Of a DNA stretch of 64,000 nt, positions 1-64,000 are shown in pieces. The DNA is from Mesorhizobium sp. SARCC-RB16n (GTDB lineage Bacteria > Pseudomonadota > Alphaproteobacteria > Rhizobiales > Rhizobiaceae): positions 62,001-126,000 of the forward strand of contig NZ_ML703266.1 in NCBI RefSeq assembly GCF_008520305.1, in the 5' to 3' direction. The notes beneath the pieces are model-generated. The model was not told the DNA's origin, did not search any database, and saw nothing but the letters and a program-made list of their open reading frames with translations. The position numbers were made by a program, and so were the translations under genes. Within the stretch, counting starts at the first letter, position 1, and each line of letters begins with the position of its first letter.

Positions 1-1
1 G

Positions 2-244
2 CCCCAGTTTTCCGATGACGACCGCGATTTTCTGCACCAGGCACTCGATCTCCTGCCTGAGGAGCCGTGGAACGGAACGGTCTGGAAGGATTGGACCGGC
101 AAGATCAGGGAAGCGACCGGTCGCAAGGGCAAGGCGCTGTTCATGCCGCTCAGGCTTGCCCTTACTGGACGGCCTTCGGGGCCGGAGCTTGCAGATTTAT
201 TGCCGCTGATGGGTCGGGAAGAAACGTTGGCCCGACGACCCTGA
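2..244 (+). CDS. gltX: Glutamate--tRNA ligase, C-terminal fragment (5' end outside window)
   Basis: The frame beginning at base 2 is open to a TGA at 242-244 and gives about 80 residues. It contains [33 protein letters not shown] and [12 protein letters not shown], which match the C-terminal anticodon-binding end of bacterial glutamyl-tRNA synthetase, the enzyme that charges tRNA-Glu in the cytoplasm. The catalytic domain lies to the left of the window. Its last 83 bases overlap the 3' end of the convergent DUF2865 gene, so the two stop codons interleave. Some rhizobia carry two gltX copies; the fragment cannot tell which this is. Confidence 0.88.
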
Positions 245-1376
245 CCTTGCGCTGTTCCGGAGGCACGGCCGAAACGGGCGATGCCACCGGCTTGGCCGAA
301 AGGCGCTTGATGGCTTCACGGTCGAGCCCGCCTTCCATATTGGCCAGGGTCTCCGGGTCTGCACCCGGATCAGGCTTCGAGGCCGGTACCGGAATAAACG
401 GCGCCACATCCGGTTCGGGCTGTGACTGTTGCTGGCTCGGCGGGTTGCCGCCAATGATCTGGAAATTCTGCACGGCATTGCAGCCGCAGGCGGGCGGCAG
501 CGACATGTTGGGCTGTTTGTAGAGATAGGCGGTCGGCAATTCGCCGTAGGGCCTGCCGGTGACCGATGATGTCATCGATGCCGAATCATCGTCCATGCCG
601 CGCGAATAGAAGACCTGCATCTCGGTACCGGGGCAGGCCGATTCGCAATTCTTCTGGTCGCGCTCGAAATCGCCGGCCGAGGCGGCGTTCGACATAGGGA
701 AGAAATAGCCGTCGCAAGTGCGGACGCAACTGGTGTGGAATTCACCGCCGCTGCTCGCAAAGTCCGGAATGCCTGGCTGATTGAGGACGCGGCCGACATC
801 ACGTTCCTCGCCGGAATCGTCAGGCTGGTCCAATGTATCGATCCGCCGGTTGTCGCCGCCGAAAAGCTGGTCAAAGAGGTTGGCATTGCCCCCGTCTTGA
901 CGATTGGCGTCGCCACGATTTGCTTCCTGCGGAGATGCGCTGCGGGGTGCCATCGCATCGTCACGGCAGTCATTGGCATCGAGCGCCGCCAGGATACGGC
1001 CCCGGTCGCGGCGTGAGCCGCCGCCGGCGAGTTGGGCACGCTTGGTCTGCAGACTGTCGAGATTGGCGCTCATACGCTCGATGGTGGCGTTCAGCCCGGC
1101 ACACTGGTTGATGTTGCGCGAAAACAGCGAGAACCCGCAGCCGGCGCTGCTCGCCTGATCGCGAGCCTTCGAGATCTGTTCACGCTGCCTTTCGATCGCG
1201 GCGTCGTATTTCCGGACCAGTGCCGGACCACCACCGCCGCGCGAGGCCGCGGCGAGATCGGCCTCCAGTTGACGGCAGACCCGCGAAGCGGCCTGCGGCT
1301 CGCTGATCGTTGCGCCGGACAGCAGGAGGCCAAGCAGCACGGCAGCATGCGCCTGCTTCAAACCTCCGCTTGCCAT
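162..1376 (-). CDS. DUF2865 domain exported protein
   Basis: The protein has about 404 residues. The start at 1376 ([18 protein letters not shown]) is preferred over an upstream in-frame codon at 1469 because it places a signal peptide, ending near ISEPQAAS, directly at the N-terminus. The mature part begins with a Cys-containing helical region ([12 protein letters not shown], then [15 protein letters not shown]) typical of DUF2865, followed by a central Cys cluster ([27 protein letters not shown]) and a Pro-rich tail. It is probably periplasmic and its function is unknown. Its 3' end runs into gltX on the other strand. Confidence 0.8.
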
Positions 1377-1508
1377 CCGCCTCGATCCCGCTTGCCTATG
1401 GTTCACCAAGGCTAACCCGTTCGCGGTTAATCGTCCATTTCGGAAGTCACCTTGTTGCCGGCTGCCCATTCGATGGTGCCCATCAGTCGCGGCGATGGGC
1501 CGGTGGGC

Positions 1509-2186
1509 TCAGAACTTGTAGTTCATCCCGATCCTGACGGTGCTGAACGTGTTGTCGAAGGTCGTATTGGAGTTGGGCCCGTAGTTGATCGTCTGGTCAC
1601 GCAGGTCGACATATCGATATTCGGCATTTGCCGACCAATGATCGGTGATTGCCTGCTCCAGCCCTGCGCCAATCGTCCAGCCAACCTTGGTGTTCTTTTC
1701 GGAGTAGCTGTTGGCGGGCCCATTGAGATATTGATTCTCGACACCTCCGAAAGCGAGGCCGCCGGTCCCGTAGACAAGGGTGCTGTCGAACGCATAGCCC
1801 GCCTTGGCGCGGAGCGTCCCGAACCAATCCACCTTGGTGTCGTAGACATCGCCACCGCCGACATTGACCTCGTCGGAATGCCCCTTGATATCGGCGCCCG
1901 AAATATCGGCCTCGATGCCCAGAACCGCCGAGTTGATCTGGTAATTGTAGCCGATCTGGACACCGCCCAGAAAGCCGTCGATGTCGTAATCCTGCGTGCC
2001 CCGGATCGTTGGCGTGTTTGGCAGATTGTAGGTCGCGTCGGTGCTGCCAAAACCATAGCCAAGATGCCCGCCGACATAGACGCCGGACCAGTCATGCACG
2101 GCCGGCTCTGCCCCAATGGCGTCGGCGGCGAACGCCTTTGCGCCAATCACAGTCAGCATTGCCGAAGCGAGCAATAGGGCTCTCAT
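1509..2186 (-). CDS. Outer membrane beta-barrel protein, Omp25/31 type
   Basis: This 225-residue protein starts with a signal peptide (MRALLLASAMLTVIGAKAFA) and continues with DWSGVYVGGHLGYGFG, a hallmark of the small 8-stranded porin-like proteins of Rhizobiales and Brucella. The rest alternates short Gly/aromatic strands (GGVQIGYNYQI, YRYVDLRDQTI), and it ends VRIGMNYKF with the C-terminal Phe recognised by the BAM machinery. It is expected in the outer membrane as a structural or porin protein. It is on the same strand as malic enzyme but separated by 191 bp that contain a long hairpin, so it probably has its own promoter. Confidence 0.88.
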   Translation of the reverse strand: MRALLLASAMLTVIGAKAFAADAIGAEPAVHDWSGVYVGGHLGYGFGSTDATYNLPNTPTIRGTQDYDIDGFLGGVQIGYNYQINSAVLGIEADISGADIKGHSDEVNVGGGDVYDTKVDWFGTLRAKAGYAFDSTLVYGTGGLAFGGVENQYLNGPANSYSEKNTKVGWTIGAGLEQAITDHWSANAEYRYVDLRDQTINYGPNSNTTFDNTFSTVRIGMNYKF

Positions 2187-2237
2187 GACATTCTCACCGC
2201 CTAATCAGACGGCGCGACTATATCAAATTGGTCCGTC

Positions 2238-2275
2238 CCGAGAAATCCGCATTCGTTCAATGCCGGATTTCTCGG
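2238..2275. repeat. 12-bp inverted repeat (hairpin) between malic enzyme and porin genes
   Basis: Arms ccgagaaatccg (2238-2249) and cggatttctcgg (2264-2275) are perfectly complementary around a 14-base loop whose edges (gcat/atgc) can extend the stem past one bulged G. There is no clear T-run on either side, so it is not a textbook terminator. It could protect the malic-enzyme mRNA 3' end or lie in the porin leader. Confidence 0.6.
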
Positions 2276-2377
2276 TTAAGAGTTGTCGGCCAGCAACATT
2301 CGATCCGGCCAACGCGGTTCCGTGGCGCGCCACCCAGGCTCAAGCGGGACTGGATCAATCGGGTCGCGAGAGCCGGT

Positions 2378-4702
2378 TCAGTCCAGATTGGCGATCGCCT
2401 GCGCCTTGTGCGCGGCCTCGACCACCGCCAGCGCGGTCATGTTGACGACGCCGCGCGAGGTTACCGAGGGCGTCAGTATGTGCGCCGGCTTGTCGGTTCC
2501 GAGAAGGATGGGGCCGACATGCAGGGCATCCATCATGGCCCGCAGCGCCGTCAGCGTGATGTTGGCCGAATCGAGGTTCGGGAACACCAGAAGACTGGCT
2601 TCGCCCTTCAGACGCGAATGCGGATAGACGCGCTGGCGCAGATGCTCCGACAAGGCGGAATCGGCGTGCATTTCGCCGTCGCACTGCAGTTCCGGCGCGA
2701 TGCGCGCCAGGATTTCCGCAGCCTGACGCATCTTCAGCGCGCTCGGCGAATCGCGCGAGCCAAAATCCGAATGCGACAGGAGTGCCGCCTTCGGCTCGAT
2801 GCCAAAGCGCTGGATTTCCTCGGCCGCCAGCACGGTCATCTCGGCGATTTCGTCGGCCGTGGGGTCGACGGAGACGTGAGTGTCGGTGAGAAATATGATG
2901 CCGCGCTGCGAGATCAGCATGGACAGGGTCGACAGGTCCCGGTCCTTGATGCCGGTGCGCGGGCCGATGATCAGCGTCACATTGCGCAGATGCCGCTCGA
3001 AACGGCCTTCGAGGCCGCAGACCATGGCGTCGGCATCGCCGCGCTTCAGCGCAAGTGCGGCGATCACCGTGTTGTCGGTGCGCACCATGGTACGCGCGGC
3101 TTCCGTCGTCACGCCGCGGCGGCCGGCGAGTTCGATCAGGAGGTCGACATAGTGGCGGTAGCGCGGATCGTCCTCCGGGTTGATCAGGCCGAAATCGACA
3201 CCGGGCTTGATGCGCAGGCCGTAGCGCTTCAGCCTGACTTCGATGACATGCGGACGACCGATCAGGATCGGCTCGGCGATGCCTTCCTCAAGCACAACCT
3301 GGGCGGCACGCAGGACACGCTCGTCCTCGCCGTCGGCGTAGATGACGCGTTTGGCGCTGGAAGCCTTGGCGGAGGAGAACACCGGCTTCATCACCAGGCC
3401 GGAGCGGAAGACGAAGCGGTTGAGCTTGTCGATATAGGCGGCGAAGTCGGTGATCGGCCGTGTCGCCACGCCGGTGTCGCAGGCTGCCTTGGCCACCGCC
3501 GGCGCAATGCGCAGGATGAGGCGCGGGTCGAAAGGCGAGGGGATCAGGAATTCGGGTCCGAAGATCGGTGTCTCGCCCGAATAGGCGCGCGCGGCGACAT
3601 CGGAAGGTTCTTCGCGGGCAAGGGCGGCGATGGCCCGCACCGCCGCCATCTTCATCTCCTCGTTGATGGCGCTGGCGCCGCAGTCGAGCGCACCCCTGAA
3701 GATGTAGGGGAAGCAAAGCACGTTGTTGACCTGATTGGGAAAATCGGAGCGCCCCGTGCAGATCATGGCGTCCGGACGCGCCGCGCGCGCCACTTCCGGC
3801 ATGATCTCCGGATTGGGATTGGCCAGCGCCAGGATCAACGGCTTCGGTGCCATGTGTTGTAGCAGTTCCGGCTTCATCACGCCGGCGGCGGAGAGGCCGA
3901 GGAAAACATCGGCGCCCGCTATGACGTCGGCCAGCGTGCGCGCCTCGGTGTCCTTTACATAAGGGTCTTTCCAGCGGTCCATCTCGTCGACACGGCCCTT
4001 GTAGGCTACGCCGAAACGGTCGGTGACCCAGATGTTCTCGACGCGCACGCCGAGCGAAACGAGCAGATTGAGGCAGGCAAGGGCGGCAGCGCCCGCACCG
4101 GAGGTGACGACCTTGATGTCCGAAATGGTCTTGCCGGCGAATTCCAGCCCGTTGAGCACGGCGGCGGCGACGATGATGGCGGTGCCGTGCTGGTCGTCAT
4201 GGAACACCGGTATGCTCATGCGAGCCTTCAGGCGTTCTTCGACTTCAAAACACTCCGGCGCCTTGATGTCCTCGAGGTTGATGCCACCAAAGGTCGGTTC
4301 CAGCGCGGCAACCGTTTCGACCATGCGCTCGATTTCCGGCGCGTCGATCTCGATGTCGAAGACGTCAATGCCGGCGAACTTCTTGAACAGGACCGCCTTG
4401 CCCTCCATCACCGGCTTGGAGGCCAGCGGCCCGATATTGCCGAGGCCGAGCACGGCCGAGCCGTTCGACACGACGCCGACTAGGTTGGCGCGCGCCGTGT
4501 AGTCGGCGGCGGTCGCCGGATTGTCGCGGATTTCGAGGCAAGGGGCGGCCACGCCGGGCGAGTAGGCGAGCGCCAGGTCGCGCTGGTTGCCGAGCGGCTT
4601 GGTCGCCTGGATCTCGAGCTTTCCCGGCGTAGGATGCTTGTGGAAGTAGAGGGCGGCTTCGTCGAGGTCCGAACGTGCCGTCTTCTTGTTCTCGCCTTCC
4701 AT
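2378..4702 (-). CDS. maeB: NAD(P)-dependent malic enzyme with C-terminal phosphotransacetylase domain
   Basis: The 774-residue protein oxidatively decarboxylates malate to pyruvate in the cytoplasm, linking the TCA cycle to acetyl-CoA supply. The N-terminal malic enzyme part (about 1-430) has [11 protein letters not shown], the catalytic-region [11 protein letters not shown] and a dinucleotide fold [17 protein letters not shown]. The C-terminal part (about 440-774) is a phosphate acetyl/butyryltransferase-like domain ([30 protein letters not shown]). This fusion is the known architecture of rhizobial Dme and Tme; NAD versus NADP use cannot be read here. The start at 4702 ([11 protein letters not shown]) is chosen for a GAGGAG site about seven bases upstream. 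Confidence 0.93.
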
Positions 4703-4770
4703 GCGGCCGCTCCTCGAAACCTGCTTCGGAAGTCTTTCTAGCATGAGGCCAAGGTTTTTCGCGACGCTAA

Positions 4771-4806
4771 TTGACGCGCCGGCAGCTTTAAATGCCGGCG
4801 CGTCAA
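4771..4806. terminator. 14-bp perfect inverted repeat between SDR and malic enzyme genes
   Basis: Arms ttgacgcgccggca (4771-4784) and tgccggcgcgtcaa (4793-4806) are perfectly complementary with an 8-base loop gctttaaa. It lies between the SDR stop and the malic-enzyme start, both on the minus strand. The stem is strong but no long T-run follows on either strand, so it is a weak or factor-assisted terminator, or an mRNA-stabilising hairpin. Confidence 0.55.
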
Positions 4807-4878
4807 AACCCAATATTCGTCAGTTGGTTACGGCCTTTTCATGCGAGATCAGGTTGCGCTGGTTCGCAGGCGCACTGG

Positions 4879-5658
4879 TCAAAAGGCGCTGACATAGAGA
4901 CCGCCGTCGACGGGTATGTTCTGGCCAGTCAGATAGCCGGCATGGACAGAGCACAGGAAGGCGCAGATCTGGCCGAATTCCTCCGGCGTGCCGAGCCGCT
5001 TGGCCGGTACGTCGGCACTGATGCGGGTCTTGCGCGCCGCCGCCGCCTTTGGATCCTCCGATGTGCCGGCCTCATGCGGGCCGCGCAGCCGGTCGGTGTC
5101 GAGCTTGCCCGGCAGCAGGCTGTTGATGGTCACGTTGCGCTCGATCACCGTGCGCGCCACACCGGCAAGGAACGACGTCAGTCCGGCACGCGCGCCCGAT
5201 GACAGGTCGAGGCCGGGAATTGGGACATAGACCGACAGCGATGTGATGTTGACGATGCGCCCGAAACCACGCGCCGCCATGCCGTCGATGACCGCCTGCA
5301 CCAGTTCGATCGGTGTCACCATGTTCTGGGTGACGCCTTCGAGGATTTTTCCACGATCGACCTCGCGGAAATCGCGAAGCGGTGGCCCGCCATTGTTGTT
5401 GACGAGGATGTCAGGTTCCGGACAGGCGGCGAGCAACGCTTTCTGTACCTCCGGCTTCGAAACGTCGCCGACGACTTCCGTCACCGTCACGCCATAGCGC
5501 TCTCGCAGCTCCGCGGCGGTTTTGGCGACCAGCTCCGCATTGCGCCCATTGATGACGATGTCGCAGCCTGCTTCGGCCAGCGCCATGGCGCAGCCACGCC
5601 CAAGCCCCTTGCTCGAAGCGCAGACGATGGCCTTCTTTCCGCGGATACCGAGATCCAT
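4879..5658 (-). CDS. SDR-family oxidoreductase-like protein lacking the catalytic Tyr/Lys
   Basis: The 259-residue protein has a Rossmann N-terminus (KAIVCASSKGLGRGCAMALA), the NNNGGPPL segment after beta-4 (usual NNAG) and NITSLSVYVPIPG with the usual active-site Ser. Where classical SDRs have YxxxK, this protein reads LSSGARAGLT, so Tyr is replaced by Ser and Lys by Arg. Dinucleotide binding looks intact, while normal oxidoreductase chemistry is doubtful. It ends with the SDR C-terminal CSVHAGYLTGQNIPVDGG. It is monocistronic and divergent from the LpxH-like gene. Annotation as a FabG-like reductase would be over-confident; the substrate is unknown. Confidence 0.8.
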   Translation of the reverse strand: MDLGIRGKKAIVCASSKGLGRGCAMALAEAGCDIVINGRNAELVAKTAAELRERYGVTVTEVVGDVSKPEVQKALLAACPEPDILVNNNGGPPLRDFREVDRGKILEGVTQNMVTPIELVQAVIDGMAARGFGRIVNITSLSVYVPIPGLDLSSGARAGLTSFLAGVARTVIERNVTINSLLPGKLDTDRLRGPHEAGTSEDPKAAAARKTRISADVPAKRLGTPEEFGQICAFLCSVHAGYLTGQNIPVDGGLYVSAF

Positions 5659-5712
5659 GACGATTTCTCCTTTGATTTGCCCGGCAGGCTAGCGCTAGCG
5701 CTGGACCAATCG

Positions 5713-5729
5713 CAACCGTCATACGGTTG
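5713..5729. promoter_or_regulatory. Palindrome in the divergent SDR / phosphoesterase promoter region
   Basis: caaccgt (5713-5719) and acggttg (5723-5729) form a 7-3-7 inverted repeat in the 119 bp between two divergent genes. Just upstream, agcgctagcgct is also self-complementary. The size and position suit a dimeric repressor operator, but no regulator gene is adjacent and the family cannot be named. Confidence 0.4.
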
Positions 5730-5777
5730 TTGCATGAATCGGGGCATAGGCTGCTCGAAAGCAAGGGTGAATCCGCG

Positions 5778-6593
5778 ATGTCAGGCCAAGAGCCCCGCAC
5801 TTTCCGCAGCATGTTCATTTCCGATGTGCATTTGGGCTCGAAGGCGGCGAAGGCCGACTTCCTGATCGATTTCCTGCGCTACCACGATGCCGACATCATC
5901 TATCTAGTCGGCGATATCGTTGACGGCTGGCGCCTGAGGCGCAGCTGGCACTGGCCGCAAAGCCATAACGACGTGGTGCAGAAACTGCTGCGCAAGGCCC
6001 GCAAGGGCGCCAGCATCACCTATATCGCTGGCAATCACGACGAATTCGCACGCCAGTTCCAGGGCGTGCATTTCGGCGGCATCGTCGTTGCCGACCGTGC
6101 CATCCACGAAACCGCCGATGGTCGGCGGCTGCTGGTCATACATGGCGACCAGTTCGACACCGTCGTCCACAACCAGCGTTGGCTCGCCTATCTCGGCGAC
6201 CATGCCTATGACGCCGCCATGCAGGTCAACCGGGTGATCACGCGGCTGCGCCAGCTGCTCGGGCTGCCTTACTGGTCGTTTTCGTCCTGGGCCAAGGTCA
6301 AGGTCAAGAAGGCGGTGAACTTCATCGGCTCGTTCCAGACGGTTCTCAGCGAGGAAGCGCGACGCTCGCATGTGGACGGCGTCATCTGCGGGCACATCCA
6401 CCATGCCGCCATCGAAAGCTATGGCGACGTGCAGTACATCAACACCGGCGACTGGGTGGAGAGCTGCACCGCCGTGGTCGAGCATTTCGACGGCCGCATG
6501 GAAATCCTGACCTGGGCGCATGTCCTGCCTGAAGCGCCTGACGAGCCCTTCATCCCGATGCTCATCGAGGACAGGGTGGTGCAGGCCGCCTGA
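5778..6593 (+). CDS. UDP-2,3-diacylglucosamine diphosphatase-like metallophosphoesterase
   Basis: The 271-residue protein carries the full calcineurin-like metal-binding series: FISDVHLG (about 14-21), VGDIVDGW, AGNHDE and CGHIHH. The family includes LpxH, which removes UMP from UDP-2,3-diacylglucosamine in lipid A synthesis at the inner membrane; this is the longer form (about 270 residues) common in alphaproteobacteria, whose true substrate is less certain because many of them also have LpxI. The start at 5778 (MSGQEPRTFRS) fits homologue length better than the in-frame ATG at 5727. It is divergent from the SDR gene. Confidence 0.82.
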   Translation: MSGQEPRTFRSMFISDVHLGSKAAKADFLIDFLRYHDADIIYLVGDIVDGWRLRRSWHWPQSHNDVVQKLLRKARKGASITYIAGNHDEFARQFQGVHFGGIVVADRAIHETADGRRLLVIHGDQFDTVVHNQRWLAYLGDHAYDAAMQVNRVITRLRQLLGLPYWSFSSWAKVKVKKAVNFIGSFQTVLSEEARRSHVDGVICGHIHHAAIESYGDVQYINTGDWVESCTAVVEHFDGRMEILTWAHVLPEAPDEPFIPMLIEDRVVQAA

Positions 6594-6723
6594 GGCGGAA
6601 GCCGGACCTGAACGTTCTGCTGTTAATCGACTGGTCCAGCTGGTTTCACTCGCTTTTTCCTCATGTTAAGGATCGGTTTGCGCTGCTCGCCGGTCGTTGA
6701 GCGCAGCGTCATTGGATCGATTC

Positions 6724-7938
6724 ATGCCGCTGCCGCCGCTTTCGCCCGAACAACTCGTGAAACCGAGCCGTTTTGAACTGCGCATGAGCCTGATCTTCGG
6801 CACGTTGTTCATATCGCTTGGCACCCATTTGCCCTATTTCCCGCTTTGGCTGCAGGCCAAGGGATTTCACGCCGAACAGATCGCCGTCATCCTGGCGGCG
6901 CCGATGTTCCTGCGCGTGGTGACGACGCCGCTGCTGACGACACTTGCCGATCGAGCCAGGGACCGCGCCGATGTCTATGTCGTTCTCGTCGCGGCCTCGC
7001 TGCTGCTCTCCGCGGGATACTTCCTGACACCGACCTACGCGACGGTGCTGGCGGTTTCGTTGCTGCTGACCATTGTCTGGACGCCGCAATCGCCGATCGC
7101 CGATTCGCTGGCGCTTTCGGGCGTGCGCCGCTTCGGGTCCAATTATGCGAGCATGCGCAAATGGGGGTCGATCTGCTATCTCCTGGCCAATGTCGCGGGC
7201 GGCTTCATCCTGGCGGCCAGCGGCCCTCGAGCCGTTCCGGTGATCATATTCCTTGCCCTTGGCGCGGCACTCGCCGCAGGCTTGATGGCGCCGCGCCTGG
7301 GACGGCCGCGCAAGGCCTCGCCGCTGTCGGCGGCAGAAATCCAGCACGCGGCGCCGGGCCTGTTCAACGCCTATTTCCTCTATTTCACGCTTGGCGTCGG
7401 CATCATCACCGCCAGCCATGCCTTCCTTTACGGTTTCGTCTCGATCTATTGGAAATCGATCGGCATCAGCGATTCCCTCGTCGGACTGCTATGGGCGTGG
7501 GGGGTGGTGTCCGAGGTCTGCATGTTCCTGTTTTTCAATCGCATATTCGCCTCCGTACCCGTCGTCCGGGTCATGCTCATTGCCGGCATCGGTTCGATCG
7601 TGCGTTGGATCGCCTTTCCGCTGGTGTGGCCGCTCGGCCTTGGCGTCGGCGGTTTCTTCGCCGTGCAGTCGCTGCATTCGGTGTCCGTCGCAATGGTGCT
7701 GATCGGCCTGCAGAAGATGATCGCCGAGACCGTTTCCGAAGAGCGCACGGGCGCCGCGCAAGGCATCGCCTATTTCTTCAACGGCTTTTTCATGGCTGCC
7801 GTCACGCTTGTGTCCGGTCCGCTCTACGACCGCCTTGGCGCCGATGGCTTCCTGGCGATGATCCCGATTGCGATCGTTGGCCTTATGCTGATCGGGCTGG
7901 CTGCCCGGTCAGCCCCACAGCGCGCGCTCCGGGGGTGA
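6724..7938 (+). CDS. MFS transporter, HcaT-like family
   Basis: The 404-residue inner-membrane protein has about 12 hydrophobic helices. It opens with RFELRMSLIFGTLFISLGTHLPYFPLWLQAKG, and the early motif PYFPLWL is typical of the HcaT / 3-phenylpropionate and nucleoside permease-like MFS group. A central YFLYFTLGVGIITASHAFLYG segment starts the second six-helix bundle. The ATG at 6724 is used; a TTG at 6697 would add nine residues, and neither has a strong ribosome site. The last 30 bases overlap the 3' end of the convergent epimerase gene. The substrate is not predictable. Confidence 0.85.
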   Translation: MPLPPLSPEQLVKPSRFELRMSLIFGTLFISLGTHLPYFPLWLQAKGFHAEQIAVILAAPMFLRVVTTPLLTTLADRARDRADVYVVLVAASLLLSAGYFLTPTYATVLAVSLLLTIVWTPQSPIADSLALSGVRRFGSNYASMRKWGSICYLLANVAGGFILAASGPRAVPVIIFLALGAALAAGLMAPRLGRPRKASPLSAAEIQHAAPGLFNAYFLYFTLGVGIITASHAFLYGFVSIYWKSIGISDSLVGLLWAWGVVSEVCMFLFFNRIFASVPVVRVMLIAGIGSIVRWIAFPLVWPLGLGVGGFFAVQSLHSVSVAMVLIGLQKMIAETVSEERTGAAQGIAYFFNGFFMAAVTLVSGPLYDRLGADGFLAMIPIAIVGLMLIGLAARSAPQRALRG

Positions 7939-8892
7939 GACGAGCGATCCCTCGTAAACGAGGCCCGGCACACGATCCCGGGCAAGCAGCAGCGGGCCGT
8001 CGAGGTCGACGAAGTCGGCTCCTTGCGCGAGCAGTATTGCCGGCGCCATTGCCAGCGACGTGCCGACCATGCAGCCGACCATGACGCCAAAACCCAGTTC
8101 ACGGGCGAGGGCGCGCAAGGTGAGCGCCGCCGTCAACCCGCCGGACTTGTCGAGCTTGATGTTGACGGCGTCGTAGAGACCGACAAGCGCTTCGAGGTTG
8201 CTTGCTTCATGAACGCTCTCGTCGGCGCAGATCGGCATCGGATGCGCGATGTGGCGCAGGATGCCGTCCCGGCCCGCCGGCAACGGCTGCTCGATCAGCG
8301 CGATGCCCTGTTCGGCGGCAGAGGCGAAGTTCGCAACAATGTTGTCGTCGGTCCAGCCTTCATTGGCATCGAGGATCAATCGGCTCTCGGGCGCGGCCTG
8401 TCTCACCGCCCGGATGCGGGCGATATCGTTGTCGCCGCCGATCTTGACCTTGAGCAGCGGCCTGCCGGCGTTGGCGCGGGCCTGCGCCGCCATCGCCTCG
8501 GGTTCGCCGAGCGAGAGCGTGTAGGCGGTCTCGAGCCGATGCAACGGGGCTGGCCAGATTGCGTCTGCAACCGGATTGCCACTGATCTTGGCTTCGAGGT
8601 CCCAGAGGGCACAGTCTATGGCGTTACGCGCTGCCCCGGCAGGCATTGCGTCGAGCAGGGTGATGCGGTCCATTCCGCCGGAGACCCGGTCGCTCATCGC
8701 CTGGATCGCGTCACGGACACCGTCCATGGTCTCGCCATAGCGCTTGTAGGGAACGCATTCGCCGCGCCCGCTATGACCACCCTGGCTGATCGTGCAGGTG
8801 ATGACCTCGGCCTCGGTCTTGGAGCCGCGTGAAATGGTGAAGATCCCGGCGATCGGAAAACGCTCGGCCTCGACCGAAATGACACGCGCCAT
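7909..8892 (-). CDS. dgcA: Enolase-superfamily dipeptide epimerase / N-acetyl-D-Glu racemase (DgcA-like)
   Basis: The 327-residue protein has the muconate-lactonizing subgroup barrel: LLKVKIGGD (general-base Lys), LILDANEGW, LIEQPLP and ICADESVH (the three metal-binding acids) and VNIKLDKSGGL (the opposite Lys). N-terminal ISRGSKTEAEV is typical of L-Ala-D/L-Glu epimerases, which recycle murein peptides; alphaproteobacterial members are often annotated DgcA, an N-acetyl-D-glutamate racemase. The usual DgcN partner is not next to it. It is convergent with the MFS gene (30-bp overlap) and divergent from the Mla operon. Confidence 0.87.
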   Translation of the reverse strand: MARVISVEAERFPIAGIFTISRGSKTEAEVITCTISQGGHSGRGECVPYKRYGETMDGVRDAIQAMSDRVSGGMDRITLLDAMPAGAARNAIDCALWDLEAKISGNPVADAIWPAPLHRLETAYTLSLGEPEAMAAQARANAGRPLLKVKIGGDNDIARIRAVRQAAPESRLILDANEGWTDDNIVANFASAAEQGIALIEQPLPAGRDGILRHIAHPMPICADESVHEASNLEALVGLYDAVNIKLDKSGGLTAALTLRALARELGFGVMVGCMVGTSLAMAPAILLAQGADFVDLDGPLLLARDRVPGLVYEGSLVSPPERALWG

Positions 8893-8969
8893 ATTTTTCT
8901 GCTCCGGCTATGCGAGAAGGGTTGTCGGCAAATCGACAAGGTCGGACCCATCAGGCTAAACAGGACGCC

Positions 8970-10157
8970 ATGTTGACCATCGGCAAACGCGACGCAAGCG
9001 GCACGACCGCCTCGGGGGCTGACCATGACCCGCGTGTGGCGGTCGGCGAGGAGGATGGCGTCCTCGGCTGCGCGTTCTCTGGTATCTGGACGACACGGAC
9101 CGTGGCGCTGATCGACGCGGACATGCGCAAAATCGAGAAACGAAGCGGTTTCAAGACCTTGGCGCTCGATCTTTCGAAAATCGAAAAAATCGATACCGCC
9201 GGCGCCTGGCTGATCGATCGGCTGGTCAGCGTCTTCGAGAAGAAGAATGTCGAGGTAAGGCTGCAAGGCCAAAGCGAGATCGCTTCCATCCTGCTCGACG
9301 CGGTTAGCGAGGCCGTCCGGCGCGAACCCGAATCCGGGCCTGCGCGGCCGCCCAATATTGTCATCCGGGCGCTGGAGGCGGTTGGCCGGCGCGTCTACGA
9401 GATGCGCGACGATTTCCTCTCCTCGATGAACATATTGGGCGCCACAATCCGCGGCGCGCAGATGAAGCTCGGCCGCGGCCATGCCGTAAATCCGGCGGCG
9501 ATCTTCAACCAGATCGATCGCATGGGCGTCGGCGCGATCCCCGTGGTGGTGCTGATGTCGGCGATCGTCGGCGCCATCGTCGCCCAGCAAGGCGCCTATC
9601 AGCTCAGCTATTTCGGCGCCGACATCTTCGTCGTCGACCTCGTCGGCGTGCTGATCCTGCGCGAACTCGGCGTGCTGATGACGGCAATCATGATCGCCGG
9701 CCGCTCCGGTAGCGCGATCACCGCCGAAATCGGTTCCATGAAGATGCGCGAGGAGGTCGATGCGCTCAAGGTCATCGGCCTCAACCCGATCGGCGTCCTG
9801 GTCTTTCCGCGCCTTGTGGCGCTGGTGATCGCCTTGCCGTGCCTGACGATCATCGCCAATTTCGCCGCACTCGGCGGCGGCATTGTCGCCGCTTGGCTTT
9901 ATTCCGATATCCCACCCGCTGCATTCATCGACCGGTTGCGTGTCGCAATCGATCTCAGCACGATTTTCGCCGGCCTGATCAAGGCGCCGTTCATGGCCAT
10001 GATCATCGGCACGATCGCCTCCGTCGAGGGCATGAAGGTCGGCGGCAGTGCCGAATCGCTCGGCCAGCACGTGACCGCTTCGGTGGTGAAATCGATCTTC
10101 GTCGTCATCATCCTCGATGGGCTTTTCGCCATGTTCTATGCAGCGATCCGGTTCTAA
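8970..10157 (+). CDS. mlaE: MlaE-type lipid ABC transporter permease with N-terminal STAS domain
   Basis: About 395 residues. Residues about 20-115 form a STAS domain (DGVLGCAFSGIWTTRTVALI, then TLALDLSKIEKIDTAGAWLI). The rest is an MlaE permease with long hydrophobic helices, GVLILRELGVLMTAIMIAGR and the conserved cytoplasmic segment AEIGSMKMREEVDALKVIGL. In E. coli the STAS partner MlaB is a separate protein; here it is fused to the permease. The complex moves phospholipids between the inner and outer membranes. The start at 8970 has AGGA five bases upstream; an in-frame ATG at 8910 is possible. It is the first gene of a four-gene operon. Confidence 0.92.
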   Translation: MLTIGKRDASGTTASGADHDPRVAVGEEDGVLGCAFSGIWTTRTVALIDADMRKIEKRSGFKTLALDLSKIEKIDTAGAWLIDRLVSVFEKKNVEVRLQGQSEIASILLDAVSEAVRREPESGPARPPNIVIRALEAVGRRVYEMRDDFLSSMNILGATIRGAQMKLGRGHAVNPAAIFNQIDRMGVGAIPVVVLMSAIVGAIVAQQGAYQLSYFGADIFVVDLVGVLILRELGVLMTAIMIAGRSGSAITAEIGSMKMREEVDALKVIGLNPIGVLVFPRLVALVIALPCLTIIANFAALGGGIVAAWLYSDIPPAAFIDRLRVAIDLSTIFAGLIKAPFMAMIIGTIASVEGMKVGGSAESLGQHVTASVVKSIFVVIILDGLFAMFYAAIRF

Positions 10158-10161
10158 CAAC

Positions 10162-10971
10162 ATGGCAAAGGGCAACGGAGTCACGACTGAGGTGCAGGAC
10201 GAGGGCGAGATCGTGCTTTCGGTGCGCGACGTCACCGTTGCCATCGACGACAAGCTGATACTCGACAAACTGTCGCTCGACATCAAGCGCGGCGAGATAT
10301 TGGGGTTCGTCGGTGCCTCGGGCGCCGGCAAGTCCGTGCTGCTGCGCACCATTCTCGGGTTGATGCCCAAGCAGTCGGGAGCGATCAAACTATTCGGCGT
10401 CGACGTCGACAAGGCAAGCGATATGGAGCGGCTGCGCATCGACATGCGTCTTGGCGTGCTGTTCCAGCACGGTGCACTGTTTTCGGCGCTGACCGTGCTG
10501 GAGAACGTGCAGGTGCCGATGCGCGAATATCTCGACTTGCCGAGGAAGCTGATGGACGAACTGGCACTGCTCAAGATCGAGCTGGTCGGGCTGCCGCCGG
10601 ACGCGGCGCAGAAATTCCCCTCCGAACTCTCCGGCGGCATGATCAAGCGTGCCGCACTTGCGCGCGCTCTGGCGCTCGATCCAGACATCGTCTTTCTCGA
10701 CGAGCCGACGTCCGGTCTCGATCCGATCAGCGCGGCCGAGTTCGACGAACTCGTCGTCAAGCTGCGCGACACCATGGATCTCACCGTCTACATGGTCACG
10801 CACGACCTCGACACGCTATTCACCGCCTGCGACCACGTTGCGGTGCTCGGTAAGAAAAAGGTGCTGGTCGAAGGCACTATCGACGACATGCTGAAGAGCG
10901 AGGAACCCTGGGTGAAATCCTATTTCCGCGGAAAACGCGCCCGGCAACTTGATCTTGCGGCGCGTGCATAG
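10162..10971 (+). CDS. mlaF: MlaF-type lipid ABC transporter ATP-binding protein
   Basis: The 269-residue ATPase has Walker A GASGAGKS, signature LSGGMIKRAALARAL, Walker B DIVFLDEPTSGLDP and switch His in YMVTHDLDTLF. SGGM instead of SGGQ is usual for the MlaF/MCE-associated ATPases. It powers the MlaE permease encoded four bases upstream. The start at 10162 (MAKGNGV) follows directly after the mlaE stop, which suggests coupled translation. Confidence 0.94.
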   Translation: MAKGNGVTTEVQDEGEIVLSVRDVTVAIDDKLILDKLSLDIKRGEILGFVGASGAGKSVLLRTILGLMPKQSGAIKLFGVDVDKASDMERLRIDMRLGVLFQHGALFSALTVLENVQVPMREYLDLPRKLMDELALLKIELVGLPPDAAQKFPSELSGGMIKRAALARALALDPDIVFLDEPTSGLDPISAAEFDELVVKLRDTMDLTVYMVTHDLDTLFTACDHVAVLGKKKVLVEGTIDDMLKSEEPWVKSYFRGKRARQLDLAARA

Positions 10972-10985
10972 CCATAAGTGAAGCA

Positions 10986-12359
10986 ATGGAAACCAGAGCC
11001 AACTACGTCATTGTCGGCATTTTCACGCTGGTTGCGATCCTCGCGGCTTTCGGCTTCGTCTATTGGACGGCCGCGATCGGCGACAGGGGCGAGACGACGC
11101 TGCTGCGGGTGCGCATTCCAGGCTCGGCGTCCGGTCTAGGCCGCGGCAGTTTCGTGCTGTTCAACGGCGTCAAGGTCGGAGACGTCAAGCGCGTCTATAT
11201 CGACGTCGACAATCCGACCGTCGCCATCGCCGACACCGAGGTCGACCGGATGACGCCGATCACCAAGTCGACACAGGCCGATATCGGCCTTGCCGGCCTC
11301 ACCGGCCAGGCCAACATCGAACTCAAGGGCGCCGACCCCAAGGAAGTGAAGCTGCTCGACCAGGCCGAAAAGGAAGGCAAGGTCGCCGAGATCGTCGCCA
11401 ATCCTTCGGCCGTAACCAATTTGTTGCAGACGGCCCAGAACATCTTCACCCGCGCCGACAAGGTGCTGACGGAGTTGGAAGGCTTCACCAAGGATGTGCG
11501 CGGACCGCTGACGCAGACCGTGCACAATGTTCAGACGTTTTCCGATGCACTGGCCAGGAATTCCGACGGTATCGACAAGTTCCTGTCCGCCGTCAGCGCG
11601 CTGTCCGATGAGCTGAAAGGCGTTTCAGGAAAACTCGACGGCACGTTGAAGGCTGCGGAGGGCCTGCTCAATGCCGTCGACAAGGACAAGATCAAGAGCA
11701 TCGTTGCCAATGTCGATACGGTGACGGGGAACCTCAAGGAAACCTCACGGCAGCTCGACGGTGTGATCAAGAACGTCGATACGGCGGTGGGGTCGGTCAA
11801 CGACTTCGCCAAGCAGACGCAAGGCACGCTAGCCAAGGTCGACGGCGTGCTCGACGGCATCGACCCGGCGCAGGTGCGCCAAGCGCTGGCCAACATCCAG
11901 AAGGCCAGCGACAGTGCCAACAAGGCGGCTGCCGATATCGCGGAGGTGACCGGCAAGATCGCCAATCGGGCCGACGACATCGACCAGACAATCAAGGACG
12001 CCAGGCAACTGGCGCAACGGCTCAACGACGCTTCGGTGCGGGTCGACGGTATCCTCGCCAAGGTCGACAAGCTGCTCGGCTCGGGTCAGGCCGACGGCGT
12101 GATGGCCGATGCAAGGGATACGCTTAAATCGTTCAAGCAGGTCGCCGATACGCTGAATGCCCGTCTTGGAGTCATCACCGACAATCTGGCGCGCTTCTCC
12201 GGTCAGGGGTTGCAGAATGTCGAGGCGCTGGTGCAGGACAGCCGCCGCTCGATCAACCGCATCGAGGAGGCGGTGACGGATCTCAGCCGCAATCCGCAGC
12301 GCATCCTTTCGGGTGGCGAAGGCGAGGTTCGGCAGTTCGACGGCAGGGCGCGGCGTTGA
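10986..12359 (+). CDS. mlaD: MlaD-family MCE protein with long helical C-terminus
   Basis: The 457-residue protein is anchored by one N-terminal helix (YVIVGIFTLVAILAAFGFVYW, about 6-27), followed by an MCE domain (about 38-115: RVRIPGSASGLGRGSFVLFN, IGLAGLTGQANIELKG). The remaining 300 residues are a repetitive, Val/Asp/Lys-rich predicted helix with many LNAVDKDKIKSIVANVD-like turns. MCE proteins form hexameric rings that pass lipid across the periplasm; a long helical tail suggests a tube-like or needle-like extension rather than the short E. coli MlaD. It is 14 bp after mlaF. Confidence 0.93.
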   Translation: METRANYVIVGIFTLVAILAAFGFVYWTAAIGDRGETTLLRVRIPGSASGLGRGSFVLFNGVKVGDVKRVYIDVDNPTVAIADTEVDRMTPITKSTQADIGLAGLTGQANIELKGADPKEVKLLDQAEKEGKVAEIVANPSAVTNLLQTAQNIFTRADKVLTELEGFTKDVRGPLTQTVHNVQTFSDALARNSDGIDKFLSAVSALSDELKGVSGKLDGTLKAAEGLLNAVDKDKIKSIVANVDTVTGNLKETSRQLDGVIKNVDTAVGSVNDFAKQTQGTLAKVDGVLDGIDPAQVRQALANIQKASDSANKAAADIAEVTGKIANRADDIDQTIKDARQLAQRLNDASVRVDGILAKVDKLLGSGQADGVMADARDTLKSFKQVADTLNARLGVITDNLARFSGQGLQNVEALVQDSRRSINRIEEAVTDLSRNPQRILSGGEGEVRQFDGRARR

Positions 12360-12438
12360 CTTCGGCGCCGGCCCGCCGCAAGAACAGTGCTCGCGAATGC
12401 GGGTTGATCTTACGATCCGGGGACAACGGGGATCACGC

Positions 12439-13047
12439 GTGACTTTGAGTAGGCTTGGAACGGGCGGGTTGAAATCAGCCGCGGCGCTGCTTGTCCTGAC
12501 GGTTGCCGGTTGTGCGGTGCTGGGCGGCAAGCCGACACCGCTCGACACGTTCGAACTGTCGGCGCCATCGGTCGACGCGCATGGCCATAGCCGCAAGCAA
12601 ATCCTGATCGCCCAGCCTTCCGCGCTGAAGGCGCTGGACAGCCAGAACATCGTCATCAAACCCTCCGACCGCTCGATCCAATATCTGAAGGGCGCGCAAT
12701 GGGCCGACCGCCTGCCGCTGGTCGTGCAGGCGCGGTTGGCCGAGACGTTCCAGCGCTCGGGTAGCTTTGCCGGCGTCGGCAAGCCGGGCGAGGGGCTGGC
12801 GATCGACTACCAGGTGATCGTCGAGGTCCGGTCCTTCGAAGTGCGCGTCAATGGCGGCGAACATGCCGAGGTCGAGCTGTTCGTGCGCTTGCTCAACGAC
12901 CGCAACGGCGAGGTGAAGGCTTCCAAGAGCTTCACAGCATCGGCACCCGTATCGGGCAGCGGCAACCCGGCCTATGTCGGCGCGCTCGACGCGGCCTTCG
13001 GCGATGCTGCCAAGCAGATCGTTCGCTGGACCGATTCGGTGATCTGA
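12439..13047 (+). CDS. ABC-type transport auxiliary lipoprotein (PqiC/MlaA-partner-like)
   Basis: About 202 residues. The GTG at 12439 gives a compact lipoprotein signal (TLSRLGTGGLKSAAALLVLTVAGC) with a lipobox VAGC and a GGGGA site upstream; an in-frame ATG at 12397 would make an unusually long n-region. The mature part (DTFELSAPSV, QIVVKPSDRSIQYL-like IVIKPSDRSIQYLKGAQWAD) matches the ABC-transport auxiliary family found with MCE operons, thought to be an outer-membrane or periplasmic lipoprotein linking the MCE tube to the outer membrane. It is the last gene of the operon and convergent with the exonuclease gene. Confidence 0.85.
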   Translation: MTLSRLGTGGLKSAAALLVLTVAGCAVLGGKPTPLDTFELSAPSVDAHGHSRKQILIAQPSALKALDSQNIVIKPSDRSIQYLKGAQWADRLPLVVQARLAETFQRSGSFAGVGKPGEGLAIDYQVIVEVRSFEVRVNGGEHAEVELFVRLLNDRNGEVKASKSFTASAPVSGSGNPAYVGALDAAFGDAAKQIVRWTDSVI

Positions 13048-13086
13048 GCGTCAGGCGCGCAGGGGTTTCACTAAACTCCTTTCAGG

Positions 13087-13701
13087 CTACAGACAGTCGA
13101 AGACGTCCGGCCGTAGCTTTCCAGTCTTCATCAGGTGCTGCAGGGTGTAAGTCAGGGACAGCGCATCGTCGAGCGCGTCATGCCCCCGCAATGGCGGGTG
13201 TTCGATGCCGTAGTAAGCCGCAAGCTTGTTGCTCGGCGTCCTTGCCAGGTCCTCGATCGGCATACCGGCCGCGATCAGCAACTTGACGGCGTTGTCGAAC
13301 CGGCTGGCTGGGATGGAAGGCTTGATGCCCGCGACATAGCAACTGATGGCGATCATGTTCAGTTCGTCCTTGCCCCAGGACCAGAACCGAACTCCATCGG
13401 AAAACCGATCGACGCCCGCAAGAGCTTCTTCCAACTCGACGCCCTCGGCCTCGATGATTTCTTCGGTGGTTCCGGTCAGCCTGGTGAAGAACGGATCGAG
13501 CGCGTATCTCTCGCCAAATCGGTCGATCGGCCTGATGTAGGCCTTGTGCGTGCCCAGCACAGGGAAGTCGCCTTCGAGGCCGAGCCTTGCCGCGCCGATT
13601 TGGGCGATGACCGGATCGGGGTCATGGGCCGCGCACCAGAATCTGCGTTGTGAGCCCTCAAGGCAGAGAAACTCGCAGTCGAAGATGATTGCCGTCTTCA
13701 C
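13087..13701 (-). CDS. DEDDh 3'-5' exonuclease domain protein
   Basis: The 204-residue protein has the four acidic residues of the DnaQ/RNase T exonuclease fold: IIFDCEF (Asp8 and Glu10), WGKDELN (third Asp) and RGHDALDDALS (His and last Asp). The DEDDh pattern is intact, so it is likely active on DNA or RNA ends. It resembles stand-alone exonuclease-domain proteins rather than DNA polymerase epsilon. It is separated from the upstream giant gene by a strong terminator, so it is probably transcribed alone. Confidence 0.85.
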   Translation of the reverse strand: MKTAIIFDCEFLCLEGSQRRFWCAAHDPDPVIAQIGAARLGLEGDFPVLGTHKAYIRPIDRFGERYALDPFFTRLTGTTEEIIEAEGVELEEALAGVDRFSDGVRFWSWGKDELNMIAISCYVAGIKPSIPASRFDNAVKLLIAAGMPIEDLARTPSNKLAAYYGIEHPPLRGHDALDDALSLTYTLQHLMKTGKLRPDVFDCL

Positions 13702-13775
13702 AACTCAGGATCCGGTTCCGGAAAACGAGATAAAACCCGAATGCGTCTTCCGGGTAGCGACATCAGTCCTTCAAG

Positions 13776-13809
13776 AAAAAAGGCGGGAGATAAGTCCCCC
13801 GCCTTTTTT
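13776..13809. terminator. Strong intrinsic terminator, bidirectional, after the GPR-like gene
   Basis: A 12-bp stem, aaaaaaggcggg (13776-13787) with cccgcctttttt (13798-13809), encloses a 10-base loop. On the minus strand it lies just after the stop codon of the giant gene and ends in six T. It should insulate that gene from the exonuclease gene downstream. Confidence 0.88.
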
Positions 13810-13830
13810 CGTTCTTGGCGTGTCGACCGC

Positions 13831-16800
13831 TTAGTGCAGGCGGCCGCTGGCATGGGCCAGCATGGTGTAGACCTTGCCGGTGTCCGACGTGAGATAAGTC
13901 TGCGCCATGATGTTGTCGCGGTCGTTGCGCGAGACATCCTTGAGCAGCTTCTCGAAATCGTCGCAATAGCGGTCGACGGCGGCGCGGAATTCGGCCTCCG
14001 CCTGGTACTTGCGGCGGATTTCGTCGAACGTCTGCTGGCCCTTCAGCGTGTAGAGCCTGCGCGTGAACACGTCACGCTCGCCACGCCGGTAGCGGTTCCA
14101 CAGCTCGATCGAGGCATCGTGGTCGATGGCCCGCGCGATATCGACGGACAGCGAGTTCAGCGATTCCACGACATGCAGCGGCGAACGCTGGGCAGGGGCC
14201 GCGCGCGGTGCTTCCGCAGGCGCCTGGGGGGCCGCCGGCCTGAGGTCGGCATCGTTAGACGCAGCGGTCAGCAGATCACGCACCCAGCCGCCTTGCGGCG
14301 CGCGGGCAGTGGCGTCGGCGGCACGCTGGCGCGGTGCTGCCTCTGCCGGACGCTCAAGATCGAGCGTGCCGCGCAGTCCCGCGCCGCCCAGCGGTGCCTG
14401 CGGCGGGCGCAGATCCGGCTGCTGCGGTGCCGGGGCACGACGCGGCGGCTCGGCGGCGCGTGCCGCCGGGGCCTGCGGCGCCGGGCGCAAGGGGCGTGGT
14501 TCCAAGGAGTCGCCGCCACGACCGGACTTCGCAACGATGTCCGAAAGCTCCTTCAAGGCGTTGATCTGCTCGGAAACGGCGCGGCGGATGGCCGAGGTCG
14601 ATTCCTTTGCCTCTTCCGGCATCTCGATGACGCCTTTCTTGAGTTCGGCGCGGGTCAGGTCGAGTTCGCTCTTGATCGAACCCGCGGTGCGCCGCATTTC
14701 CTCGGTCGCATCGGCGAAGCGCTTGGTTGCCGACTCGACGACATCGGTAATGGCGTTGCGGATCTTGTCGGCCGATTCCAGCGTCTTGCCTTCGGCGTTC
14801 TGCAGTGTCTGGCCGACGAGGTTCTCGAAAGAACGCATGACCCTTTCGAGATCTTCCGACTTCTTGACCAGGCCAACGGCGAGATCCTCGAGCGACGACT
14901 GTCTTTCCAGCGTGTGTTCGAGGTTGCTCTGGGCCGAACTCAGGAGGTCCGAAGCGCCGGCGAGCAGGCGGCTGTGTTCGTCGAACTTGGTGGCGATCGA
15001 GGCGACTTCACGCAAGGTCGACGACGACAGTTCCGTCAGCCTTGTCGTGTTCGAATCGACCAGACGCGCCGAGCTGGCAAAGGTCTGCGCCGCCTTTTCG
15101 GTGGTCGCCGCGAAGCTTTGCGTGCTGCCGGTCAGACGTTGGTCGACCTCGCCGAGGTTGACCGCGGCCTGCTCGATCAACTGACCGAGCTGCGAGCTGG
15201 ACTTGGTCATACGGCCGATGAGATCGGCGACGCTGTCGGACAGCGACGAACGGGCGCCTTCGACCGCCGACAAGGTCTCGGCGGTGCGGCTGGCCAGCGC
15301 GTTGACCAGGGTCGCATTTTCGCTGCGCAGCTTCTCGGTCGCACGTTCGGTGACCTCTTCCATGCTCCTTTGCAGTTCCGAGCCGCCCTGGGCGAAGCGC
15401 TCGACCAAGGGCCGCGCGGTTTCGTCGAGGATCTTCGACATCTCGGCGGACCGTGCCGCCAGCATGGTGTTGAGTTCGCGGGTGTTGGCGCCGATCGTCT
15501 TGGCTGCGTCGTTGGTGCTCTGGCCGATATGCTGGCCAACCGCGGTGAAGGTCTCCGCGATCACGTTGGCGCGCGATATGAGTTGCGCCTCGGCGGTCGA
15601 CACCTGCTCGTTGATCCTCTGGCCCATCGTCTCGGCAGTGTAGGCAAGCCGGTTTTCGACGCCGGCGATCTGCTCTTCGACACGGGCGGCAGCGGCCGCC
15701 GCGCTCGACGCGAGACGCTCGTCGGCGCCGGCAAGCGCCTGCTCGATTTCGCGGGCATGCACGGCCAGGTCCTGGCCGGTCTGGCGCGCGCGATCGGCGA
15801 CCCTCTGCTCGGTGTTTGCGAAGGCGCCGACAATGGTCTGCGCATGCTCGTCGATCGTCGAGGTGCTGTCGGCGATGCGCGAAACCAGGCGCTGGTCGGC
15901 GTCGTCGAAGATGCGGGCGATTTCGGACGCCCGGCTGGACAGCGCGTCCGAACCCTCGGCGATGCGCGAGACCAAATGCTGGTCGGCGGCGTCGAAGATG
16001 CGGCCGAGGTCCGACGCGCGGGCGGCGAGGGCCTCGGCGGATTCGCCGATACGCATGCCGAGCCGCTGGTCGGCGCTTTCGAAGTTGCGCAGGATGTCGC
16101 CGGCGCGGGCGGCTAGCGACTGGGCTGTTTCCACGGCACGGGCGACCAGCTTCTGGTCGGCCGCGTCGAACGTGCCGGCAATCTCGCTTGCGCGGGCGGC
16201 CAGCTGATCGGCGGCCTCCTGAGCCCGGGCGGCCAGTTGGTCAGTGGTTGCTTGTGCGCGGGCGGCGAGCTTCTGGTCGGCCATGTCGAAGGCGCCGGCG
16301 ATCTCGCCAGCGCGAGCGGCGAGCTGATCGGCGGTTTCATGGGCGCGGGCCAGCAGCGAGCTGGAGGTGTCGTCGGCGCGGGCGAGCAAGGCGTTCGACG
16401 TATCTTCCGCACGTGCGTGGAGGCGACGATCGGCCTCCTCGAAGGTGCGGGCAATGTCTTCGGCCCGTGCCAGCAGCGCGGCGGACGTCTGTTCGGCGCG
16501 CTCGGCAATCTTGCGATCGGCGTCGCTGAAGGCGGCACCGGCCTGCTCGTGCAGCGTGCTGGTGACTTCCAGCACCTTTTCGCGCAAGGCGCCGGCGACG
16601 AAGACAGCGCTCTTCTCGAGCACGCCGCGGATGTTGTCGACACCAGTCGACAGCGCGCGCTCCATGGTGCCGGCGCGTTCCTCAATGATGCCGGTCTGGC
16701 GGCTGAACGCCTGCTCGATCTTGTCGACATCGGCAGCGATCGCGGCGGAAATGTCCGTGCTCCTGGCCGCGATCTGGTCGATGTGGCCGGACAGCGAGCG

Positions 16801-19800
16801 ATCAACGTCCCTGCGGCTCTCGGCGAGCTTGCCGAGATCATCTTCCAGCGCGCGGCTGAGCATATTGCGGCCTTCGGACAACTTGCCGACATGTCCGGCG
16901 ATGATATCGTCGATATCGCCGCGGCTTTCGGACAGCCTCTGCAGGTCGGCTTCGAGGGCGCGCTTGAGAATGTCGCGGCCCTCGGCGAGCTTTTCGACCT
17001 GGCCAGCGACCAGACCATCGATGCTTGAGCGGCTCTCGGCCAGCTTGGCAAGGTCGGCCTCCAGCGCGCGCTTGAGGACATCGCGGCCCTCGGCGAGCTT
17101 CTCAACCTGACCGGCGACCAGACCGTCGATGCTGGAGCGGCTCTCGGCCAGCTTGGCGAGATCGTCCTCCAGCGCCCTCGACAAGGTGGAACGCTCCTGG
17201 ACAAGCCGTTCCGCGTGATTGTTGACGTGGCCGCTAACGGTCAGCAGGTCGGCCTCAAGAGCTCTCGACAAGGTCGAACGATCCTGTGCAAGCCGCTCGG
17301 TGTGGCTGTTGACGTGGCTGCCGACAGCCTCGAGGTCGGCTTCCAGCGCCTTCGACAGTGTCGAACGCTCCTGGACAAGCCGGTCCGAGTGGCTGCTGAC
17401 AAGGCTGTTGACGGTTTCGAGATCGGCCTCCAGCGCGCGGGCGAACTGGGCACGGTCGTCGACCAGTTTCTGGGACTGGTCGGTAACGGTGTTTCTGACC
17501 GTGTTGAGGTCGGCCTCCAATGCGCGGCGCAGGATGTCGCGACCTTCGGCCAACTTCTCGACCTGGCCGGCGACCAGCCCGTCGATGCTGGAGCGGCTTT
17601 CGGCCAGCTTGGCGAGATCGTCCTCCAGCGCTTTCGACAAGGTCGAGCGATCCTGAACCAGCCGGTTCATGTGGTCGGCGATGACGCTGTTCACATTCTG
17701 CAGATCGGCTTCCAGGACGCGCGAGAGCTGTCCGCGATCCTCGGCCAGTTTGTCCGACTGGCTCGATATGACGTTCTTGATGGTGTTGAGGTCGGATTCC
17801 AGCGCACGCTTGAGGATGTCGCGGCCCTCGGCCAGCTTCTCTACCTGGCCGGCGACCAGCCCGTCGATGCTGGAGCGGCTTTCAGCCAGCTTGGCGAGGT
17901 CGGCTTCGAGAGTCTGCGACAGCAGGCTGCGGTCTTCTGCCAGTCGTCCGGAATGGCTGTCGATCAGGCCGCGTATGCCCGACAGGTCGCTTTCGAGCGA
18001 ACGGCCGAGCTGCGTGCGGTCTTCGGCCAGTTTCGCCGAATGCGCCTCGATGAGGTTCTTGATACCGGCAATGTCGTTTTCCAGCGCCTTGGCAAGCACC
18101 GCGCGACCCTCGGCGATTTTCTCGACCTGGCCGGCGACAAGGCCGTCGATGTCGGCGCGGCTGTCGGACAATTTGCCGAGATCGGCCTCCAGGGCACGCG
18201 AAAGAATGTTGCGGCCCTCAGCCAGTTTCCCAACATGTCCAGCGACCATTTCATCAATGATCGTACGAGCTTGAACCAACTTTCCGGAGTCTTCGTTGAG
18301 AGCCAGTGAGAGCCGGTTACGGCCTTCTTCCAGCCTTTCGAGGTGGCTGCCGAGCGACGCATCGATGGCGGCCCGCGATTCGTTGACCTTGCGCAGGTCT
18401 TCTTCGAGCGCACGCGCTATCAGGCCGCGGCCTTCGGCCAGCTTCTGCACCTGGTTGGTCACCGCCGCATCGATGCCGGCGCGGCCCTCGGCGAATTTCG
18501 CCAGGTCCGCCTCCATGGCGGCAGCCATGCGCTCGCGGCTCTCGGAGAGCTTGCGGCTGTGGTTTTCGACGGCTTCCTCGATGCCGACGCGGGCATCGGC
18601 AAGCCGCTGGATGTCGGCGTCGAAGGAACGCGACACGACGTGGCGGGCTGCCTCCATACGGCCGGCGAAATCGCTGGCGCGCGCTTCGAGCATGGAAGAG
18701 GTCGAGGTGACGATATCGGCCATGTCGGCGCCGATCTGGGTCTTGCCCTGATCGATCATGGCCGACAGCGTGTCCTTGCTCTCGGCGAAGGTGTGGGCGA
18801 TTTCACGCGCACGCTCGACCAGCGTTTCGTTGATCTGGCGAGCACGGGCCTCAAGCGCCGCATTGAGCTTCTGCGTGCCGGTATCCAGCGCTTCGGCGCG
18901 GGTCTGGAATTCGCTGATCAGCGCCTGGCCACGTTCGGCCAAGGTGCGCTCGATGCCGTTGAGGCTGGCCTCGAACTCGGAATTGAGGGTGCGCGCGGCA
19001 CCGCCGAGCAGCGACACCATGCCGGTGGTGCGGTCGTCGAGGAGGTCGGTCAACGAGCGGGTCAAGCCGTCCGTGGTGTCCGTCAGCTTGGCGATACGGG
19101 TGTCGAGCAGACTGGCGAAAGCCTCGCCGGAGGTCGAAAGCCGGTCGGTGATGTTGTCGAGACGGCCTTCCACCGAATCGAAGATCGACATCGAGCTTTC
19201 GTTGATGCGGTCGATCAGCGTGTCGCCGGAATTGGTGATCGTCATCGACAGTTTGGTCGACGCATTGAGGATGCTGTCGCGGATGATGTCGCTTGCCGCG
19301 CCGATTTCATCGCGCAACGTCTCGTGCGCGCCCGAGATCGAGGCGCGGACGCGTTCGGCATGGGTGACCACCGCTTCGCGTTCGCTGCCCAGTCCGTCGA
19401 CCAGCGACCTGATCCGGGTTTCGTTTTCCGAATAGGAGCGCTCGATCTGGTTGACCTCACTGTGGACCAGCGTTTCCAGCTCGACGGCACGGGCAAGGGT
19501 GCGTTCGATGCCTTCCCCCATGGCAGCCACCTCGCGACGGACGGCCTGGCCGATCATCATGACGCGATCCTGAGCCATGTTTTCCGGCTCGGTCAGGCGG
19601 AAGGCCACTTCCGTCATCGATTGCGCGGCGATGCGCATGTCCTGGGCGCGGCGAATCATCGCTGCGAAGGCCCAGAACAGGATGACGGGCACGATTGCTG
19701 CGACGCCGAGGCCGATCAGTTCGGGGCGGGCAAAGAACTGGTCCAGCGTGCGTATCCGCCAGATGCTCGGTCCAAAAAGCAGGTTGGCCAGTCCGCCGGC

Positions 19801-20226
19801 GCCCGCGATCCAGGCGAGCGAGACAAAGGCGATGACCCAGTAGATGGTGTTGGAGGCGCGCCTGTTCAGGCTGTGCAGAAGGGTTTTGTAATCTTTCTGA
19901 CGATCGTCGTTGGCTGGCGCGAAGCCAGCGGGCTGGCCGCCGTTGCGCGTCTCCACCGGGCGAAGCTCGGCCGGCTTGGCCTTTGGCGCGGGCATCGCGG
20001 CCTGAGCCTGATTGACGACGGGCGCCGCTGCCGGCTGCTGATTGCGTCCCTCGCGTGCCAGCTCGTCGGCGGCCTGCGATATCTGGGCTTCCAGATCTTC
20101 CATCGAAGCCGCGATATCGAGGTCGCCGCTGTCGGCATCGCCGCTCAGGTCGAGATCGAGCGCTTTTTCGAGTTCCCTGGCTACGTCGCTGTCGAGATTT
20201 CTGGTCGTCGTTGGTTTCTTCGCCAT
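13831..20226 (-). CDS. Giant repetitive coiled-coil membrane protein, GPR/RgsE growth-pole-ring type
   Basis: This is a 2131-residue protein. Residues 1-120 are acidic and Ala/Pro rich, two membrane helices lie at about 127-151 and 170-191, and the rest is almost all predicted helix with apolipoprotein-like repeats (for example SIDGLVAGQVEKLAEGRD in four identical copies, then GEIAGAFDMADQKLAARA-type units). A Pro/Ala linker near 1870-2030 precedes a C-terminal globular domain (about 2030-2131: WNRYRRGERDVFTRRLYTLK). Length, two N-terminal helices, repeats and C-terminal domain agree with Agrobacterium GPR (growth pole ring) and Sinorhizobium RgsE, which organise unipolar growth. Assignment is from memory of the family, not alignment. 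Confidence 0.85.
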   Translation of the reverse strand: MAKKPTTTRNLDSDVARELEKALDLDLSGDADSGDLDIAASMEDLEAQISQAADELAREGRNQQPAAAPVVNQAQAAMPAPKAKPAELRPVETRNGGQPAGFAPANDDRQKDYKTLLHSLNRRASNTIYWVIAFVSLAWIAGAGGLANLLFGPSIWRIRTLDQFFARPELIGLGVAAIVPVILFWAFAAMIRRAQDMRIAAQSMTEVAFRLTEPENMAQDRVMMIGQAVRREVAAMGEGIERTLARAVELETLVHSEVNQIERSYSENETRIRSLVDGLGSEREAVVTHAERVRASISGAHETLRDEIGAASDIIRDSILNASTKLSMTITNSGDTLIDRINESSMSIFDSVEGRLDNITDRLSTSGEAFASLLDTRIAKLTDTTDGLTRSLTDLLDDRTTGMVSLLGGAARTLNSEFEASLNGIERTLAERGQALISEFQTRAEALDTGTQKLNAALEARARQINETLVERAREIAHTFAESKDTLSAMIDQGKTQIGADMADIVTSTSSMLEARASDFAGRMEAARHVVSRSFDADIQRLADARVGIEEAVENHSRKLSESRERMAAAMEADLAKFAEGRAGIDAAVTNQVQKLAEGRGLIARALEEDLRKVNESRAAIDASLGSHLERLEEGRNRLSLALNEDSGKLVQARTIIDEMVAGHVGKLAEGRNILSRALEADLGKLSDSRADIDGLVAGQVEKIAEGRAVLAKALENDIAGIKNLIEAHSAKLAEDRTQLGRSLESDLSGIRGLIDSHSGRLAEDRSLLSQTLEADLAKLAESRSSIDGLVAGQVEKLAEGRDILKRALESDLNTIKNVISSQSDKLAEDRGQLSRVLEADLQNVNSVIADHMNRLVQDRSTLSKALEDDLAKLAESRSSIDGLVAGQVEKLAEGRDILRRALEADLNTVRNTVTDQSQKLVDDRAQFARALEADLETVNSLVSSHSDRLVQERSTLSKALEADLEAVGSHVNSHTERLAQDRSTLSRALEADLLTVSGHVNNHAERLVQERSTLSRALEDDLAKLAESRSSIDGLVAGQVEKLAEGRDVLKRALEADLAKLAESRSSIDGLVAGQVEKLAEGRDILKRALEADLQRLSESRGDIDDIIAGHVGKLSEGRNMLSRALEDDLGKLAESRRDVDRSLSGHIDQIAARSTDISAAIAADVDKIEQAFSRQTGIIEERAGTMERALSTGVDNIRGVLEKSAVFVAGALREKVLEVTSTLHEQAGAAFSDADRKIAERAEQTSAALLARAEDIARTFEEADRRLHARAEDTSNALLARADDTSSSLLARAHETADQLAARAGEIAGAFDMADQKLAARAQATTDQLAARAQEAADQLAARASEIAGTFDAADQKLVARAVETAQSLAARAGDILRNFESADQRLGMRIGESAEALAARASDLGRIFDAADQHLVSRIAEGSDALSSRASEIARIFDDADQRLVSRIADSTSTIDEHAQTIVGAFANTEQRVADRARQTGQDLAVHAREIEQALAGADERLASSAAAAAARVEEQIAGVENRLAYTAETMGQRINEQVSTAEAQLISRANVIAETFTAVGQHIGQSTNDAAKTIGANTRELNTMLAARSAEMSKILDETARPLVERFAQGGSELQRSMEEVTERATEKLRSENATLVNALASRTAETLSAVEGARSSLSDSVADLIGRMTKSSSQLGQLIEQAAVNLGEVDQRLTGSTQSFAATTEKAAQTFASSARLVDSNTTRLTELSSSTLREVASIATKFDEHSRLLAGASDLLSSAQSNLEHTLERQSSLEDLAVGLVKKSEDLERVMRSFENLVGQTLQNAEGKTLESADKIRNAITDVVESATKRFADATEEMRRTAGSIKSELDLTRAELKKGVIEMPEEAKESTSAIRRAVSEQINALKELSDIVAKSGRGGDSLEPRPLRPAPQAPAARAAEPPRRAPAPQQPDLRPPQAPLGGAGLRGTLDLERPAEAAPRQRAADATARAPQGGWVRDLLTAASNDADLRPAAPQAPAEAPRAAPAQRSPLHVVESLNSLSVDIARAIDHDASIELWNRYRRGERDVFTRRLYTLKGQQTFDEIRRKYQAEAEFRAAVDRYCDDFEKLLKDVSRNDRDNIMAQTYLTSDTGKVYTMLAHASGRLH
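16840..18520 (-). repeat. Internal repeat array within the GPR-like gene
   Basis: The coding DNA holds many near-identical copies of a roughly 90-150 base unit that encodes alternations of 'LAESRSSIDGLVAGQVEKLA' with 'RDILKRALEADL' and 'SHSDRLVQERSTLSKAL'. Copies centred near 17010, 17130, 17590 and 17865 are almost identical at DNA level, while flanking units have drifted. The array is prone to recombination and to misassembly. Confidence 0.85.
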
Positions 20227-20485
20227 GCCTTCGCTACCCTGTACTAGCTGCCGCGGGGGCTTATAATTCTGGTTGTCTTACCCCCGCGCAGGAGGCTGAA
20301 AATGGACCCTCGTATCGTAATGACACAGGGGGGTAAAGAAAACATGCATTCCGCGGGATACGTAAAACTTTAAATATAAGGTTAACGGAAGCGTGATTTG
20401 GGCGCCGTTTTCGCAACATTTTTCCCGGCCATTCATTAACCCGTTGTCCACTGGATTCGCCTAGTTTTTCAGGCGGCCGAAGAAA

Positions 20486-20869
20486 ATGGAGTTCGAGTTC
20501 ATGCGTGGCGAAAGCGGCATTGCCTTTTCAATGCCCGGGGGCGACGTATCGGGAACGAGGCAGTCCCGGCCGGTCGATTTGGCACACCTTGCCCGGCAAA
20601 CGATGGGCGACCGCGCCCTCGAGCAGGAGGTCCTGGCGCTGTTTGTACAGCAGGCATTGTCGGTGCGCGACAAAATAGTCGATGCCGACATCAAGGACCG
20701 GCTTTTGCTGGCTCATGGCTTGAAAGGGTCGGCCCGCGGCGTGGGCGCCTTCGCCATCGCCGAGTGTGCCACCGACATCGAGCGCCGGCCGGAGGACGTC
20801 CAGACGCTCAAGCGGCTCGGCAGGCTGATCGACGAGGTACGCGACTTCATCGCCGCCATCAATCGCTGA
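20486..20869 (+). CDS. Hpt (histidine phosphotransfer) domain protein
   Basis: The 127-residue protein has a helical Hpt core with the phospho-acceptor motif AHGLKGSARGVGA (His at about residue 77) and no other recognisable domain. Such proteins shuttle phosphate between hybrid kinases and response regulators. It is divergent from the GPR-like gene (259 bp apart). An ATG at 20501, with GGAG nine bases upstream, is an alternative start. Partners cannot be inferred from the window, although a hybrid kinase with a receiver domain (CckA) is encoded 15 kb away. Confidence 0.85.
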   Translation: MEFEFMRGESGIAFSMPGGDVSGTRQSRPVDLAHLARQTMGDRALEQEVLALFVQQALSVRDKIVDADIKDRLLLAHGLKGSARGVGAFAIAECATDIERRPEDVQTLKRLGRLIDEVRDFIAAINR

Positions 20870-20941
20870 GTCCGGTTTGCGACAAAAACGTCACGGAGCG
20901 CCGCTTTCGCGCGGCAGTTGACTTGTTTGCCGGAGTGATTA

Positions 20942-21007
20942 TCTCGGGCGAAACTCCCTTTCGTCTCGGGCGAAACTCTCTTTCGTCCCGGGCGAAGCTC
21001 CCTTCAG
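20942..21007 (+). repeat. Three tandem copies of a 22-bp repeat before the ferredoxin gene
   Basis: Units occupy 20942-20963, 20964-20985 and 20986-21007. The first two differ at one base; the third differs at a few. Each contains cgggcgaa followed by ctcccttt or a close variant. The array ends seven bases before the ATG of the ferredoxin gene, so its last copy overlaps the ribosome-binding region (aggtga). Confidence 0.9.
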
Positions 21008-21014
21008 GTGACAA

Positions 21015-21335
21015 ATGACCAAACTGACCTTCATCGCCCATGACGGCACACAATTCGACGTGGATGCCGAAAACGGCTCGACGGTCATGGAAAACGCCAT
21101 CCGCAACGCCGTGCCGGGCATCGAGGCGGAGTGCGGTGGCGCCTGCGCCTGCGCGACCTGCCACGTCTATGTCGATGAGGCATGGACGGCCGAAGTCGGC
21201 GAGCCCGAAGCGATGGAAGAAGACATGCTGGACTTCGCCTATGAGGTCCAGCCGAACTCGCGCCTGTCCTGCCAGATCAAGGTACGCTACGCGCTCGACG
21301 GCCTGATCGTGCGGGTGCCCGAGCGTCAGGGCTGA
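21015..21335 (+). CDS. [2Fe-2S] ferredoxin, adrenodoxin/Fdx type
   Basis: The 106-residue protein has the cluster ligands in [15 protein letters not shown] (C-x5-C-x2-C) and the fourth Cys in SRLSCQIKV, typical of vertebrate-type/adrenodoxin-like bacterial ferredoxins such as FdxB. It carries single electrons in the cytoplasm. It starts at 21015 with aggtga five bases upstream. The gene 89 bp downstream encodes a ferredoxin-NADP reductase, so the two probably form one electron-transfer chain. It is not next to isc/hsc genes. Confidence 0.93.
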
Positions 21336-21364
21336 CAGCCAGCACCGGCGATTTTTCCCGCTGA

Positions 21365-22456
<1,092 letters not shown>

Positions 22457-22509
22457 AGCGGTCCAGCGTTTGATAGAATCGCCGAACCGTTCCAGCTCTT
22501 AGTTTTTAC

Positions 22510-22552
22510 GCAATTCCGGACGGAAAACCGTTACACACTTTTCCTGCATTGC
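22510..22552. repeat. Extragenic palindromic repeat, family A, copy 1
   Basis: The element runs from gcaattccgg to cattgc and contains the inner stem ggaaaa/ttttcc. It matches the reverse complement of 29829-29871 over nearly its whole length. It is preceded by agagcggtccagc...gttccagctctt (22456-22500), another imperfect inverted repeat. It lies between convergent genes. Confidence 0.75.
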
Positions 22553-22557
22553 TCTGG

Positions 22558-24042
22558 TTACTCCGCCAGGATCGGCGCCGGATCGTCGACGTGGCCTCGA
22601 AGTTCTTTCTCGGGCATCAGCGTCAGCGTGATGAGGCCCAGCACCAGAGTGCCGGCCGCGACGAGAAAGATCATCACGAAGGGTTCGGCCGATGCGACAT
22701 GTCCGGCCATCTGAACGCCTTCGCCGGCCAGTGGCAACCCAAAGCCCAGGGCGACGGCGCCGAGCATCGCGACCCCCAATGCACTGCCCAGCGAACGCAG
22801 AAAGGTAAGCACCCCCGTCGCGACGCCAAGATGCATGCGGTCGACGGCGTTCTGAACGGACACGGTGGTTACTGGAAATGTCGTCCCGGTTCCCAGCCCG
22901 ATACAGATGGTCAGGACTTCGACGACAAGCAGCGATGCATGGCCGGCGACGAAGGCCAGCAGGCCCATGCACAGGATGGCGAAGATGACGCCGACCATGG
23001 CGATGCGCTTGTAGTGGGTGAAGCGCGGTATCAGGCGGCCGCTGGAGGCGGCGCCGCCCACGGTTCCAAGCAGAAGGCCAAGCATTGCAATGCCCGACTC
23101 GCTGGCCGTCAGGCCAAGTATCGATTGCAGATAGACGGGCAGATAGACGGCGAGGCCGACGCTGGAGGCCTGGAGCAGGAACATCGACAGCGTGCCGCCC
23201 AGGACGATCGGGTTGCCCAGCACCTCGAGCGAAATGAGCGGTTCGGCCGCCCGCATCAGCCGCAGGGCAAAGGCGACCCAGAAAAGCGCGGAGCCGGCCA
23301 GGACGCCAACGACTTCCGGCGACAACCACGGGTAGGCGCTGCCGCCCCAGTTCAGCGCCAGCAGCAGCAGTGCCGTGGCCACGATGAGCAGCAATGCCCC
23401 AAGACCATCGATGCTGTGGTTCTTGGCCGCGATCGGCAGCTTCTTGAGCGGCTTGTTGATGATCGCCATCGCAACAAAGCCCAGCGGGATATTGATCCAG
23501 AAGATGAGTGACCAGTGCAGATGTTCAGCGAAGGTGCCGCCCAGCAGCGGTCCGGCGACGCTGGCGACGGCCCAGGTGCCGGAAAACCACGCCGCATAGC
23601 GCGCCCGCTCGCGCGGCGGGACAAGGTCTCCGACCACGGTCTGCGTCAGCGCGAAAAGGCCGCCGCCACCGGCCCCCTGGATCGCGCGCCCCAGGATAAG
23701 GACGAACATGTTGGGGGCCAGTGCGCTGACCAGCGATCCCGCGAGGAAGATGAGGATTGCCGCATAGACGGTCGGCCGCCGCCCGTAGACGTCGGAAATC
23801 TTGCCGTAGAGCGGTGCCACGGCGGTTGCGGTCAAGAGGTAGCCGGTAACGATCCATGGCAAGTATTCGGCATGGCCGAGCGAGCGCCCGATGGTCGGCA
23901 TGGCGGGCGCGACGATGGTCTGGTCGAGGGCCGCCAGCAGCATCGACAGAAGGACGCCGCCGATGATGACGTTCTTTTCGCTTTCGGTCAGCGGCGCGCT
24001 CGCTGCCGCCACGGCCTGCTGCTTGTCGACAGCCTGATCCAT
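22558..24042 (-). CDS. MFS drug-efflux transporter, DHA2 (EmrB/QacA) family
   Basis: The 494-residue inner-membrane protein has about 14 helices. LAALDQTIVAPAMPTIG in helix 1, WIVTGYLLTATAVAPLYGKISDVYGRRP (motif A) and GRAIQGAGGGGLFALTQ (motif C region) are signatures of the DHA2 proton-antiport family exporting drugs or other amphiphiles. The start at 24042 (MDQAVDKQQ) is preferred over 24093. No EmrA-like adaptor or regulator is adjacent, so it probably works as a single-component pump; the substrate is unknown. Confidence 0.9.
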   Translation of the reverse strand: MDQAVDKQQAVAAASAPLTESEKNVIIGGVLLSMLLAALDQTIVAPAMPTIGRSLGHAEYLPWIVTGYLLTATAVAPLYGKISDVYGRRPTVYAAILIFLAGSLVSALAPNMFVLILGRAIQGAGGGGLFALTQTVVGDLVPPRERARYAAWFSGTWAVASVAGPLLGGTFAEHLHWSLIFWINIPLGFVAMAIINKPLKKLPIAAKNHSIDGLGALLLIVATALLLLALNWGGSAYPWLSPEVVGVLAGSALFWVAFALRLMRAAEPLISLEVLGNPIVLGGTLSMFLLQASSVGLAVYLPVYLQSILGLTASESGIAMLGLLLGTVGGAASSGRLIPRFTHYKRIAMVGVIFAILCMGLLAFVAGHASLLVVEVLTICIGLGTGTTFPVTTVSVQNAVDRMHLGVATGVLTFLRSLGSALGVAMLGAVALGFGLPLAGEGVQMAGHVASAEPFVMIFLVAAGTLVLGLITLTLMPEKELRGHVDDPAPILAE

Positions 24043-24264
24043 AATTTCTCGTCCATGCGCTTTGCGCTGCCGCATCGGGTCTGTCTGGTGCATCCGCGGC
24101 GCGATCGATCGTGATGCTCGTGCTTCCAGTTTGTGCCCGTGGCAACCCTGGATATGTCGTTCCGTATAGGCCGATTTCGACCGGTGCTCGAAAAAAATTC
24201 GAAGCTGGCACTACGCTTCCGCCCTGTTGGCTTGCACCCACGCGAACGGAGCCGGCGAGGAAAT

Positions 24265-24888
24265 TCAAGTCGGCGGCGGCAATTGGCCACTCTCGAAGCG
24301 TTCCATCCGGTAGCGCATCAGCCGCAGGATGCGGCTTTCGAAATTGACGCTTTCGACACGGTCAAACCGCAACTGGTCCTGATTGTGTCTGGCGAGCTCA
24401 GCGGCCGTTATCTCGGCGGCCTTTGCCTTTGCCGTGTCGCAATCCTTCTGTGGATAGCTTGCCTTCAGTGCGTCTTCCAGTGCACGGCCGTGGTTCTTGG
24501 CAATCTCGACATGGCGGTCTTCATGGCGCTTGATGTCGGCGGACAATGTATCCCAGAACAGCCGCACGTCGGCATCGGCGTTGCGCGGACGGCGCCATTT
24601 GGGGAGGATCACCTTGACCTTGACGGTGACGATCGCGTCCGTGATCCGGCAGGAGCCGGGCTGGCTGGAGTAGCTGATGCGCGTCGTGAAGGCCATCTGG
24701 GTGGCGCCAGGGTGGCGCGACCCCGTGGTTTTTACCCGCGGCCCGTGTTCGGTGAGTTGCTGCTCGATATCCTCGAGCGTGCTGCCGCCGATGGCGAAAT
24801 AGCTGTATGTCTTCACCAGATTGGCCGCATCCGCCGGAACGGCGGCAACGGTAAGCAACAGTGCGCAGAGCAGGGATCGTTTCATCAT
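24265..24888 (-). CDS. DUF922 domain exported protein (putative Zn-dependent protease fold)
   Basis: About 207 residues. An N-terminal signal peptide (MMKRSLLCALLLTVAAVPADA) is followed by the DUF922 region YSYFAIGGSTLEDIEQQL and a HEDRHVEIAKNHGRAL segment that contains an HExxH-like metal motif (HEDRH). The family is predicted to be a periplasmic metallopeptidase but no substrate is known. The start at 24888 has GAGGCA upstream. It is divergent from folP. Confidence 0.83.
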   Translation of the reverse strand: MMKRSLLCALLLTVAAVPADAANLVKTYSYFAIGGSTLEDIEQQLTEHGPRVKTTGSRHPGATQMAFTTRISYSSQPGSCRITDAIVTVKVKVILPKWRRPRNADADVRLFWDTLSADIKRHEDRHVEIAKNHGRALEDALKASYPQKDCDTAKAKAAEITAAELARHNQDQLRFDRVESVNFESRILRLMRYRMERFESGQLPPPT

Positions 24889-25002
24889 GTTGCCTCTTCG
24901 GTCACCATGCTTTAGGGCCTTTGCCGGCGGAACGGAACTGATCCGATGAGCATCACACATCGTTGATGCCCCTTTAGTTGATGAGCCCATGGTTGATGCG
25001 CA

Positions 25003-25851
25003 ATGACGGCGAGGCGATGGCAGCTGGCGCATGGGCGTCATCTCGAGCTTGGCGGCAAGGCCGTGGTAGTCGGCATCCTCAATGTTACGCCCGACAGCTT
25101 CTCTGATGGCGGCCTGTTTGATGCTCCCGAGACCGCGCTGGTCCAGGCGCGCCGCATGATCGGGGAAGGCGCCGCGATCATCGATGTCGGCGGAGAATCG
25201 ACCCGGCCCGGCGCGGCGGCGACCTCGGCCAGCGAGGAGCAGGCCCGTATCCTACCGGTCATCCAGGCGCTGGCGCGTGCCGGCGATGTGCTGATCTCGG
25301 TCGACACCTATCGTGCGGAGACCGCGCGGCTCGCGGTGGCCGCCGGCGCACACATCGTCAATGATGTCTGGGGTCTGCAACGCGAGCCCGGCATTGCGCG
25401 GGTGGCGGCCGAAACCGGCGCCGGGCTTGTCATCATGCATACCGGCCGGGATCGCGAAAAGCTGCCCGACGTGATCGCCGACCAGCTGGCATTCCTGGGA
25501 AAGTCGCTGGAGATCGCCCGCGGGCAGGGTGTCGCCGACGACCACATCGTGCTCGACCCCGGCTTTGGCTTCGCCAAGGAGACCGCGGAGGAAAACCTCG
25601 ACCTGATGGCGCGGTTTTCCGAGCTTGGTGCACTCGGCTTCCCGCTGATGGCCGGCACGTCGCGAAAACGCTTCATCGGCACCGTCACCGGCCGCGACGC
25701 CGCCGACAGAGCCGCCGGGACGGCGGCGACGAGCGTTATTCTCAGGCTCAAGGGCGCGCATCTGTTTCGCGTCCATGATGTCGCAATCAACGTGGACGCG
25801 CTGGCGGTGGCGGATGCTATGCTGGCGCGGGAAACCGGATCGGAACGCTGA
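25003..25851 (+). CDS. folP: Dihydropteroate synthase
   Basis: The 282-residue TIM-barrel enzyme joins 6-hydroxymethyl-dihydropterin diphosphate and p-aminobenzoate in folate synthesis and is the sulfonamide target. Motifs include VVVGILNVTPDSFSDGG, IDVGGESTRPGA, LISVDTYRAETAR, IVNDVWGL, DPGFGFAKE and AGTSRKRFIG, all as expected. It begins the folP-folB-folK operon, 3 bp before folB. Confidence 0.97.
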   Translation: MTARRWQLAHGRHLELGGKAVVVGILNVTPDSFSDGGLFDAPETALVQARRMIGEGAAIIDVGGESTRPGAAATSASEEQARILPVIQALARAGDVLISVDTYRAETARLAVAAGAHIVNDVWGLQREPGIARVAAETGAGLVIMHTGRDREKLPDVIADQLAFLGKSLEIARGQGVADDHIVLDPGFGFAKETAEENLDLMARFSELGALGFPLMAGTSRKRFIGTVTGRDAADRAAGTAATSVILRLKGAHLFRVHDVAINVDALAVADAMLARETGSER

Positions 25852-25854
25852 GCG

Positions 25855-26214
25855 ATGTATGTCATCCGCATGAAGAATTGCGCCTTCTTTGCCCGGCACG
25901 GCGTGCTGGACGAGGAAGAAGCGCTGGGGCAGCGCTTCTATGTCGATGCCTCGCTTACCGTCGAGCCCGGACGTGCGCTCGTCGATGACGCTATCGGGGA
26001 AACGGTCAATTACGGCGTTGCCTTCACCGTCATCGAGGAGATCATCACCGGACACAGGCGCTTCCTGATCGAGGCCTTGGCCCTGGAAGTCGCAAAGGCT
26101 CTCACCGGGCGCTTTCCGCAGATCCGCAAAGCCGAGGTCACCGTTCGCAAGCCGAATGCGCCGGTGCCTGGCGTGCTCGATTACGTCGAGGTGACCGTTG
26201 TCTGGCCCGAATAA
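25855..26214 (+). CDS. folB: Dihydroneopterin aldolase
   Basis: The 119-residue enzyme converts dihydroneopterin to 6-hydroxymethyl-dihydropterin and glycolaldehyde. MKNCAFFARHGVLDEEEALGQRFYVD has the conserved HGV and Glu, followed by ETVNYGVAFTVIEEII and a KAEVTVRKPNAPVPGVLDYV C-terminus. It overlaps folK by 17 bases and follows folP by 3 bp, so the three are translated as one operon. Confidence 0.95.
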   Translation: MYVIRMKNCAFFARHGVLDEEEALGQRFYVDASLTVEPGRALVDDAIGETVNYGVAFTVIEEIITGHRRFLIEALALEVAKALTGRFPQIRKAEVTVRKPNAPVPGVLDYVEVTVVWPE

Positions 26215-26710
26215 CACCGTCTATCTGAGCCTCGGCGGCAATCTCGGCGATCCGGCGAAGTCGATGGGGGCTGCGTTGCGCCTGCTCGATGCAGATCCCG
26301 GTACTGACGTGGCCGCCGTTTCCTCGCTCTACCGGACGCCCCCCTGGGGCAAGCTCGACCAGCCGGATTTCCTCAACGCGGCCGCCGGGTTGTCGACGCG
26401 GCTGTCGCCGCGGGCATTGCTCGACCTCTGCCTCGATGCCGAGAGAAAGCTCAAACGAGTACGCGAGGAGAGATGGGGGCCGCGCCTGATCGACATCGAC
26501 ATCCTGGTGTTTGGCGACCGCATCATCCATGAAACGGGGCTGGAAGTGCCGCACCCGCGCATGCTGGAGCGCGCCTTCGTGCTGGCGCCGCTGGCCGAGA
26601 TCGCGCCGGACCTTACCGTCGCCGGCAAACGCGTTGCCGATCGCCTGGGCTCGGTCGATGCGGCCGGCATCGAACGGCTGCCATCCGGCCGCGACTGGTG
26701 GCTGGCCTAA
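26198..26710 (+). CDS. folK: 2-amino-4-hydroxy-6-hydroxymethyldihydropteridine diphosphokinase
   Basis: The 170-residue enzyme transfers pyrophosphate from ATP to 6-hydroxymethyl-dihydropterin. It shows YLSLGGNLGDP, SLYRTPPWGKLDQPDFLNAA and the signature RWGPRLIDIDILVFGD. The start is a TTG at 26198, preceded by GAGGTG and lying inside the end of folB, which points to translational coupling. It is the last gene of the folate operon and is followed by an extragenic palindrome. Confidence 0.95.
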   Translation: MSGPNNTVYLSLGGNLGDPAKSMGAALRLLDADPGTDVAAVSSLYRTPPWGKLDQPDFLNAAAGLSTRLSPRALLDLCLDAERKLKRVREERWGPRLIDIDILVFGDRIIHETGLEVPHPRMLERAFVLAPLAEIAPDLTVAGKRVADRLGSVDAAGIERLPSGRDWWLA

Positions 26711-26711
26711 A

Positions 26712-26755
26712 GCATGTCGCCCGGAAGTGTCCTCGGTTCCGGGATAACGACATGC
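26712..26755. repeat. Extragenic palindromic repeat, family B, copy 1
   Basis: Outer stem gcatgtcg (26712-26719) pairs with cgacatgc (26748-26755); inner stem cccggaa (26720-26726) pairs with ttccggg (26737-26743). A 4-base bulge separates the stems and the loop has ten bases. Copy 2 at 35522-35565 has the same layout in the opposite orientation. A partial third palindrome (gacatgctgta) follows at about 26810. Confidence 0.8.
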
Positions 26756-26822
26756 ATAAATCAGAAGCTTACAGCAGGTCGGGCGAATCCCATTCGCCGC
26801 GACATGCTGTAGACAGGCGATA

Positions 26823-27368
26823 TCAGCCGGAGAAACCACCCTCATCCAGGAACGCATTTTCCTCAGCCGTCGTCTCGCGGCCAAGCATTCTGTTGCGGTG
26901 CGGGAAACGGCCGAAGCGCTGGATGATGTCACGATGCTCCAGCGCGTATTTCAAGTTGAACTCGGCCCTGGCGGTGTGAAGCTCAACCGACCGGTCCTGG
27001 TCGGCGAGGTTTTCCGAATGTTCGAACGGCAGATAAAGGAACACGCGGACCTCTGGCTCGAGCACGATATCATGGCCGGCAGCCACTGCTTTTTGCGCAA
27101 AATGCTTTGCCAGCGGGTCGGTCGCAAACATATGGCCGGTGCCGCGAAAGCAATTGCGCGGAAACTGGTCGAGCAGGATCATCAGCGCCAGCGAGCCGTC
27201 GGCATGTGCTGACCAGTCGTCGCACTCGCGCCGCGCGGCGGCGTAATGGAGGTCGAGGAAGCGGTCGCGGAAATCAGCATCGAAAGCGTCGTTCTTCTCG
27301 AACCAGGCGTCCTCGCCGGCGTCGCGCCAGAATTTGGTGACCGACAGGGCTCTGCTGTCCAGTTCCAT
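26823..27368 (-). CDS. DUF924 family protein
   Basis: The 181-residue, mostly helical protein shows the DUF924 signature: VTKFWRDAGEDAWFEKNDAFD, MILLDQFPRNCFRGTGHMFATDP, VFLYLPFEHSENLADQD and FGRFPHRN. The family is TPR-like; its function is not established. The ATG at 27368 is used, with an in-frame ATG at 27383. It begins 15 bp after the stop of the Kef-type antiporter gene and is likely in the same transcript. Confidence 0.88.
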   Translation of the reverse strand: MELDSRALSVTKFWRDAGEDAWFEKNDAFDADFRDRFLDLHYAAARRECDDWSAHADGSLALMILLDQFPRNCFRGTGHMFATDPLAKHFAQKAVAAGHDIVLEPEVRVFLYLPFEHSENLADQDRSVELHTARAEFNLKYALEHRDIIQRFGRFPHRNRMLGRETTAEENAFLDEGGFSG

Positions 27369-27383
27369 TGCTGATTCTCTCAT

Positions 27384-29228
27384 TCAGTCCGCCGGTTCCG
27401 ATTTATGCAGGACGCCGGCCGTTTCCTCGTTGAGCGCCCGGCCAGGACGGCGGGGCGTGGAAAGCGGGGTCGGGATCGGTGTGCCGATATTGCCTTTCAG
27501 GAAGCGCTGTCCCGAGCGGATGCCTTCGGCGAGCTGGGTCTCGAAGCGGGCGGTGTCCCGGCGCCTGACGTCCTCGATCGTTTCGGCGACGTCTTCGGGA
27601 TCGACGCCCAGCGCCTCGAGGGTCGAGCCGCCAAAGACGAGCGCCGATTCGAAGGTTTCGCGCAGCTGATAATCGACGCCGGCGCGGATGAGTTGCAGTG
27701 CCGTGCCGCGGTCGAAGGCGCGTGCCAGCACCGTAAGCAAGGGAAATTCCGCCTTGACGAGTTCGGCGATGCGGACGGCGGCGTCGGGCTTGTCGACACA
27801 GATGAGCACGGCCCGCGCCCGGCCGGCCCCGGCCGCGTGAAGGATGTCCAGCCGCGTGCCGTCGCCATAATAGACCTTGAAGCCGAAATCGGCGGCCGCC
27901 TGGATCATCTCGACATCGTTGTCGATGATCGAGACGTCGATGCCGCGCAAGAGCAGCGGTTGGCTGGCGATCTGGCCGAAGCGGCCGAAGCCGATGATCA
28001 GCACGCTGCCCGTCAGGCCGTCGGCGACTTCGACGCCGTCCAGCGACTGCTCGTCGCGGGGCGTAAAATAGCGCAGGGCAATGATTGCCAGCGGCGTCAG
28101 CACCATGGAAATGATGACGATCGCCGTCAGCGTCGCGTTTGCCTGGCCGTCGATGATGCCGACGGCTGCCGCCGCGGAATAGAGCACGAAGGCGAATTCA
28201 CCGCCTTGCGCCATGAAGACCGCGCGTTCCAGCGCCTGGCGGTGGCCCGATTTCAGGATGCGGGCGACGATATAGATGCCGAAGGCCTTCATCACCATGT
28301 AGGCGATGACATAGACGGCGACCAGCTTCCAGTTCGCGGCCACCACATGCAGATCGAGCGACATGCCGACCGCAAGGAAGAACAGGCCGAGCAGGATGCC
28401 GCGGAACGGTTCGATGTCGGCTTCGAGCTGATGGCGGAAGGTCGATTCCGAGAGCAGCACCCCGGCCAGGAACGCGCCCATCGCCATCGACAGGCCGCTG
28501 AGCTGCATGGCGAGCGCCGACCCGAGCACGACCAGCAGAGCCGCGGCCGTCATCACCTCGCGCGCTCGGGCATCCGCCAGGATGCGGAAGAAGGGATTGA
28601 GCAGGTAGCGTCCCGCCACCACCAGTCCGACGATCGCGGCGAGGCCGATGCCGACCTCGGTCAGTCGCTCCGACAGGCTGGTATCGGCACCGCCGGGCGC
28701 CAGGAAGGCGATCAGGGCGAGCAGCGGCACGATGGCCAGGTCCTCCAGCAGCAGGATGGAGACGATGCGCTGGCCCTTGGGCGAGGCGATTTCGCCGCGC
28801 TCCTCCAGAAGCTGCATGACGATGGCGGTCGAGGTCAGCACGAAACCGGCGCCGGCGACGAAGGATTGCGCGATCGGAAATCCTCCGGCCATGCCGACAC
28901 CGGTCAGCAGCACGGCGCAGACTCCGACTTGAAGCGCGCCAAGCCCGAAGATCTCGCGGCGCAGGCCCCAGAGCCGCGACGGCTGCATTTCCAGGCCGAT
29001 GATGAACAGGAACATGACGACGCCGAGTTCGGCGACATGGAGGATGGCTCCCGATTCGGAAAAGACACCGATGCCGAACGGGCCGATCACCACGCCGGCG
29101 GCAAGGTAACCGAGAATCGAACCGAGGCCCATGCGCTTGAAGATCGGGACAGCCACCACGCCCGCCGCCAGCAACGCCACCACCTGAACGAGATCGCTGC
29201 CCGATGCCTCTGCCGCCATGCCTGTCAT
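27384..29228 (-). CDS. Kef-type (CPA2) monovalent cation:proton antiporter with RCK/TrkA-N domain
   Basis: About 614 residues. The first 390 form a 12-helix CPA2 antiporter (GSILGYLAAGVVIGPFGIG, VMFLFIIGLEMQPSRLW, TSTAIVMQLLEERGE, FFLAVGMSLDLHVV). The rest begins with a TrkA-N dinucleotide-binding fold (VLIIGFGRFGQIASQPLLLRG) and YYGDGTRLDILHAAGA, followed by a polar tail. KefB/C proteins export K+ under electrophile or osmotic stress. A separate KefG/F ancillary subunit is not seen. The start at 29228 is tentative (29219 is also possible). Confidence 0.9.
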   Translation of the reverse strand: MTGMAAEASGSDLVQVVALLAAGVVAVPIFKRMGLGSILGYLAAGVVIGPFGIGVFSESGAILHVAELGVVMFLFIIGLEMQPSRLWGLRREIFGLGALQVGVCAVLLTGVGMAGGFPIAQSFVAGAGFVLTSTAIVMQLLEERGEIASPKGQRIVSILLLEDLAIVPLLALIAFLAPGGADTSLSERLTEVGIGLAAIVGLVVAGRYLLNPFFRILADARAREVMTAAALLVVLGSALAMQLSGLSMAMGAFLAGVLLSESTFRHQLEADIEPFRGILLGLFFLAVGMSLDLHVVAANWKLVAVYVIAYMVMKAFGIYIVARILKSGHRQALERAVFMAQGGEFAFVLYSAAAAVGIIDGQANATLTAIVIISMVLTPLAIIALRYFTPRDEQSLDGVEVADGLTGSVLIIGFGRFGQIASQPLLLRGIDVSIIDNDVEMIQAAADFGFKVYYGDGTRLDILHAAGAGRARAVLICVDKPDAAVRIAELVKAEFPLLTVLARAFDRGTALQLIRAGVDYQLRETFESALVFGGSTLEALGVDPEDVAETIEDVRRRDTARFETQLAEGIRSGQRFLKGNIGTPIPTPLSTPRRPGRALNEETAGVLHKSEPAD

Positions 29229-29489
29229 TCCGTTCGTTTGGGACCGCAACGCGTGCAGTCGGGGCCTAGAGCAATTCAGGCGCCACAACTGTCGCCAGGG
29301 CAAAGGATAGGGGCTTCGGCCAGGATCGAACAGTCCGAATCCCGATCATGCGCGATGTTGCAGGCTCGTTACACAAGTTTACGCCGTGGGCGCGTTGCTT
29401 GTTGCCACAATCGAAGGCTAAGCACGCTCGGCTTCGGCCATTGGGGGTGAGCGGCGATCAAGTCGCACCCTTTTGAGGAGATGACTGAC

Positions 29490-29756
29490 ATGAAGAAGTT
29501 TTTGCTCGTTGCCGTCGGGCTGGCGGTGCTTGCCGGTTCGGCCTGTTCGAAGGCGCCGGAATGCACGACCGAGATGGCGACCAAGAAGGCGCAGGACATG
29601 GCCGCCGCGCTGCAGGAAGCGATCACCAAGGATCCGTCCAAGGCAGCTGATCTGACCGCCAAGGTCCAAGCGGTGACGACTAAGTATCAGGGTTCCACGA
29701 CCCTAGCCGACGCCTGCAAGGCGTATGACGAGGTGACCGCCGCGATCAAGGGCTGA
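29490..29756 (+). CDS. Small lipoprotein of unknown function
   Basis: The 88-residue protein has a lipoprotein signal MKKFLLVAVGLAVLAGSAC with lipobox AGSAC, followed by a short Ala/Lys/Thr-rich helical domain containing two further Cys (PECTTEM and LADACKAYD). The start is set at 29490 because GAGGAG at 29475-29480 is nine bases upstream, whereas the in-frame ATG at 29481 abuts it. It is monocistronic and followed by a terminator-like hairpin. It was probably exported to the inner face of the outer membrane; no family is recognised. Confidence 0.75.
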   Translation: MKKFLLVAVGLAVLAGSACSKAPECTTEMATKKAQDMAAALQEAITKDPSKAADLTAKVQAVTTKYQGSTTLADACKAYDEVTAAIKG

Positions 29757-29776
29757 CGCCCGGTTCGTCTGTTCCA

Positions 29777-29810
29777 AAGGAGGCGGTGGCGATGGGCTGC
29801 CGCCTCTTTG
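29777..29810 (+). terminator. Probable intrinsic terminator of the small lipoprotein gene
   Basis: gaggcgg (29780-29786) pairs with ccgcctc (29800-29806), extended by flanking aaa/ttt, and is followed by tttgcttt. It begins 21 bp after the lipoprotein stop codon. Confidence 0.6.
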
Positions 29811-29828
29811 CTTTGGGAGGGTATTCGA

Positions 29829-29871
29829 GCAATTCAGGAAAAATGTGAAGCGGTTTTCCATCCGGAATTGC
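29829..29871. repeat. Extragenic palindromic repeat, family A, copy 2
   Basis: gcaattcagg to ccggaattgc with inner ggaaaaa and ggttttcc segments. It is the inverted equivalent of 22510-22552. It sits between two convergent genes. A fragment of the same repeat (gagcaattcagg) lies at about 29272. Confidence 0.75.
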
Positions 29872-29893
29872 GTAAAATAGAGGCGGGGTGCGT

Positions 29894-30445
29894 TCAGTTC
29901 GGCGCGATGGAGCCGACTTGGACGGCATCGACCCGCTTAAGGCTCATGCCAATGACGGGCACCAATTGGTCCTGAACGCGCACGGCGACCGTCACCGTCA
30001 TCGAGTTGTCGTCGGGAATGCGTGCCTGCATGACGCCGCGTAGTTGGTTGCGGTTGATGGTGAAGACCACCTTGCGGGCGTCGACGACATTGCCGCCGAT
30101 GATATCGAGCCCGGCACCGGCCGAGCCACCCATGAAGGAACCCTTGTAGTCACGGCCCTTGCGCTCGATCTTGGCCGACATCGGCTGGGTGAACACGCCG
30201 ACCCGGCAACCGCCGTCAAGCGTCATGCCCATCTTGCCGTCGGGGGTGGAGCCGGTAAAGCTGCAGTTGAATTTCGTGCCCTTGTACTTGCCGGCGACGA
30301 TTTCGCCGGGACCGACCCACTTGCCTTCGGCTGACTGGAAAAACTGCTTGTCCGGCTCTCCGGCGCAAGCCCCGGAGGCCATACCGGCGACTGCTGTGAT
30401 CGCCACCACCAGGGGCAGGATGCTGGACAGAATTACGCTTTTCAT
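29894..30445 (-). CDS. Hypothetical exported protein
   Basis: About 183 residues with a signal peptide (MKSVILSSILPLVVAITAVA, cleavage near ACAGEP). The mature part is beta-rich with AEGKWVGPGEIVAGKYKGT, CSFTGSTPDGKMGMTLDGGC (two Cys about 18 apart, possibly a disulfide) and IERKGRDYKGSFMGG. It looks like a periplasmic lipocalin-like or small beta-barrel protein, but I do not recognise a named family. A GTG at 30454 is an alternative start. It is monocistronic. Confidence 0.7.
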   Translation of the reverse strand: MKSVILSSILPLVVAITAVAGMASGACAGEPDKQFFQSAEGKWVGPGEIVAGKYKGTKFNCSFTGSTPDGKMGMTLDGGCRVGVFTQPMSAKIERKGRDYKGSFMGGSAGAGLDIIGGNVVDARKVVFTINRNQLRGVMQARIPDDNSMTVTVAVRVQDQLVPVIGMSLKRVDAVQVGSIAPN

Positions 30446-30569
30446 CGACGACACCCGGCAACAACGAGGCTGTTTGAAACCGGTTTGACCATGAAGAAGA
30501 TTGGTTAATGCTTCGTCACCGGGAGCCTTCGAAACCGCAGTCCGAGCACCGTCCCAAAAGAGCCGGACG

Positions 30570-31649
30570 CTATTTGCCGGGCCCGGTTGTTTCGGCGTCT
30601 TTCTTGGCCGCGAACGACGTCAGCGCGGCGAGGAAATCGCCCAGTCCCGGGCGCCTGGCGGCGCTGAAGGGCAGGGGGCGCGCCGTCTCCATCGCGGCGA
30701 TGCCGATGCGCGCCGTCATCATGCCGTTGACGACGCCCTCGCCGAGCTTGGCCGAGAGGCGCGCCGCCAGGCCGTGGCCGACGATCTGCTGGACGAAACT
30801 GTCGCCGACCGCGATCGAGCCGGTGACCGCCAGGTGCGCCAGCACGCTGCGCGCCAGGCGGAAGAAACCCAGAGTTCCGGGCCGTCCGCCATAGAGTTCC
30901 GACAGCCGGCGGATGAGGCGCCCGGCCTCGAAGACAACATAGGCGACGTCGACGAGCGCGCGCGGGCTGACCGCCGTCACCAGAGAGACGCGCTTGGCGG
31001 CCTCGAGAATCATCACCTTGGCCCTGACATCGAGGGGGCCGAGGATTTCCGCTTCCGCCAGGCGCACCAGATTGGCGCCGTCGATGATCTCGCCGCGCAA
31101 TTCGGCCAGCGCGCGCCGGCCGGCCGCGGTCTCGGGTTTGGCCGCGACGAAGGCCGACAGTTCATCGACCACCGCGCGTGCCGCCTTCGGATCGTCGCGC
31201 GCGATGGCATCGAGCGCGCGCTTCTGCAGCTTTTCGACCTCGGCGAGGCGGGCGATCGCCAGGAATTCACGAATCAGGATCACCAGAAGGGCCAGCAGCG
31301 CAATCGCCGCCATGCCGGCGGCCAGCCAGCCCAGCCATTCGGCGCGGGCAAAGAGATCGCGTATCAACTGGTCGGTCCACAGGCCGACAGCCAGCGAAAC
31401 CAGCACGCCGAAGGCGCCGAAGAAGATGCTGCCGAGAGCCGAGCGTTTTCTGGGGGCGACCGACGGCGGCGGCTCGGCGGCAATAATGTCCGGTTCGTCG
31501 AAGACGTCGACCTCCGCCGGGATGACCAGCGCCACATCGGCCTTCATCGGGCGCGGTCTGCGCGACGGTTCGGCCTGGCGTGGCGCGTCTTGTTTCGGCG
31601 CGGCTTCCGGCTCGATACGGAATGCCGCCGGTTTGCGGGGCGCGGTCAT
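30570..31649 (-). CDS. ycjF: YcjF/TIGR01620-family membrane protein (DUF697)
   Basis: The 359-residue protein has a polar N-terminus, two membrane helices in the first half (LGSIFFGAFGVLVSLAVGLW and WLGWLAAGMAAIALLALLVIL) and a C-terminal DUF697 region (GVVNGMMTARIGIAAMETARPLPF). The family always accompanies the YcjX GTPase-like protein, encoded upstream with a 4-base overlap. The pair belongs to the phage-shock (Psp) regulon in enterobacteria; its role in rhizobia is not known. It is last in the sixA-ycjX-ycjF run. Confidence 0.85.
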   Translation of the reverse strand: MTAPRKPAAFRIEPEAAPKQDAPRQAEPSRRPRPMKADVALVIPAEVDVFDEPDIIAAEPPPSVAPRKRSALGSIFFGAFGVLVSLAVGLWTDQLIRDLFARAEWLGWLAAGMAAIALLALLVILIREFLAIARLAEVEKLQKRALDAIARDDPKAARAVVDELSAFVAAKPETAAGRRALAELRGEIIDGANLVRLAEAEILGPLDVRAKVMILEAAKRVSLVTAVSPRALVDVAYVVFEAGRLIRRLSELYGGRPGTLGFFRLARSVLAHLAVTGSIAVGDSFVQQIVGHGLAARLSAKLGEGVVNGMMTARIGIAAMETARPLPFSAARRPGLGDFLAALTSFAAKKDAETTGPGK

Positions 31650-33124
31650 GCCAGATGGTCTCCGATCAGGAACTGCAAGGCGCGGTCGAGCCTGATATGC
31701 GGCAACGACAGCGTGACACCTTCGGCCGTGCGTTCGAGTTTCGGCGGACGGAACCGGACGAAGCGGATTGCCGGGTCTGTAGAGTCCTGCTTGTGGTTCG
31801 GCCCCGAAAGGTCGAAAACAGCATCAATGTTTTCCGGTAAATCACCAGGAAATATAGCCGTTTCCGTCTTTCCGTCGAATGTTTCGCCATTGATCTTCTC
31901 GCCGGCGATCGGCGTGCCGATGATAACAGGCAGTGTTTCGCGGCCCTGCTTCACGGTGCCTTCGCGGGTCGCGCGCACCGCCGCCATGGCGACCACGTCG
32001 ACATCGGCGCCGGTGAAATTCGCCCGCGCCACCGCGCGATCGGCCAGGCGCCGCACGATCGCCTGCAACCGATCGTGGCTTTCGTGGTGCAGATGATCGG
32101 CCTTGGTCGCGGCAACCAGGATGCGGTCGATACGCCGGGAGAAAAGGTCGGTGACGAAGCTGCCCCGACCGGGTCGGAAACAACTCAGGATCTCGGTGAC
32201 GGCGCGCTCAAGGTCGGCCATGGCACCTGGTCCGGCGTTCAGCGCCTGCATGGCGTCGATGAGCACGATCTGGCGGTCCAGGCGCGTGATATGCTCGCGG
32301 AAGAACGGTTTGACGACATGCGTCTTGTAGGCCTCGTAGCGCCGTTCCATCATGGCGTGCAGCGAACCGTTGCGCGCGCGCTTGTCGCCGAGGCCGGCCA
32401 GCGGCGCGAAGGTCAGCGCGGGCGAGCCTTCGAGGTCGCCGGGCATCAGGAAACGTCCGGGCGGCAAGGTCGAAAGCGCTCGCTCGTCGAGCTTGCACGC
32501 CTTGAGGTAGGCGGCGAAGCTTTCAGCCAGCCGGCGTGCCGTCATTTCGTCGGCATCGGCATTCGGGTCGATTTCCGCCGAGATCGCTCGCCAGGCCCGC
32601 GAAAGGTCCTCGCGCACCGGCAGCGTGGCCATTTCGAAGGCTTCACGCGAAAAATCAGCGAAGGATTTGCCGAGCAGCGGCAGGTCCAGAAGCCATTCGC
32701 CGGGGTAATCGACGATGTCGACCGACAGTTTGCCCGACGAGAACATGCGGCTCCAGCCGGAGGTCGATTCATATTCGATCGTCAGCCGCAGCTCCGAAAT
32801 GGCGCGGGTCGAGTCCGGCCAGACGCGATCGTTGACCAAGGCGGCGATGTGGTCCTCATACTGAAAACGCGGCACGGCGTCGTCGGGCTGCTGTTCGAGG
32901 AAGGCGCGCGCGATACGCCCCGATTTCTGCGCCTCGAACAGCGGCAGCCGTCCGCCGTGGATCAGATTGTGGACGAAGGCCGAAATGAAGACGGTCTTGC
33001 CGGCGCGGGAGAGACCCGTGACACCCAAACGCAGCGATGGAGAAAAAAGTCCGGTGGCGCGTCCCGACAATGTGTCGAGGGCAATTCTTGCCTCGTCGGT
33101 GAAGGTAGTCAGCGATGATGCCAA
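31646..33124 (-). CDS. ycjX: YcjX-family (DUF463) nucleotide-binding protein
   Basis: About 492 residues. It has a P-loop LGVTGLSRAGKTVFISAFVHNL near residue 35, DIVDYPGEWLLDLPLLG (G3-like), a LLVAATKADHLHH-type segment (ILVAATKADHLHHESHD) matching NKxD-like recognition, and QIVLIDAMQALNAGP. The family is a distinct GTPase-like clade, induced with PspA-type envelope stress in enterics. The start is a TTG at 33124 with AGAGA upstream; another TTG at 33169 would add 15 residues. It overlaps ycjF by four bases. Confidence 0.88.
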   Translation of the reverse strand: MASSLTTFTDEARIALDTLSGRATGLFSPSLRLGVTGLSRAGKTVFISAFVHNLIHGGRLPLFEAQKSGRIARAFLEQQPDDAVPRFQYEDHIAALVNDRVWPDSTRAISELRLTIEYESTSGWSRMFSSGKLSVDIVDYPGEWLLDLPLLGKSFADFSREAFEMATLPVREDLSRAWRAISAEIDPNADADEMTARRLAESFAAYLKACKLDERALSTLPPGRFLMPGDLEGSPALTFAPLAGLGDKRARNGSLHAMMERRYEAYKTHVVKPFFREHITRLDRQIVLIDAMQALNAGPGAMADLERAVTEILSCFRPGRGSFVTDLFSRRIDRILVAATKADHLHHESHDRLQAIVRRLADRAVARANFTGADVDVVAMAAVRATREGTVKQGRETLPVIIGTPIAGEKINGETFDGKTETAIFPGDLPENIDAVFDLSGPNHKQDSTDPAIRFVRFRPPKLERTAEGVTLSLPHIRLDRALQFLIGDHLA

Positions 33125-33200
33125 AATATGATCTCTCGGACTTGCGTCCGCCCGATATAGGCGCTGCAACCCGGCTTTGAAATGGCGCTGGAAATCGACA

Positions 33201-33704
33201 TCAGAGATCGGTCGGGGTCAGGAACGCTTCGAGATAGCCCGCCCCCTGGGTCGCTTTCGCCAGATCGCCGGGGAAACGGACGACCGCAAGGCCCGATGTC
33301 GGAAAGCCGTGATTGAGCATGGCCCGCTCCGTCTCGCCACCGTCGCCCGAAAGCGCGATGGCGAGGTCCTCCGTCATCGGGTTGTGCCCTATGACCAGCA
33401 ATGAACCGGGTCCGCCATGGTCCCGGACCAGCCGGAGATATCCGGCCGCGTCTTCGCTGTAGAGCGTGTCGAAAAACAGCACCTTGCCTGTGTCTGCCTG
33501 GCCGGCCAGTCCCTCGAGCGTTTCCCTGGCGCGTTTGGCGTTGGAACACAACGTCAGGTCCGGCACGTAGGAGCGGGATCGCATCGCGGTCCCCATCTTC
33601 TCGGCATCGGCGCGGCCGGATGCGTCGAGTGGACGATCGAAATCACGCATGCCCGGCAAGGCCCAGCCGGCCTTGGCGTGTCGCAAGAGAAAAAGCCTGC
33701 TCAC
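33201..33704 (-). CDS. SixA-type histidine phosphatase
   Basis: The 167-residue protein has the phosphohistidine catalytic motif LFLLRHAKAGW at the very N-terminus and the partner His in LVIGHNPMTEDLA. SixA dephosphorylates Hpt domains in E. coli, and an Hpt protein is encoded 12 kb upstream, though no link is shown. The start is a GTG at 33704 because TTGGAGG is five bases upstream; longer frames would place the RHG motif about 60 residues in. It is 76 bp upstream of ycjX on the same strand. Confidence 0.88.
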   Translation of the reverse strand: MSRLFLLRHAKAGWALPGMRDFDRPLDASGRADAEKMGTAMRSRSYVPDLTLCSNAKRARETLEGLAGQADTGKVLFFDTLYSEDAAGYLRLVRDHGGPGSLLVIGHNPMTEDLAIALSGDGGETERAMLNHGFPTSGLAVVRFPGDLAKATQGAGYLEAFLTPTDL

Positions 33705-33979
33705 CCAACCTCCAATGAAGCCCGAAAGCCGAAGTCCGGCCGCGATTAGCCACGAGAAAAGCATCGCGCACAATGGTGCGCGTTCCTCAACGCGGCGAAT
33801 CACTTGCGGAGCGAGCGGCAAAGATCGTCCTACTTTCGCCATCAAAACAGATCTATCCCGCTCCGGAGAAGGCTGCCGATGCACTTTAACAATTGCGTGA
33901 GACAGCCGCTGATTGCGCTTGTACAGGTGTCAGGCGACGAATATATAGGCGCCAAATTTGGGGCAGTTGGGTGAGTCGA

Positions 33980-34396
33980 ATGAACGACATCGTTACCGCC
34001 GATTACGTACCCTCCGAAGACGAGCCGTTCATGAACGAACGGCAGAAATCCTACTTCCGCCTAAAACTCGTCACTTGGAAAAACGACATCTTGCGCGAAG
34101 CGCGCGAAACCCTCGAAATCCTGCAGCAGGAAAACGCCAACCACCCCGACCTCGCCGACCGCGCCTCTTCGGAAACCGACCGCGCCATCGAGCTCAGGGC
34201 CCGCGATCGTCAGCGGAAGCTCATCTCAAAGATCGATTCGGCGCTGCAGCGCATCGACGAAGGCACTTACGGCTATTGCGAGGAGACCGGTGAGCCGATC
34301 GCGTTGAAGCGGCTCGACGCGCGCCCGATCGCCACCTTGTCGATCGAAGCGCAAGAGCGGCATGAGCGCCGTGAAAAAGTCTATCGCGACGACTGA
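33980..34396 (+). CDS. dksA: RNA polymerase-binding transcription factor DksA, degenerate zinc finger
   Basis: The 138-residue factor binds the RNA polymerase secondary channel and works with ppGpp in the stringent response. The coiled-coil tip HPDLADRAS keeps the DxxDxA acidic motif. The zinc-finger region reads YGYCEETGEPIALKRLDARP then ATLSIEAQE; compared with E. coli (CxSC...CIDC) only the first Cys remains, the others being Thr, Ser and Ala. This is the rhizobial form. The start at 33980 (MNDIVTADY) is used; the frame extends upstream without support. GGTGAG precedes it. Confidence 0.95.
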   Translation: MNDIVTADYVPSEDEPFMNERQKSYFRLKLVTWKNDILREARETLEILQQENANHPDLADRASSETDRAIELRARDRQRKLISKIDSALQRIDEGTYGYCEETGEPIALKRLDARPIATLSIEAQERHERREKVYRDD

Positions 34397-34418
34397 CAGA
34401 TAGCCCTGCATTGATTCC

Positions 34419-34446
34419 AAATGGCCGGTTCTCCGGCCATTTTTGT
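34419..34446 (+). terminator. Intrinsic terminator after dksA
   Basis: A 10-bp stem, aaatggccgg (34419-34428) with ccggccattt (34433-34442), has a 4-base loop ttct and a short T-run. The A-rich left arm means it may also serve the convergent FliO-like gene. Confidence 0.8.
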
Positions 34447-34530
34447 TCGATGAGCGCCGCGGACTCGACAGGGCAAAGCACGCTTGAACGTCGACCGGTT
34501 CAACTCACTGGCAGGCGGCCCCGGTGCAAA

Positions 34531-35283
34531 TCATCTCTTCTGACTCGAGAGTTCGCCCAAAAGCCTGGTCATTTCATCGTCGAGCGACGGCGGTGCCTTG
34601 GCCGCCGGCTTACCCGCCGGGGCGCCGGACCGGGGTTGGTCCAGCGAAACTTCGAGTTCCTTCATCAGCGTGTCGTCGATGCTGTCCTGCCTCGGCGGCG
34701 GTGGCGCTTGCCTGACGGCATTGGCGTTGGCGGAGCCATAGGCAGGCAGCGGCGTGACATTGGTCGACTGATAGTTTTGCGCCGCTGGTTTCGGTGCGGG
34801 CGTGGGCGCCGGTGGCGGCGCTGCCGGACGCTGGCGGGCAGGCCCTGCCACGGCCACCGGCTGGGGAGCGGGTGCTTGTCTGGGAGGCACGGGAGCGGGC
34901 TGCGGCGGCCGCGGCTTCGCGGCCGGGGCCGCGGCAGCCGGGACAGGCTGCAGGCCGCCATCTCCGGTCAACGCCGGACGGCGCGGCGCGGCGAGACGGA
35001 TGTCGCGTTCGACAACGACGTCGGTCGGGCCGCCGATCAGCAGCAGATGTTCGATGTCGTCGCGTCTCACCAGCACCAGCCGGCGATGGCTGTCGACGGC
35101 GGTGGCGTCCATGACGGCAAGCCGCGTCTTGCGGTTGCGGCCACCGGCGACAAACGTGCCGAAGGTCAGGTTGCGCACGAGCCTGACGATGATGAGAACG
35201 ATGACCAGCAGGATCAGCGCCGCGAAAGTCCACAGGAGTGCCGCCGCATAACCGGGACCCGCTACGCTATCCAGCCACTGCAT
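34531..35283 (-). CDS. FliO/MopB-domain-like single-span membrane protein
   Basis: The 250-residue protein has one N-terminal membrane helix (LLWTFAALILLVIVLIIVRLV), a short beta domain (AVMDATAVDSHRRLVLVRRDDIEHLLLIGGPTDVVVE) that resembles the FliO fold with its conserved LIGGP segment, and a long Pro/Ala-rich tail. FliO assists assembly of the flagellar export gate, but no flagellar genes are near, so the role here may differ. It is convergent with dksA. Confidence 0.72.
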   Translation of the reverse strand: MQWLDSVAGPGYAAALLWTFAALILLVIVLIIVRLVRNLTFGTFVAGGRNRKTRLAVMDATAVDSHRRLVLVRRDDIEHLLLIGGPTDVVVERDIRLAAPRRPALTGDGGLQPVPAAAAPAAKPRPPQPAPVPPRQAPAPQPVAVAGPARQRPAAPPPAPTPAPKPAAQNYQSTNVTPLPAYGSANANAVRQAPPPPRQDSIDDTLMKELEVSLDQPRSGAPAGKPAAKAPPSLDDEMTRLLGELSSQKR

Positions 35284-35462
35284 TGGTTTCCCCTGATCGG
35301 TTTGGAAAGTGACGCGACACTAGACCGTTGCGACTGGCCACCGCAAGTTGCCTTCACGCATCGTGAACAGCTTGAAACACAGGGAAGGCCGGCCGGCATC
35401 ATTTTTATCTGACATTTGCCGCCCGGGCCTTTTCCGGACTAGGAGAATGTGATTCAACCGGC

Positions 35463-35504
35463 TAAAGCGCGTCGCGCTGAAACGGATTCATGCGACGCGC
35501 TTTA
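35463..35504. repeat. Extragenic palindromic repeat, family C, copy 1
   Basis: taaagcgcgtcgc (35463-35475) pairs with gcgacgcgcttta (35492-35504), a 13-bp perfect stem around 16 bases that include gaaacggattca. Copy 2 at 56451-56484 keeps a 9-bp stem and gaaatggattca. It is immediately followed by a family-B element. Confidence 0.8.
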
Positions 35505-35521
35505 GGTCCTTGTTTTTCATT

Positions 35522-35565
35522 GCATGTCGTTTTCCCAAAACCGACGTCACTTTTAGGCGACATGC
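35522..35565. repeat. Extragenic palindromic repeat, family B, copy 2
   Basis: gcatgtcg (35522-35529) pairs with cgacatgc (35558-35565). The inner arms cccaaaa (35534-35540) and ttttagg (35551-35557) pair except for one C/A mismatch. Loop length is ten bases as in copy 1. It lies 41 bp upstream of the cckA ATG. Confidence 0.8.
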
Positions 35566-35605
35566 ATTAGGGGTCGGAACATCGGATTTCACGAGCAGGG
35601 GGCAT

Positions 35606-38182
35606 ATGGCCAAGGAAGCGCGCGGCGATTTCTATCCGGTACCGATCGTCGACCAGAATACGCGACCGGGCGCGGTCACCCGGCTTATCATCTTCATCGT
35701 CGTTCTGACGGGCGCGGCAATCGTCTTCGGCCTTTTCCGCGAGCGCCTCGGCGATCCCTTCCTGCTGGGCATGCTCGGCGTGCTGGCGATGATCGGCGTT
35801 GGCTTCCTGTTCGCGACCGCGATCGGCTTCGTGCAGATCACTCCGCGCTCGACGGGCGACGAACTGTCCAAGGCTTTCGTCGATTCGATGTCGCAGGGCC
35901 TGCTGGTGACGGACACCAAGGGCCGCGTCGTCTACGCCAACCGGGCCTATGCCGACATGACCGGAGCCTCCTCGGCCGCGGACTTGAAGACGGTCGAAGG
36001 ATTGCTCTCGGATGTCCCCGAAGCCTCGGTGACCATTTACCGGCTGGCGTCGGGGCTGCGCGACGGGCAGCCGGGCGACGGCGAGTTCCGGCTCGCGCAA
36101 TCGATTCGGCCCGGCGCTGAACCGGGCGCTCGCTGGTATCGGGCGCGCGCCCGCACGTTCAGCGTTCCGGGCCAGCGGTTGCCGATGCTGGCCTGGCAAC
36201 TCGCCGATATTTCGCAGGAGCGGGCCGAGCAGGAGCGCTTCTTCCTCGATCTGCAGAAGGCCATCGATCACCTCGACCACGCACCGGCCGGTTTCTTTTC
36301 GGCCGATCAGGACGGCCGCGTCACCTATATCAATGCCACGCTCGCCGGATGGCTGGGCATCGATCTTGCCAGTTTCACGCCCGGCGCCGTCACCTTGCCG
36401 GATATCGTTGCCGGCGACGGCATGGCGCTGGTGCGCTCCGTCAAGGCGGACCCCGGCACGACGCGCAATGCGGTGATCGACCTCGACTTGACGACGATGA
36501 CCGGCGAGGCACTGCCGGTGCGCTTCATGCATCGCGTTTCGGCCAGCCGCGAGGGTGTCGGCGGTCCGACACGCACCATCGTTCTCAATCGCACGCAAGG
36601 GGAGGATGCCTCGGCCGATCTGCGCGCTTCGGAGGTGCGCTTCACCCGTTTCTTCAATTCGACACCGATGGCGATCGCCGGCGTCGACGCCAACGGGCGC
36701 ATCCTGCGCACCAACGCACCTTTCCTGTCGCTGTTTTCCTCGGTCGTCGACCGCGATGCCGTGGATCGGCGTGTGCGGCTCGATACGGTTATCCATGACC
36801 GCGACCGGCCGGCCTTCGCCGCCGCGTTCGAGAAAGCCCGGCAGCGGCAGGCCGATATCGATCCGATCGACACCGTGCTGCCCGGCAATGAAGAGCGGCA
36901 TATCCGCTTCTACGTTAACGCCGTCGCCGACGGTACCGGCGGCGAAGGGGCCGAGGAATCGGCTATCGTCTACGCCGTCGAGACAACGGAGCAGAAGGCG
37001 CTCGAAGGGCAGATGGCGCAAAGCCAGAAGATGCAGGCCGTCGGCCAGCTCGCCGGTGGCATCGCACACGACTTCAACAATGTGCTGACTGCCATCATCA
37101 TGGCGTCCGACCTGCTTTTGACCAATCACCGGCCGTCGGATCCGTCCTTCCCGGACATCATGAACATCAAGCAGAATGCCAATCGCGCGGCGTCGCTGGT
37201 GAGGCAGTTGCTGGCCTTCTCGCGCAAGCAGACGCTGCGGCCGGAAGTGCTGAACCTCACCGACGTGCTCGCCGATCTCAGGATGCTGCTTGCCCGCCTC
37301 GTCGGCAACGATATCAAGCTCAAGATCGACCACGGCCGCGACCTGTGGCCGGTCAAGGTCGATATAGGCCAGTTCGAGCAAGTGGTGGTCAACCTGGCGG
37401 TCAACGCGCGCGACGCCATGCCGGCCGGCGGTGATCTCACCGTGCGCACCCGCAACGTGACCGCCGAGGAGTGCAAGACCTTTCCCTATCGCGAGCTCAC
37501 CGCGGCCGATTATGTGGTGGTCGAAGTCGAGGATACCGGCAGTGGCATCGCGCCCGACGTGCTGAAGAAGATCTTCGAGCCGTTCTTCACCACCAAGGAG
37601 GTCGGCAAGGGCACTGGCCTTGGCCTGTCCATGGTCTACGGCATCATCAAGCAGACCGGCGGCTTCATTTTCTGTGACTCCGAACTTGGCAAGGGATCAA
37701 CGTTCCGCATCTTCCTGCCGCGTCACGTCGCTGAAGCGAAAAAGGCAGCCGAACCTGGCGAAGCGCTGGCGACGGCGCCGGTCAAACTGGCCGATAGTAC
37801 CAAGGACCTGTCCGGATCGGCCACGGTGCTGCTGGTCGAGGACGAGGACGCCGTGCGCATGGGCGGCATGCGGGCGCTGACCTCGCGTGGCTACACCGTT
37901 CACGAAGCGTCCTCGGGCGTCGAGGCGCTGGAAGTGTTCGAAGCGCTCGGCGGCAAGGTCGACATCGTCGTATCCGACGTGGTGATGCCAGAAATGGACG
38001 GGCCGACCCTGCTCGGTGAACTGCGCAAACGCCAGCCGGACATCAAGTTCGTCTTCGTCTCCGGCTATGCCGAGGACGCATTCGCCAGGAACCTGCCGGC
38101 GGAGGCGCATTTCGGCTTCCTGCCAAAGCCGTTCTCGCTCAAGCAACTGGCCACGATCGTCAAGGATGTGCTTGAATCTTAG
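35606..38182 (+). CDS. cckA: CckA-type hybrid sensor histidine kinase
   Basis: The 858-residue protein has two N-terminal membrane helices (about 25-45 and 52-74), three PAS-like domains (near 90, 215 and 350), a HisKA domain with phosphorylation site [14 protein letters not shown] (His488), an ATPase domain ([37 protein letters not shown]) and a receiver domain with [11 protein letters not shown] and phospho-acceptor Asp791 in [12 protein letters not shown]. CckA controls the CtrA cell-cycle regulator through ChpT. The ATG at 35606 has a GGGGG site. It is monocistronic; a family-B palindrome lies upstream. Confidence 0.95.
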
Positions 38183-38516
38183 CTATTTCTGATGCTGTGC
38201 CCGACGCGCACCATCGTGTCGCTGGCTATCCGGCAGGCCGGCGGCGAGCGGATCGCCCCAGCGCGCAACGATCGTTGTTTCATAGCCCTCGGCGGCCGCG
38301 TGGGTCTTGTCGTAGACGCGTTTCAACTCGGGAAAGCCGAGGGTGGAAGGCGCTGCGGCCGCATGTGTTTCGCCGGCAAACAACGAGCCGACAAAGCTGC
38401 CGCCGGCGATCAATGCGCTCGATGCAAGGCCGCCCTTTCAGGAGGGTGCGGCGCGATACGCGCTCGGCAATGACGTCGCGAATGACGGGGGAAGATGAGG
38501 ATGGGGAATTGGCCAT
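38183..38516 (-). pseudogene. Truncated, frameshifted remnant of a PhoX-family (DUF839) phosphatase gene
   Basis: From an ATG at 38516 with a good GAGAGGCAG site, the frame reads MANSPSSSSPVIRDVIAERV then SRRTLLKG and is then shifted. In the next frame it continues GLASSALIAGGSFVGSLFAG, then STLGFPELKRVYDKTH and EGYETTIVARWGDPL, the N-terminus of a PhoX-type Ca-dependent alkaline phosphatase with a twin-arginine-like SRRTLLKG signal. The frame ends 20 residues after RWGDPL, directly behind cckA, so more than 500 residues are missing. Both a frameshift near 38430 and a 3' truncation make it non-functional. Confidence 0.78.
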
Positions 38517-38632
38517 GGTGTCTGCCTCTCGAGGTGGATGTGACGGCGCACCGCTGCCTATCCAGTTCCGGCAACATCCAGATGACATGAGAAGGCGGGC
38601 ACACCGCTGGCAGCCGCAATGGCTGTGAGGGC

Positions 38633-39040
38633 CTACTGGTTGTTTCCCCGGGTGCAGGTCGAGGCAGTGAAGGCGCCATCGGGCTGCTTCATGATAATGT
38701 CGAAGGAGGGCGGGCTCTGGCTGTCCAGCGTTGCCTGGGTCATCGAGAGCGCGTTGCCGCCGGTGGTGTAGCCGCCGAGCGGGCCTAGCCACGAGATCAC
38801 ACCGTTTGCATCCATCTGATAATTATAGGCCTGTTGGGCGGTACCGAAGGTGACGGGGCCTGTGTAGACGTTTCCCTTGATGGTGATGTCGCCGAGGCTG
38901 AGAAACATGCCGAGCAGGTAGACTTCGCAATGATAGGTGCCGTCGGGCATCTTGCCATCGCTGAAGTCGGCTCGTGCCGCCCCGGTTGCTGCCGCCAGAA
39001 GCAGTATGCCGATAAGACTGCGGGAAATCAGGGATGCCAT
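38633..39040 (-). CDS. Hypothetical exported protein
   Basis: About 135 residues. It has a signal peptide (MASLISRSLIGILLLAAATGAARA), then DGTYHCEVYLLGMFLSLGDI and repeated Gly-rich strands, with a second Cys in TASTCTRGNNQ near the end, so a disulfide is possible. No family is recognised. The start at 39040 is preferred over 39064 for the signal peptide. It is divergent from urtA across a 313-bp AT-rich promoter region. Confidence 0.65.
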   Translation of the reverse strand: MASLISRSLIGILLLAAATGAARADFSDGKMPDGTYHCEVYLLGMFLSLGDITIKGNVYTGPVTFGTAQQAYNYQMDANGVISWLGPLGGYTTGGNALSMTQATLDSQSPPSFDIIMKQPDGAFTASTCTRGNNQ

Positions 39041-39148
39041 GACGTCGCTCGGTTGAAACGCCAATTTGCCCTATTTCCGTTCCGCGCCGCAACATCTGCT
39101 GTCTGCGATCTGTTTGCCTAGATCAAAATATAGGCACCTGATCTAGTT

Positions 39149-39187
39149 GCGCAAAAATTAGGCAAATGCCTTTTGCGCTGCGCAAAA
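39149..39187. promoter_or_regulatory. GCGCAAAA half-site cluster, candidate activator (NtrC-like) site upstream of urt
   Basis: Three copies of gcgcaaaa or its complement lie at 39149-39156, 39171-39178 and 39180-39187. The last two form the palindrome ttttgcgctgcgcaaaa. The cluster is about 110-150 bp upstream of the sigma-54 promoter, the normal distance for an enhancer-binding activator. The regulator is inferred, not shown; part of the region could serve the divergent gene. Confidence 0.5.
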
Positions 39188-39294
39188 TTCTCTCAACCAA
39201 TTTTTAACCGGCTCTCTTTGTTTTGTTCAATCTAATATAATAACCTTCGGATAATATTCATCTATTCTCCTATTTTCAGCATACCCACTGCGGT

Positions 39295-39310
39295 TGGCAT
39301 GGGGGTTGCA
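39295..39310 (+). promoter_or_regulatory. Sigma-54 promoter of the urt operon
   Basis: tggcatgggggttgca matches the RpoN consensus TGGCAC-N5-TTGCW with exact GG/GC spacing (39296-39297 and 39308-39309) and one mismatch at the sixth base. Transcription would start near 39321, giving a leader of about 33 bases before the urtA ATG at 39354. Confidence 0.82.
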
Positions 39311-39353
39311 TCGCATTGTTGCGGCGCAATCAACCAGCTTGGGAGTCTTCGGT

Positions 39354-40661
39354 ATGAGGGGTAGTTTCTCGACAATAACAAAAATGTTCTCGGCGAGCGT
39401 GGTTGCCGCCGGTCTGATGTCCGCTCCGGCCAGGGCCGCCGACGACACAATCAAGGTGGGCATTCTCCATTCGCTGTCGGGCACCATGGCGATTTCGGAG
39501 ACGACGCTGAAAGATGCCATGCTGATGCTCATCGACGAGCAGAACGCCAAGGGCGGCCTGCTCGGCAAGAAGCTCGAAGCTGTCGTCGTCGACCCGGCTT
39601 CCAACTGGCCGCTGTTCGCCGAAAAGGCGCGCGAACTGATCTCCAAGGACAAGGTCGCGGCGGTGTTCGGCTGCTGGACCTCGGTGTCGCGCAAATCGGT
39701 GCTGCCGGTGTTCTCGGAACTCGACAACATCCTGTTCTATCCCGTCCAGTATGAGGGCGAGGAGAGCGAGCGCAACGTCTTCTACACGGGTGCCGCACCA
39801 AACCAGCAAGCCATTCCGGCGGTCGACTATCTGATGAGCGAGGATGGCGGCTCGGTGAAGCGCTGGGTGCTCGAAGGCACCGACTACGTCTATCCGCGCA
39901 CCACCAACAAGATCCTCGAAGCCTACCTGAAGTCGAAGGGCGTCGCAGCAGAAGACATCATGGTCAACTACACGCCGTTCGGCTTCGCCGACTGGCAGAC
40001 CGAGGTTTCGGCGATCAAGAAGTTCGGCTCGGCCGGCAAGAAGACCGCCGTCGTTTCGACCGTCAATGGTGATGCCAACGTTCCGTTCTACAAGGAACTC
40101 GGCAATCAGGGCATCAAGGCCGAGGACATTCCGGTCATGGCCTTCTCGGTCGGCGAGGAAGAGCTTGCCGGTCTCGACACCGCGCCGCTGGTCGGCCATC
40201 TCGCCGCCTGGAACTATTTCGAGAGCGTCGACACGCCCGAGAACAAGAAGTTCATCGCCGACTGGCACAAGTTCATCAAGAACGACAAGCGCACCACCAA
40301 CGACCCGATGGAAGCTCATTACATCGGCTTCAACATGTGGGTGAAGGCGGTCGAGAAGGCCGGCACCACCGATCCGGACAAGGTCATCGATGCCATGATC
40401 GGCGTGTCGGTCCCGAACCTCACCGGCGGCTATGCGACGATGATGCCGAACCATCACATCACCAAGCCGGTGCTGATCGGCGAAATCCAGGCCAACGGCC
40501 AATTCGAGACGGTTTCGCGCACACCGGGTCTGGTGATGGGTGACGAATGGTCGGATTACCTGCCCGACTCCAAGGACCTGATCTCCGATTGGCGCAAGCC
40601 TCTGTCCTGCGGCAACTTCAACGTTGCCACGGGCAAATGCGGCGGCAAGGGAACGAACTGA
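39354..40661 (+). CDS. urtA: Urea ABC transporter, substrate-binding protein
   Basis: The 435-residue periplasmic protein has a signal peptide (about 1-28, ending SAPARAAD), then DTIKVGILHSLSGTMAISET, VAAVFGCWTSVSRKSVLPV and YPVQYEGEESERNVFYTGA, which are specific to the urea-binding UrtA rather than other branched-chain amino-acid-type binding proteins. It delivers urea to UrtBC. The start at 39354 (MRGSFSTITKM) has GGGAG nine bases upstream; upstream in-frame codons fall inside the sigma-54 promoter and are rejected. First of urtABCDE. Confidence 0.95.
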   Translation: MRGSFSTITKMFSASVVAAGLMSAPARAADDTIKVGILHSLSGTMAISETTLKDAMLMLIDEQNAKGGLLGKKLEAVVVDPASNWPLFAEKARELISKDKVAAVFGCWTSVSRKSVLPVFSELDNILFYPVQYEGEESERNVFYTGAAPNQQAIPAVDYLMSEDGGSVKRWVLEGTDYVYPRTTNKILEAYLKSKGVAAEDIMVNYTPFGFADWQTEVSAIKKFGSAGKKTAVVSTVNGDANVPFYKELGNQGIKAEDIPVMAFSVGEEELAGLDTAPLVGHLAAWNYFESVDTPENKKFIADWHKFIKNDKRTTNDPMEAHYIGFNMWVKAVEKAGTTDPDKVIDAMIGVSVPNLTGGYATMMPNHHITKPVLIGEIQANGQFETVSRTPGLVMGDEWSDYLPDSKDLISDWRKPLSCGNFNVATGKCGGKGTN

Positions 40662-40779
40662 TCCTCCCGGGTCTGCTGGGCTGGGCCTTCAGGTCCATGC
40701 CCAAGACCGCGTGCGTCCGGACGGTTTCCTCCACCGTCCGGACGCCCATTTCAAACCTTCAAGGGGTTCATAGAAGCCG

Positions 40780-42393
40780 ATGACCTTGATCCGCGCGGGC
40801 CTGATGCTGCTGTTCCTGCTGGCGACGCTGTCGTCATCGGGCGCCGCGGAATCCGATCTGCACGCCGTCATCGCCAAGTTTGCCACTGCCAAGGGCTTTT
40901 CGGAGATCGGAACTGTCGTTCATGAATTGACGGCCACTGGCGACGCCGCCGTAGAACGCCCGCTGTCGGCTCTGGCTGATGGCAACCTCTACGTCCGCAA
41001 GGCCGATTCCCTGGTGTTCATCGGCAAAGAGGCCGGCGAAAGCGTTCAGCTTTCCGACCCGCTCGGCGGCGAAGCATCAGGAGAGGCGGCCAAGGACGAC
41101 GTCGCCAAGATCAAGGTCAACAACACGTTGCGCCGTGTCATCCGCGACGCGCTGGGGACGTTGACGCTCGGCGCCAAGGATCCGGCTGTGCGGCTGGCCG
41201 CCGCCGACACCATGTTCAAGACGCCCGATGCAGCCAACATCGAGCCGCTCGACACGGCGATCGCCAGCGAGACCGTGGCCAGCGTCAAGGCTCTGCTTGA
41301 ACAGGCTCGTGCGGCCTCAGTGCTTGTTTCCGATAGGCCGGAGGCCGACAAGCTTGCCGCAGTCGCCTTGATCGGTGCGCGTAGCGACCGCGATGCGGTT
41401 TCGCTGCTCACCTCGGTCGAAGCCGGTGCGTCGAGCGCGGTCAAGGACGCGGCGACGGCAGCGATCGCCAACATCAATTCGACGCTGGCCTTGTGGGATG
41501 CCGGCCAGAACATCTGGTACGGGATTTCGCTGGGTTCGGTCCTGCTGCTGGCGGCGATCGGTCTTGCCATCACCTTCGGCGTCATGGGCGTCATCAACAT
41601 GGCGCATGGCGAGATGGTGATGCTCGGCGCCTACACGACCTTCGTCGTCCAGCAGGCGATCCGGACATCCTTTCCCGGCCTGTTCGACTGGTCGCTGGTC
41701 ATCGCGCTGCCGCTCGCCTTCCTGGTCGCGGCGTTCGTCGGCCTCATCATCGAGCGCGGTGTGATCCGCTTCCTATACGGCCGGCCGCTTGAGACGCTGC
41801 TAGCGACCTGGGGCGTATCGCTTATCCTGCAGCAGGCGGTGCGCTCGATCTTCGGGCCGACCAACCAGGAGGTCGGCAATCCGTCCTGGATGTCCGGTTC
41901 CTTCGACGTCGGACAACTGGCCATCACCTGGAACCGTCTGTGGATTCTGGTGTTCGCGCTCACCGTGTTCGGCATGCTGCTCTATGTGATGAAGCGCACG
42001 CCCTGGGGGCTGCAGATGCGCGCCGTCACCGCCAACCGGCGCATGGCCGCCTCGATGGGCATCAGGACGCCGTGGGTCGACGCGCTGACCTTCGCGCTTG
42101 GATCCGGCATTGCCGGCATTGCCGGCGTCGCGCTCAGCCAGATCGACAATGTCTCGCCCAATCTCGGCCGTGGCTACATCATCGACAGCTTCATGGTCGT
42201 CGTCTTCGGCGGTGTCGGCAACCTCTGGGGTACATTGGTCGGCGCCTTTTCGCTGGGCATCGTCAACAAGGTCCTCGAGCCCTATGCCGGCGCCGTGCTC
42301 GGCAAGATCGTCGTGCTGGTGCTGATCATCCTGTTCATCCAGAAGCGCCCGCGCGGCCTGTTCGCGCTCAAGGGCCGGGAGGTGGAAGCATGA
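40780..42393 (+). CDS. urtB: Urea ABC transporter, permease UrtB with long N-terminal domain
   Basis: The 537-residue protein has a signal peptide and about 220 residues of Ala-rich helical sequence (possibly HEAT-like repeats, e.g. RRVIRDALGTLTLG, AAVALIGARSDRDAVSLL) before a LivH-type permease domain (from about 245: WYGISLGSVLLLAAIGLAIT, GVMGVINMAHGEMVMLGAYT). The extended N-terminus is a known feature of UrtB. It ends with ATGA overlapping urtC. It forms the inner-membrane channel with UrtC. Confidence 0.94.
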   Translation: MTLIRAGLMLLFLLATLSSSGAAESDLHAVIAKFATAKGFSEIGTVVHELTATGDAAVERPLSALADGNLYVRKADSLVFIGKEAGESVQLSDPLGGEASGEAAKDDVAKIKVNNTLRRVIRDALGTLTLGAKDPAVRLAAADTMFKTPDAANIEPLDTAIASETVASVKALLEQARAASVLVSDRPEADKLAAVALIGARSDRDAVSLLTSVEAGASSAVKDAATAAIANINSTLALWDAGQNIWYGISLGSVLLLAAIGLAITFGVMGVINMAHGEMVMLGAYTTFVVQQAIRTSFPGLFDWSLVIALPLAFLVAAFVGLIIERGVIRFLYGRPLETLLATWGVSLILQQAVRSIFGPTNQEVGNPSWMSGSFDVGQLAITWNRLWILVFALTVFGMLLYVMKRTPWGLQMRAVTANRRMAASMGIRTPWVDALTFALGSGIAGIAGVALSQIDNVSPNLGRGYIIDSFMVVVFGGVGNLWGTLVGAFSLGIVNKVLEPYAGAVLGKIVVLVLIILFIQKRPRGLFALKGREVEA

Positions 42394-43625
42394 TGTCAGG
42401 ACGCTTCTTCGCCGCGGGTGCCGACCGCCGCATCGCCATCACCATTTTCGCCCTGCTGGCGGCGGCTATAATCGTGCCGCTGCTCAACCTGGCCGTCTCG
42501 CCCACCAGCGCCTTCTACGTGCCGTCCTATATCGTCGCGCTCACCGGTAAATATCTCTGCTATGCGCTGCTGGCGCTCTCGCTCGACCTGGTCTGGGGCT
42601 ATTGCGGCATCCTCTCGCTCGGCCACGGCGCCTTCTTCGCGCTCGGCGGCTATGCGATGGGCATGTACCTGATGCGCCAGATCGGCTCGCGCGGCGTCTA
42701 CGGCAACCCGATCCTGCCCGATTTCATGGTGTTTCTGAACTATAAGGAATTGCCCTGGTTCTGGACCGGCTTCGACCATTTCTGGTTCGCGGCAATCATG
42801 GTGCTGGCGGTGCCCGGCCTGCTCGCCTTCGTCTTCGGCTGGTTTGCCTTCCGCAGCCGTGTCACCGGTGTCTATCTCTCGATCATCACCCAGGCGATGA
42901 CCTATGCGCTGCTGCTTGCCTTCTTCCGCAATGACATGGGCTTCGGCGGCAACAACGGGCTCACCGATTTCAAGGATATTCTGGGCTTCAACGTCCAGGC
43001 CGACGCGACGCGATCGGCACTGTTCGCGACCAGCGCGGTGATGCTCGCGCTCGCCGTATTCGTTACCTGGGCGATCGTCGGCTCCAAATACGGCAAGCTG
43101 CTGATGGCCGTGCGTGACGCGGAGAGCCGCACGCGCTTCCTCGGCTGGCGGGCCGAAAATGTAAAACTGTTCGCCTTCACGGTGTCGGCCATCATGGCGG
43201 GCATTGCCGGCGCGCTCTACGTGCCGCAGGTCGGCATCATCAATCCTGGCGAGTTCGAGCCGTCCAATTCCATCGAGGTGGTGATCTGGGCGGCTGTCGG
43301 CGGGCGCGGCACCATTGTCGGGCCGATCATCGGCGCGTTGCTGGTCAATGCCGGAAAATCCTGGTTCACCGGCGTGCTGCCGGAATTCTGGCTGTTTGCG
43401 CTGGGCGGCCTGTTCGTCGCCGTCACCTTGCTCCTGCCGAAGGGCATCGTCGGCATGTGGGACAGCTGGCGCGGCAATGCGAAGGCGTTGCGTGCGGCCT
43501 CGGTCGCTGGAGAAGCTGGCACCGAGGTTGGGATCGCGTCCGCGACGTCCAAGCCTGCCCGCTCGCCGGCGCGAAATCCGGGCGAATGGTCCTGGTCCGA
43601 CCCCGAACCGCAGGCGGCGGAGTAG
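42390..43625 (+). CDS. urtC: Urea ABC transporter, permease UrtC
   Basis: The 411-residue LivM-type permease has about nine to ten helices, LSLDLVWGYCGILSLGHGAFFALGGYAMGMY and GVYLSIITQAMTYALLLAFF, and AVGGRGTIVGPIIGALLVN. The ATG at 42390 overlaps the urtB stop as ATGA, so translation is coupled, with a GGGAGG site in the end of urtB. The C-terminus is a 45-residue Ala/Pro-rich hydrophilic tail. Confidence 0.95.
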   Translation: MMSGRFFAAGADRRIAITIFALLAAAIIVPLLNLAVSPTSAFYVPSYIVALTGKYLCYALLALSLDLVWGYCGILSLGHGAFFALGGYAMGMYLMRQIGSRGVYGNPILPDFMVFLNYKELPWFWTGFDHFWFAAIMVLAVPGLLAFVFGWFAFRSRVTGVYLSIITQAMTYALLLAFFRNDMGFGGNNGLTDFKDILGFNVQADATRSALFATSAVMLALAVFVTWAIVGSKYGKLLMAVRDAESRTRFLGWRAENVKLFAFTVSAIMAGIAGALYVPQVGIINPGEFEPSNSIEVVIWAAVGGRGTIVGPIIGALLVNAGKSWFTGVLPEFWLFALGGLFVAVTLLLPKGIVGMWDSWRGNAKALRAASVAGEAGTEVGIASATSKPARSPARNPGEWSWSDPEPQAAE

Positions 43626-43630
43626 CGACC

Positions 43631-44377
43631 ATGAGCAAATCCAACACCATCCTCTATCTTGACGGCGTGTCGGTGTCCTTCGATGGCTTTCGCGCCATCA
43701 ACAATCTGTCGCTGGTGCTCGACAAGGGCGAGATGCGCGCCATCATCGGCCCCAACGGCGCCGGCAAAACGACGATGATGGACATCGTCACCGGCAAGAC
43801 GCGACCCGACGAGGGCGAGGTGTTCTTCGACGGCCAGGTGGACCTGACCAGGCATGACGAAGCCGAGATCGCCATGATGGGCATCGGCCGCAAATTCCAG
43901 AAGCCGACCGTCTTCGAAAGCCACACGATCGAAGAAAATTTGATGCTGGCGCTGAACGGGCCGCGTTCGATCTTCCCCGCGCTATTCCATCGCCGATCGG
44001 CCGCCGAGGCGCGGCAGATCGATGACATCCTTGGCATCATCCGGTTGGGCGACAAGCGCCGCGAGCTCGCCGCCAATCTAAGCCACGGTCAGAAGCAGTG
44101 GCTTGAGATTGGCATGCTGCTGGCGCAGGATCCGAAGCTGCTTCTGGTCGACGAGCCGGTCGCCGGCATGACCGATGCCGAGACCGAGGAAACCGCGCGG
44201 CTGCTCAGGGACATAGCGCGCGACCATTCGGTCATCGTCGTCGAGCATGACATGCATTTCGTGCGCGAACTCGGCGTCAAGGTCACCTGCCTGCATGAAG
44301 GCTCGGTGCTGTCGGAAGGCACGCTCGATTTCGTTTCGGCCGACGAGCGCGTCGTCGAAGTCTATCTGGGGAGATGA
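43631..44377 (+). CDS. urtD: Urea ABC transporter, ATP-binding protein UrtD
   Basis: The 248-residue LivG-type ATPase has Walker A IIGPNGAGKTTMMD, signature LSHGQKQWLEIGM, Walker B LLLVDEPVAGM and VVEHDMHFV as switch His. The start at 43631 lies five bases after the urtC stop. It works with UrtE to drive the UrtBC channel. Confidence 0.95.
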   Translation: MSKSNTILYLDGVSVSFDGFRAINNLSLVLDKGEMRAIIGPNGAGKTTMMDIVTGKTRPDEGEVFFDGQVDLTRHDEAEIAMMGIGRKFQKPTVFESHTIEENLMLALNGPRSIFPALFHRRSAAEARQIDDILGIIRLGDKRRELAANLSHGQKQWLEIGMLLAQDPKLLLVDEPVAGMTDAETEETARLLRDIARDHSVIVVEHDMHFVRELGVKVTCLHEGSVLSEGTLDFVSADERVVEVYLGR

Positions 44378-44446
44378 GCATGATCTGGCGGGTGCAATTC
44401 CATCACTTCGACATGTCGTTTCTTCGGTTCTGGAGAAAGCGCTGAC

Positions 44447-45142
44447 ATGCTCGAAGTTTCCAACGCCACGCTCCATTACGGCGCCGCCCAGGCGCTGCGC
44501 GGCGTGTCTCTGAAGGCGGGTGCCGGCAAGATCACCTGCGTGCTCGGCCGCAACGGCGTCGGCAAGACCAGTTTGATGAGATCGATCGTCGGCCACCACC
44601 GGCTGACGAGCGGAAGCGTTGCCTTCGAGGGGAAGGCGCTCGACCGGAGCGCGGCGTATGACCGCGCCCGGTCGGGCATCGCATTCGTGCCGCAGGGCAG
44701 GGAGATCTTTCCGCTGCTCAGCGTGCGGGAAAATCTCGAATCCGGCTTCGCCCCCTTGAGGCGCGCCGACCGCAACGTGCCTGCGCATGTCTTCGAGCTG
44801 TTTCCGGTGCTGAAGCAGATGCTCGGCCGCCGTGGCGGCGATCTTTCCGGCGGTCAACAACAGCAGTTGGCCATCGGCAGGGCGCTGGTAATGCGGCCGA
44901 AGTTGCTGGTGCTCGACGAGCCGACCGAAGGTATCCAACCCTCTGTGATCAAGGATATCGGCCGCGCCATACGCTATCTGCGCGACCAGGCTGGCATTGC
45001 GGTGCTGCTGGTCGAACAGTATCTCGATTTCTGCCGCGAACTCGCCGACGAGGTCAACATCATGGATCGCGGCCAGATCGTCCACACCGGCCCAGCGGCA
45101 GATTTAGACCGGGCTGACGTTCGCAAATTCCTCACGGTCTAG
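44447..45142 (+). CDS. urtE: Urea ABC transporter, ATP-binding protein UrtE
   Basis: The 231-residue LivF-type ATPase has Walker A LGRNGVGKTSLMRS, signature LSGGQQQQLAIGRAL, Walker B LLVLDEPTEGIQP and LLVEQYLDF in place of the switch region. TEGIQP is a UrtE hallmark. A 69-bp gap from urtD contains degenerate repeat-like sequence. It is the last transporter gene; no urease gene follows in the window. Confidence 0.95.
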   Translation: MLEVSNATLHYGAAQALRGVSLKAGAGKITCVLGRNGVGKTSLMRSIVGHHRLTSGSVAFEGKALDRSAAYDRARSGIAFVPQGREIFPLLSVRENLESGFAPLRRADRNVPAHVFELFPVLKQMLGRRGGDLSGGQQQQLAIGRALVMRPKLLVLDEPTEGIQPSVIKDIGRAIRYLRDQAGIAVLLVEQYLDFCRELADEVNIMDRGQIVHTGPAADLDRADVRKFLTV

Positions 45143-45403
45143 AATCGACACTGAACTTCATTGAAGATTTGAAGTCCTTCGCAAGTCCAATATTTCTTGC
45201 AGCCATCGCCTGTGTCTCTGGCACATGCAATGTCGCATGCTAATCTTTTGCAGGCTTTGTGAGTCGGCCGCTTCCGTATCAGTCTGGTTATCGCAGATCG
45301 AGGCGCGGCAAATGTTCTGCAAGTTCCACGCAAGCAAAGCTTCCTAGCTTCCCGATCTGATTGTCGTTCAAACGCGTTTGGGCACACAGGCTAAGGGACA
45401 GCC

Positions 45404-45580
45404 ATGGAACGTTACGTCGAGGACTACCAGAAGCGGCGGCTTACCGAACGTGTCGACATCATCGCTGCCATCAACATCTTGAGGTCGCAGGGCTGCGACT
45501 ACGACGATCTGATCGAGGAGATCACCAAGGTCTTTTATGTCGACCTCGATGCCTTCAATGAAATCGTGATGGCGGCCTAG
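45404..45580 (+). CDS. Small protein of 58 residues, unrecognised
   Basis: ATG at 45404, TAG at 45578-45580, with AAGGGA six bases upstream. The 58 residues begin MERYVEDYQKRRLTERVDII and end VFYVDLDAFNEIVMAA. It is highly charged, mostly helical, with a single Cys and no membrane segment. Codon use is like that of its neighbours, and the strong ribosome site argues that it is translated. It follows urtE by 261 bp and precedes the convergent diguanylate cyclase gene by 32 bp. I do not recognise a family; it could be a nitrogen-stress peptide or an independent small regulator. Confidence 0.7.
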   Translation: MERYVEDYQKRRLTERVDIIAAINILRSQGCDYDDLIEEITKVFYVDLDAFNEIVMAA

Positions 45581-45612
45581 GGCAACATTACAGGCTCGGC
45601 ACTGATACGCTG

Positions 45613-46764
45613 TCAGCTCGCGCGTCGGAACGGGGAGGCGGTCACGACGCGGTTGCGACCGCCGCGCTTGGCGTCGTAGAGCGCCTTGTCGGCGGCACTG
45701 AGCACCTTGTCTAAGCTGAGCCCTTCCTTGCTGCCAAATGCAAAACCCGCACTGACCGTGCAGCTCAGCGAGCCGGTTTCGGTTTCGATCAGCCGCGTCG
45801 CGAATACGGCCCGGATGCGCTCTGCGGATTCCTCGACCGTTTCCGGCAGGGTGCGCTTCAGCACCAGTGCAAATTCCTCGCCGCCCATGCGCGCGGCGAC
45901 GTCGGTCGGGCGAAGATTGCCAACGAGTTCCCTGGCGAACACCTTGAGCACTTCATCGCCCGCCGCGTGGCCGAATTCGTCGTTGATGGCTTTGAAATTG
46001 TCGAGGTCGAAGACGACCACCGCGGTAAAGGCGCCGACCGGGAGGTCGCCGTGCATGTCGAACAGAGCGCGCCGGTTGAGCAGGCCGGTCAAGGAATCCG
46101 TCAGGGCGTTGCGGTGGTGGTACCTCGCCAGACGCCCCTGGTTGAGGGCAAGCGAAAGCGCGCCAATACCCGTCATGCTGGCGATAACCACGATGAGGCT
46201 GAGTTCCTCGGCCCAGTTGCTTGGTGCGTGTCCCAGAATCAGTTTGCCATCCCACGTGAGAACCATGGCGCAGAGCGCGAAGGACGTGGCCGTGGCCGAA
46301 TAGAGCGTGGTGATGCCGATCGTCAGGGCGGGTGCCTCATCGCGGCCTCTCCAATATTCGAACGCCGTGGCGAACAGGAGCAAGGCGGCGAACATGTTCT
46401 CGAACATGAAGCCGAGGCCGTCATAACCCAAAGCCATGGGAGGCAACGCTATCACCAAGGAAACGCAACCCCACAGCGCCCGCGGCAGCGACGATCCGCC
46501 GGTTCGGAACTGATAGGCAGCGCCCAGCATGGCCGAAAAGCCGATCAGCAGGAATGCTGAGGTGGAGACGCCGAGCAGGCGCCCGGGCATGTCGATATAG
46601 GCGTCATAGATGAAAATATCGCCGACCACGAACACCAGGCTGATCGCCCATGTCAGCAGGAATTTTTCCGAGCGGGCGGTCAGCCACATGCCGAACAATG
46701 TCAGGCTGAGGCAAGCGGCGGAGAACCCGACAGCCAGCAGAAGCGAAGTGTAGTCGAGCGACAT
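45613..46764 (-). CDS. Membrane-bound diguanylate cyclase (GGDEF domain)
   Basis: The 383-residue protein has about six N-terminal membrane helices (first 200 residues: LLLAVGFSAACLSLTLFGMWL and so on, MASE-like) and a C-terminal GGDEF domain: NALTDSLTGLLNRRALFD, VVVFDLDNFKAINDEFGHAAGD and ARMGGEEFALVL. The catalytic GGEEF is intact. RPTD lies five residues before it and forms the inhibitory RxxD I-site, so product inhibition is likely. It makes c-di-GMP from GTP. The start at 46764 has AGAGGGGC upstream. No EAL domain. Confidence 0.92.
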   Translation of the reverse strand: MSLDYTSLLLAVGFSAACLSLTLFGMWLTARSEKFLLTWAISLVFVVGDIFIYDAYIDMPGRLLGVSTSAFLLIGFSAMLGAAYQFRTGGSSLPRALWGCVSLVIALPPMALGYDGLGFMFENMFAALLLFATAFEYWRGRDEAPALTIGITTLYSATATSFALCAMVLTWDGKLILGHAPSNWAEELSLIVVIASMTGIGALSLALNQGRLARYHHRNALTDSLTGLLNRRALFDMHGDLPVGAFTAVVVFDLDNFKAINDEFGHAAGDEVLKVFARELVGNLRPTDVAARMGGEEFALVLKRTLPETVEESAERIRAVFATRLIETETGSLSCTVSAGFAFGSKEGLSLDKVLSAADKALYDAKRGGRNRVVTASPFRRAS

Positions 46765-46881
46765 GCCCCTCTTTCCCTGCCGGCGGCGGTTCCAGCTCTG
46801 CGGCTTGGCGTCGCCGTATTCATGCGGCAAGGAAGTGTCGATAAGGTTACGATGGACCGAGAATGCCAGGAATTCTCTGTG

Positions 46882-47142
46882 TCAGAGAATTGCCACCAAC
46901 AACAGCATGATGATGCCGACCCCCATCATAAGCAAACCCGGCCAATGCTGCGAGAGGCCTAGGAAACGAAGGCCACGCCGGGGTGGCTCAAGCGTCGGAC
47001 CCGTCATTGCCAGGGTTGGCTTCGGTCGATCCGAGCCCGCAGGCGCCGAGCCGCCGCTCAACTGGCCGCGCCTGAGGGCTGCACCCGCCATGTACACAAG
47101 GCCGGCTATAGTCAGCAACGCTCCGATGAGGATGATAGCCAT
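46882..47142 (-). CDS. Small membrane protein, two helices, unknown function
   Basis: The 86-residue protein begins MAIILIGALLTIAGLVYMAG (helix 1), has a polar loop with Gly/Ser/Pro and ends with a second helix (WPGLLMMGVGIIMLLLVAIL). The start at 47142 has GAGGAG immediately upstream and gives a membrane helix at the N-terminus. It is on the same strand as the diguanylate cyclase gene but 117 bp away. No family is recognised. Confidence 0.68.
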   Translation of the reverse strand: MAIILIGALLTIAGLVYMAGAALRRGQLSGGSAPAGSDRPKPTLAMTGPTLEPPRRGLRFLGLSQHWPGLLMMGVGIIMLLLVAIL

Positions 47143-47286
47143 CTCTCCTCGCTTTTGCCCACCCGGTCGCCACGGAAACCGGCTCTTGGCGAGATAGGCA
47201 AAACGGTCAAGATGCCCCGCAGGTTCCGAACACGCAGCAACACCCGACCTCGAAGCCTCGACAAAAGACATGGCCGCGGTGCAAGC

Positions 47287-48093
47287 TTAATCGGCCACAC
47301 GCTTCATCAGCGCCATCGCCCCGAAGGGTGCGCGCACTTTGCCCTCGGTGATGAAGTAGACGAACACGTCACGCGGCAGGACCGGGGCGTCGGTGGCGGG
47401 GTCGGCGCGCCGCAGATCGGCCGGCTGCTTGCCTTGCGCCCAAAGCTTTGCCCGCGCCGCCCATTCATCGAGGCCCTTCGGCGTGTAGCAATCGGGATTG
47501 TCGTCGCTGCCGGTCTGCAGCCTGATGTAGACGAAGTCACCGGTGACGTCGGCGATGTCAGGATATTTGGCATGATCGGCATAGACGATCGCCGCCTTGT
47601 ATTTGCGTGCAAGCGCGGCGAACTCAGGCACGATGAAACTGTCATTGCGCACTTCGAGTGCGTGGCGCAGCGCGACACCGTCCTGCTTTTCCGGCAGCAG
47701 TTTCAGGAACGCTTCGAAATCGTCCGGATCGAACTTCTTGGTCGGCGCGAACTGCCACAGGATCGGTCCGAGTTTTTCGCCGAGCGCGGCCACGCCGGAA
47801 CCCAGGAAACGCATCATCGATTCGCCGGCTTCGCCCAGCACACGCCGATTGGTGACGAAGCGGTTGCCTTTCAGCGAATAGACGAACCCGTCAGGCGCTT
47901 CATTGGCCCATTTAACGAAGGTCGGCTCCTTGAAGCTCGAATAATAGGTGCCGTTGACCTCGATGCTCGGCACTTGCCGGCTGGCATATTGCAGTTGCTT
48001 CGCCTTCGAGAGTTTTTCGGGATAGAAGGACGTGTCCCAGGGCTCGAAGGTCCAGCCGCCCATGCCGGCGCGGATTGTTCCTGATGCGGTCAT
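47287..48093 (-). CDS. DUF72 domain-containing protein
   Basis: The 268-residue TIM-barrel-like protein has the DUF72 sequence pattern: IRAGMGGWTFEPWDTSFYPE, IEVNGTYYSSFKEPTFVKWA, FVYSLKGNRFVTNRR, GPILWQFAPTKKF and ALEVRNDSF. The family is widespread and its enzymatic role is not established. It lies next to, and on the same strand as, the GNAT gene (28 bp). Confidence 0.9.
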   Translation of the reverse strand: MTASGTIRAGMGGWTFEPWDTSFYPEKLSKAKQLQYASRQVPSIEVNGTYYSSFKEPTFVKWANEAPDGFVYSLKGNRFVTNRRVLGEAGESMMRFLGSGVAALGEKLGPILWQFAPTKKFDPDDFEAFLKLLPEKQDGVALRHALEVRNDSFIVPEFAALARKYKAAIVYADHAKYPDIADVTGDFVYIRLQTGSDDNPDCYTPKGLDEWAARAKLWAQGKQPADLRRADPATDAPVLPRDVFVYFITEGKVRAPFGAMALMKRVAD

Positions 48094-48121
48094 TATCGTC
48101 CTCCCAGATTTCTAAAAGCGA

Positions 48122-48586
48122 TCAGGCCGTGGTGGACCTGTCGAGCGGTTTGGCCATGTCAACCAGTATCCACCCTGGCCGATAGGGATTGGGCCGCCGA
48201 CCCGTTTCACGGTAGCCATAGGCGGTGTAGAGCGCGATGTTCCGTTCCATCTTGGCGTTGGTGTAGAGCCGCACCTCCGGCAAATCCCATAGACGCGCCT
48301 GTTCATCGGCGTGATTGAGCAGCGCCATGCCAAATCCCTTGCCCTGGAAGCCGGGGGCGACCGCGACGGAGAAGATCATCACGTGGTCGGAGTGGCGCTC
48401 CAGTGTGATCAGTCCGGCCAGCGCGCCGCCACTCTCCAGCAGCCAGACCTCGCCTAGGGCGATGCGTGGCGAGTAGTCCTCGGTAACCGGGATCGGTGGC
48501 GCGTCGAGTATCGCATTGTAGGGAGCATAGGCCGCCTGCGTCAGCGCGACGATCGCGGCGAGATCTTCGGGACGGGCAAGCCTCAT
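48122..48586 (-). CDS. GNAT family N-acetyltransferase
   Basis: The 154-residue protein has the acetyl-CoA-binding motif VAPGFQGKGFGMALLNHADEQA (Q/RxxGxG/A) and the usual C-terminal LYTNAKMERNIALYTAYGYRETG. The substrate is unknown. It overlaps the DUF302 gene by four bases and so belongs to the uvrA-DUF302-GNAT run. Confidence 0.9.
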   Translation of the reverse strand: MRLARPEDLAAIVALTQAAYAPYNAILDAPPIPVTEDYSPRIALGEVWLLESGGALAGLITLERHSDHVMIFSVAVAPGFQGKGFGMALLNHADEQARLWDLPEVRLYTNAKMERNIALYTAYGYRETGRRPNPYRPGWILVDMAKPLDRSTTA

Positions 48587-48992
48587 GATTGCTCCATCCC
48601 GGCAGCGGCCGCTATCACCTTTTCCATGCCGGCGGCAATTGCAGTGACAGCATCGCGGCTAGCACTGCCGAGTCCGTGGCGTTCAGCCAGCCAATACGCA
48701 TCATTGTAGGACAGCCACACCTTGCCTTCTTGATCCTCCCAGGCCAGTGCCTTCACCGGCAGGTCGATGCCTGCAAGCTGTTGGTCCTGCATCAGCGGTG
48801 TGCCGCCTTTTGGGTTGCCGAAAATCAGCAGTTCGGTCGGCCGCAGTGACGCGCCGACATCGCGCGCGCCGGCCGCGTGGTCGATGCGCGCGAACACGCA
48901 CAGTCCAGCGCGAGCGACAGTTTCAGCCAGCCGATCGATGGTCTCGGTCACGCCGAAGCGGCTGTGAAGCGAAATGAGGCCGTTGTTCGCCA

Positions 48993-48993
<1 letters not shown>
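48583..48993 (-). CDS. DUF302 domain-containing protein
   Basis: About 136 residues. It shows FGVTETIDRLAETVARAGLC, FARIDHAAGARDVGASLRPT, LLIFGNPKGGTPLMQDQQLAGIDLPVKALAWED, all typical of DUF302. The ATG at 48993 overlaps the uvrA stop, and a GTG three bases earlier would also serve. DUF302 proteins bind small ligands or lipids; the function is not known. It is translationally linked to uvrA. Confidence 0.88.
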
Positions 48994-51914
<2,921 letters not shown>

Positions 51915-52066
51915 CGCCGGTCGCCGCCTCAGATCTGGAATTCGTGGGATCGGCGGGATTTTCCCAGCCATCCCCTATGTAGGTCTTTTTGCCGCCACGT
52001 CGAGAGACGCCACAATTCCCGACAGAAGTCGTTTAACCGTCTTTCGCGCGAAGGGGCAAGCGGAAA

Positions 52067-52081
52067 GAACAAAGGCCGAAC
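52067..52081 (-). promoter_or_regulatory. LexA (SOS) box upstream of uvrA
   Basis: gaacaaaggccgaac is GAAC-N7-GAAC, i.e. GTTC-N7-GTTC on the minus strand, the direct-repeat SOS box of alphaproteobacteria. It is 153 bp from the uvrA start. No other copy is seen in the surrounding 300 bases. Confidence 0.72.
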
Positions 52082-52541
52082 ACGCTCCTGACAAAGCTGT
52101 GCGGAAACTGACCCTGACGTAACCTCCCGGCGATCACATTTTTCCGTAACCGGCTATTGATGGTTGACGTGGCCGGCGCAGGGGGGCAGTCTCCAGAGGT
52201 CAGCGAAGCTGGCCGTCTTTCGATGGCCTCGCCGCCCCAAGGCGGCCTGCGAGACGCCGCAGGCATTAGCGATTTGCGCTTCGCCACGACGACTATGTCG
52301 CAACGGACAAAGGAGCGGAGCATGACGCCACCGGATAGTCCCCCAGGGCTTCAGTTGTCACTGGAGCCGCGGCAGGCATAAGTGCCAGAGGTAGGCGTTT
52401 GCGCCACCCGACAAACCGTGACCTGCCGTATCCCTAAAAATCAGAGACTATTGGTCGGATCGTCGGCTGAATGCCGCGAAGCATCCGAAATCAAACGCCG
52501 GCAGTACACTCCCGGCAAAAATGGATTAAAAATCCAGAAAA
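52082..52541. other. Intergenic region without a convincing gene
   Basis: About 460 bases lie between the LexA box and a bidirectional terminator. The only candidate coding element is a 19-codon frame at 52322-52381. Near the right end, tggatt/aatcca (about 52522-52536) and gccgg/ccggc (about 52498-52515) can form small hairpins before the terminator. A small RNA is possible but no promoter is evident. Confidence 0.4.
52322..52381 (+). CDS. Possible 19-residue micro-ORF with strong ribosome site
   Basis: aaaggagcggagc precedes an ATG encoding MTPPDSPPGLQLSLEPRQA and a TAA. The Shine-Dalgarno is among the best in the window. Length and Pro content do not allow a functional call, and the frame is also open upstream to 52157. 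Confidence 0.25.
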   Translation: MTPPDSPPGLQLSLEPRQA

Positions 52542-52584
52542 AGCCCCGTCCGTTTGCCCCCAAGGCACGGCGGGGCTGTTTTTT
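52542..52584. terminator. Bidirectional intrinsic terminator
   Basis: agccccg (52542-52548) pairs with cggggct (52571-52577), and ccgt (52550-52553) with acgg (52567-52570), with a single bulged T. On the plus strand it is followed by g-tttttt; on the minus strand by five T. The latter would end the small exported protein gene at 52612. Confidence 0.75.
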
Positions 52585-52611
52585 GGGAATGGCTGAGCTG
52601 GCGGAGGCAGC

Positions 52612-52911
52612 TTACCGCCGAGGCTTGAACCCATCCGTGGCAGCGTCGATCGTGATGCTACCGGAAATCCTGACATCGGTATTGCCGATCTTGAACGTGC
52701 CGTTTTCGCCGTTGGGGAGCGCGTCGTCGGGTTCGGGCTGTGGCGCAGGCTTGGCGATGCGATAGTCGCCGGTCACGCCGGGCAGAGCGCTTTTTTGCGC
52801 CGCCGACGAGGCATCGTCGGCAAGCGCCGGCTTGGACACAAGGCCGACGACGGCGAGCACCATGGCGGCTGTGACACGGTGCGATGTTCCGGATCGATGA
52901 GTGTCGGTCAT
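52612..52911 (-). CDS. Small hypothetical exported protein
   Basis: The 99-residue protein has a predicted signal peptide (HRVTAAMVLAVVGLVSKPALA) and a mature, Pro-rich domain ending in FKIGNTDVRISGSITIDAATD. The last segment resembles the C-terminal strand of small rhizobial periplasmic proteins, but no family is recognised. The start at 52911 is chosen for AGGAG upstream, though only one base away. It follows clpP on the same strand. Confidence 0.65.
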   Translation of the reverse strand: MTDTHRSGTSHRVTAAMVLAVVGLVSKPALADDASSAAQKSALPGVTGDYRIAKPAPQPEPDDALPNGENGTFKIGNTDVRISGSITIDAATDGFKPRR

Positions 52912-53000
52912 GCTCCTGTTATAGGGACCTGCCGCCACCGGAACCAGACTGGGCATCGTCAAATCTTCGACACTTGGCAGGATTTGACCTGAGCTCTGCC

Positions 53001-53606
53001 TTACGCCGCCTTTTTGCGGGTGTCGAAAACATGGTCGACAATGCCCCACGCCTGTGCCTCGCGAGCCGTCATGAAATGGTCGCGGTCGAGCGTGCGTTCG
53101 ACCTCTTCATAGCTGCGGCCGCAATGCTGGGCGTAGAGTTCGGTCATGTGGCGCTTGGTCTGCCCGATGCGTTCGGCGTGCCGCTGGATGTCGGAAGCCT
53201 GGCCCTGGAAGCCGCCCAGCGGCTGATGCAGCAGGATGGTGGCGTTCGGCAGGGCGATGCGGCGCCCGGCCGTCCCAGCCATCAGCAGGAACGATCCCAT
53301 CGATGCGGCAAAGCCCATGCACACGGTCGACACCGGGCAACTGATATACTGCATCGTGTCGTAGATGGCGAAGCCGCTGGTCACCATGCCGCCGGGCGAG
53401 TTGATGTAGAGCGAGATTTCCTTCTCGGGATTGTCCGACTCCAGCGACAAAAGCTGCGCGCTGACCAGCGCCGAGACGTCGTCATTGATCTCGCCGTTGA
53501 TGAAGACGATGCGCTCGCGCAGCAGCCGCGAAAAAATGTCGAAGGCACGTTCGCCGCGGCTCGATTGCTCGATCACCATAGGCACAAGACTGGCAACACC
53601 GCTCAT
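53001..53606 (-). CDS. clpP: ATP-dependent Clp protease proteolytic subunit
   Basis: The 201-residue serine protease has the catalytic Ser in [14 protein letters not shown], His in [17 protein letters not shown] and Asp in [11 protein letters not shown], all conserved. [16 protein letters not shown] is the ClpP handle region. Rhizobia carry several clpP genes; this one is not next to clpX or lon, so it is probably an accessory paralogue. The start at 53606 has GGAGAA upstream. It is 22 bp after an AHSA1/SRPBCC gene. Confidence 0.93.
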
Positions 53607-53628
53607 TTTCTTCTCCGATTTTCCGTGT

Positions 53629-54087
53629 TCAGGCCGCGCGCAGCAGAAGGTGTGGTGTGTTCGCGGCGATAGGCTTTCCGGCTCCGCGCAGCGAAAGCCG
53701 GCAGCCGGCGCCCGCCATGGCAACGGCAGGCATCGTCTTGCGGGCAAACCCGTCATGGATGATGCGCAGATGCGTGCCGCCGGAAACGGTACGGGCGAGC
53801 GTGAAGGTGACGGTGCTGTCGAGCGGGTGCGCCGCATCGTCCGACTGCTCGCGCCAGGAATAGCGCAGCAGGCGCTCGGGCTCGGCGTCGAGGATCTCGC
53901 ATTCGATCACCGCCTCAGGCCCGGCGAAAGCAAAGCGGCTGCCGGCCTGCGGCCTGATGTCGTTCGGCATCATCCAGGCGGCGAGCAATTCCGGCACGGT
54001 CAGCGCCCGCCAAACCTTTTCCGGCGGCTCGGCAAGGTCGTATTCGAATTCGAGCGCATCCGGGGCGACTTCGTGTTGGCTCTTCAT
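53629..54087 (-). CDS. SRPBCC/AHSA1-family protein
   Basis: The 152-residue START-like domain protein reads [30 protein letters not shown], then [32 protein letters not shown] and [13 protein letters not shown]. The family binds hydrophobic ligands. Its ATG overlaps the stop of an ArsR regulator gene by four bases (ATGA), and the ArsR/AHSA1 pair is a widespread module. The ligand is unknown. Confidence 0.9.
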
Positions 54088-54398
54088 TGATCCATGTCCT
54101 TCAAAACGGCCTTCAGCCTTTCTATGCGTTCCGGCCAGAACGTCCGATAGCGTTCGATCCAGGAGAGCAGCGGGGCAAGTCCCCGCGGATCGGCGCGGTA
54201 ATAGGCGTTGCGGCCGGCCCGCCGCTCGACCACGAGACCGGCACCGCGCAGCACCGCCAAGTGCTGGGAGACGGCCGGCTGCGACACAGTCAGGCCGCTG
54301 CGAAGTTCCGACACGCTCATCTCGCTCGTCGCGAGACGCTCGAAGACGGTGCGGCGCGTCGGGTCGGCCAGGGCACGGAAAATCTCTGCTTCGATCAT
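54084..54398 (-). CDS. ArsR-family winged-helix regulator
   Basis: The 104-residue regulator has an ArsR fold: IFRALADPTRRTVFERLATSEMSVSELRSGLTVSQPAVSQHLAVLRGAGLVVERRAGR. The metal-binding Cys pair of classical ArsR is absent (no ELCVCDL), so it probably senses something other than metals. The start at 54398 is used. A palindrome just upstream is a likely operator, and the AHSA1 gene is coupled to it. Confidence 0.92.
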   Translation of the reverse strand: MIEAEIFRALADPTRRTVFERLATSEMSVSELRSGLTVSQPAVSQHLAVLRGAGLVVERRAGRNAYYRADPRGLAPLLSWIERYRTFWPERIERLKAVLKDMDQ

Positions 54399-54407
54399 GG
54401 CAAAAGC

Positions 54408-54426
54408 ATAAGTCAATACTTATTGA
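54408..54426. promoter_or_regulatory. Candidate ArsR operator
   Basis: ataagtcaatacttat (54408-54423; 6-4-6) overlaps tcaatacttattga (54413-54426; 6-2-6), two nested perfect inverted repeats ten bases before the ArsR start. The site overlaps the expected core promoter, consistent with autorepression. Confidence 0.65.
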
Positions 54427-54508
54427 TTTGGCAAGCGCTGTTTTGAAACCCATATGCAGCCTTCAGGCATTGCTGCCATTCCTTGACAATCAGCGGCAGT
54501 GCATATAG

Positions 54509-54523
54509 GAACGAAAAGGGAAC
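54509..54523 (+). promoter_or_regulatory. LexA (SOS) box of ssb with overlapping promoter
   Basis: gaacgaaaagggaac is GAAC-N7-GAAC, the alphaproteobacterial LexA direct repeat. It overlaps the region just after a TTGACA -35 hexamer (54483-54488) and a weak -10 (tatagg, 54504-54509, spacing slightly short). It is about 100 bp upstream of ssb. Confidence 0.75.
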
Positions 54524-54624
54524 AAAAACCTTGTGGGAAAAGCCAGCCTTGGCAGGCGGCTGACGTTCGTAGCCTGTAAGGTGCTGCGACAAAAATTTGT
54601 TTCGGATGAGCGCGGAGAAATATC

Positions 54625-55149
54625 ATGGCGGGTAGCGTCAATAAGGTCATTCTGGTCGGCAATCTCGGCGCGGACCCTGAAATCCGCCGATTGAATTCCG
54701 GCGAGCCGGTCGTCAACATCCGCATCGCCACGTCGGAAAGCTGGCGCGACAAGAATTCCGGCGAGCGCAAGGAAAAGACCGAGTGGCATAACGTCGTCAT
54801 TTTCAATGAAGGCATCGCCAAGGTGGCAGAGCAATATCTGAAGAAGGGCATGAAGGTTTATGTCGAGGGCCAGTTGCAGACGCGCAAATGGCAGGACCAG
54901 ACCGGAGCCGACAAATACACGACCGAAGTCGTGCTGCAGAAATTCCGTGGCGAGCTGCAGATGCTCGACGCGCGCGGCCAGGGTGAGGGCGGCCAGGTCG
55001 GCGGCTACAGCGGTGGCGGCAGCAGCCGCGGTTCCGATTTCGGCCAGTCGAGCCCGAACGAGGGGTTCAACCGCGGTGGCGGCAACGCCCCTAGGGGCGG
55101 CGGTGGCGGCGGTTCGTCGCGCGAGCTGGACGACGAAATTCCGTTCTGA
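54625..55149 (+). CDS. ssb: Single-stranded DNA-binding protein
   Basis: The 174-residue protein has an OB-fold ([21 protein letters not shown], then [40 protein letters not shown]), a Gly-rich linker and the conserved acidic tip DDEIPF that docks partner proteins. It protects single-stranded DNA in replication and repair. GGAG is eight bases before the ATG. It is followed by a terminator. Confidence 0.97.
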
Positions 55150-55190
55150 TCGGAAGCCATACCAAACGGCGAATGCTTGTGCTTGATATG

Positions 55191-55223
55191 CCCCGGGGGT
55201 CCTGCATGGACTTTCGGGGTTTT
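55191..55223 (+). terminator. Intrinsic terminator after ssb
   Basis: ccccg (55191-55195) pairs with cgggg (55215-55219), gtcc with ggac inside, around a small loop, followed by tttt (55220-55223). Confidence 0.7.
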
Positions 55224-55277
55224 GCATTGTCGATTGAGCTGACGCCAACTCGATCAAGGGATTGAAAGGACAGGGCG

Positions 55278-55703
55278 ATGAAGGCACGGGTAAAATGGGT
55301 CGAGGAACGCACTTTCGTCGGCGAGTCCGGCAGCGGCCACAAGGTCGTGCTGGGCACGGCGTCCAGCCCGGAAGGCAGGACGCCGGGACCGAGCCCGATG
55401 GAGCTGGTGCTGATCGGCACTGGCGGCTGCTCTGCCTATGACGTCGTCCATATCCTCGAAAAGGGCCGCGAGGCGGTCGAGGACTGCGTGGTCGAACTCG
55501 ACGCCGACCGTGCCGAGACCGACCCGAAGGTGTTCACCCGCATCCACATGCATTTCATCGTCAAGGGCCGCGCACTGTCGCGTGACAAGGTCGCGCGCGC
55601 GATCGATCTGTCGATCGACAAATACTGCTCGGCTTCCGCCATGATGGCCAAGACGGCCACGCTTACGCATGATTTCGAGATCGTCGATACGACGGCGAAG
55701 TAG
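55278..55703 (+). CDS. OsmC-family protein
   Basis: The 141-residue protein reads VLIGTGGCSAYDVVHILEKGR, with the first peroxidatic-type Cys, and DLSIDKYCSASAMMAKTA with the second Cys, as in the YhfA/OsmC branch. The family reduces organic peroxides or acts in stress protection. GGACAGGGCG precedes the ATG. It is convergent with marC. Confidence 0.92.
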   Translation: MKARVKWVEERTFVGESGSGHKVVLGTASSPEGRTPGPSPMELVLIGTGGCSAYDVVHILEKGREAVEDCVVELDADRAETDPKVFTRIHMHFIVKGRALSRDKVARAIDLSIDKYCSASAMMAKTATLTHDFEIVDTTAK

Positions 55704-55719
55704 GGCCGTAGGGTACCGC

Positions 55720-56349
55720 TCAACCCGCCATCAGCGCCTTGATACCATCCGCCACGAACTGCACGGCCAGTGCCGCCAGGATGACGCCGAGCAGGCGGGT
55801 CAGGATCGAGCGGCCGGTCTGGCCGAGGATGCGGTCGATGCGTTCCGACAGCACGAACACCAGATAGGTTATGACCAGGCAGACGAAAATGATGCCGACC
55901 AGGGCCGCCTGAGCGGCAAAACCCTGAAACGAGCCGGAGAGCAGCACCGTCGCTGAGATCGCGCCGGGCCCTGCGATCAGCGGGATCGCCAGCGGGAAGG
56001 CGGCGATGTTGTGGATCATGTCCTTGGTGATGGCGACGTCGCCGATCTTCTCCTTGCGGTCCTGCCGGCGTTCGAAGACCATTTCGAAGGCGATGAAAAA
56101 CAGCAAAAACCCGCCGGCGACGCGGAAGGCGGGCAGCGTGATGCCGAACACCGACAGAATCGAGGCGCCCGCGACAGCGAACAGCGCCATCACCAGGAAA
56201 CCGATGATCGAGGCGCGCACGGAAACCTGCTGGCGCTCGTCGCGGTTCATGCCGCGTGTCACGGCCAGGAACAGAGGCGCCAGGCCGGGCGGGTCGATGG
56301 TCACGAGAATGGTAACGAAGGCATTGAACAGGCTGTCGAAGCTCGGCAT
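55720..56349 (-). CDS. MarC-family integral membrane protein
   Basis: The 209-residue protein has about six membrane helices: FNAFVTILVTIDPPGLAPLFLAVT (the conserved DPPG motif), VFGITLPAFRVAGGFLLFFIAFEMV and IAAFPLAIPLIAGPGAISATVLL. The family was once linked to multidrug resistance, but this was not upheld; the true function is unknown. The start at 56349 (MPSFDSLFNAF) is used. Confidence 0.92.
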   Translation of the reverse strand: MPSFDSLFNAFVTILVTIDPPGLAPLFLAVTRGMNRDERQQVSVRASIIGFLVMALFAVAGASILSVFGITLPAFRVAGGFLLFFIAFEMVFERRQDRKEKIGDVAITKDMIHNIAAFPLAIPLIAGPGAISATVLLSGSFQGFAAQAALVGIIFVCLVITYLVFVLSERIDRILGQTGRSILTRLLGVILAALAVQFVADGIKALMAG

Positions 56350-56450
56350 CGCTGACCCCTCCCGCCGGGCTGGGCCCGCACTCCGACATTGGTAGAGCAA
56401 AGCCCGGTCGGTGGGAACTGTCAGAGGGCTGGAGACTTCGATGCGGTATG

Positions 56451-56484
56451 GCGCGTCGCGTCGAAATGGATTCAGGCGACGCGC
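56451..56484. repeat. Extragenic palindromic repeat, family C, copy 2
   Basis: gcgcgtcgc (56451-56459) pairs with gcgacgcgc (56476-56484) around gtcgaaatggattcag. It shares stem and middle with 35463-35504. It is directly downstream of the paralogue A stop. Confidence 0.75.
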
Positions 56485-56987
56485 TTTGTTCGGTGGGCTA
56501 AATGTTCATAGGTGATTTGCCAAGGGTCGTTCTCGGAAGGTCTTTCCTCGCCGATCCAATGGAAGCTGTTGGCCGTGATCTCGGTGAAACGCCATCGAGT
56601 TTGCAGACCGCGCGAGTCATCGCCGATCTGGACAATGTCCTTACCCTCGGCCCGCCCGATCTGGCGCGAGTAATCTTGGTTGAGCGGATCATTCCAGATG
56701 ATGTGCCAGCCACCGATCCGAGGATCGAAGATGCGCAAAGTCGTGCCATACATAGTGGACCGCGCAGGGCGCCTTGGCCTGATCCAGATATCCTGAATCG
56801 CGCGGCCTTCGAGCACCCAGCCGAAATGGCATTCTCCAGTCCACTTCTGGATTGTGCCATCGTCAAGGTGGCGGACCGTGTCCATTTCCCAGCTTCCGAT
56901 CAGCCATCCATACAGGTCCATGTCTTTCGCTCGGTCGGCTGGGGGAGCTTCGGATCCGAGAGCGGTGAGAAACGAAGAAATCGCCAT
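56472..56987 (-). CDS. Hypothetical protein, paralogue A of a tandem pair
   Basis: The 171-residue protein contains LYGWLIGSWEMD, HFGWVLEGRAIQDIWI, YGTTLRIFDPRIGGWHIIW, DPLNQDYSRQIGRAEGKDI and FHWIGEE. It closely resembles the gene at 57087-57620 over the whole length, so the pair arose by duplication. The regular pattern of beta strands and conserved Trp suggests a lipocalin/THAP4-like small barrel, but I cannot name a family. It begins two bases after the stop of a VOC remnant. Confidence 0.78.
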   Translation of the reverse strand: MAISSFLTALGSEAPPADRAKDMDLYGWLIGSWEMDTVRHLDDGTIQKWTGECHFGWVLEGRAIQDIWIRPRRPARSTMYGTTLRIFDPRIGGWHIIWNDPLNQDYSRQIGRAEGKDIVQIGDDSRGLQTRWRFTEITANSFHWIGEERPSENDPWQITYEHLAHRTKRVA

Positions 56988-56989
56988 AG

Positions 56990-57055
56990 TCACGAGGCCT
57001 TTTCGCATCTGGCACATTGGGCGTCGCGGATACCGATCGAGACATGATCGAACAT
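56990..57055 (-). pseudogene. Remnant of a VOC/glyoxalase-family gene start (21 codons)
   Basis: With GGAG upstream, the ATG at 57055 reads MFDHVSIGIRD and then AQCARCEKAS before a TGA. MFDHVSIGxRD is the characteristic N-terminus of a VOC-superfamily (glyoxalase/dioxygenase-like) protein, but all later sequence is missing. It lies between the two paralogues and so probably marks a deletion. Confidence 0.5.
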
Positions 57056-57086
57056 GTTTTTCTCCATTCTTACAATGCTTTGGAGG

Positions 57087-57620
57087 TCATCTTGCAGATT
57101 GGCGGCGCGCCAGGAACTCGACTTCGAGGTGCCAGTCCGCACCGTCGTGCGAGCGCTCGCCAAGCCAGCGGAAGGAATTCTCGGTGATCCGAGAAAAGCT
57201 CCAGCGCACCGAGGAGCCCGTGTCATCGGCCCCGACCTGCACGATGGTGTCGCCTTCGGCGCGGCCGAGCTGGCGGCTGAAATACTGGTTGCGCGGATCG
57301 CTCCAGAAGATGTGCCAGGCGTCGACGCCGGGGTCATAGACCCGCAATGTCGTGCCGTAAAAGGTCCATTTGCCGAGCGATGGCGAGGGGCCGGCGTCGC
57401 GGGCGGGCAGGATCCAGACATCCTGGACGGCGCGGCCTTCCAGCACCCAGTCGAAATGCACCTCGCCACGGCCGGTCAGCAGCGTGCCGTCTTCGAGATG
57501 GCGCGAGGCGTCAAACGTCCAGGCGCCGACGAAGCGGCCGTAAAGGTTCAGTTTTTCGGCAAACTCTTCGATCGGTCCGGGACTGTGCAAGGCCTCGGCA
57601 AATGAGGATTGGTCGAACAT
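57087..57620 (-). CDS. Hypothetical protein, paralogue B of a tandem pair
   Basis: The 177-residue protein matches paralogue A: LYGRFVGAWTFD, HFDWVLEGRAVQDVWI, YGTTLRVYDPGVDAWHIFW, DPRNQYFSRQLGRAEGDTI and FRWLGER. It starts at 57620 and is divergent from an AraC regulator gene (86 bp). It is upstream of the VOC remnant and paralogue A on the same strand, so the three are probably in one transcript. Confidence 0.8.
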   Translation of the reverse strand: MFDQSSFAEALHSPGPIEEFAEKLNLYGRFVGAWTFDASRHLEDGTLLTGRGEVHFDWVLEGRAVQDVWILPARDAGPSPSLGKWTFYGTTLRVYDPGVDAWHIFWSDPRNQYFSRQLGRAEGDTIVQVGADDTGSSVRWSFSRITENSFRWLGERSHDGADWHLEVEFLARRQSAR

Positions 57621-57705
57621 GTCTGCGGTCTCTTCTTGTCAGGAGACCGCGAGGAATAGGCGCTGGCGGGGTTCAGGGCTTGGGAAAAATTGCTATATTT
57701 CGGCC

Positions 57706-58536
57706 ATGACGGCGACGGCGAATATCCTTGCATCCGGACCTGGCTGGCAGGTGGCGGACGTGATCTGCACGGCAAGCGCCGGCGATCGGCCGTTCGAGGA
57801 AACGCATCGGGATTTTTGCGTCGCGGCGGTCACCAGCGGCACGTTCCGCTACCGCGCGCAGCAAGGCACGGCAATGCTCGCGCCAGGCAGCCTCCTGCTC
57901 GGCAATTCCGGCACGTGCTACGAATGCGGGCACGAGCACGGCGGCGGCGACCGTTGCCTCTCTTTTCATTTCGGGCCGGCCTATATGGACCGGATCGTGG
58001 CCGATGTGCCGGGCGCCAGGACGCTCACCTTCACGGCGCCACGCCTGCCGCCATTGCCGGCCTTGGCACCGCTGCTGGCCGAGGCGGAAGCCGCGCGCGA
58101 CATGGCCGACGCGGACGCCTTCGAGGAACTCGCCCTGCGCATCGCGGGTGCCGCCGTGGCCACGATCTCCGGCGTCACGCATGCCGGGCGCGACCCAAGC
58201 CGCCGCGATCAGAAGAGGATCGCCCAGGCGGTGCGGCGGATCGAACTGGATGCCGACGGGCCGATCACGCTTCCGGCGTTGGCGGACGAGACCTCGACCA
58301 GTCCCTATCATTTCCTGCGCACCTTTCGGCAGGTTGCCGGCATGACGCCCTATCAGTACCTGCTCAGGACGCGGTTGCATCGCGCGGCGGTGCGATTGCA
58401 CACGTCGAACGATGCAATCTCGGCGATTGCCTTCGAAGCCGGCTTCAACGATCTGTCGACCTTCAATCGCCGGTTTCGGTGGGTCATGGGGGAGGCGCCA
58501 GGCCGGTATCGTGCCAAGCGCGCGGGCGGCCGCTGA
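57706..58536 (+). CDS. AraC-family transcriptional regulator
   Basis: The 276-residue protein has an N-terminal cupin-like sensor (GTFRYRAQQGTAMLAPGSLLLGNSG) with CYECGHEHGGGDRC, rich in Cys and His, and a C-terminal double helix-turn-helix: ITLPALADETSTSPYHFLRTFRQVAGMTPYQYLL and ISAIAFEAGFNDLSTFNRRFRWVMGEAPGRYR. The Cys/His cluster may bind a metal or sense oxidants. It is divergent from paralogue B and likely regulates it. The start at 57706 (MTATANILAS) is used. Confidence 0.92.
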   Translation: MTATANILASGPGWQVADVICTASAGDRPFEETHRDFCVAAVTSGTFRYRAQQGTAMLAPGSLLLGNSGTCYECGHEHGGGDRCLSFHFGPAYMDRIVADVPGARTLTFTAPRLPPLPALAPLLAEAEAARDMADADAFEELALRIAGAAVATISGVTHAGRDPSRRDQKRIAQAVRRIELDADGPITLPALADETSTSPYHFLRTFRQVAGMTPYQYLLRTRLHRAAVRLHTSNDAISAIAFEAGFNDLSTFNRRFRWVMGEAPGRYRAKRAGGR

Positions 58537-58559
58537 AAAAGTGCGTCATCACGGCGGCA

Positions 58560-59180
58560 TCAGTCCATGGTCGGCCCGCACCAGCCGGGCAGATAGTCGG
58601 CGTCCTTGCCCTTGGCCAGCACGAGCGCATCCGTCATCGCCTTGTCGAAGTTTTTCGCGACCGCACTCCTGTCGATGCGCCGGCGCAGGAAATCCGCCCA
58701 CAGGAATTCGCTGAACGGGGTGGTGTCCTTGGCGTAACCGCCCAGCCGGCGCAGTTCGCCCGCCATGCTCCGGTAGGGGTCATCGACCAGTTCGCCGATG
58801 GTCTTGGGCAGGGCGGCATAGTCGCGGCGCTGGCCGTTTTCATCGAATGGGTGCATCCAGCCACGGTTGTCGAGCATGAAAAGGAACGCGTCCTTGTCCA
58901 GCGCCGACAGGTCGCTGATCACCGTCACGAGCACATCCTTGACACCTTCCTCGATCAGGGCGCGGGCAAGATGATGGTGATCGGTGACGTAGTTGCGTTG
59001 TTTGGGACCCAACACGACCGGGATCATATGCTTACCCAGAAAGGCGCCTGTCTTTGCGGCGCTCTGTGAGCGGATCAACTGGCGTTTGAGGTCCACCTCG
59101 CGCATCCCTACGGTAATCTGTGTTGGTCGCAGTTCCTTGACGGGAACCGGGGTCACCAGCGGCTCTCTCGGGACGATCAT
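58560..59180 (-). CDS. ParB-like nuclease-domain protein (ParBc_2 type)
   Basis: The 206-residue protein reads VPVKELRPTQITVGMREVDLKRQ, then VVLGPKQRNYVTDHHHLARALIEEG, which is the stand-alone ParB-like family (COG4318) rather than the chromosome-partitioning ParB, with no HTH domain. Its function is not established. The ATG at 59180 overlaps the SulP stop (ATGA), with AGGAGAG upstream, so the two genes are translationally linked. Confidence 0.85.
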   Translation of the reverse strand: MIVPREPLVTPVPVKELRPTQITVGMREVDLKRQLIRSQSAAKTGAFLGKHMIPVVLGPKQRNYVTDHHHLARALIEEGVKDVLVTVISDLSALDKDAFLFMLDNRGWMHPFDENGQRRDYAALPKTIGELVDDPYRSMAGELRRLGGYAKDTTPFSEFLWADFLRRRIDRSAVAKNFDKAMTDALVLAKGKDADYLPGWCGPTMD

Positions 59181-60871
59181 GGTGTACTCTCCTGGTTTTC
59201 CGGCGGACCGGAATGCAGAGCCCTGACGGCTGCATCGACACTGTGGAAGATCCGCTGCGGGCCGACGAGATCGATGATGCCAAACCGCGCAAGGGCTGCC
59301 TGGGCACGCACCGATTCCATCCGAGCAATGGCGAATATTGCGCCCGCATTGCGGCAATGGGTGATGGTTTCGATCAATGCCTGGGCGGCGGTGTAGTCGA
59401 TCTCGACAATGTTACTGGCCTCCAGCACGACGAGCTTCACATCGCCCTTGCCAGCGTCGACCAGATCACAAAAGCCGCGCTTGAAACGGTCGGCATTGAC
59501 GAAGGACAGTGGCGCCTGGAACGCCGCGACCAGCACGCCGGGGAGTTGCTTGCCAGTGCTCGACTTGCCCGGCGGCCACCAGACGGAAGTTCCCGGCACT
59601 TGTTCCAGCTCGATCGGCAGCGTCCGGGTCGCGCTCCAGATTCCATGCAGCAGCGACAGGCCGATGCCGACCGCCACGCCGGTTTCGATGGGCAGCACGA
59701 CGATGGCCGCCATGGTGATGAGGATCAACACGAATTCGACTGGCGCCTGCCGGTAGACATTGGCGAACACCTTCCAGCGCAGGATGTGCTGGGCGACGAA
59801 CATCAGAACTCCGGCGAGGGCAGCCTGCGGAACATCGGCGAGCAGACCGCCGCCAAAGGCGCCGAGGGCTAGAACGATAGCCGCTGCAATGAGGCTCGAG
59901 AGTTGCGAGCGGCCGCCCGATTGGGAGACGATTGCCGTGCGTGGTGGGCTGGCGTTGACGGCGAAGGCGCCAAACAGGCTGGACGCGATGCTGCCGGCGC
60001 CGACACCGACGAAATCGCGATTGACGTCGGGCGCGTCGCCTTGCGGGGCGAAGGAACGGGAGGTGGCGGCCGTCTGCACCATGACGACGATGGCGATCAG
60101 CAATGCCAGCGGAACGAGCGCCTGCATGTCGTCGATGCCGGCCAGTGGCGACCCTGCCCGTGGCAGGCCATTCGGCAAGGCGCCAAGCACCTCGACACCA
60201 CGATCCTTGAGGCCGAACACGGCGACTGCGACGGTGGCAAGCACCATGCCGATCAGCGCGCCGGGGATGCGGGCGCTGATACGCTCGGAAAGCAACACGA
60301 TTGCGAATACCCCAAGACCGAGCGTCAGGCTCCAGGGGTTGGTGAGATGGAGGCTGCCGGCGATCTCGCCGATGCGCCGCACGGTTTCGCCGCTTTCCGC
60401 CGGCAGGCCGAGCAGTCCGGGCAATTGCGACACGATGATATGGACGGCAATGCCGGCCAGAAAGCCCGTCGTGACCGGCACCGAGAGCAGGTCGGCAATC
60501 CAGCCGAGGCGAAAGACGCCGCTCAGCATCACGATCAGCCCGACCAGCAGCGCCAGTGTGGCCGCCAGCGCCAGATAATGTGGCGATCCAGCGGTGGCGA
60601 GCAGCGCGAGGCTGCCGGCAAACAAAGGCGTGATGGTCGAATCCGCGCCGGCCGAAAGGTGGCGATTGGCGCCGAACAGCGCAAACGCCACCGAACCGGC
60701 GACAAAGGCGAAGAAGCCGACTTCGGGCGCAAAGCCGCCGAGCCTGGCTGTCGCCATCTGCTCGGGAATGGCGATCGCGGCCAGTGTCACGCCCGCGATC
60801 AGATCGCCATTGAAATCCCGGGGCGTCCAACCGTGCAGCGCCCGCAAAGGCAGCCATGAGCTCCAATTCAT
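59177..60871 (-). CDS. SulP-family inorganic anion transporter
   Basis: The 564-residue inner-membrane protein has about 12-14 helices with DLIAGVTLAAIAIPEQMATARLGG (the SulP opening), ALFGANRHLSAGADSTITPLFAGSLAL and a C-terminal STAS domain (about 440-550: VVLEASNIVEIDYTAAQALIE). Substrates in the family include sulfate, bicarbonate and other anions; this one cannot be assigned. The start at 60871 (MNWSSWLPLRAL) is tentative; an ATG at 60949 is in frame. It is coupled to the ParB-like gene and divergent from gyrA. Confidence 0.9.
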   Translation of the reverse strand: MNWSSWLPLRALHGWTPRDFNGDLIAGVTLAAIAIPEQMATARLGGFAPEVGFFAFVAGSVAFALFGANRHLSAGADSTITPLFAGSLALLATAGSPHYLALAATLALLVGLIVMLSGVFRLGWIADLLSVPVTTGFLAGIAVHIIVSQLPGLLGLPAESGETVRRIGEIAGSLHLTNPWSLTLGLGVFAIVLLSERISARIPGALIGMVLATVAVAVFGLKDRGVEVLGALPNGLPRAGSPLAGIDDMQALVPLALLIAIVVMVQTAATSRSFAPQGDAPDVNRDFVGVGAGSIASSLFGAFAVNASPPRTAIVSQSGGRSQLSSLIAAAIVLALGAFGGGLLADVPQAALAGVLMFVAQHILRWKVFANVYRQAPVEFVLILITMAAIVVLPIETGVAVGIGLSLLHGIWSATRTLPIELEQVPGTSVWWPPGKSSTGKQLPGVLVAAFQAPLSFVNADRFKRGFCDLVDAGKGDVKLVVLEASNIVEIDYTAAQALIETITHCRNAGAIFAIARMESVRAQAALARFGIIDLVGPQRIFHSVDAAVRALHSGPPENQESTP

Positions 60872-61017
60872 GGTGATCGCGGCTTTTGCTTGGGGAGTTG
60901 GTCCATTGCCGGCTTTTGCCTTGCTGGCGGCGAAAAGCGTAACGGCCATATCGTCGCAATTAGCGGTATCCTTTTGAAATTACCACTAAAAATGACACCG
61001 GAAAAGTGCCGTGAACA

Positions 61018-61045
61018 TTGGAGTTTCGGCCGTGCTTCCTATATA
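61018..61045 (+). promoter_or_regulatory. Possible gyrA promoter
   Basis: ttggag (61018-61023) and tatata (61040-61045) are separated by 16 bases, about 37 bp upstream of the gyrA start codon. Confidence 0.4.
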
Positions 61046-61081
61046 AGCGGTCAGTGATTCCTGATTAGATTGTGATCCGAT

Positions 61082-63886
<2,805 letters not shown>

Positions 63887-63906
63887 TCCTGGGTCTGACA
63901 TAGCAA

Positions 63907-63926
63907 CGCCGGCCTGATGGCCGGCG
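63907..63926. terminator. GC-rich hairpin after gyrA
   Basis: cgccggcc (63907-63914) pairs with ggccggcg (63919-63926) around tgat. No T-run follows, so termination would need Rho or be partial. It lies between gyrA and a gene converging from the right edge. Confidence 0.5.
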
Positions 63927-63942
63927 CGGCAGCAAGTCGAGA

Positions 63943-64000
63943 TTAGTAGTGACGATACGGCTTGCGCGAGCCGAAGCCTTCCAAGCGCTTGGTGGTTGCC
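63943..64000 (-). CDS. Possible C-terminal fragment of an unknown protein (start outside window)
   Basis: On the minus strand a frame open from the window edge ends with TAA at 63943-63945 and gives ATTKRLEGFGSRKPYRHY. The basic, aromatic tail is plausible as a protein C-terminus, and the hairpin just beyond it fits a convergent gene pair. Eighteen residues are too few to identify it. Confidence 0.35.
   Translation of the reverse strand, partial: ATTKRLEGFGSRKPYRHY

What the first reader, a model, noticed from the sequence alone, without database searches (positions are those of the whole stretch)
13831..20226. 2131-residue growth-pole-ring-like protein with a recombination-prone repeat array
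Two N-terminal membrane helices, apolipoprotein-like helical repeats and a C-terminal domain match GPR/RgsE, a scaffold for unipolar growth. Near-identical DNA repeats at 17-18.3 kb imply that repeat number may vary between strains and tune the length of the structure.
Basis: partly seen in the sequence, partly recalled or inferred. Interest (0 to 1): 0.7.

Follow-up and report, generated by a model that had tools for sequence, protein, structure and literature searches.

The report
Polar-growth scaffold with modular rod length
This gene encodes the known growth-pole ring protein that rhizobia and relatives use to grow from one end, and the middle of its long helical rod gains and loses whole helix-sized blocks between species while the rest of the rod keeps a fixed length.

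Summary
The ORF is real (window 13831-20226, minus strand, 2131 aa). It is an ortholog of S. meliloti RgsE, hence of the GPR family: two N-terminal membrane helices, 72% identity over residues 1979-2130, shared gene order. "Near-identical" overstates the repeats here: best unit pairs are 81-89% identical, longest exact repeat 41 nt. Variable repeat number is right between species. In 70 proteins, mostly Mesorhizobium, residues 102-575 and 1513-1903 keep their length. In 72, array A (576-1131) tiles exactly into 36- and 29-residue units in 71, with 29 unit orders and at least 42 changes on a tree; array B changes by 11 and 18 residues. All steps are close to whole helical turns; the linkers lack this pattern. 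The nearest genome, 97% identical in the core, has one extra 36-mer, 98% identical to its neighbour. Other Rhizobiales genera change by multiples of 11 or 40. I read this as recombination swapping helix modules in a scaffold rod under purifying selection (dN/dS 0.09). Whether length tunes the ring is untested; strain-level variation was not shown, and four Sinorhizobium records show no rod change.

The parts
13831..20226 (-). GPR/RgsE-type polar growth scaffold gene, 2131 aa
   Evidence: ORF; RgsE comparison; C-terminal domain found in 142 of 150 genomes sampled in the order
19924..20226 (-). N-terminal linker, residues 1-101, length varies without quantisation
   Evidence: 23 distinct lengths in 72 proteins, mean cosine of helical phase -0.10
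19789..19845 (-). membrane helix 1, residues 128-146
   Evidence: hydropathy window 1.81
19654..19710 (-). membrane helix 2, residues 173-191
   Evidence: hydropathy window 2.49
18502..19644 (-). fixed-length helical segment, residues 195-575
   Evidence: no length change in 70 aligned proteins; hydrophobic period 3.645
16834..18501 (-). array A, residues 576-1131: seventeen 36- or 29-residue units in the order LLLLssLssLssssLLL (L=36, s=29)
   Evidence: exact tiling in 71 of 72 proteins; 29 unit orders, at least 42 changes on the core tree; period 3.615
16504..16833 (-). segment between the arrays, residues 1132-1241, fixed in length in 69 of 70
   Evidence: residues 1116-1240: 125 aa in 69, 109 in L069
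15691..16503 (-). array B, residues 1242-1512, 18- and 11-residue units
   Evidence: eight lengths (220-336 aa) differing by 11 and 18 in 72 proteins
14518..15690 (-). fixed-length helical segment, residues 1513-1903
   Evidence: no length change in 70 aligned proteins
14200..14517 (-). Ala/Pro-rich linker, residues 1904-2009, length varies without quantisation
   Evidence: 14 distinct lengths in 72 proteins, mean cosine -0.05; composition
13834..14199 (-). conserved C-terminal domain, residues 2010-2131, predicted all-helical
   Evidence: 72% identity to RgsE over residues 1979-2130; found in 142 of 150 order genomes and 71 of 190 class genomes; AlphaFold2 helices at low confidence
20486..20869 (+). 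divergent neighbour: single-domain Hpt (histidine phosphotransfer) protein, 127 aa
   Evidence: PF01627 E 5.2e-7, over cut-off; divergent and adjacent in 79 of 81 and 35 of 46 loci
20368..20386 (-). conserved motif in the shared intergenic region, CtrA-box-like (resemblance recalled)
   Evidence: GTTAACC within 280 nt upstream of the start in 71 of 71 genes; one match of the 19-mer in the window, none in 100 shuffles

Best explanation
This is the Mesorhizobium GPR/RgsE protein. Its N-terminus is anchored in the inner membrane by two helices, some 1700 residues of nearly straight amphipathic helix follow, and a Pro/Ala linker leads to a conserved C-terminal domain; it scaffolds the single growing pole (function carried over from RgsE and GPR, not tested here). 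The rod is built of 11- and 18-residue helical modules. Two stretches of it gain and lose whole modules, most simply by unequal recombination between repeats. Changes near a whole number of helical turns are the ones retained (11 is about 3 turns, 18 about 5, 29 about 8, 36 about 10), because the hydrophobic seam and a recurring Arg/Asp pair must stay in register for the helices to pack. Shown: module quantisation, confinement to two arrays, near-copies in the same genome, purifying selection. Inferred: that the rod is helix (from periodicity), recombination as the route, helix packing as the constraint, and the arrays as tolerated spacers between fixed functional segments.
For: RgsE ortholog: 72% over residues 1979-2130 and shared Hpt, ferredoxin and DUF922 neighbours. 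Fixed segments: zero length variance over residues 201-700 and 1501-1900 in 70 proteins. Exact 36/29 tiling in 71 of 72 against 17 of 300 random in-frame deletions of the window's array. Length differences keep helical phase (mean cosine 0.85 for A, 0.96 for B at a period of 3.62; 0 of 20000 random sets reach either; linkers -0.10 and -0.05). Extra units: median 93% identity to a same-genome copy against 64% for all same-type pairs; 28 of 41 distinct extra units have the best copy within 3 units. dN/dS 0.09 in array A, 0.04 in the core. Low-contig genomes: 19 of 20 tile exactly, the other has a split ORF. Outside Mesorhizobium all 26 internal rod indels in congeneric pairs over 70% identity are multiples of 11 or 40. 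Arg 99-100% and Asp 100% at module positions 30-53 degrees from the centre of the hydrophobic face.
Against: In most congeneric pairs under 60% identity off-lattice gaps appear (for example 14, 19, 25, 62, 69, 117 aa); alignment there is unreliable but true off-lattice changes are not excluded. L069 needs 18 off-register residues (half an L unit) in array A; L198 has two extra off-register residues in array B. L042, counted as tiled, holds 19 unknown residues in array A. The period 3.62 of the phase test was chosen after seeing the spectra. The tree behind the change counts was a quick one with 19 of 69 inner branches weak. No structure of the rod could be predicted. No localisation or function was tested. 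Thirteen of 41 distinct extra units have their best copy more than 3 units away, and 19 of 41 have none at 90% or more, so older or non-tandem exchange also occurs.
Confidence: 0.8

Rival explanations
1. The array is a molecular ruler: repeat number is selected and sets the size of the growth-pole ring or its distance from the pole tip.
For: Rod length differs widely (array A 415-903 aa, about 62-135 nm of helix at 0.15 nm per residue) and in neat steps; the first 9 units are nearly invariant (69 of 72); a ring of 200 nm diameter is published for GPR (PMC8262873 sections).
Against: Arrays differ between close sister species, and I know of no shape difference to match (none was looked for); arrays A and B do not compensate for each other (71 contrasts, r 0.11); the GPR authors argue the protein must fold up, because foci are only 50 nm.
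Confidence: 0.2
2. Repeat number sets binding valency: each module binds a partner (a peptidoglycan synthase, lipid, RgsA, TolQ), and copy number tunes how much is recruited.
For: Strong purifying selection inside units (dN/dS 0.09); nearly invariant Arg and Asp in every unit; RgsE interacts with RgsA, RgsS and TolQ (PMC7327166 passages).
Against: Other genera of the order have other dominant repeat lengths (22, 33, 40, 44 aa), so a conserved per-module binding site is unlikely; the invariant residues fit helix packing equally well.
Confidence: 0.15
3. The repeats are true apolipoprotein-type lipid-binding helices that sort membrane lipids at the pole.
For: PF01442 match E 2.4e-23; 11/22-residue periodicity dominates in the order (22 among the top four offsets in 36 of 47 proteins); proposed in PMC8262873.
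Against: The score is under Pfam's curated cut-off; the same model rings, under its cut-off, in 7 of 14 unrelated control genomes, so it reads generic amphipathic helix; modest hydrophobic moment 0.19-0.23 with an invariant Arg near the hydrophobic face.
Confidence: 0.15
4. The repeat differences are assembly artefacts.
For: Many source records are multi-contig drafts; L032 has a 485-nt exact repeat at 477-nt spacing, a place where assembly could err.
Against: Genomes in one to four contigs show the same kind of variation (19 of 20 tile exactly, with unit orders old and new); most repeats are short and diverged (median longest exact repeat 42 nt), within reach of short reads.
Confidence: 0.02

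Closest known systems
RgsE of Sinorhizobium meliloti (SMc00190) and GPR of Agrobacterium tumefaciens (Atu1348)
   Same: Length class (2089 and 2115 aa in print), two N-terminal membrane helices, long helical middle, C-terminal Pro-rich stretch (GPR), conserved C-terminal domain and gene neighbourhood (RgsE)
   Different: Mesorhizobium rods are built of 36/29-residue units; RgsE's strongest offsets are 22, 106, 29 and 44
TipN of Caulobacter crescentus (882 aa)
   Same: Membrane-anchored coiled-coil new-pole landmark (passage); called similar or analogous to GPR in print (PMC8546619 and PMC13170164 passages)
   Different: I had no TipN sequence to compare, so the relation was not tested here; far shorter
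Scy and FilP of Streptomyces and other Actinobacteria
   Same: Long hendecad (11-residue) coiled-coil rods; FilP is enriched towards the poles; the group ranges from under 200 to over 1000 residues (PMC9858780 passages)
   Different: No DivIVA-type domain found in this protein; membrane-anchored; works alike, not kin
Periscope Proteins of bacterial surfaces
   Same: Rod length varies through tandem repeat number, correlated with DNA repeat identity (PMC9704523 passages)
   Different: Those are surface-attached tandem domains; this is a cytoplasmic helical rod in a growth scaffold

Membership tests
GPR/RgsE | very long protein with two N-terminal membrane helices | tested here: met
   2131 aa, segments 128-146 and 173-191
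GPR/RgsE | conserved C-terminal domain | tested here: met
   72% identity over residues 1979-2130 to the RgsE CDS of S. meliloti Ak57
GPR/RgsE | continuous helical, apolipoprotein-like middle | tested here: met
   by periodicity only: hydrophobic period 3.64 over residues 195-1890, power 28.5 (200 shuffles of array A reach at most 10.0); PF01442 match is sub-threshold
GPR/RgsE | same locus as rgsE | tested here: met
   Hpt, 2Fe-2S ferredoxin and DUF922 protease beside the gene in both; the window adds a reductase and an MFS gene
GPR/RgsE | sequence similarity to GPR of A. tumefaciens itself | not tested
   no GPR sequence was in hand; RgsE is reported 42% identical to GPR (PMC7327166 passage)
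[quoted passage not shown] shape defect when depleted | not testable with these tools
   needs microscopy
Pfam Apolipoprotein PF01442 | score over the curated cut-off | tested here: not met
   83.3 bits against 90
Periscope Proteins | attached to the cell surface | not testable with these tools
   the relative RgsE is cytoplasmic and membrane-anchored by reporter fusion (PMC7327166 passages), which speaks against it
Periscope Proteins | repeat number varies among strains of one species by long reads | not tested
   the genome collections used hold one genome per species; four Sinorhizobium records show no rod change
TipN | sequence similarity to TipN | not tested
   I had no TipN sequence and did not search the collections for one
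Scy/FilP (DivIVA-like) | N-terminal DivIVA-like motif | tested here: not met
   no DivIVA family among the seven Pfam matches up to E 0.1

The most novel reading that the evidence does not exclude
GPR is an evolvable intracellular ruler: helical modules are added and removed in register, and the number of modules sets the geometry of the growth-pole ring, and so tip shape or cell width, in unipolar-growing Rhizobiales.
Probability: 0.15. Interest if true: 0.8.

Novelty: new variant of a known kind. Interest (0 to 1): 0.5.

Why it matters
How Rhizobiales grow from one pole without MreB is open, and GPR/RgsE is a leading scaffold candidate. Sister species offer natural rods of 12 to 28 units in array A on fixed ends, so the role of rod length can be tested by array swaps. 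The quantised steps also suggest what the rod must preserve (helical phase), which favours a packed helical bundle over a loose lipid-binding helix, and they extend length-variable repeat rods, known from bacterial surfaces, to the inside of the cell.

Tried and rejected
Apolipoprotein homology as such: rejected as a membership claim, since the Pfam match is under its cut-off and the model rings in 7 of 14 control genomes. NCBIfam (whole protein) and PHROGs (C-terminal domain) gave nothing. PDB sequence search with the C-terminal domain gave two chance-level hits (E 0.33 and 0.47). AlphaFold2 of residues 1890-2131 gave helices but mean pLDDT 53, so no fold is named. No Rfam match at 13.0-21.5 kb; no promoter- or terminator-like site in 20200-20520. 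Compensation between arrays A and B: not found. Length alone (36a+29b) was not used as proof, since many integers fit; residue-level tiling with a deletion control was used instead. A position-by-position identity of the three Sinorhizobium loci is not meaningful because they are not aligned; I rely on ORF length and the Ak57-K101 rod alignment. Rows dropped: of 80 loci, 11 were cut by contig ends or had broken ORFs, leaving 69; with the window this made the 70, and G001 and G137 were added to make 72. Of 23 genomes in four or fewer contigs, two were already held (G001, G137), 20 were tested, and G366 was first left out; its ORF is split into open stretches of 1908 and 431 aa and its array was not tiled.
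Full report
OBSERVATION. The window holds one 2131-aa ORF at 13831-20226 on the minus strand. The nearest held genome, G001, shares 21% of sampled words and carries the gene at 98% protein identity in two matching pieces; the best named relatives are Mesorhizobium. Hydropathy shows two membrane segments, 128-146 and 173-191. Repeat finders report, among others, periods of 87, 108 and 282 nt between 16.1 and 18.2 kb.

IDENTITY. PMC7327166 (abstract and passages) describes RgsE as 2089 aa, membrane-anchored by two helices, cytoplasmic, a homolog of GPR. A S. meliloti Ak57 record in the plasmid collection carries a CDS of 2089 aa, labelled kinesin, at this locus. The window protein aligns with it over nearly its whole length (31% over 2316 columns; with low-complexity filtering 28% over 1626) and at 72% over residues 1979-2130. 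Both genes have a divergent Hpt gene, a 2Fe-2S ferredoxin and a DUF922 protease beside them. The C-terminal domain occurs in 142 of 150 genomes sampled in the order, in 98 of 99 in the genus, and in 71 of 190 in the class, three of those 71 belonging to the order. In 46 loci (order, class and plasmid collection) the protein length ran from 716 to 2899 aa; 41 had two or more hydrophobic windows in the first 320 residues, and the N-terminal query matched 44. No sequence of A. tumefaciens GPR (2115 aa) was compared; its features are from PMC8262873 (abstract and sections 3, 5, 9 and 12). The original 2019 PNAS paper is not held.

ANATOMY OF THE ROD. From 80 loci, 69 full-length proteins plus the window were aligned. 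Residues 201-700 and 1501-1900 show no length change, whereas 801-1100 and 1301-1500 vary strongly. Gap-free runs include 102-714, 1132-1281, 1347-1903 (in two adjoining runs) and 2010-2131. With G001 and G137 added (72 proteins), array A (576-1131) is tiled by 36-residue (L) and 29-residue (s) units with nothing left over in 71 of 72; the exception, L069, leaves 18 residues, half an L unit. One of the 71, L042, holds 19 unknown residues there. As a control, 17 of 300 random in-frame deletions of 1-99 residues in the window's array still tile. Array B is tiled by 18 and 11, with the same two boundary residues over in all 72. The 36-mer is 18+18 and the 29-mer is 11+18, by eye.

PHASE. Hydrophobic periodicity peaks at 3.615 residues in array A and 3.630 in array B; the peak of array A is far above 200 shuffles (39.3 against a maximum of 10.0). 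An undistorted helix has 3.63 residues per turn (PMC9858780 passage). At a period of 3.62, chosen after those spectra, length differences within each array are close to whole turns: mean cosine 0.85 (17 distinct differences) and 0.96 (7), reached by 0 of 20000 random sets each. The N-terminal linker and the Pro/Ala linker, which also vary, give -0.10 and -0.05. In 693 L units Arg7 is 99% and Arg25 100% conserved and Asp35 100%; in 556 s units (one with unknown residues dropped) Arg18 and Asp28 are 100%; these lie 30-53 degrees from the centre of the hydrophobic face. I infer inter-helix salt bridges that hold a register.

TURNOVER. On a quick tree of 3270 fixed-length core positions (19 of 69 inner branches weak), the unit order of array A (29 states) needs at least 42 changes and that of array B (8 states) at least 16. 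Of 49 pairs with 95% or more core identity, 29 differ in array A and 7 in array B. G001 (96.9% core identity to the window) has one extra 36-mer that is 98.1% identical to its neighbour; L066 has an extra L-s-s block against L053 (98.4% core identity) at 95-98% to the block beside it. Over all 29 pairs, extra units have a median best same-genome identity of 93% against 64% for all same-type pairs; of 41 distinct extra units, 22 have a copy at 90% or more and 28 have the best copy within 3 units. dN/dS is 0.09 in array A, 0.07 in B and 0.04 in the core (102 pairs at 94% or more). Arrays A and B do not compensate for each other (71 contrasts, r 0.11). Of 23 genus genomes in four or fewer contigs, two were already held and 20 were fetched next: 19 of the 20 tile exactly in array A (18, one), some with unit orders not seen in the 72; in the other, L196, the ORF is split in two. 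In array B, 17 of the 18 examined there fit and L198 has two extra residues. The last of the 23, G366, also has a split ORF.

BEYOND MESORHIZOBIUM. Offsets of 22, 44, 66 and 11 dominate elsewhere in the order: 22 is among the four top offsets with z over 4 in 36 of 47 proteins. I aligned congeneric pairs in nine unnamed genera plus Sinorhizobium, ignoring differences at the cut ends. Pairs over 70% identity gave 26 internal rod indels, from seven genera: 19 multiples of 11 (11, 22, 44, 55, 88, 99, 209) and 7 of 40 or 80; mean cosine 0.76 over 16 distinct genus-size cases at 3.64. These pairs are not independent. In most pairs under 60% identity off-lattice gaps appear, where alignment is unreliable. 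Four Sinorhizobium records show no rod change: K101, M103 and C101 give the same ORF length, and Ak57 against K101 has no internal indel in the rod, though these two differ by about 5% in DNA over the gene.

INTERPRETATION. The simplest account is a scaffold rod with fixed functional ends and two elastic stretches that turn over by recombination between repeats, filtered by helical phase. The function (scaffold for unipolar growth) comes from the published RgsE and GPR work. Whether module number matters to the ring is open; PMC8262873 notes that the protein must fold to fit 50-nm foci. In the listings of my searches I saw no paper on repeat-number variation in GPR/RgsE, judging by titles and abstract starts and by the passages read: all papers found were listed (12; 5; 7; 1; 2; 8), but only 20 of 33 and 5 of 3,690. 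The library lacks most subscription papers, and supplements were not read. The GPR-TipN likeness is already in print.

NEIGHBOURHOOD. A one-domain Hpt gene (20486-20869, plus strand) faces the gene across 259 bp. It is divergent and adjacent in 79 of 81 loci of the Mesorhizobium set (in the two misses the record starts close to the gene) and in 35 of 46 others; a Sphingomonas record also annotates one there, missed by my search. This is a candidate link between a phosphorelay and polar growth that I did not follow further.

Noticed in passing
window 20486-20869 (+): A single-domain Hpt protein gene is divergently paired with the GPR gene in 79 of 81 Mesorhizobium-set loci and 35 of 46 wider loci, and is annotated there in Sphingomonas (the motif His is not kept there, by eye): a possible phosphorelay partner.
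   Followed up: partly
window 20368-20386: The motif GTTAACCTTATATTTAAAG in the shared intergenic region is strongly conserved (GTTAACC in 71 of 71) and resembles a CtrA box with one extra base (consensus recalled); 31 of 35 wider intergenic regions hold a TTAAC half-site, without a chance estimate.
   Followed up: partly
window 10117-12359 (+): An ABC ATPase and an MlaD-domain gene lie 3' of the GPR gene on the other strand; the MlaD-like protein has matches in 62 of 80 Mesorhizobium-set and 17 of 46 wider loci, hinting at lipid transport beside the scaffold.
   Followed up: partly
L196, L212, L061, L078: The GPR ORF is broken: open stretches of 1263 and 1034 aa in L196 and of 1908 and 431 aa in L212, both from genomes in few contigs, and longest open segments of 1594 and 1633 aa in L061 and L078; sequencing error or real loss is undecided.
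   Followed up: partly
L204 (+ frame), window 13741-16116 and 18343-20247 (+): Very long antisense ORFs run opposite the gene (2123 aa in L204), probably a by-product of high GC and repeats.
   Followed up: no
L032 array A: A 485-nt exact direct repeat at 477-nt spacing: a very recent duplication or an assembly error.
   Followed up: no
L169, L151: Short relatives (716 and 774 aa) with two hydrophobic segments and the same C-terminal domain occur outside the order; such proteins may include TipN, not tested.
   Followed up: partly
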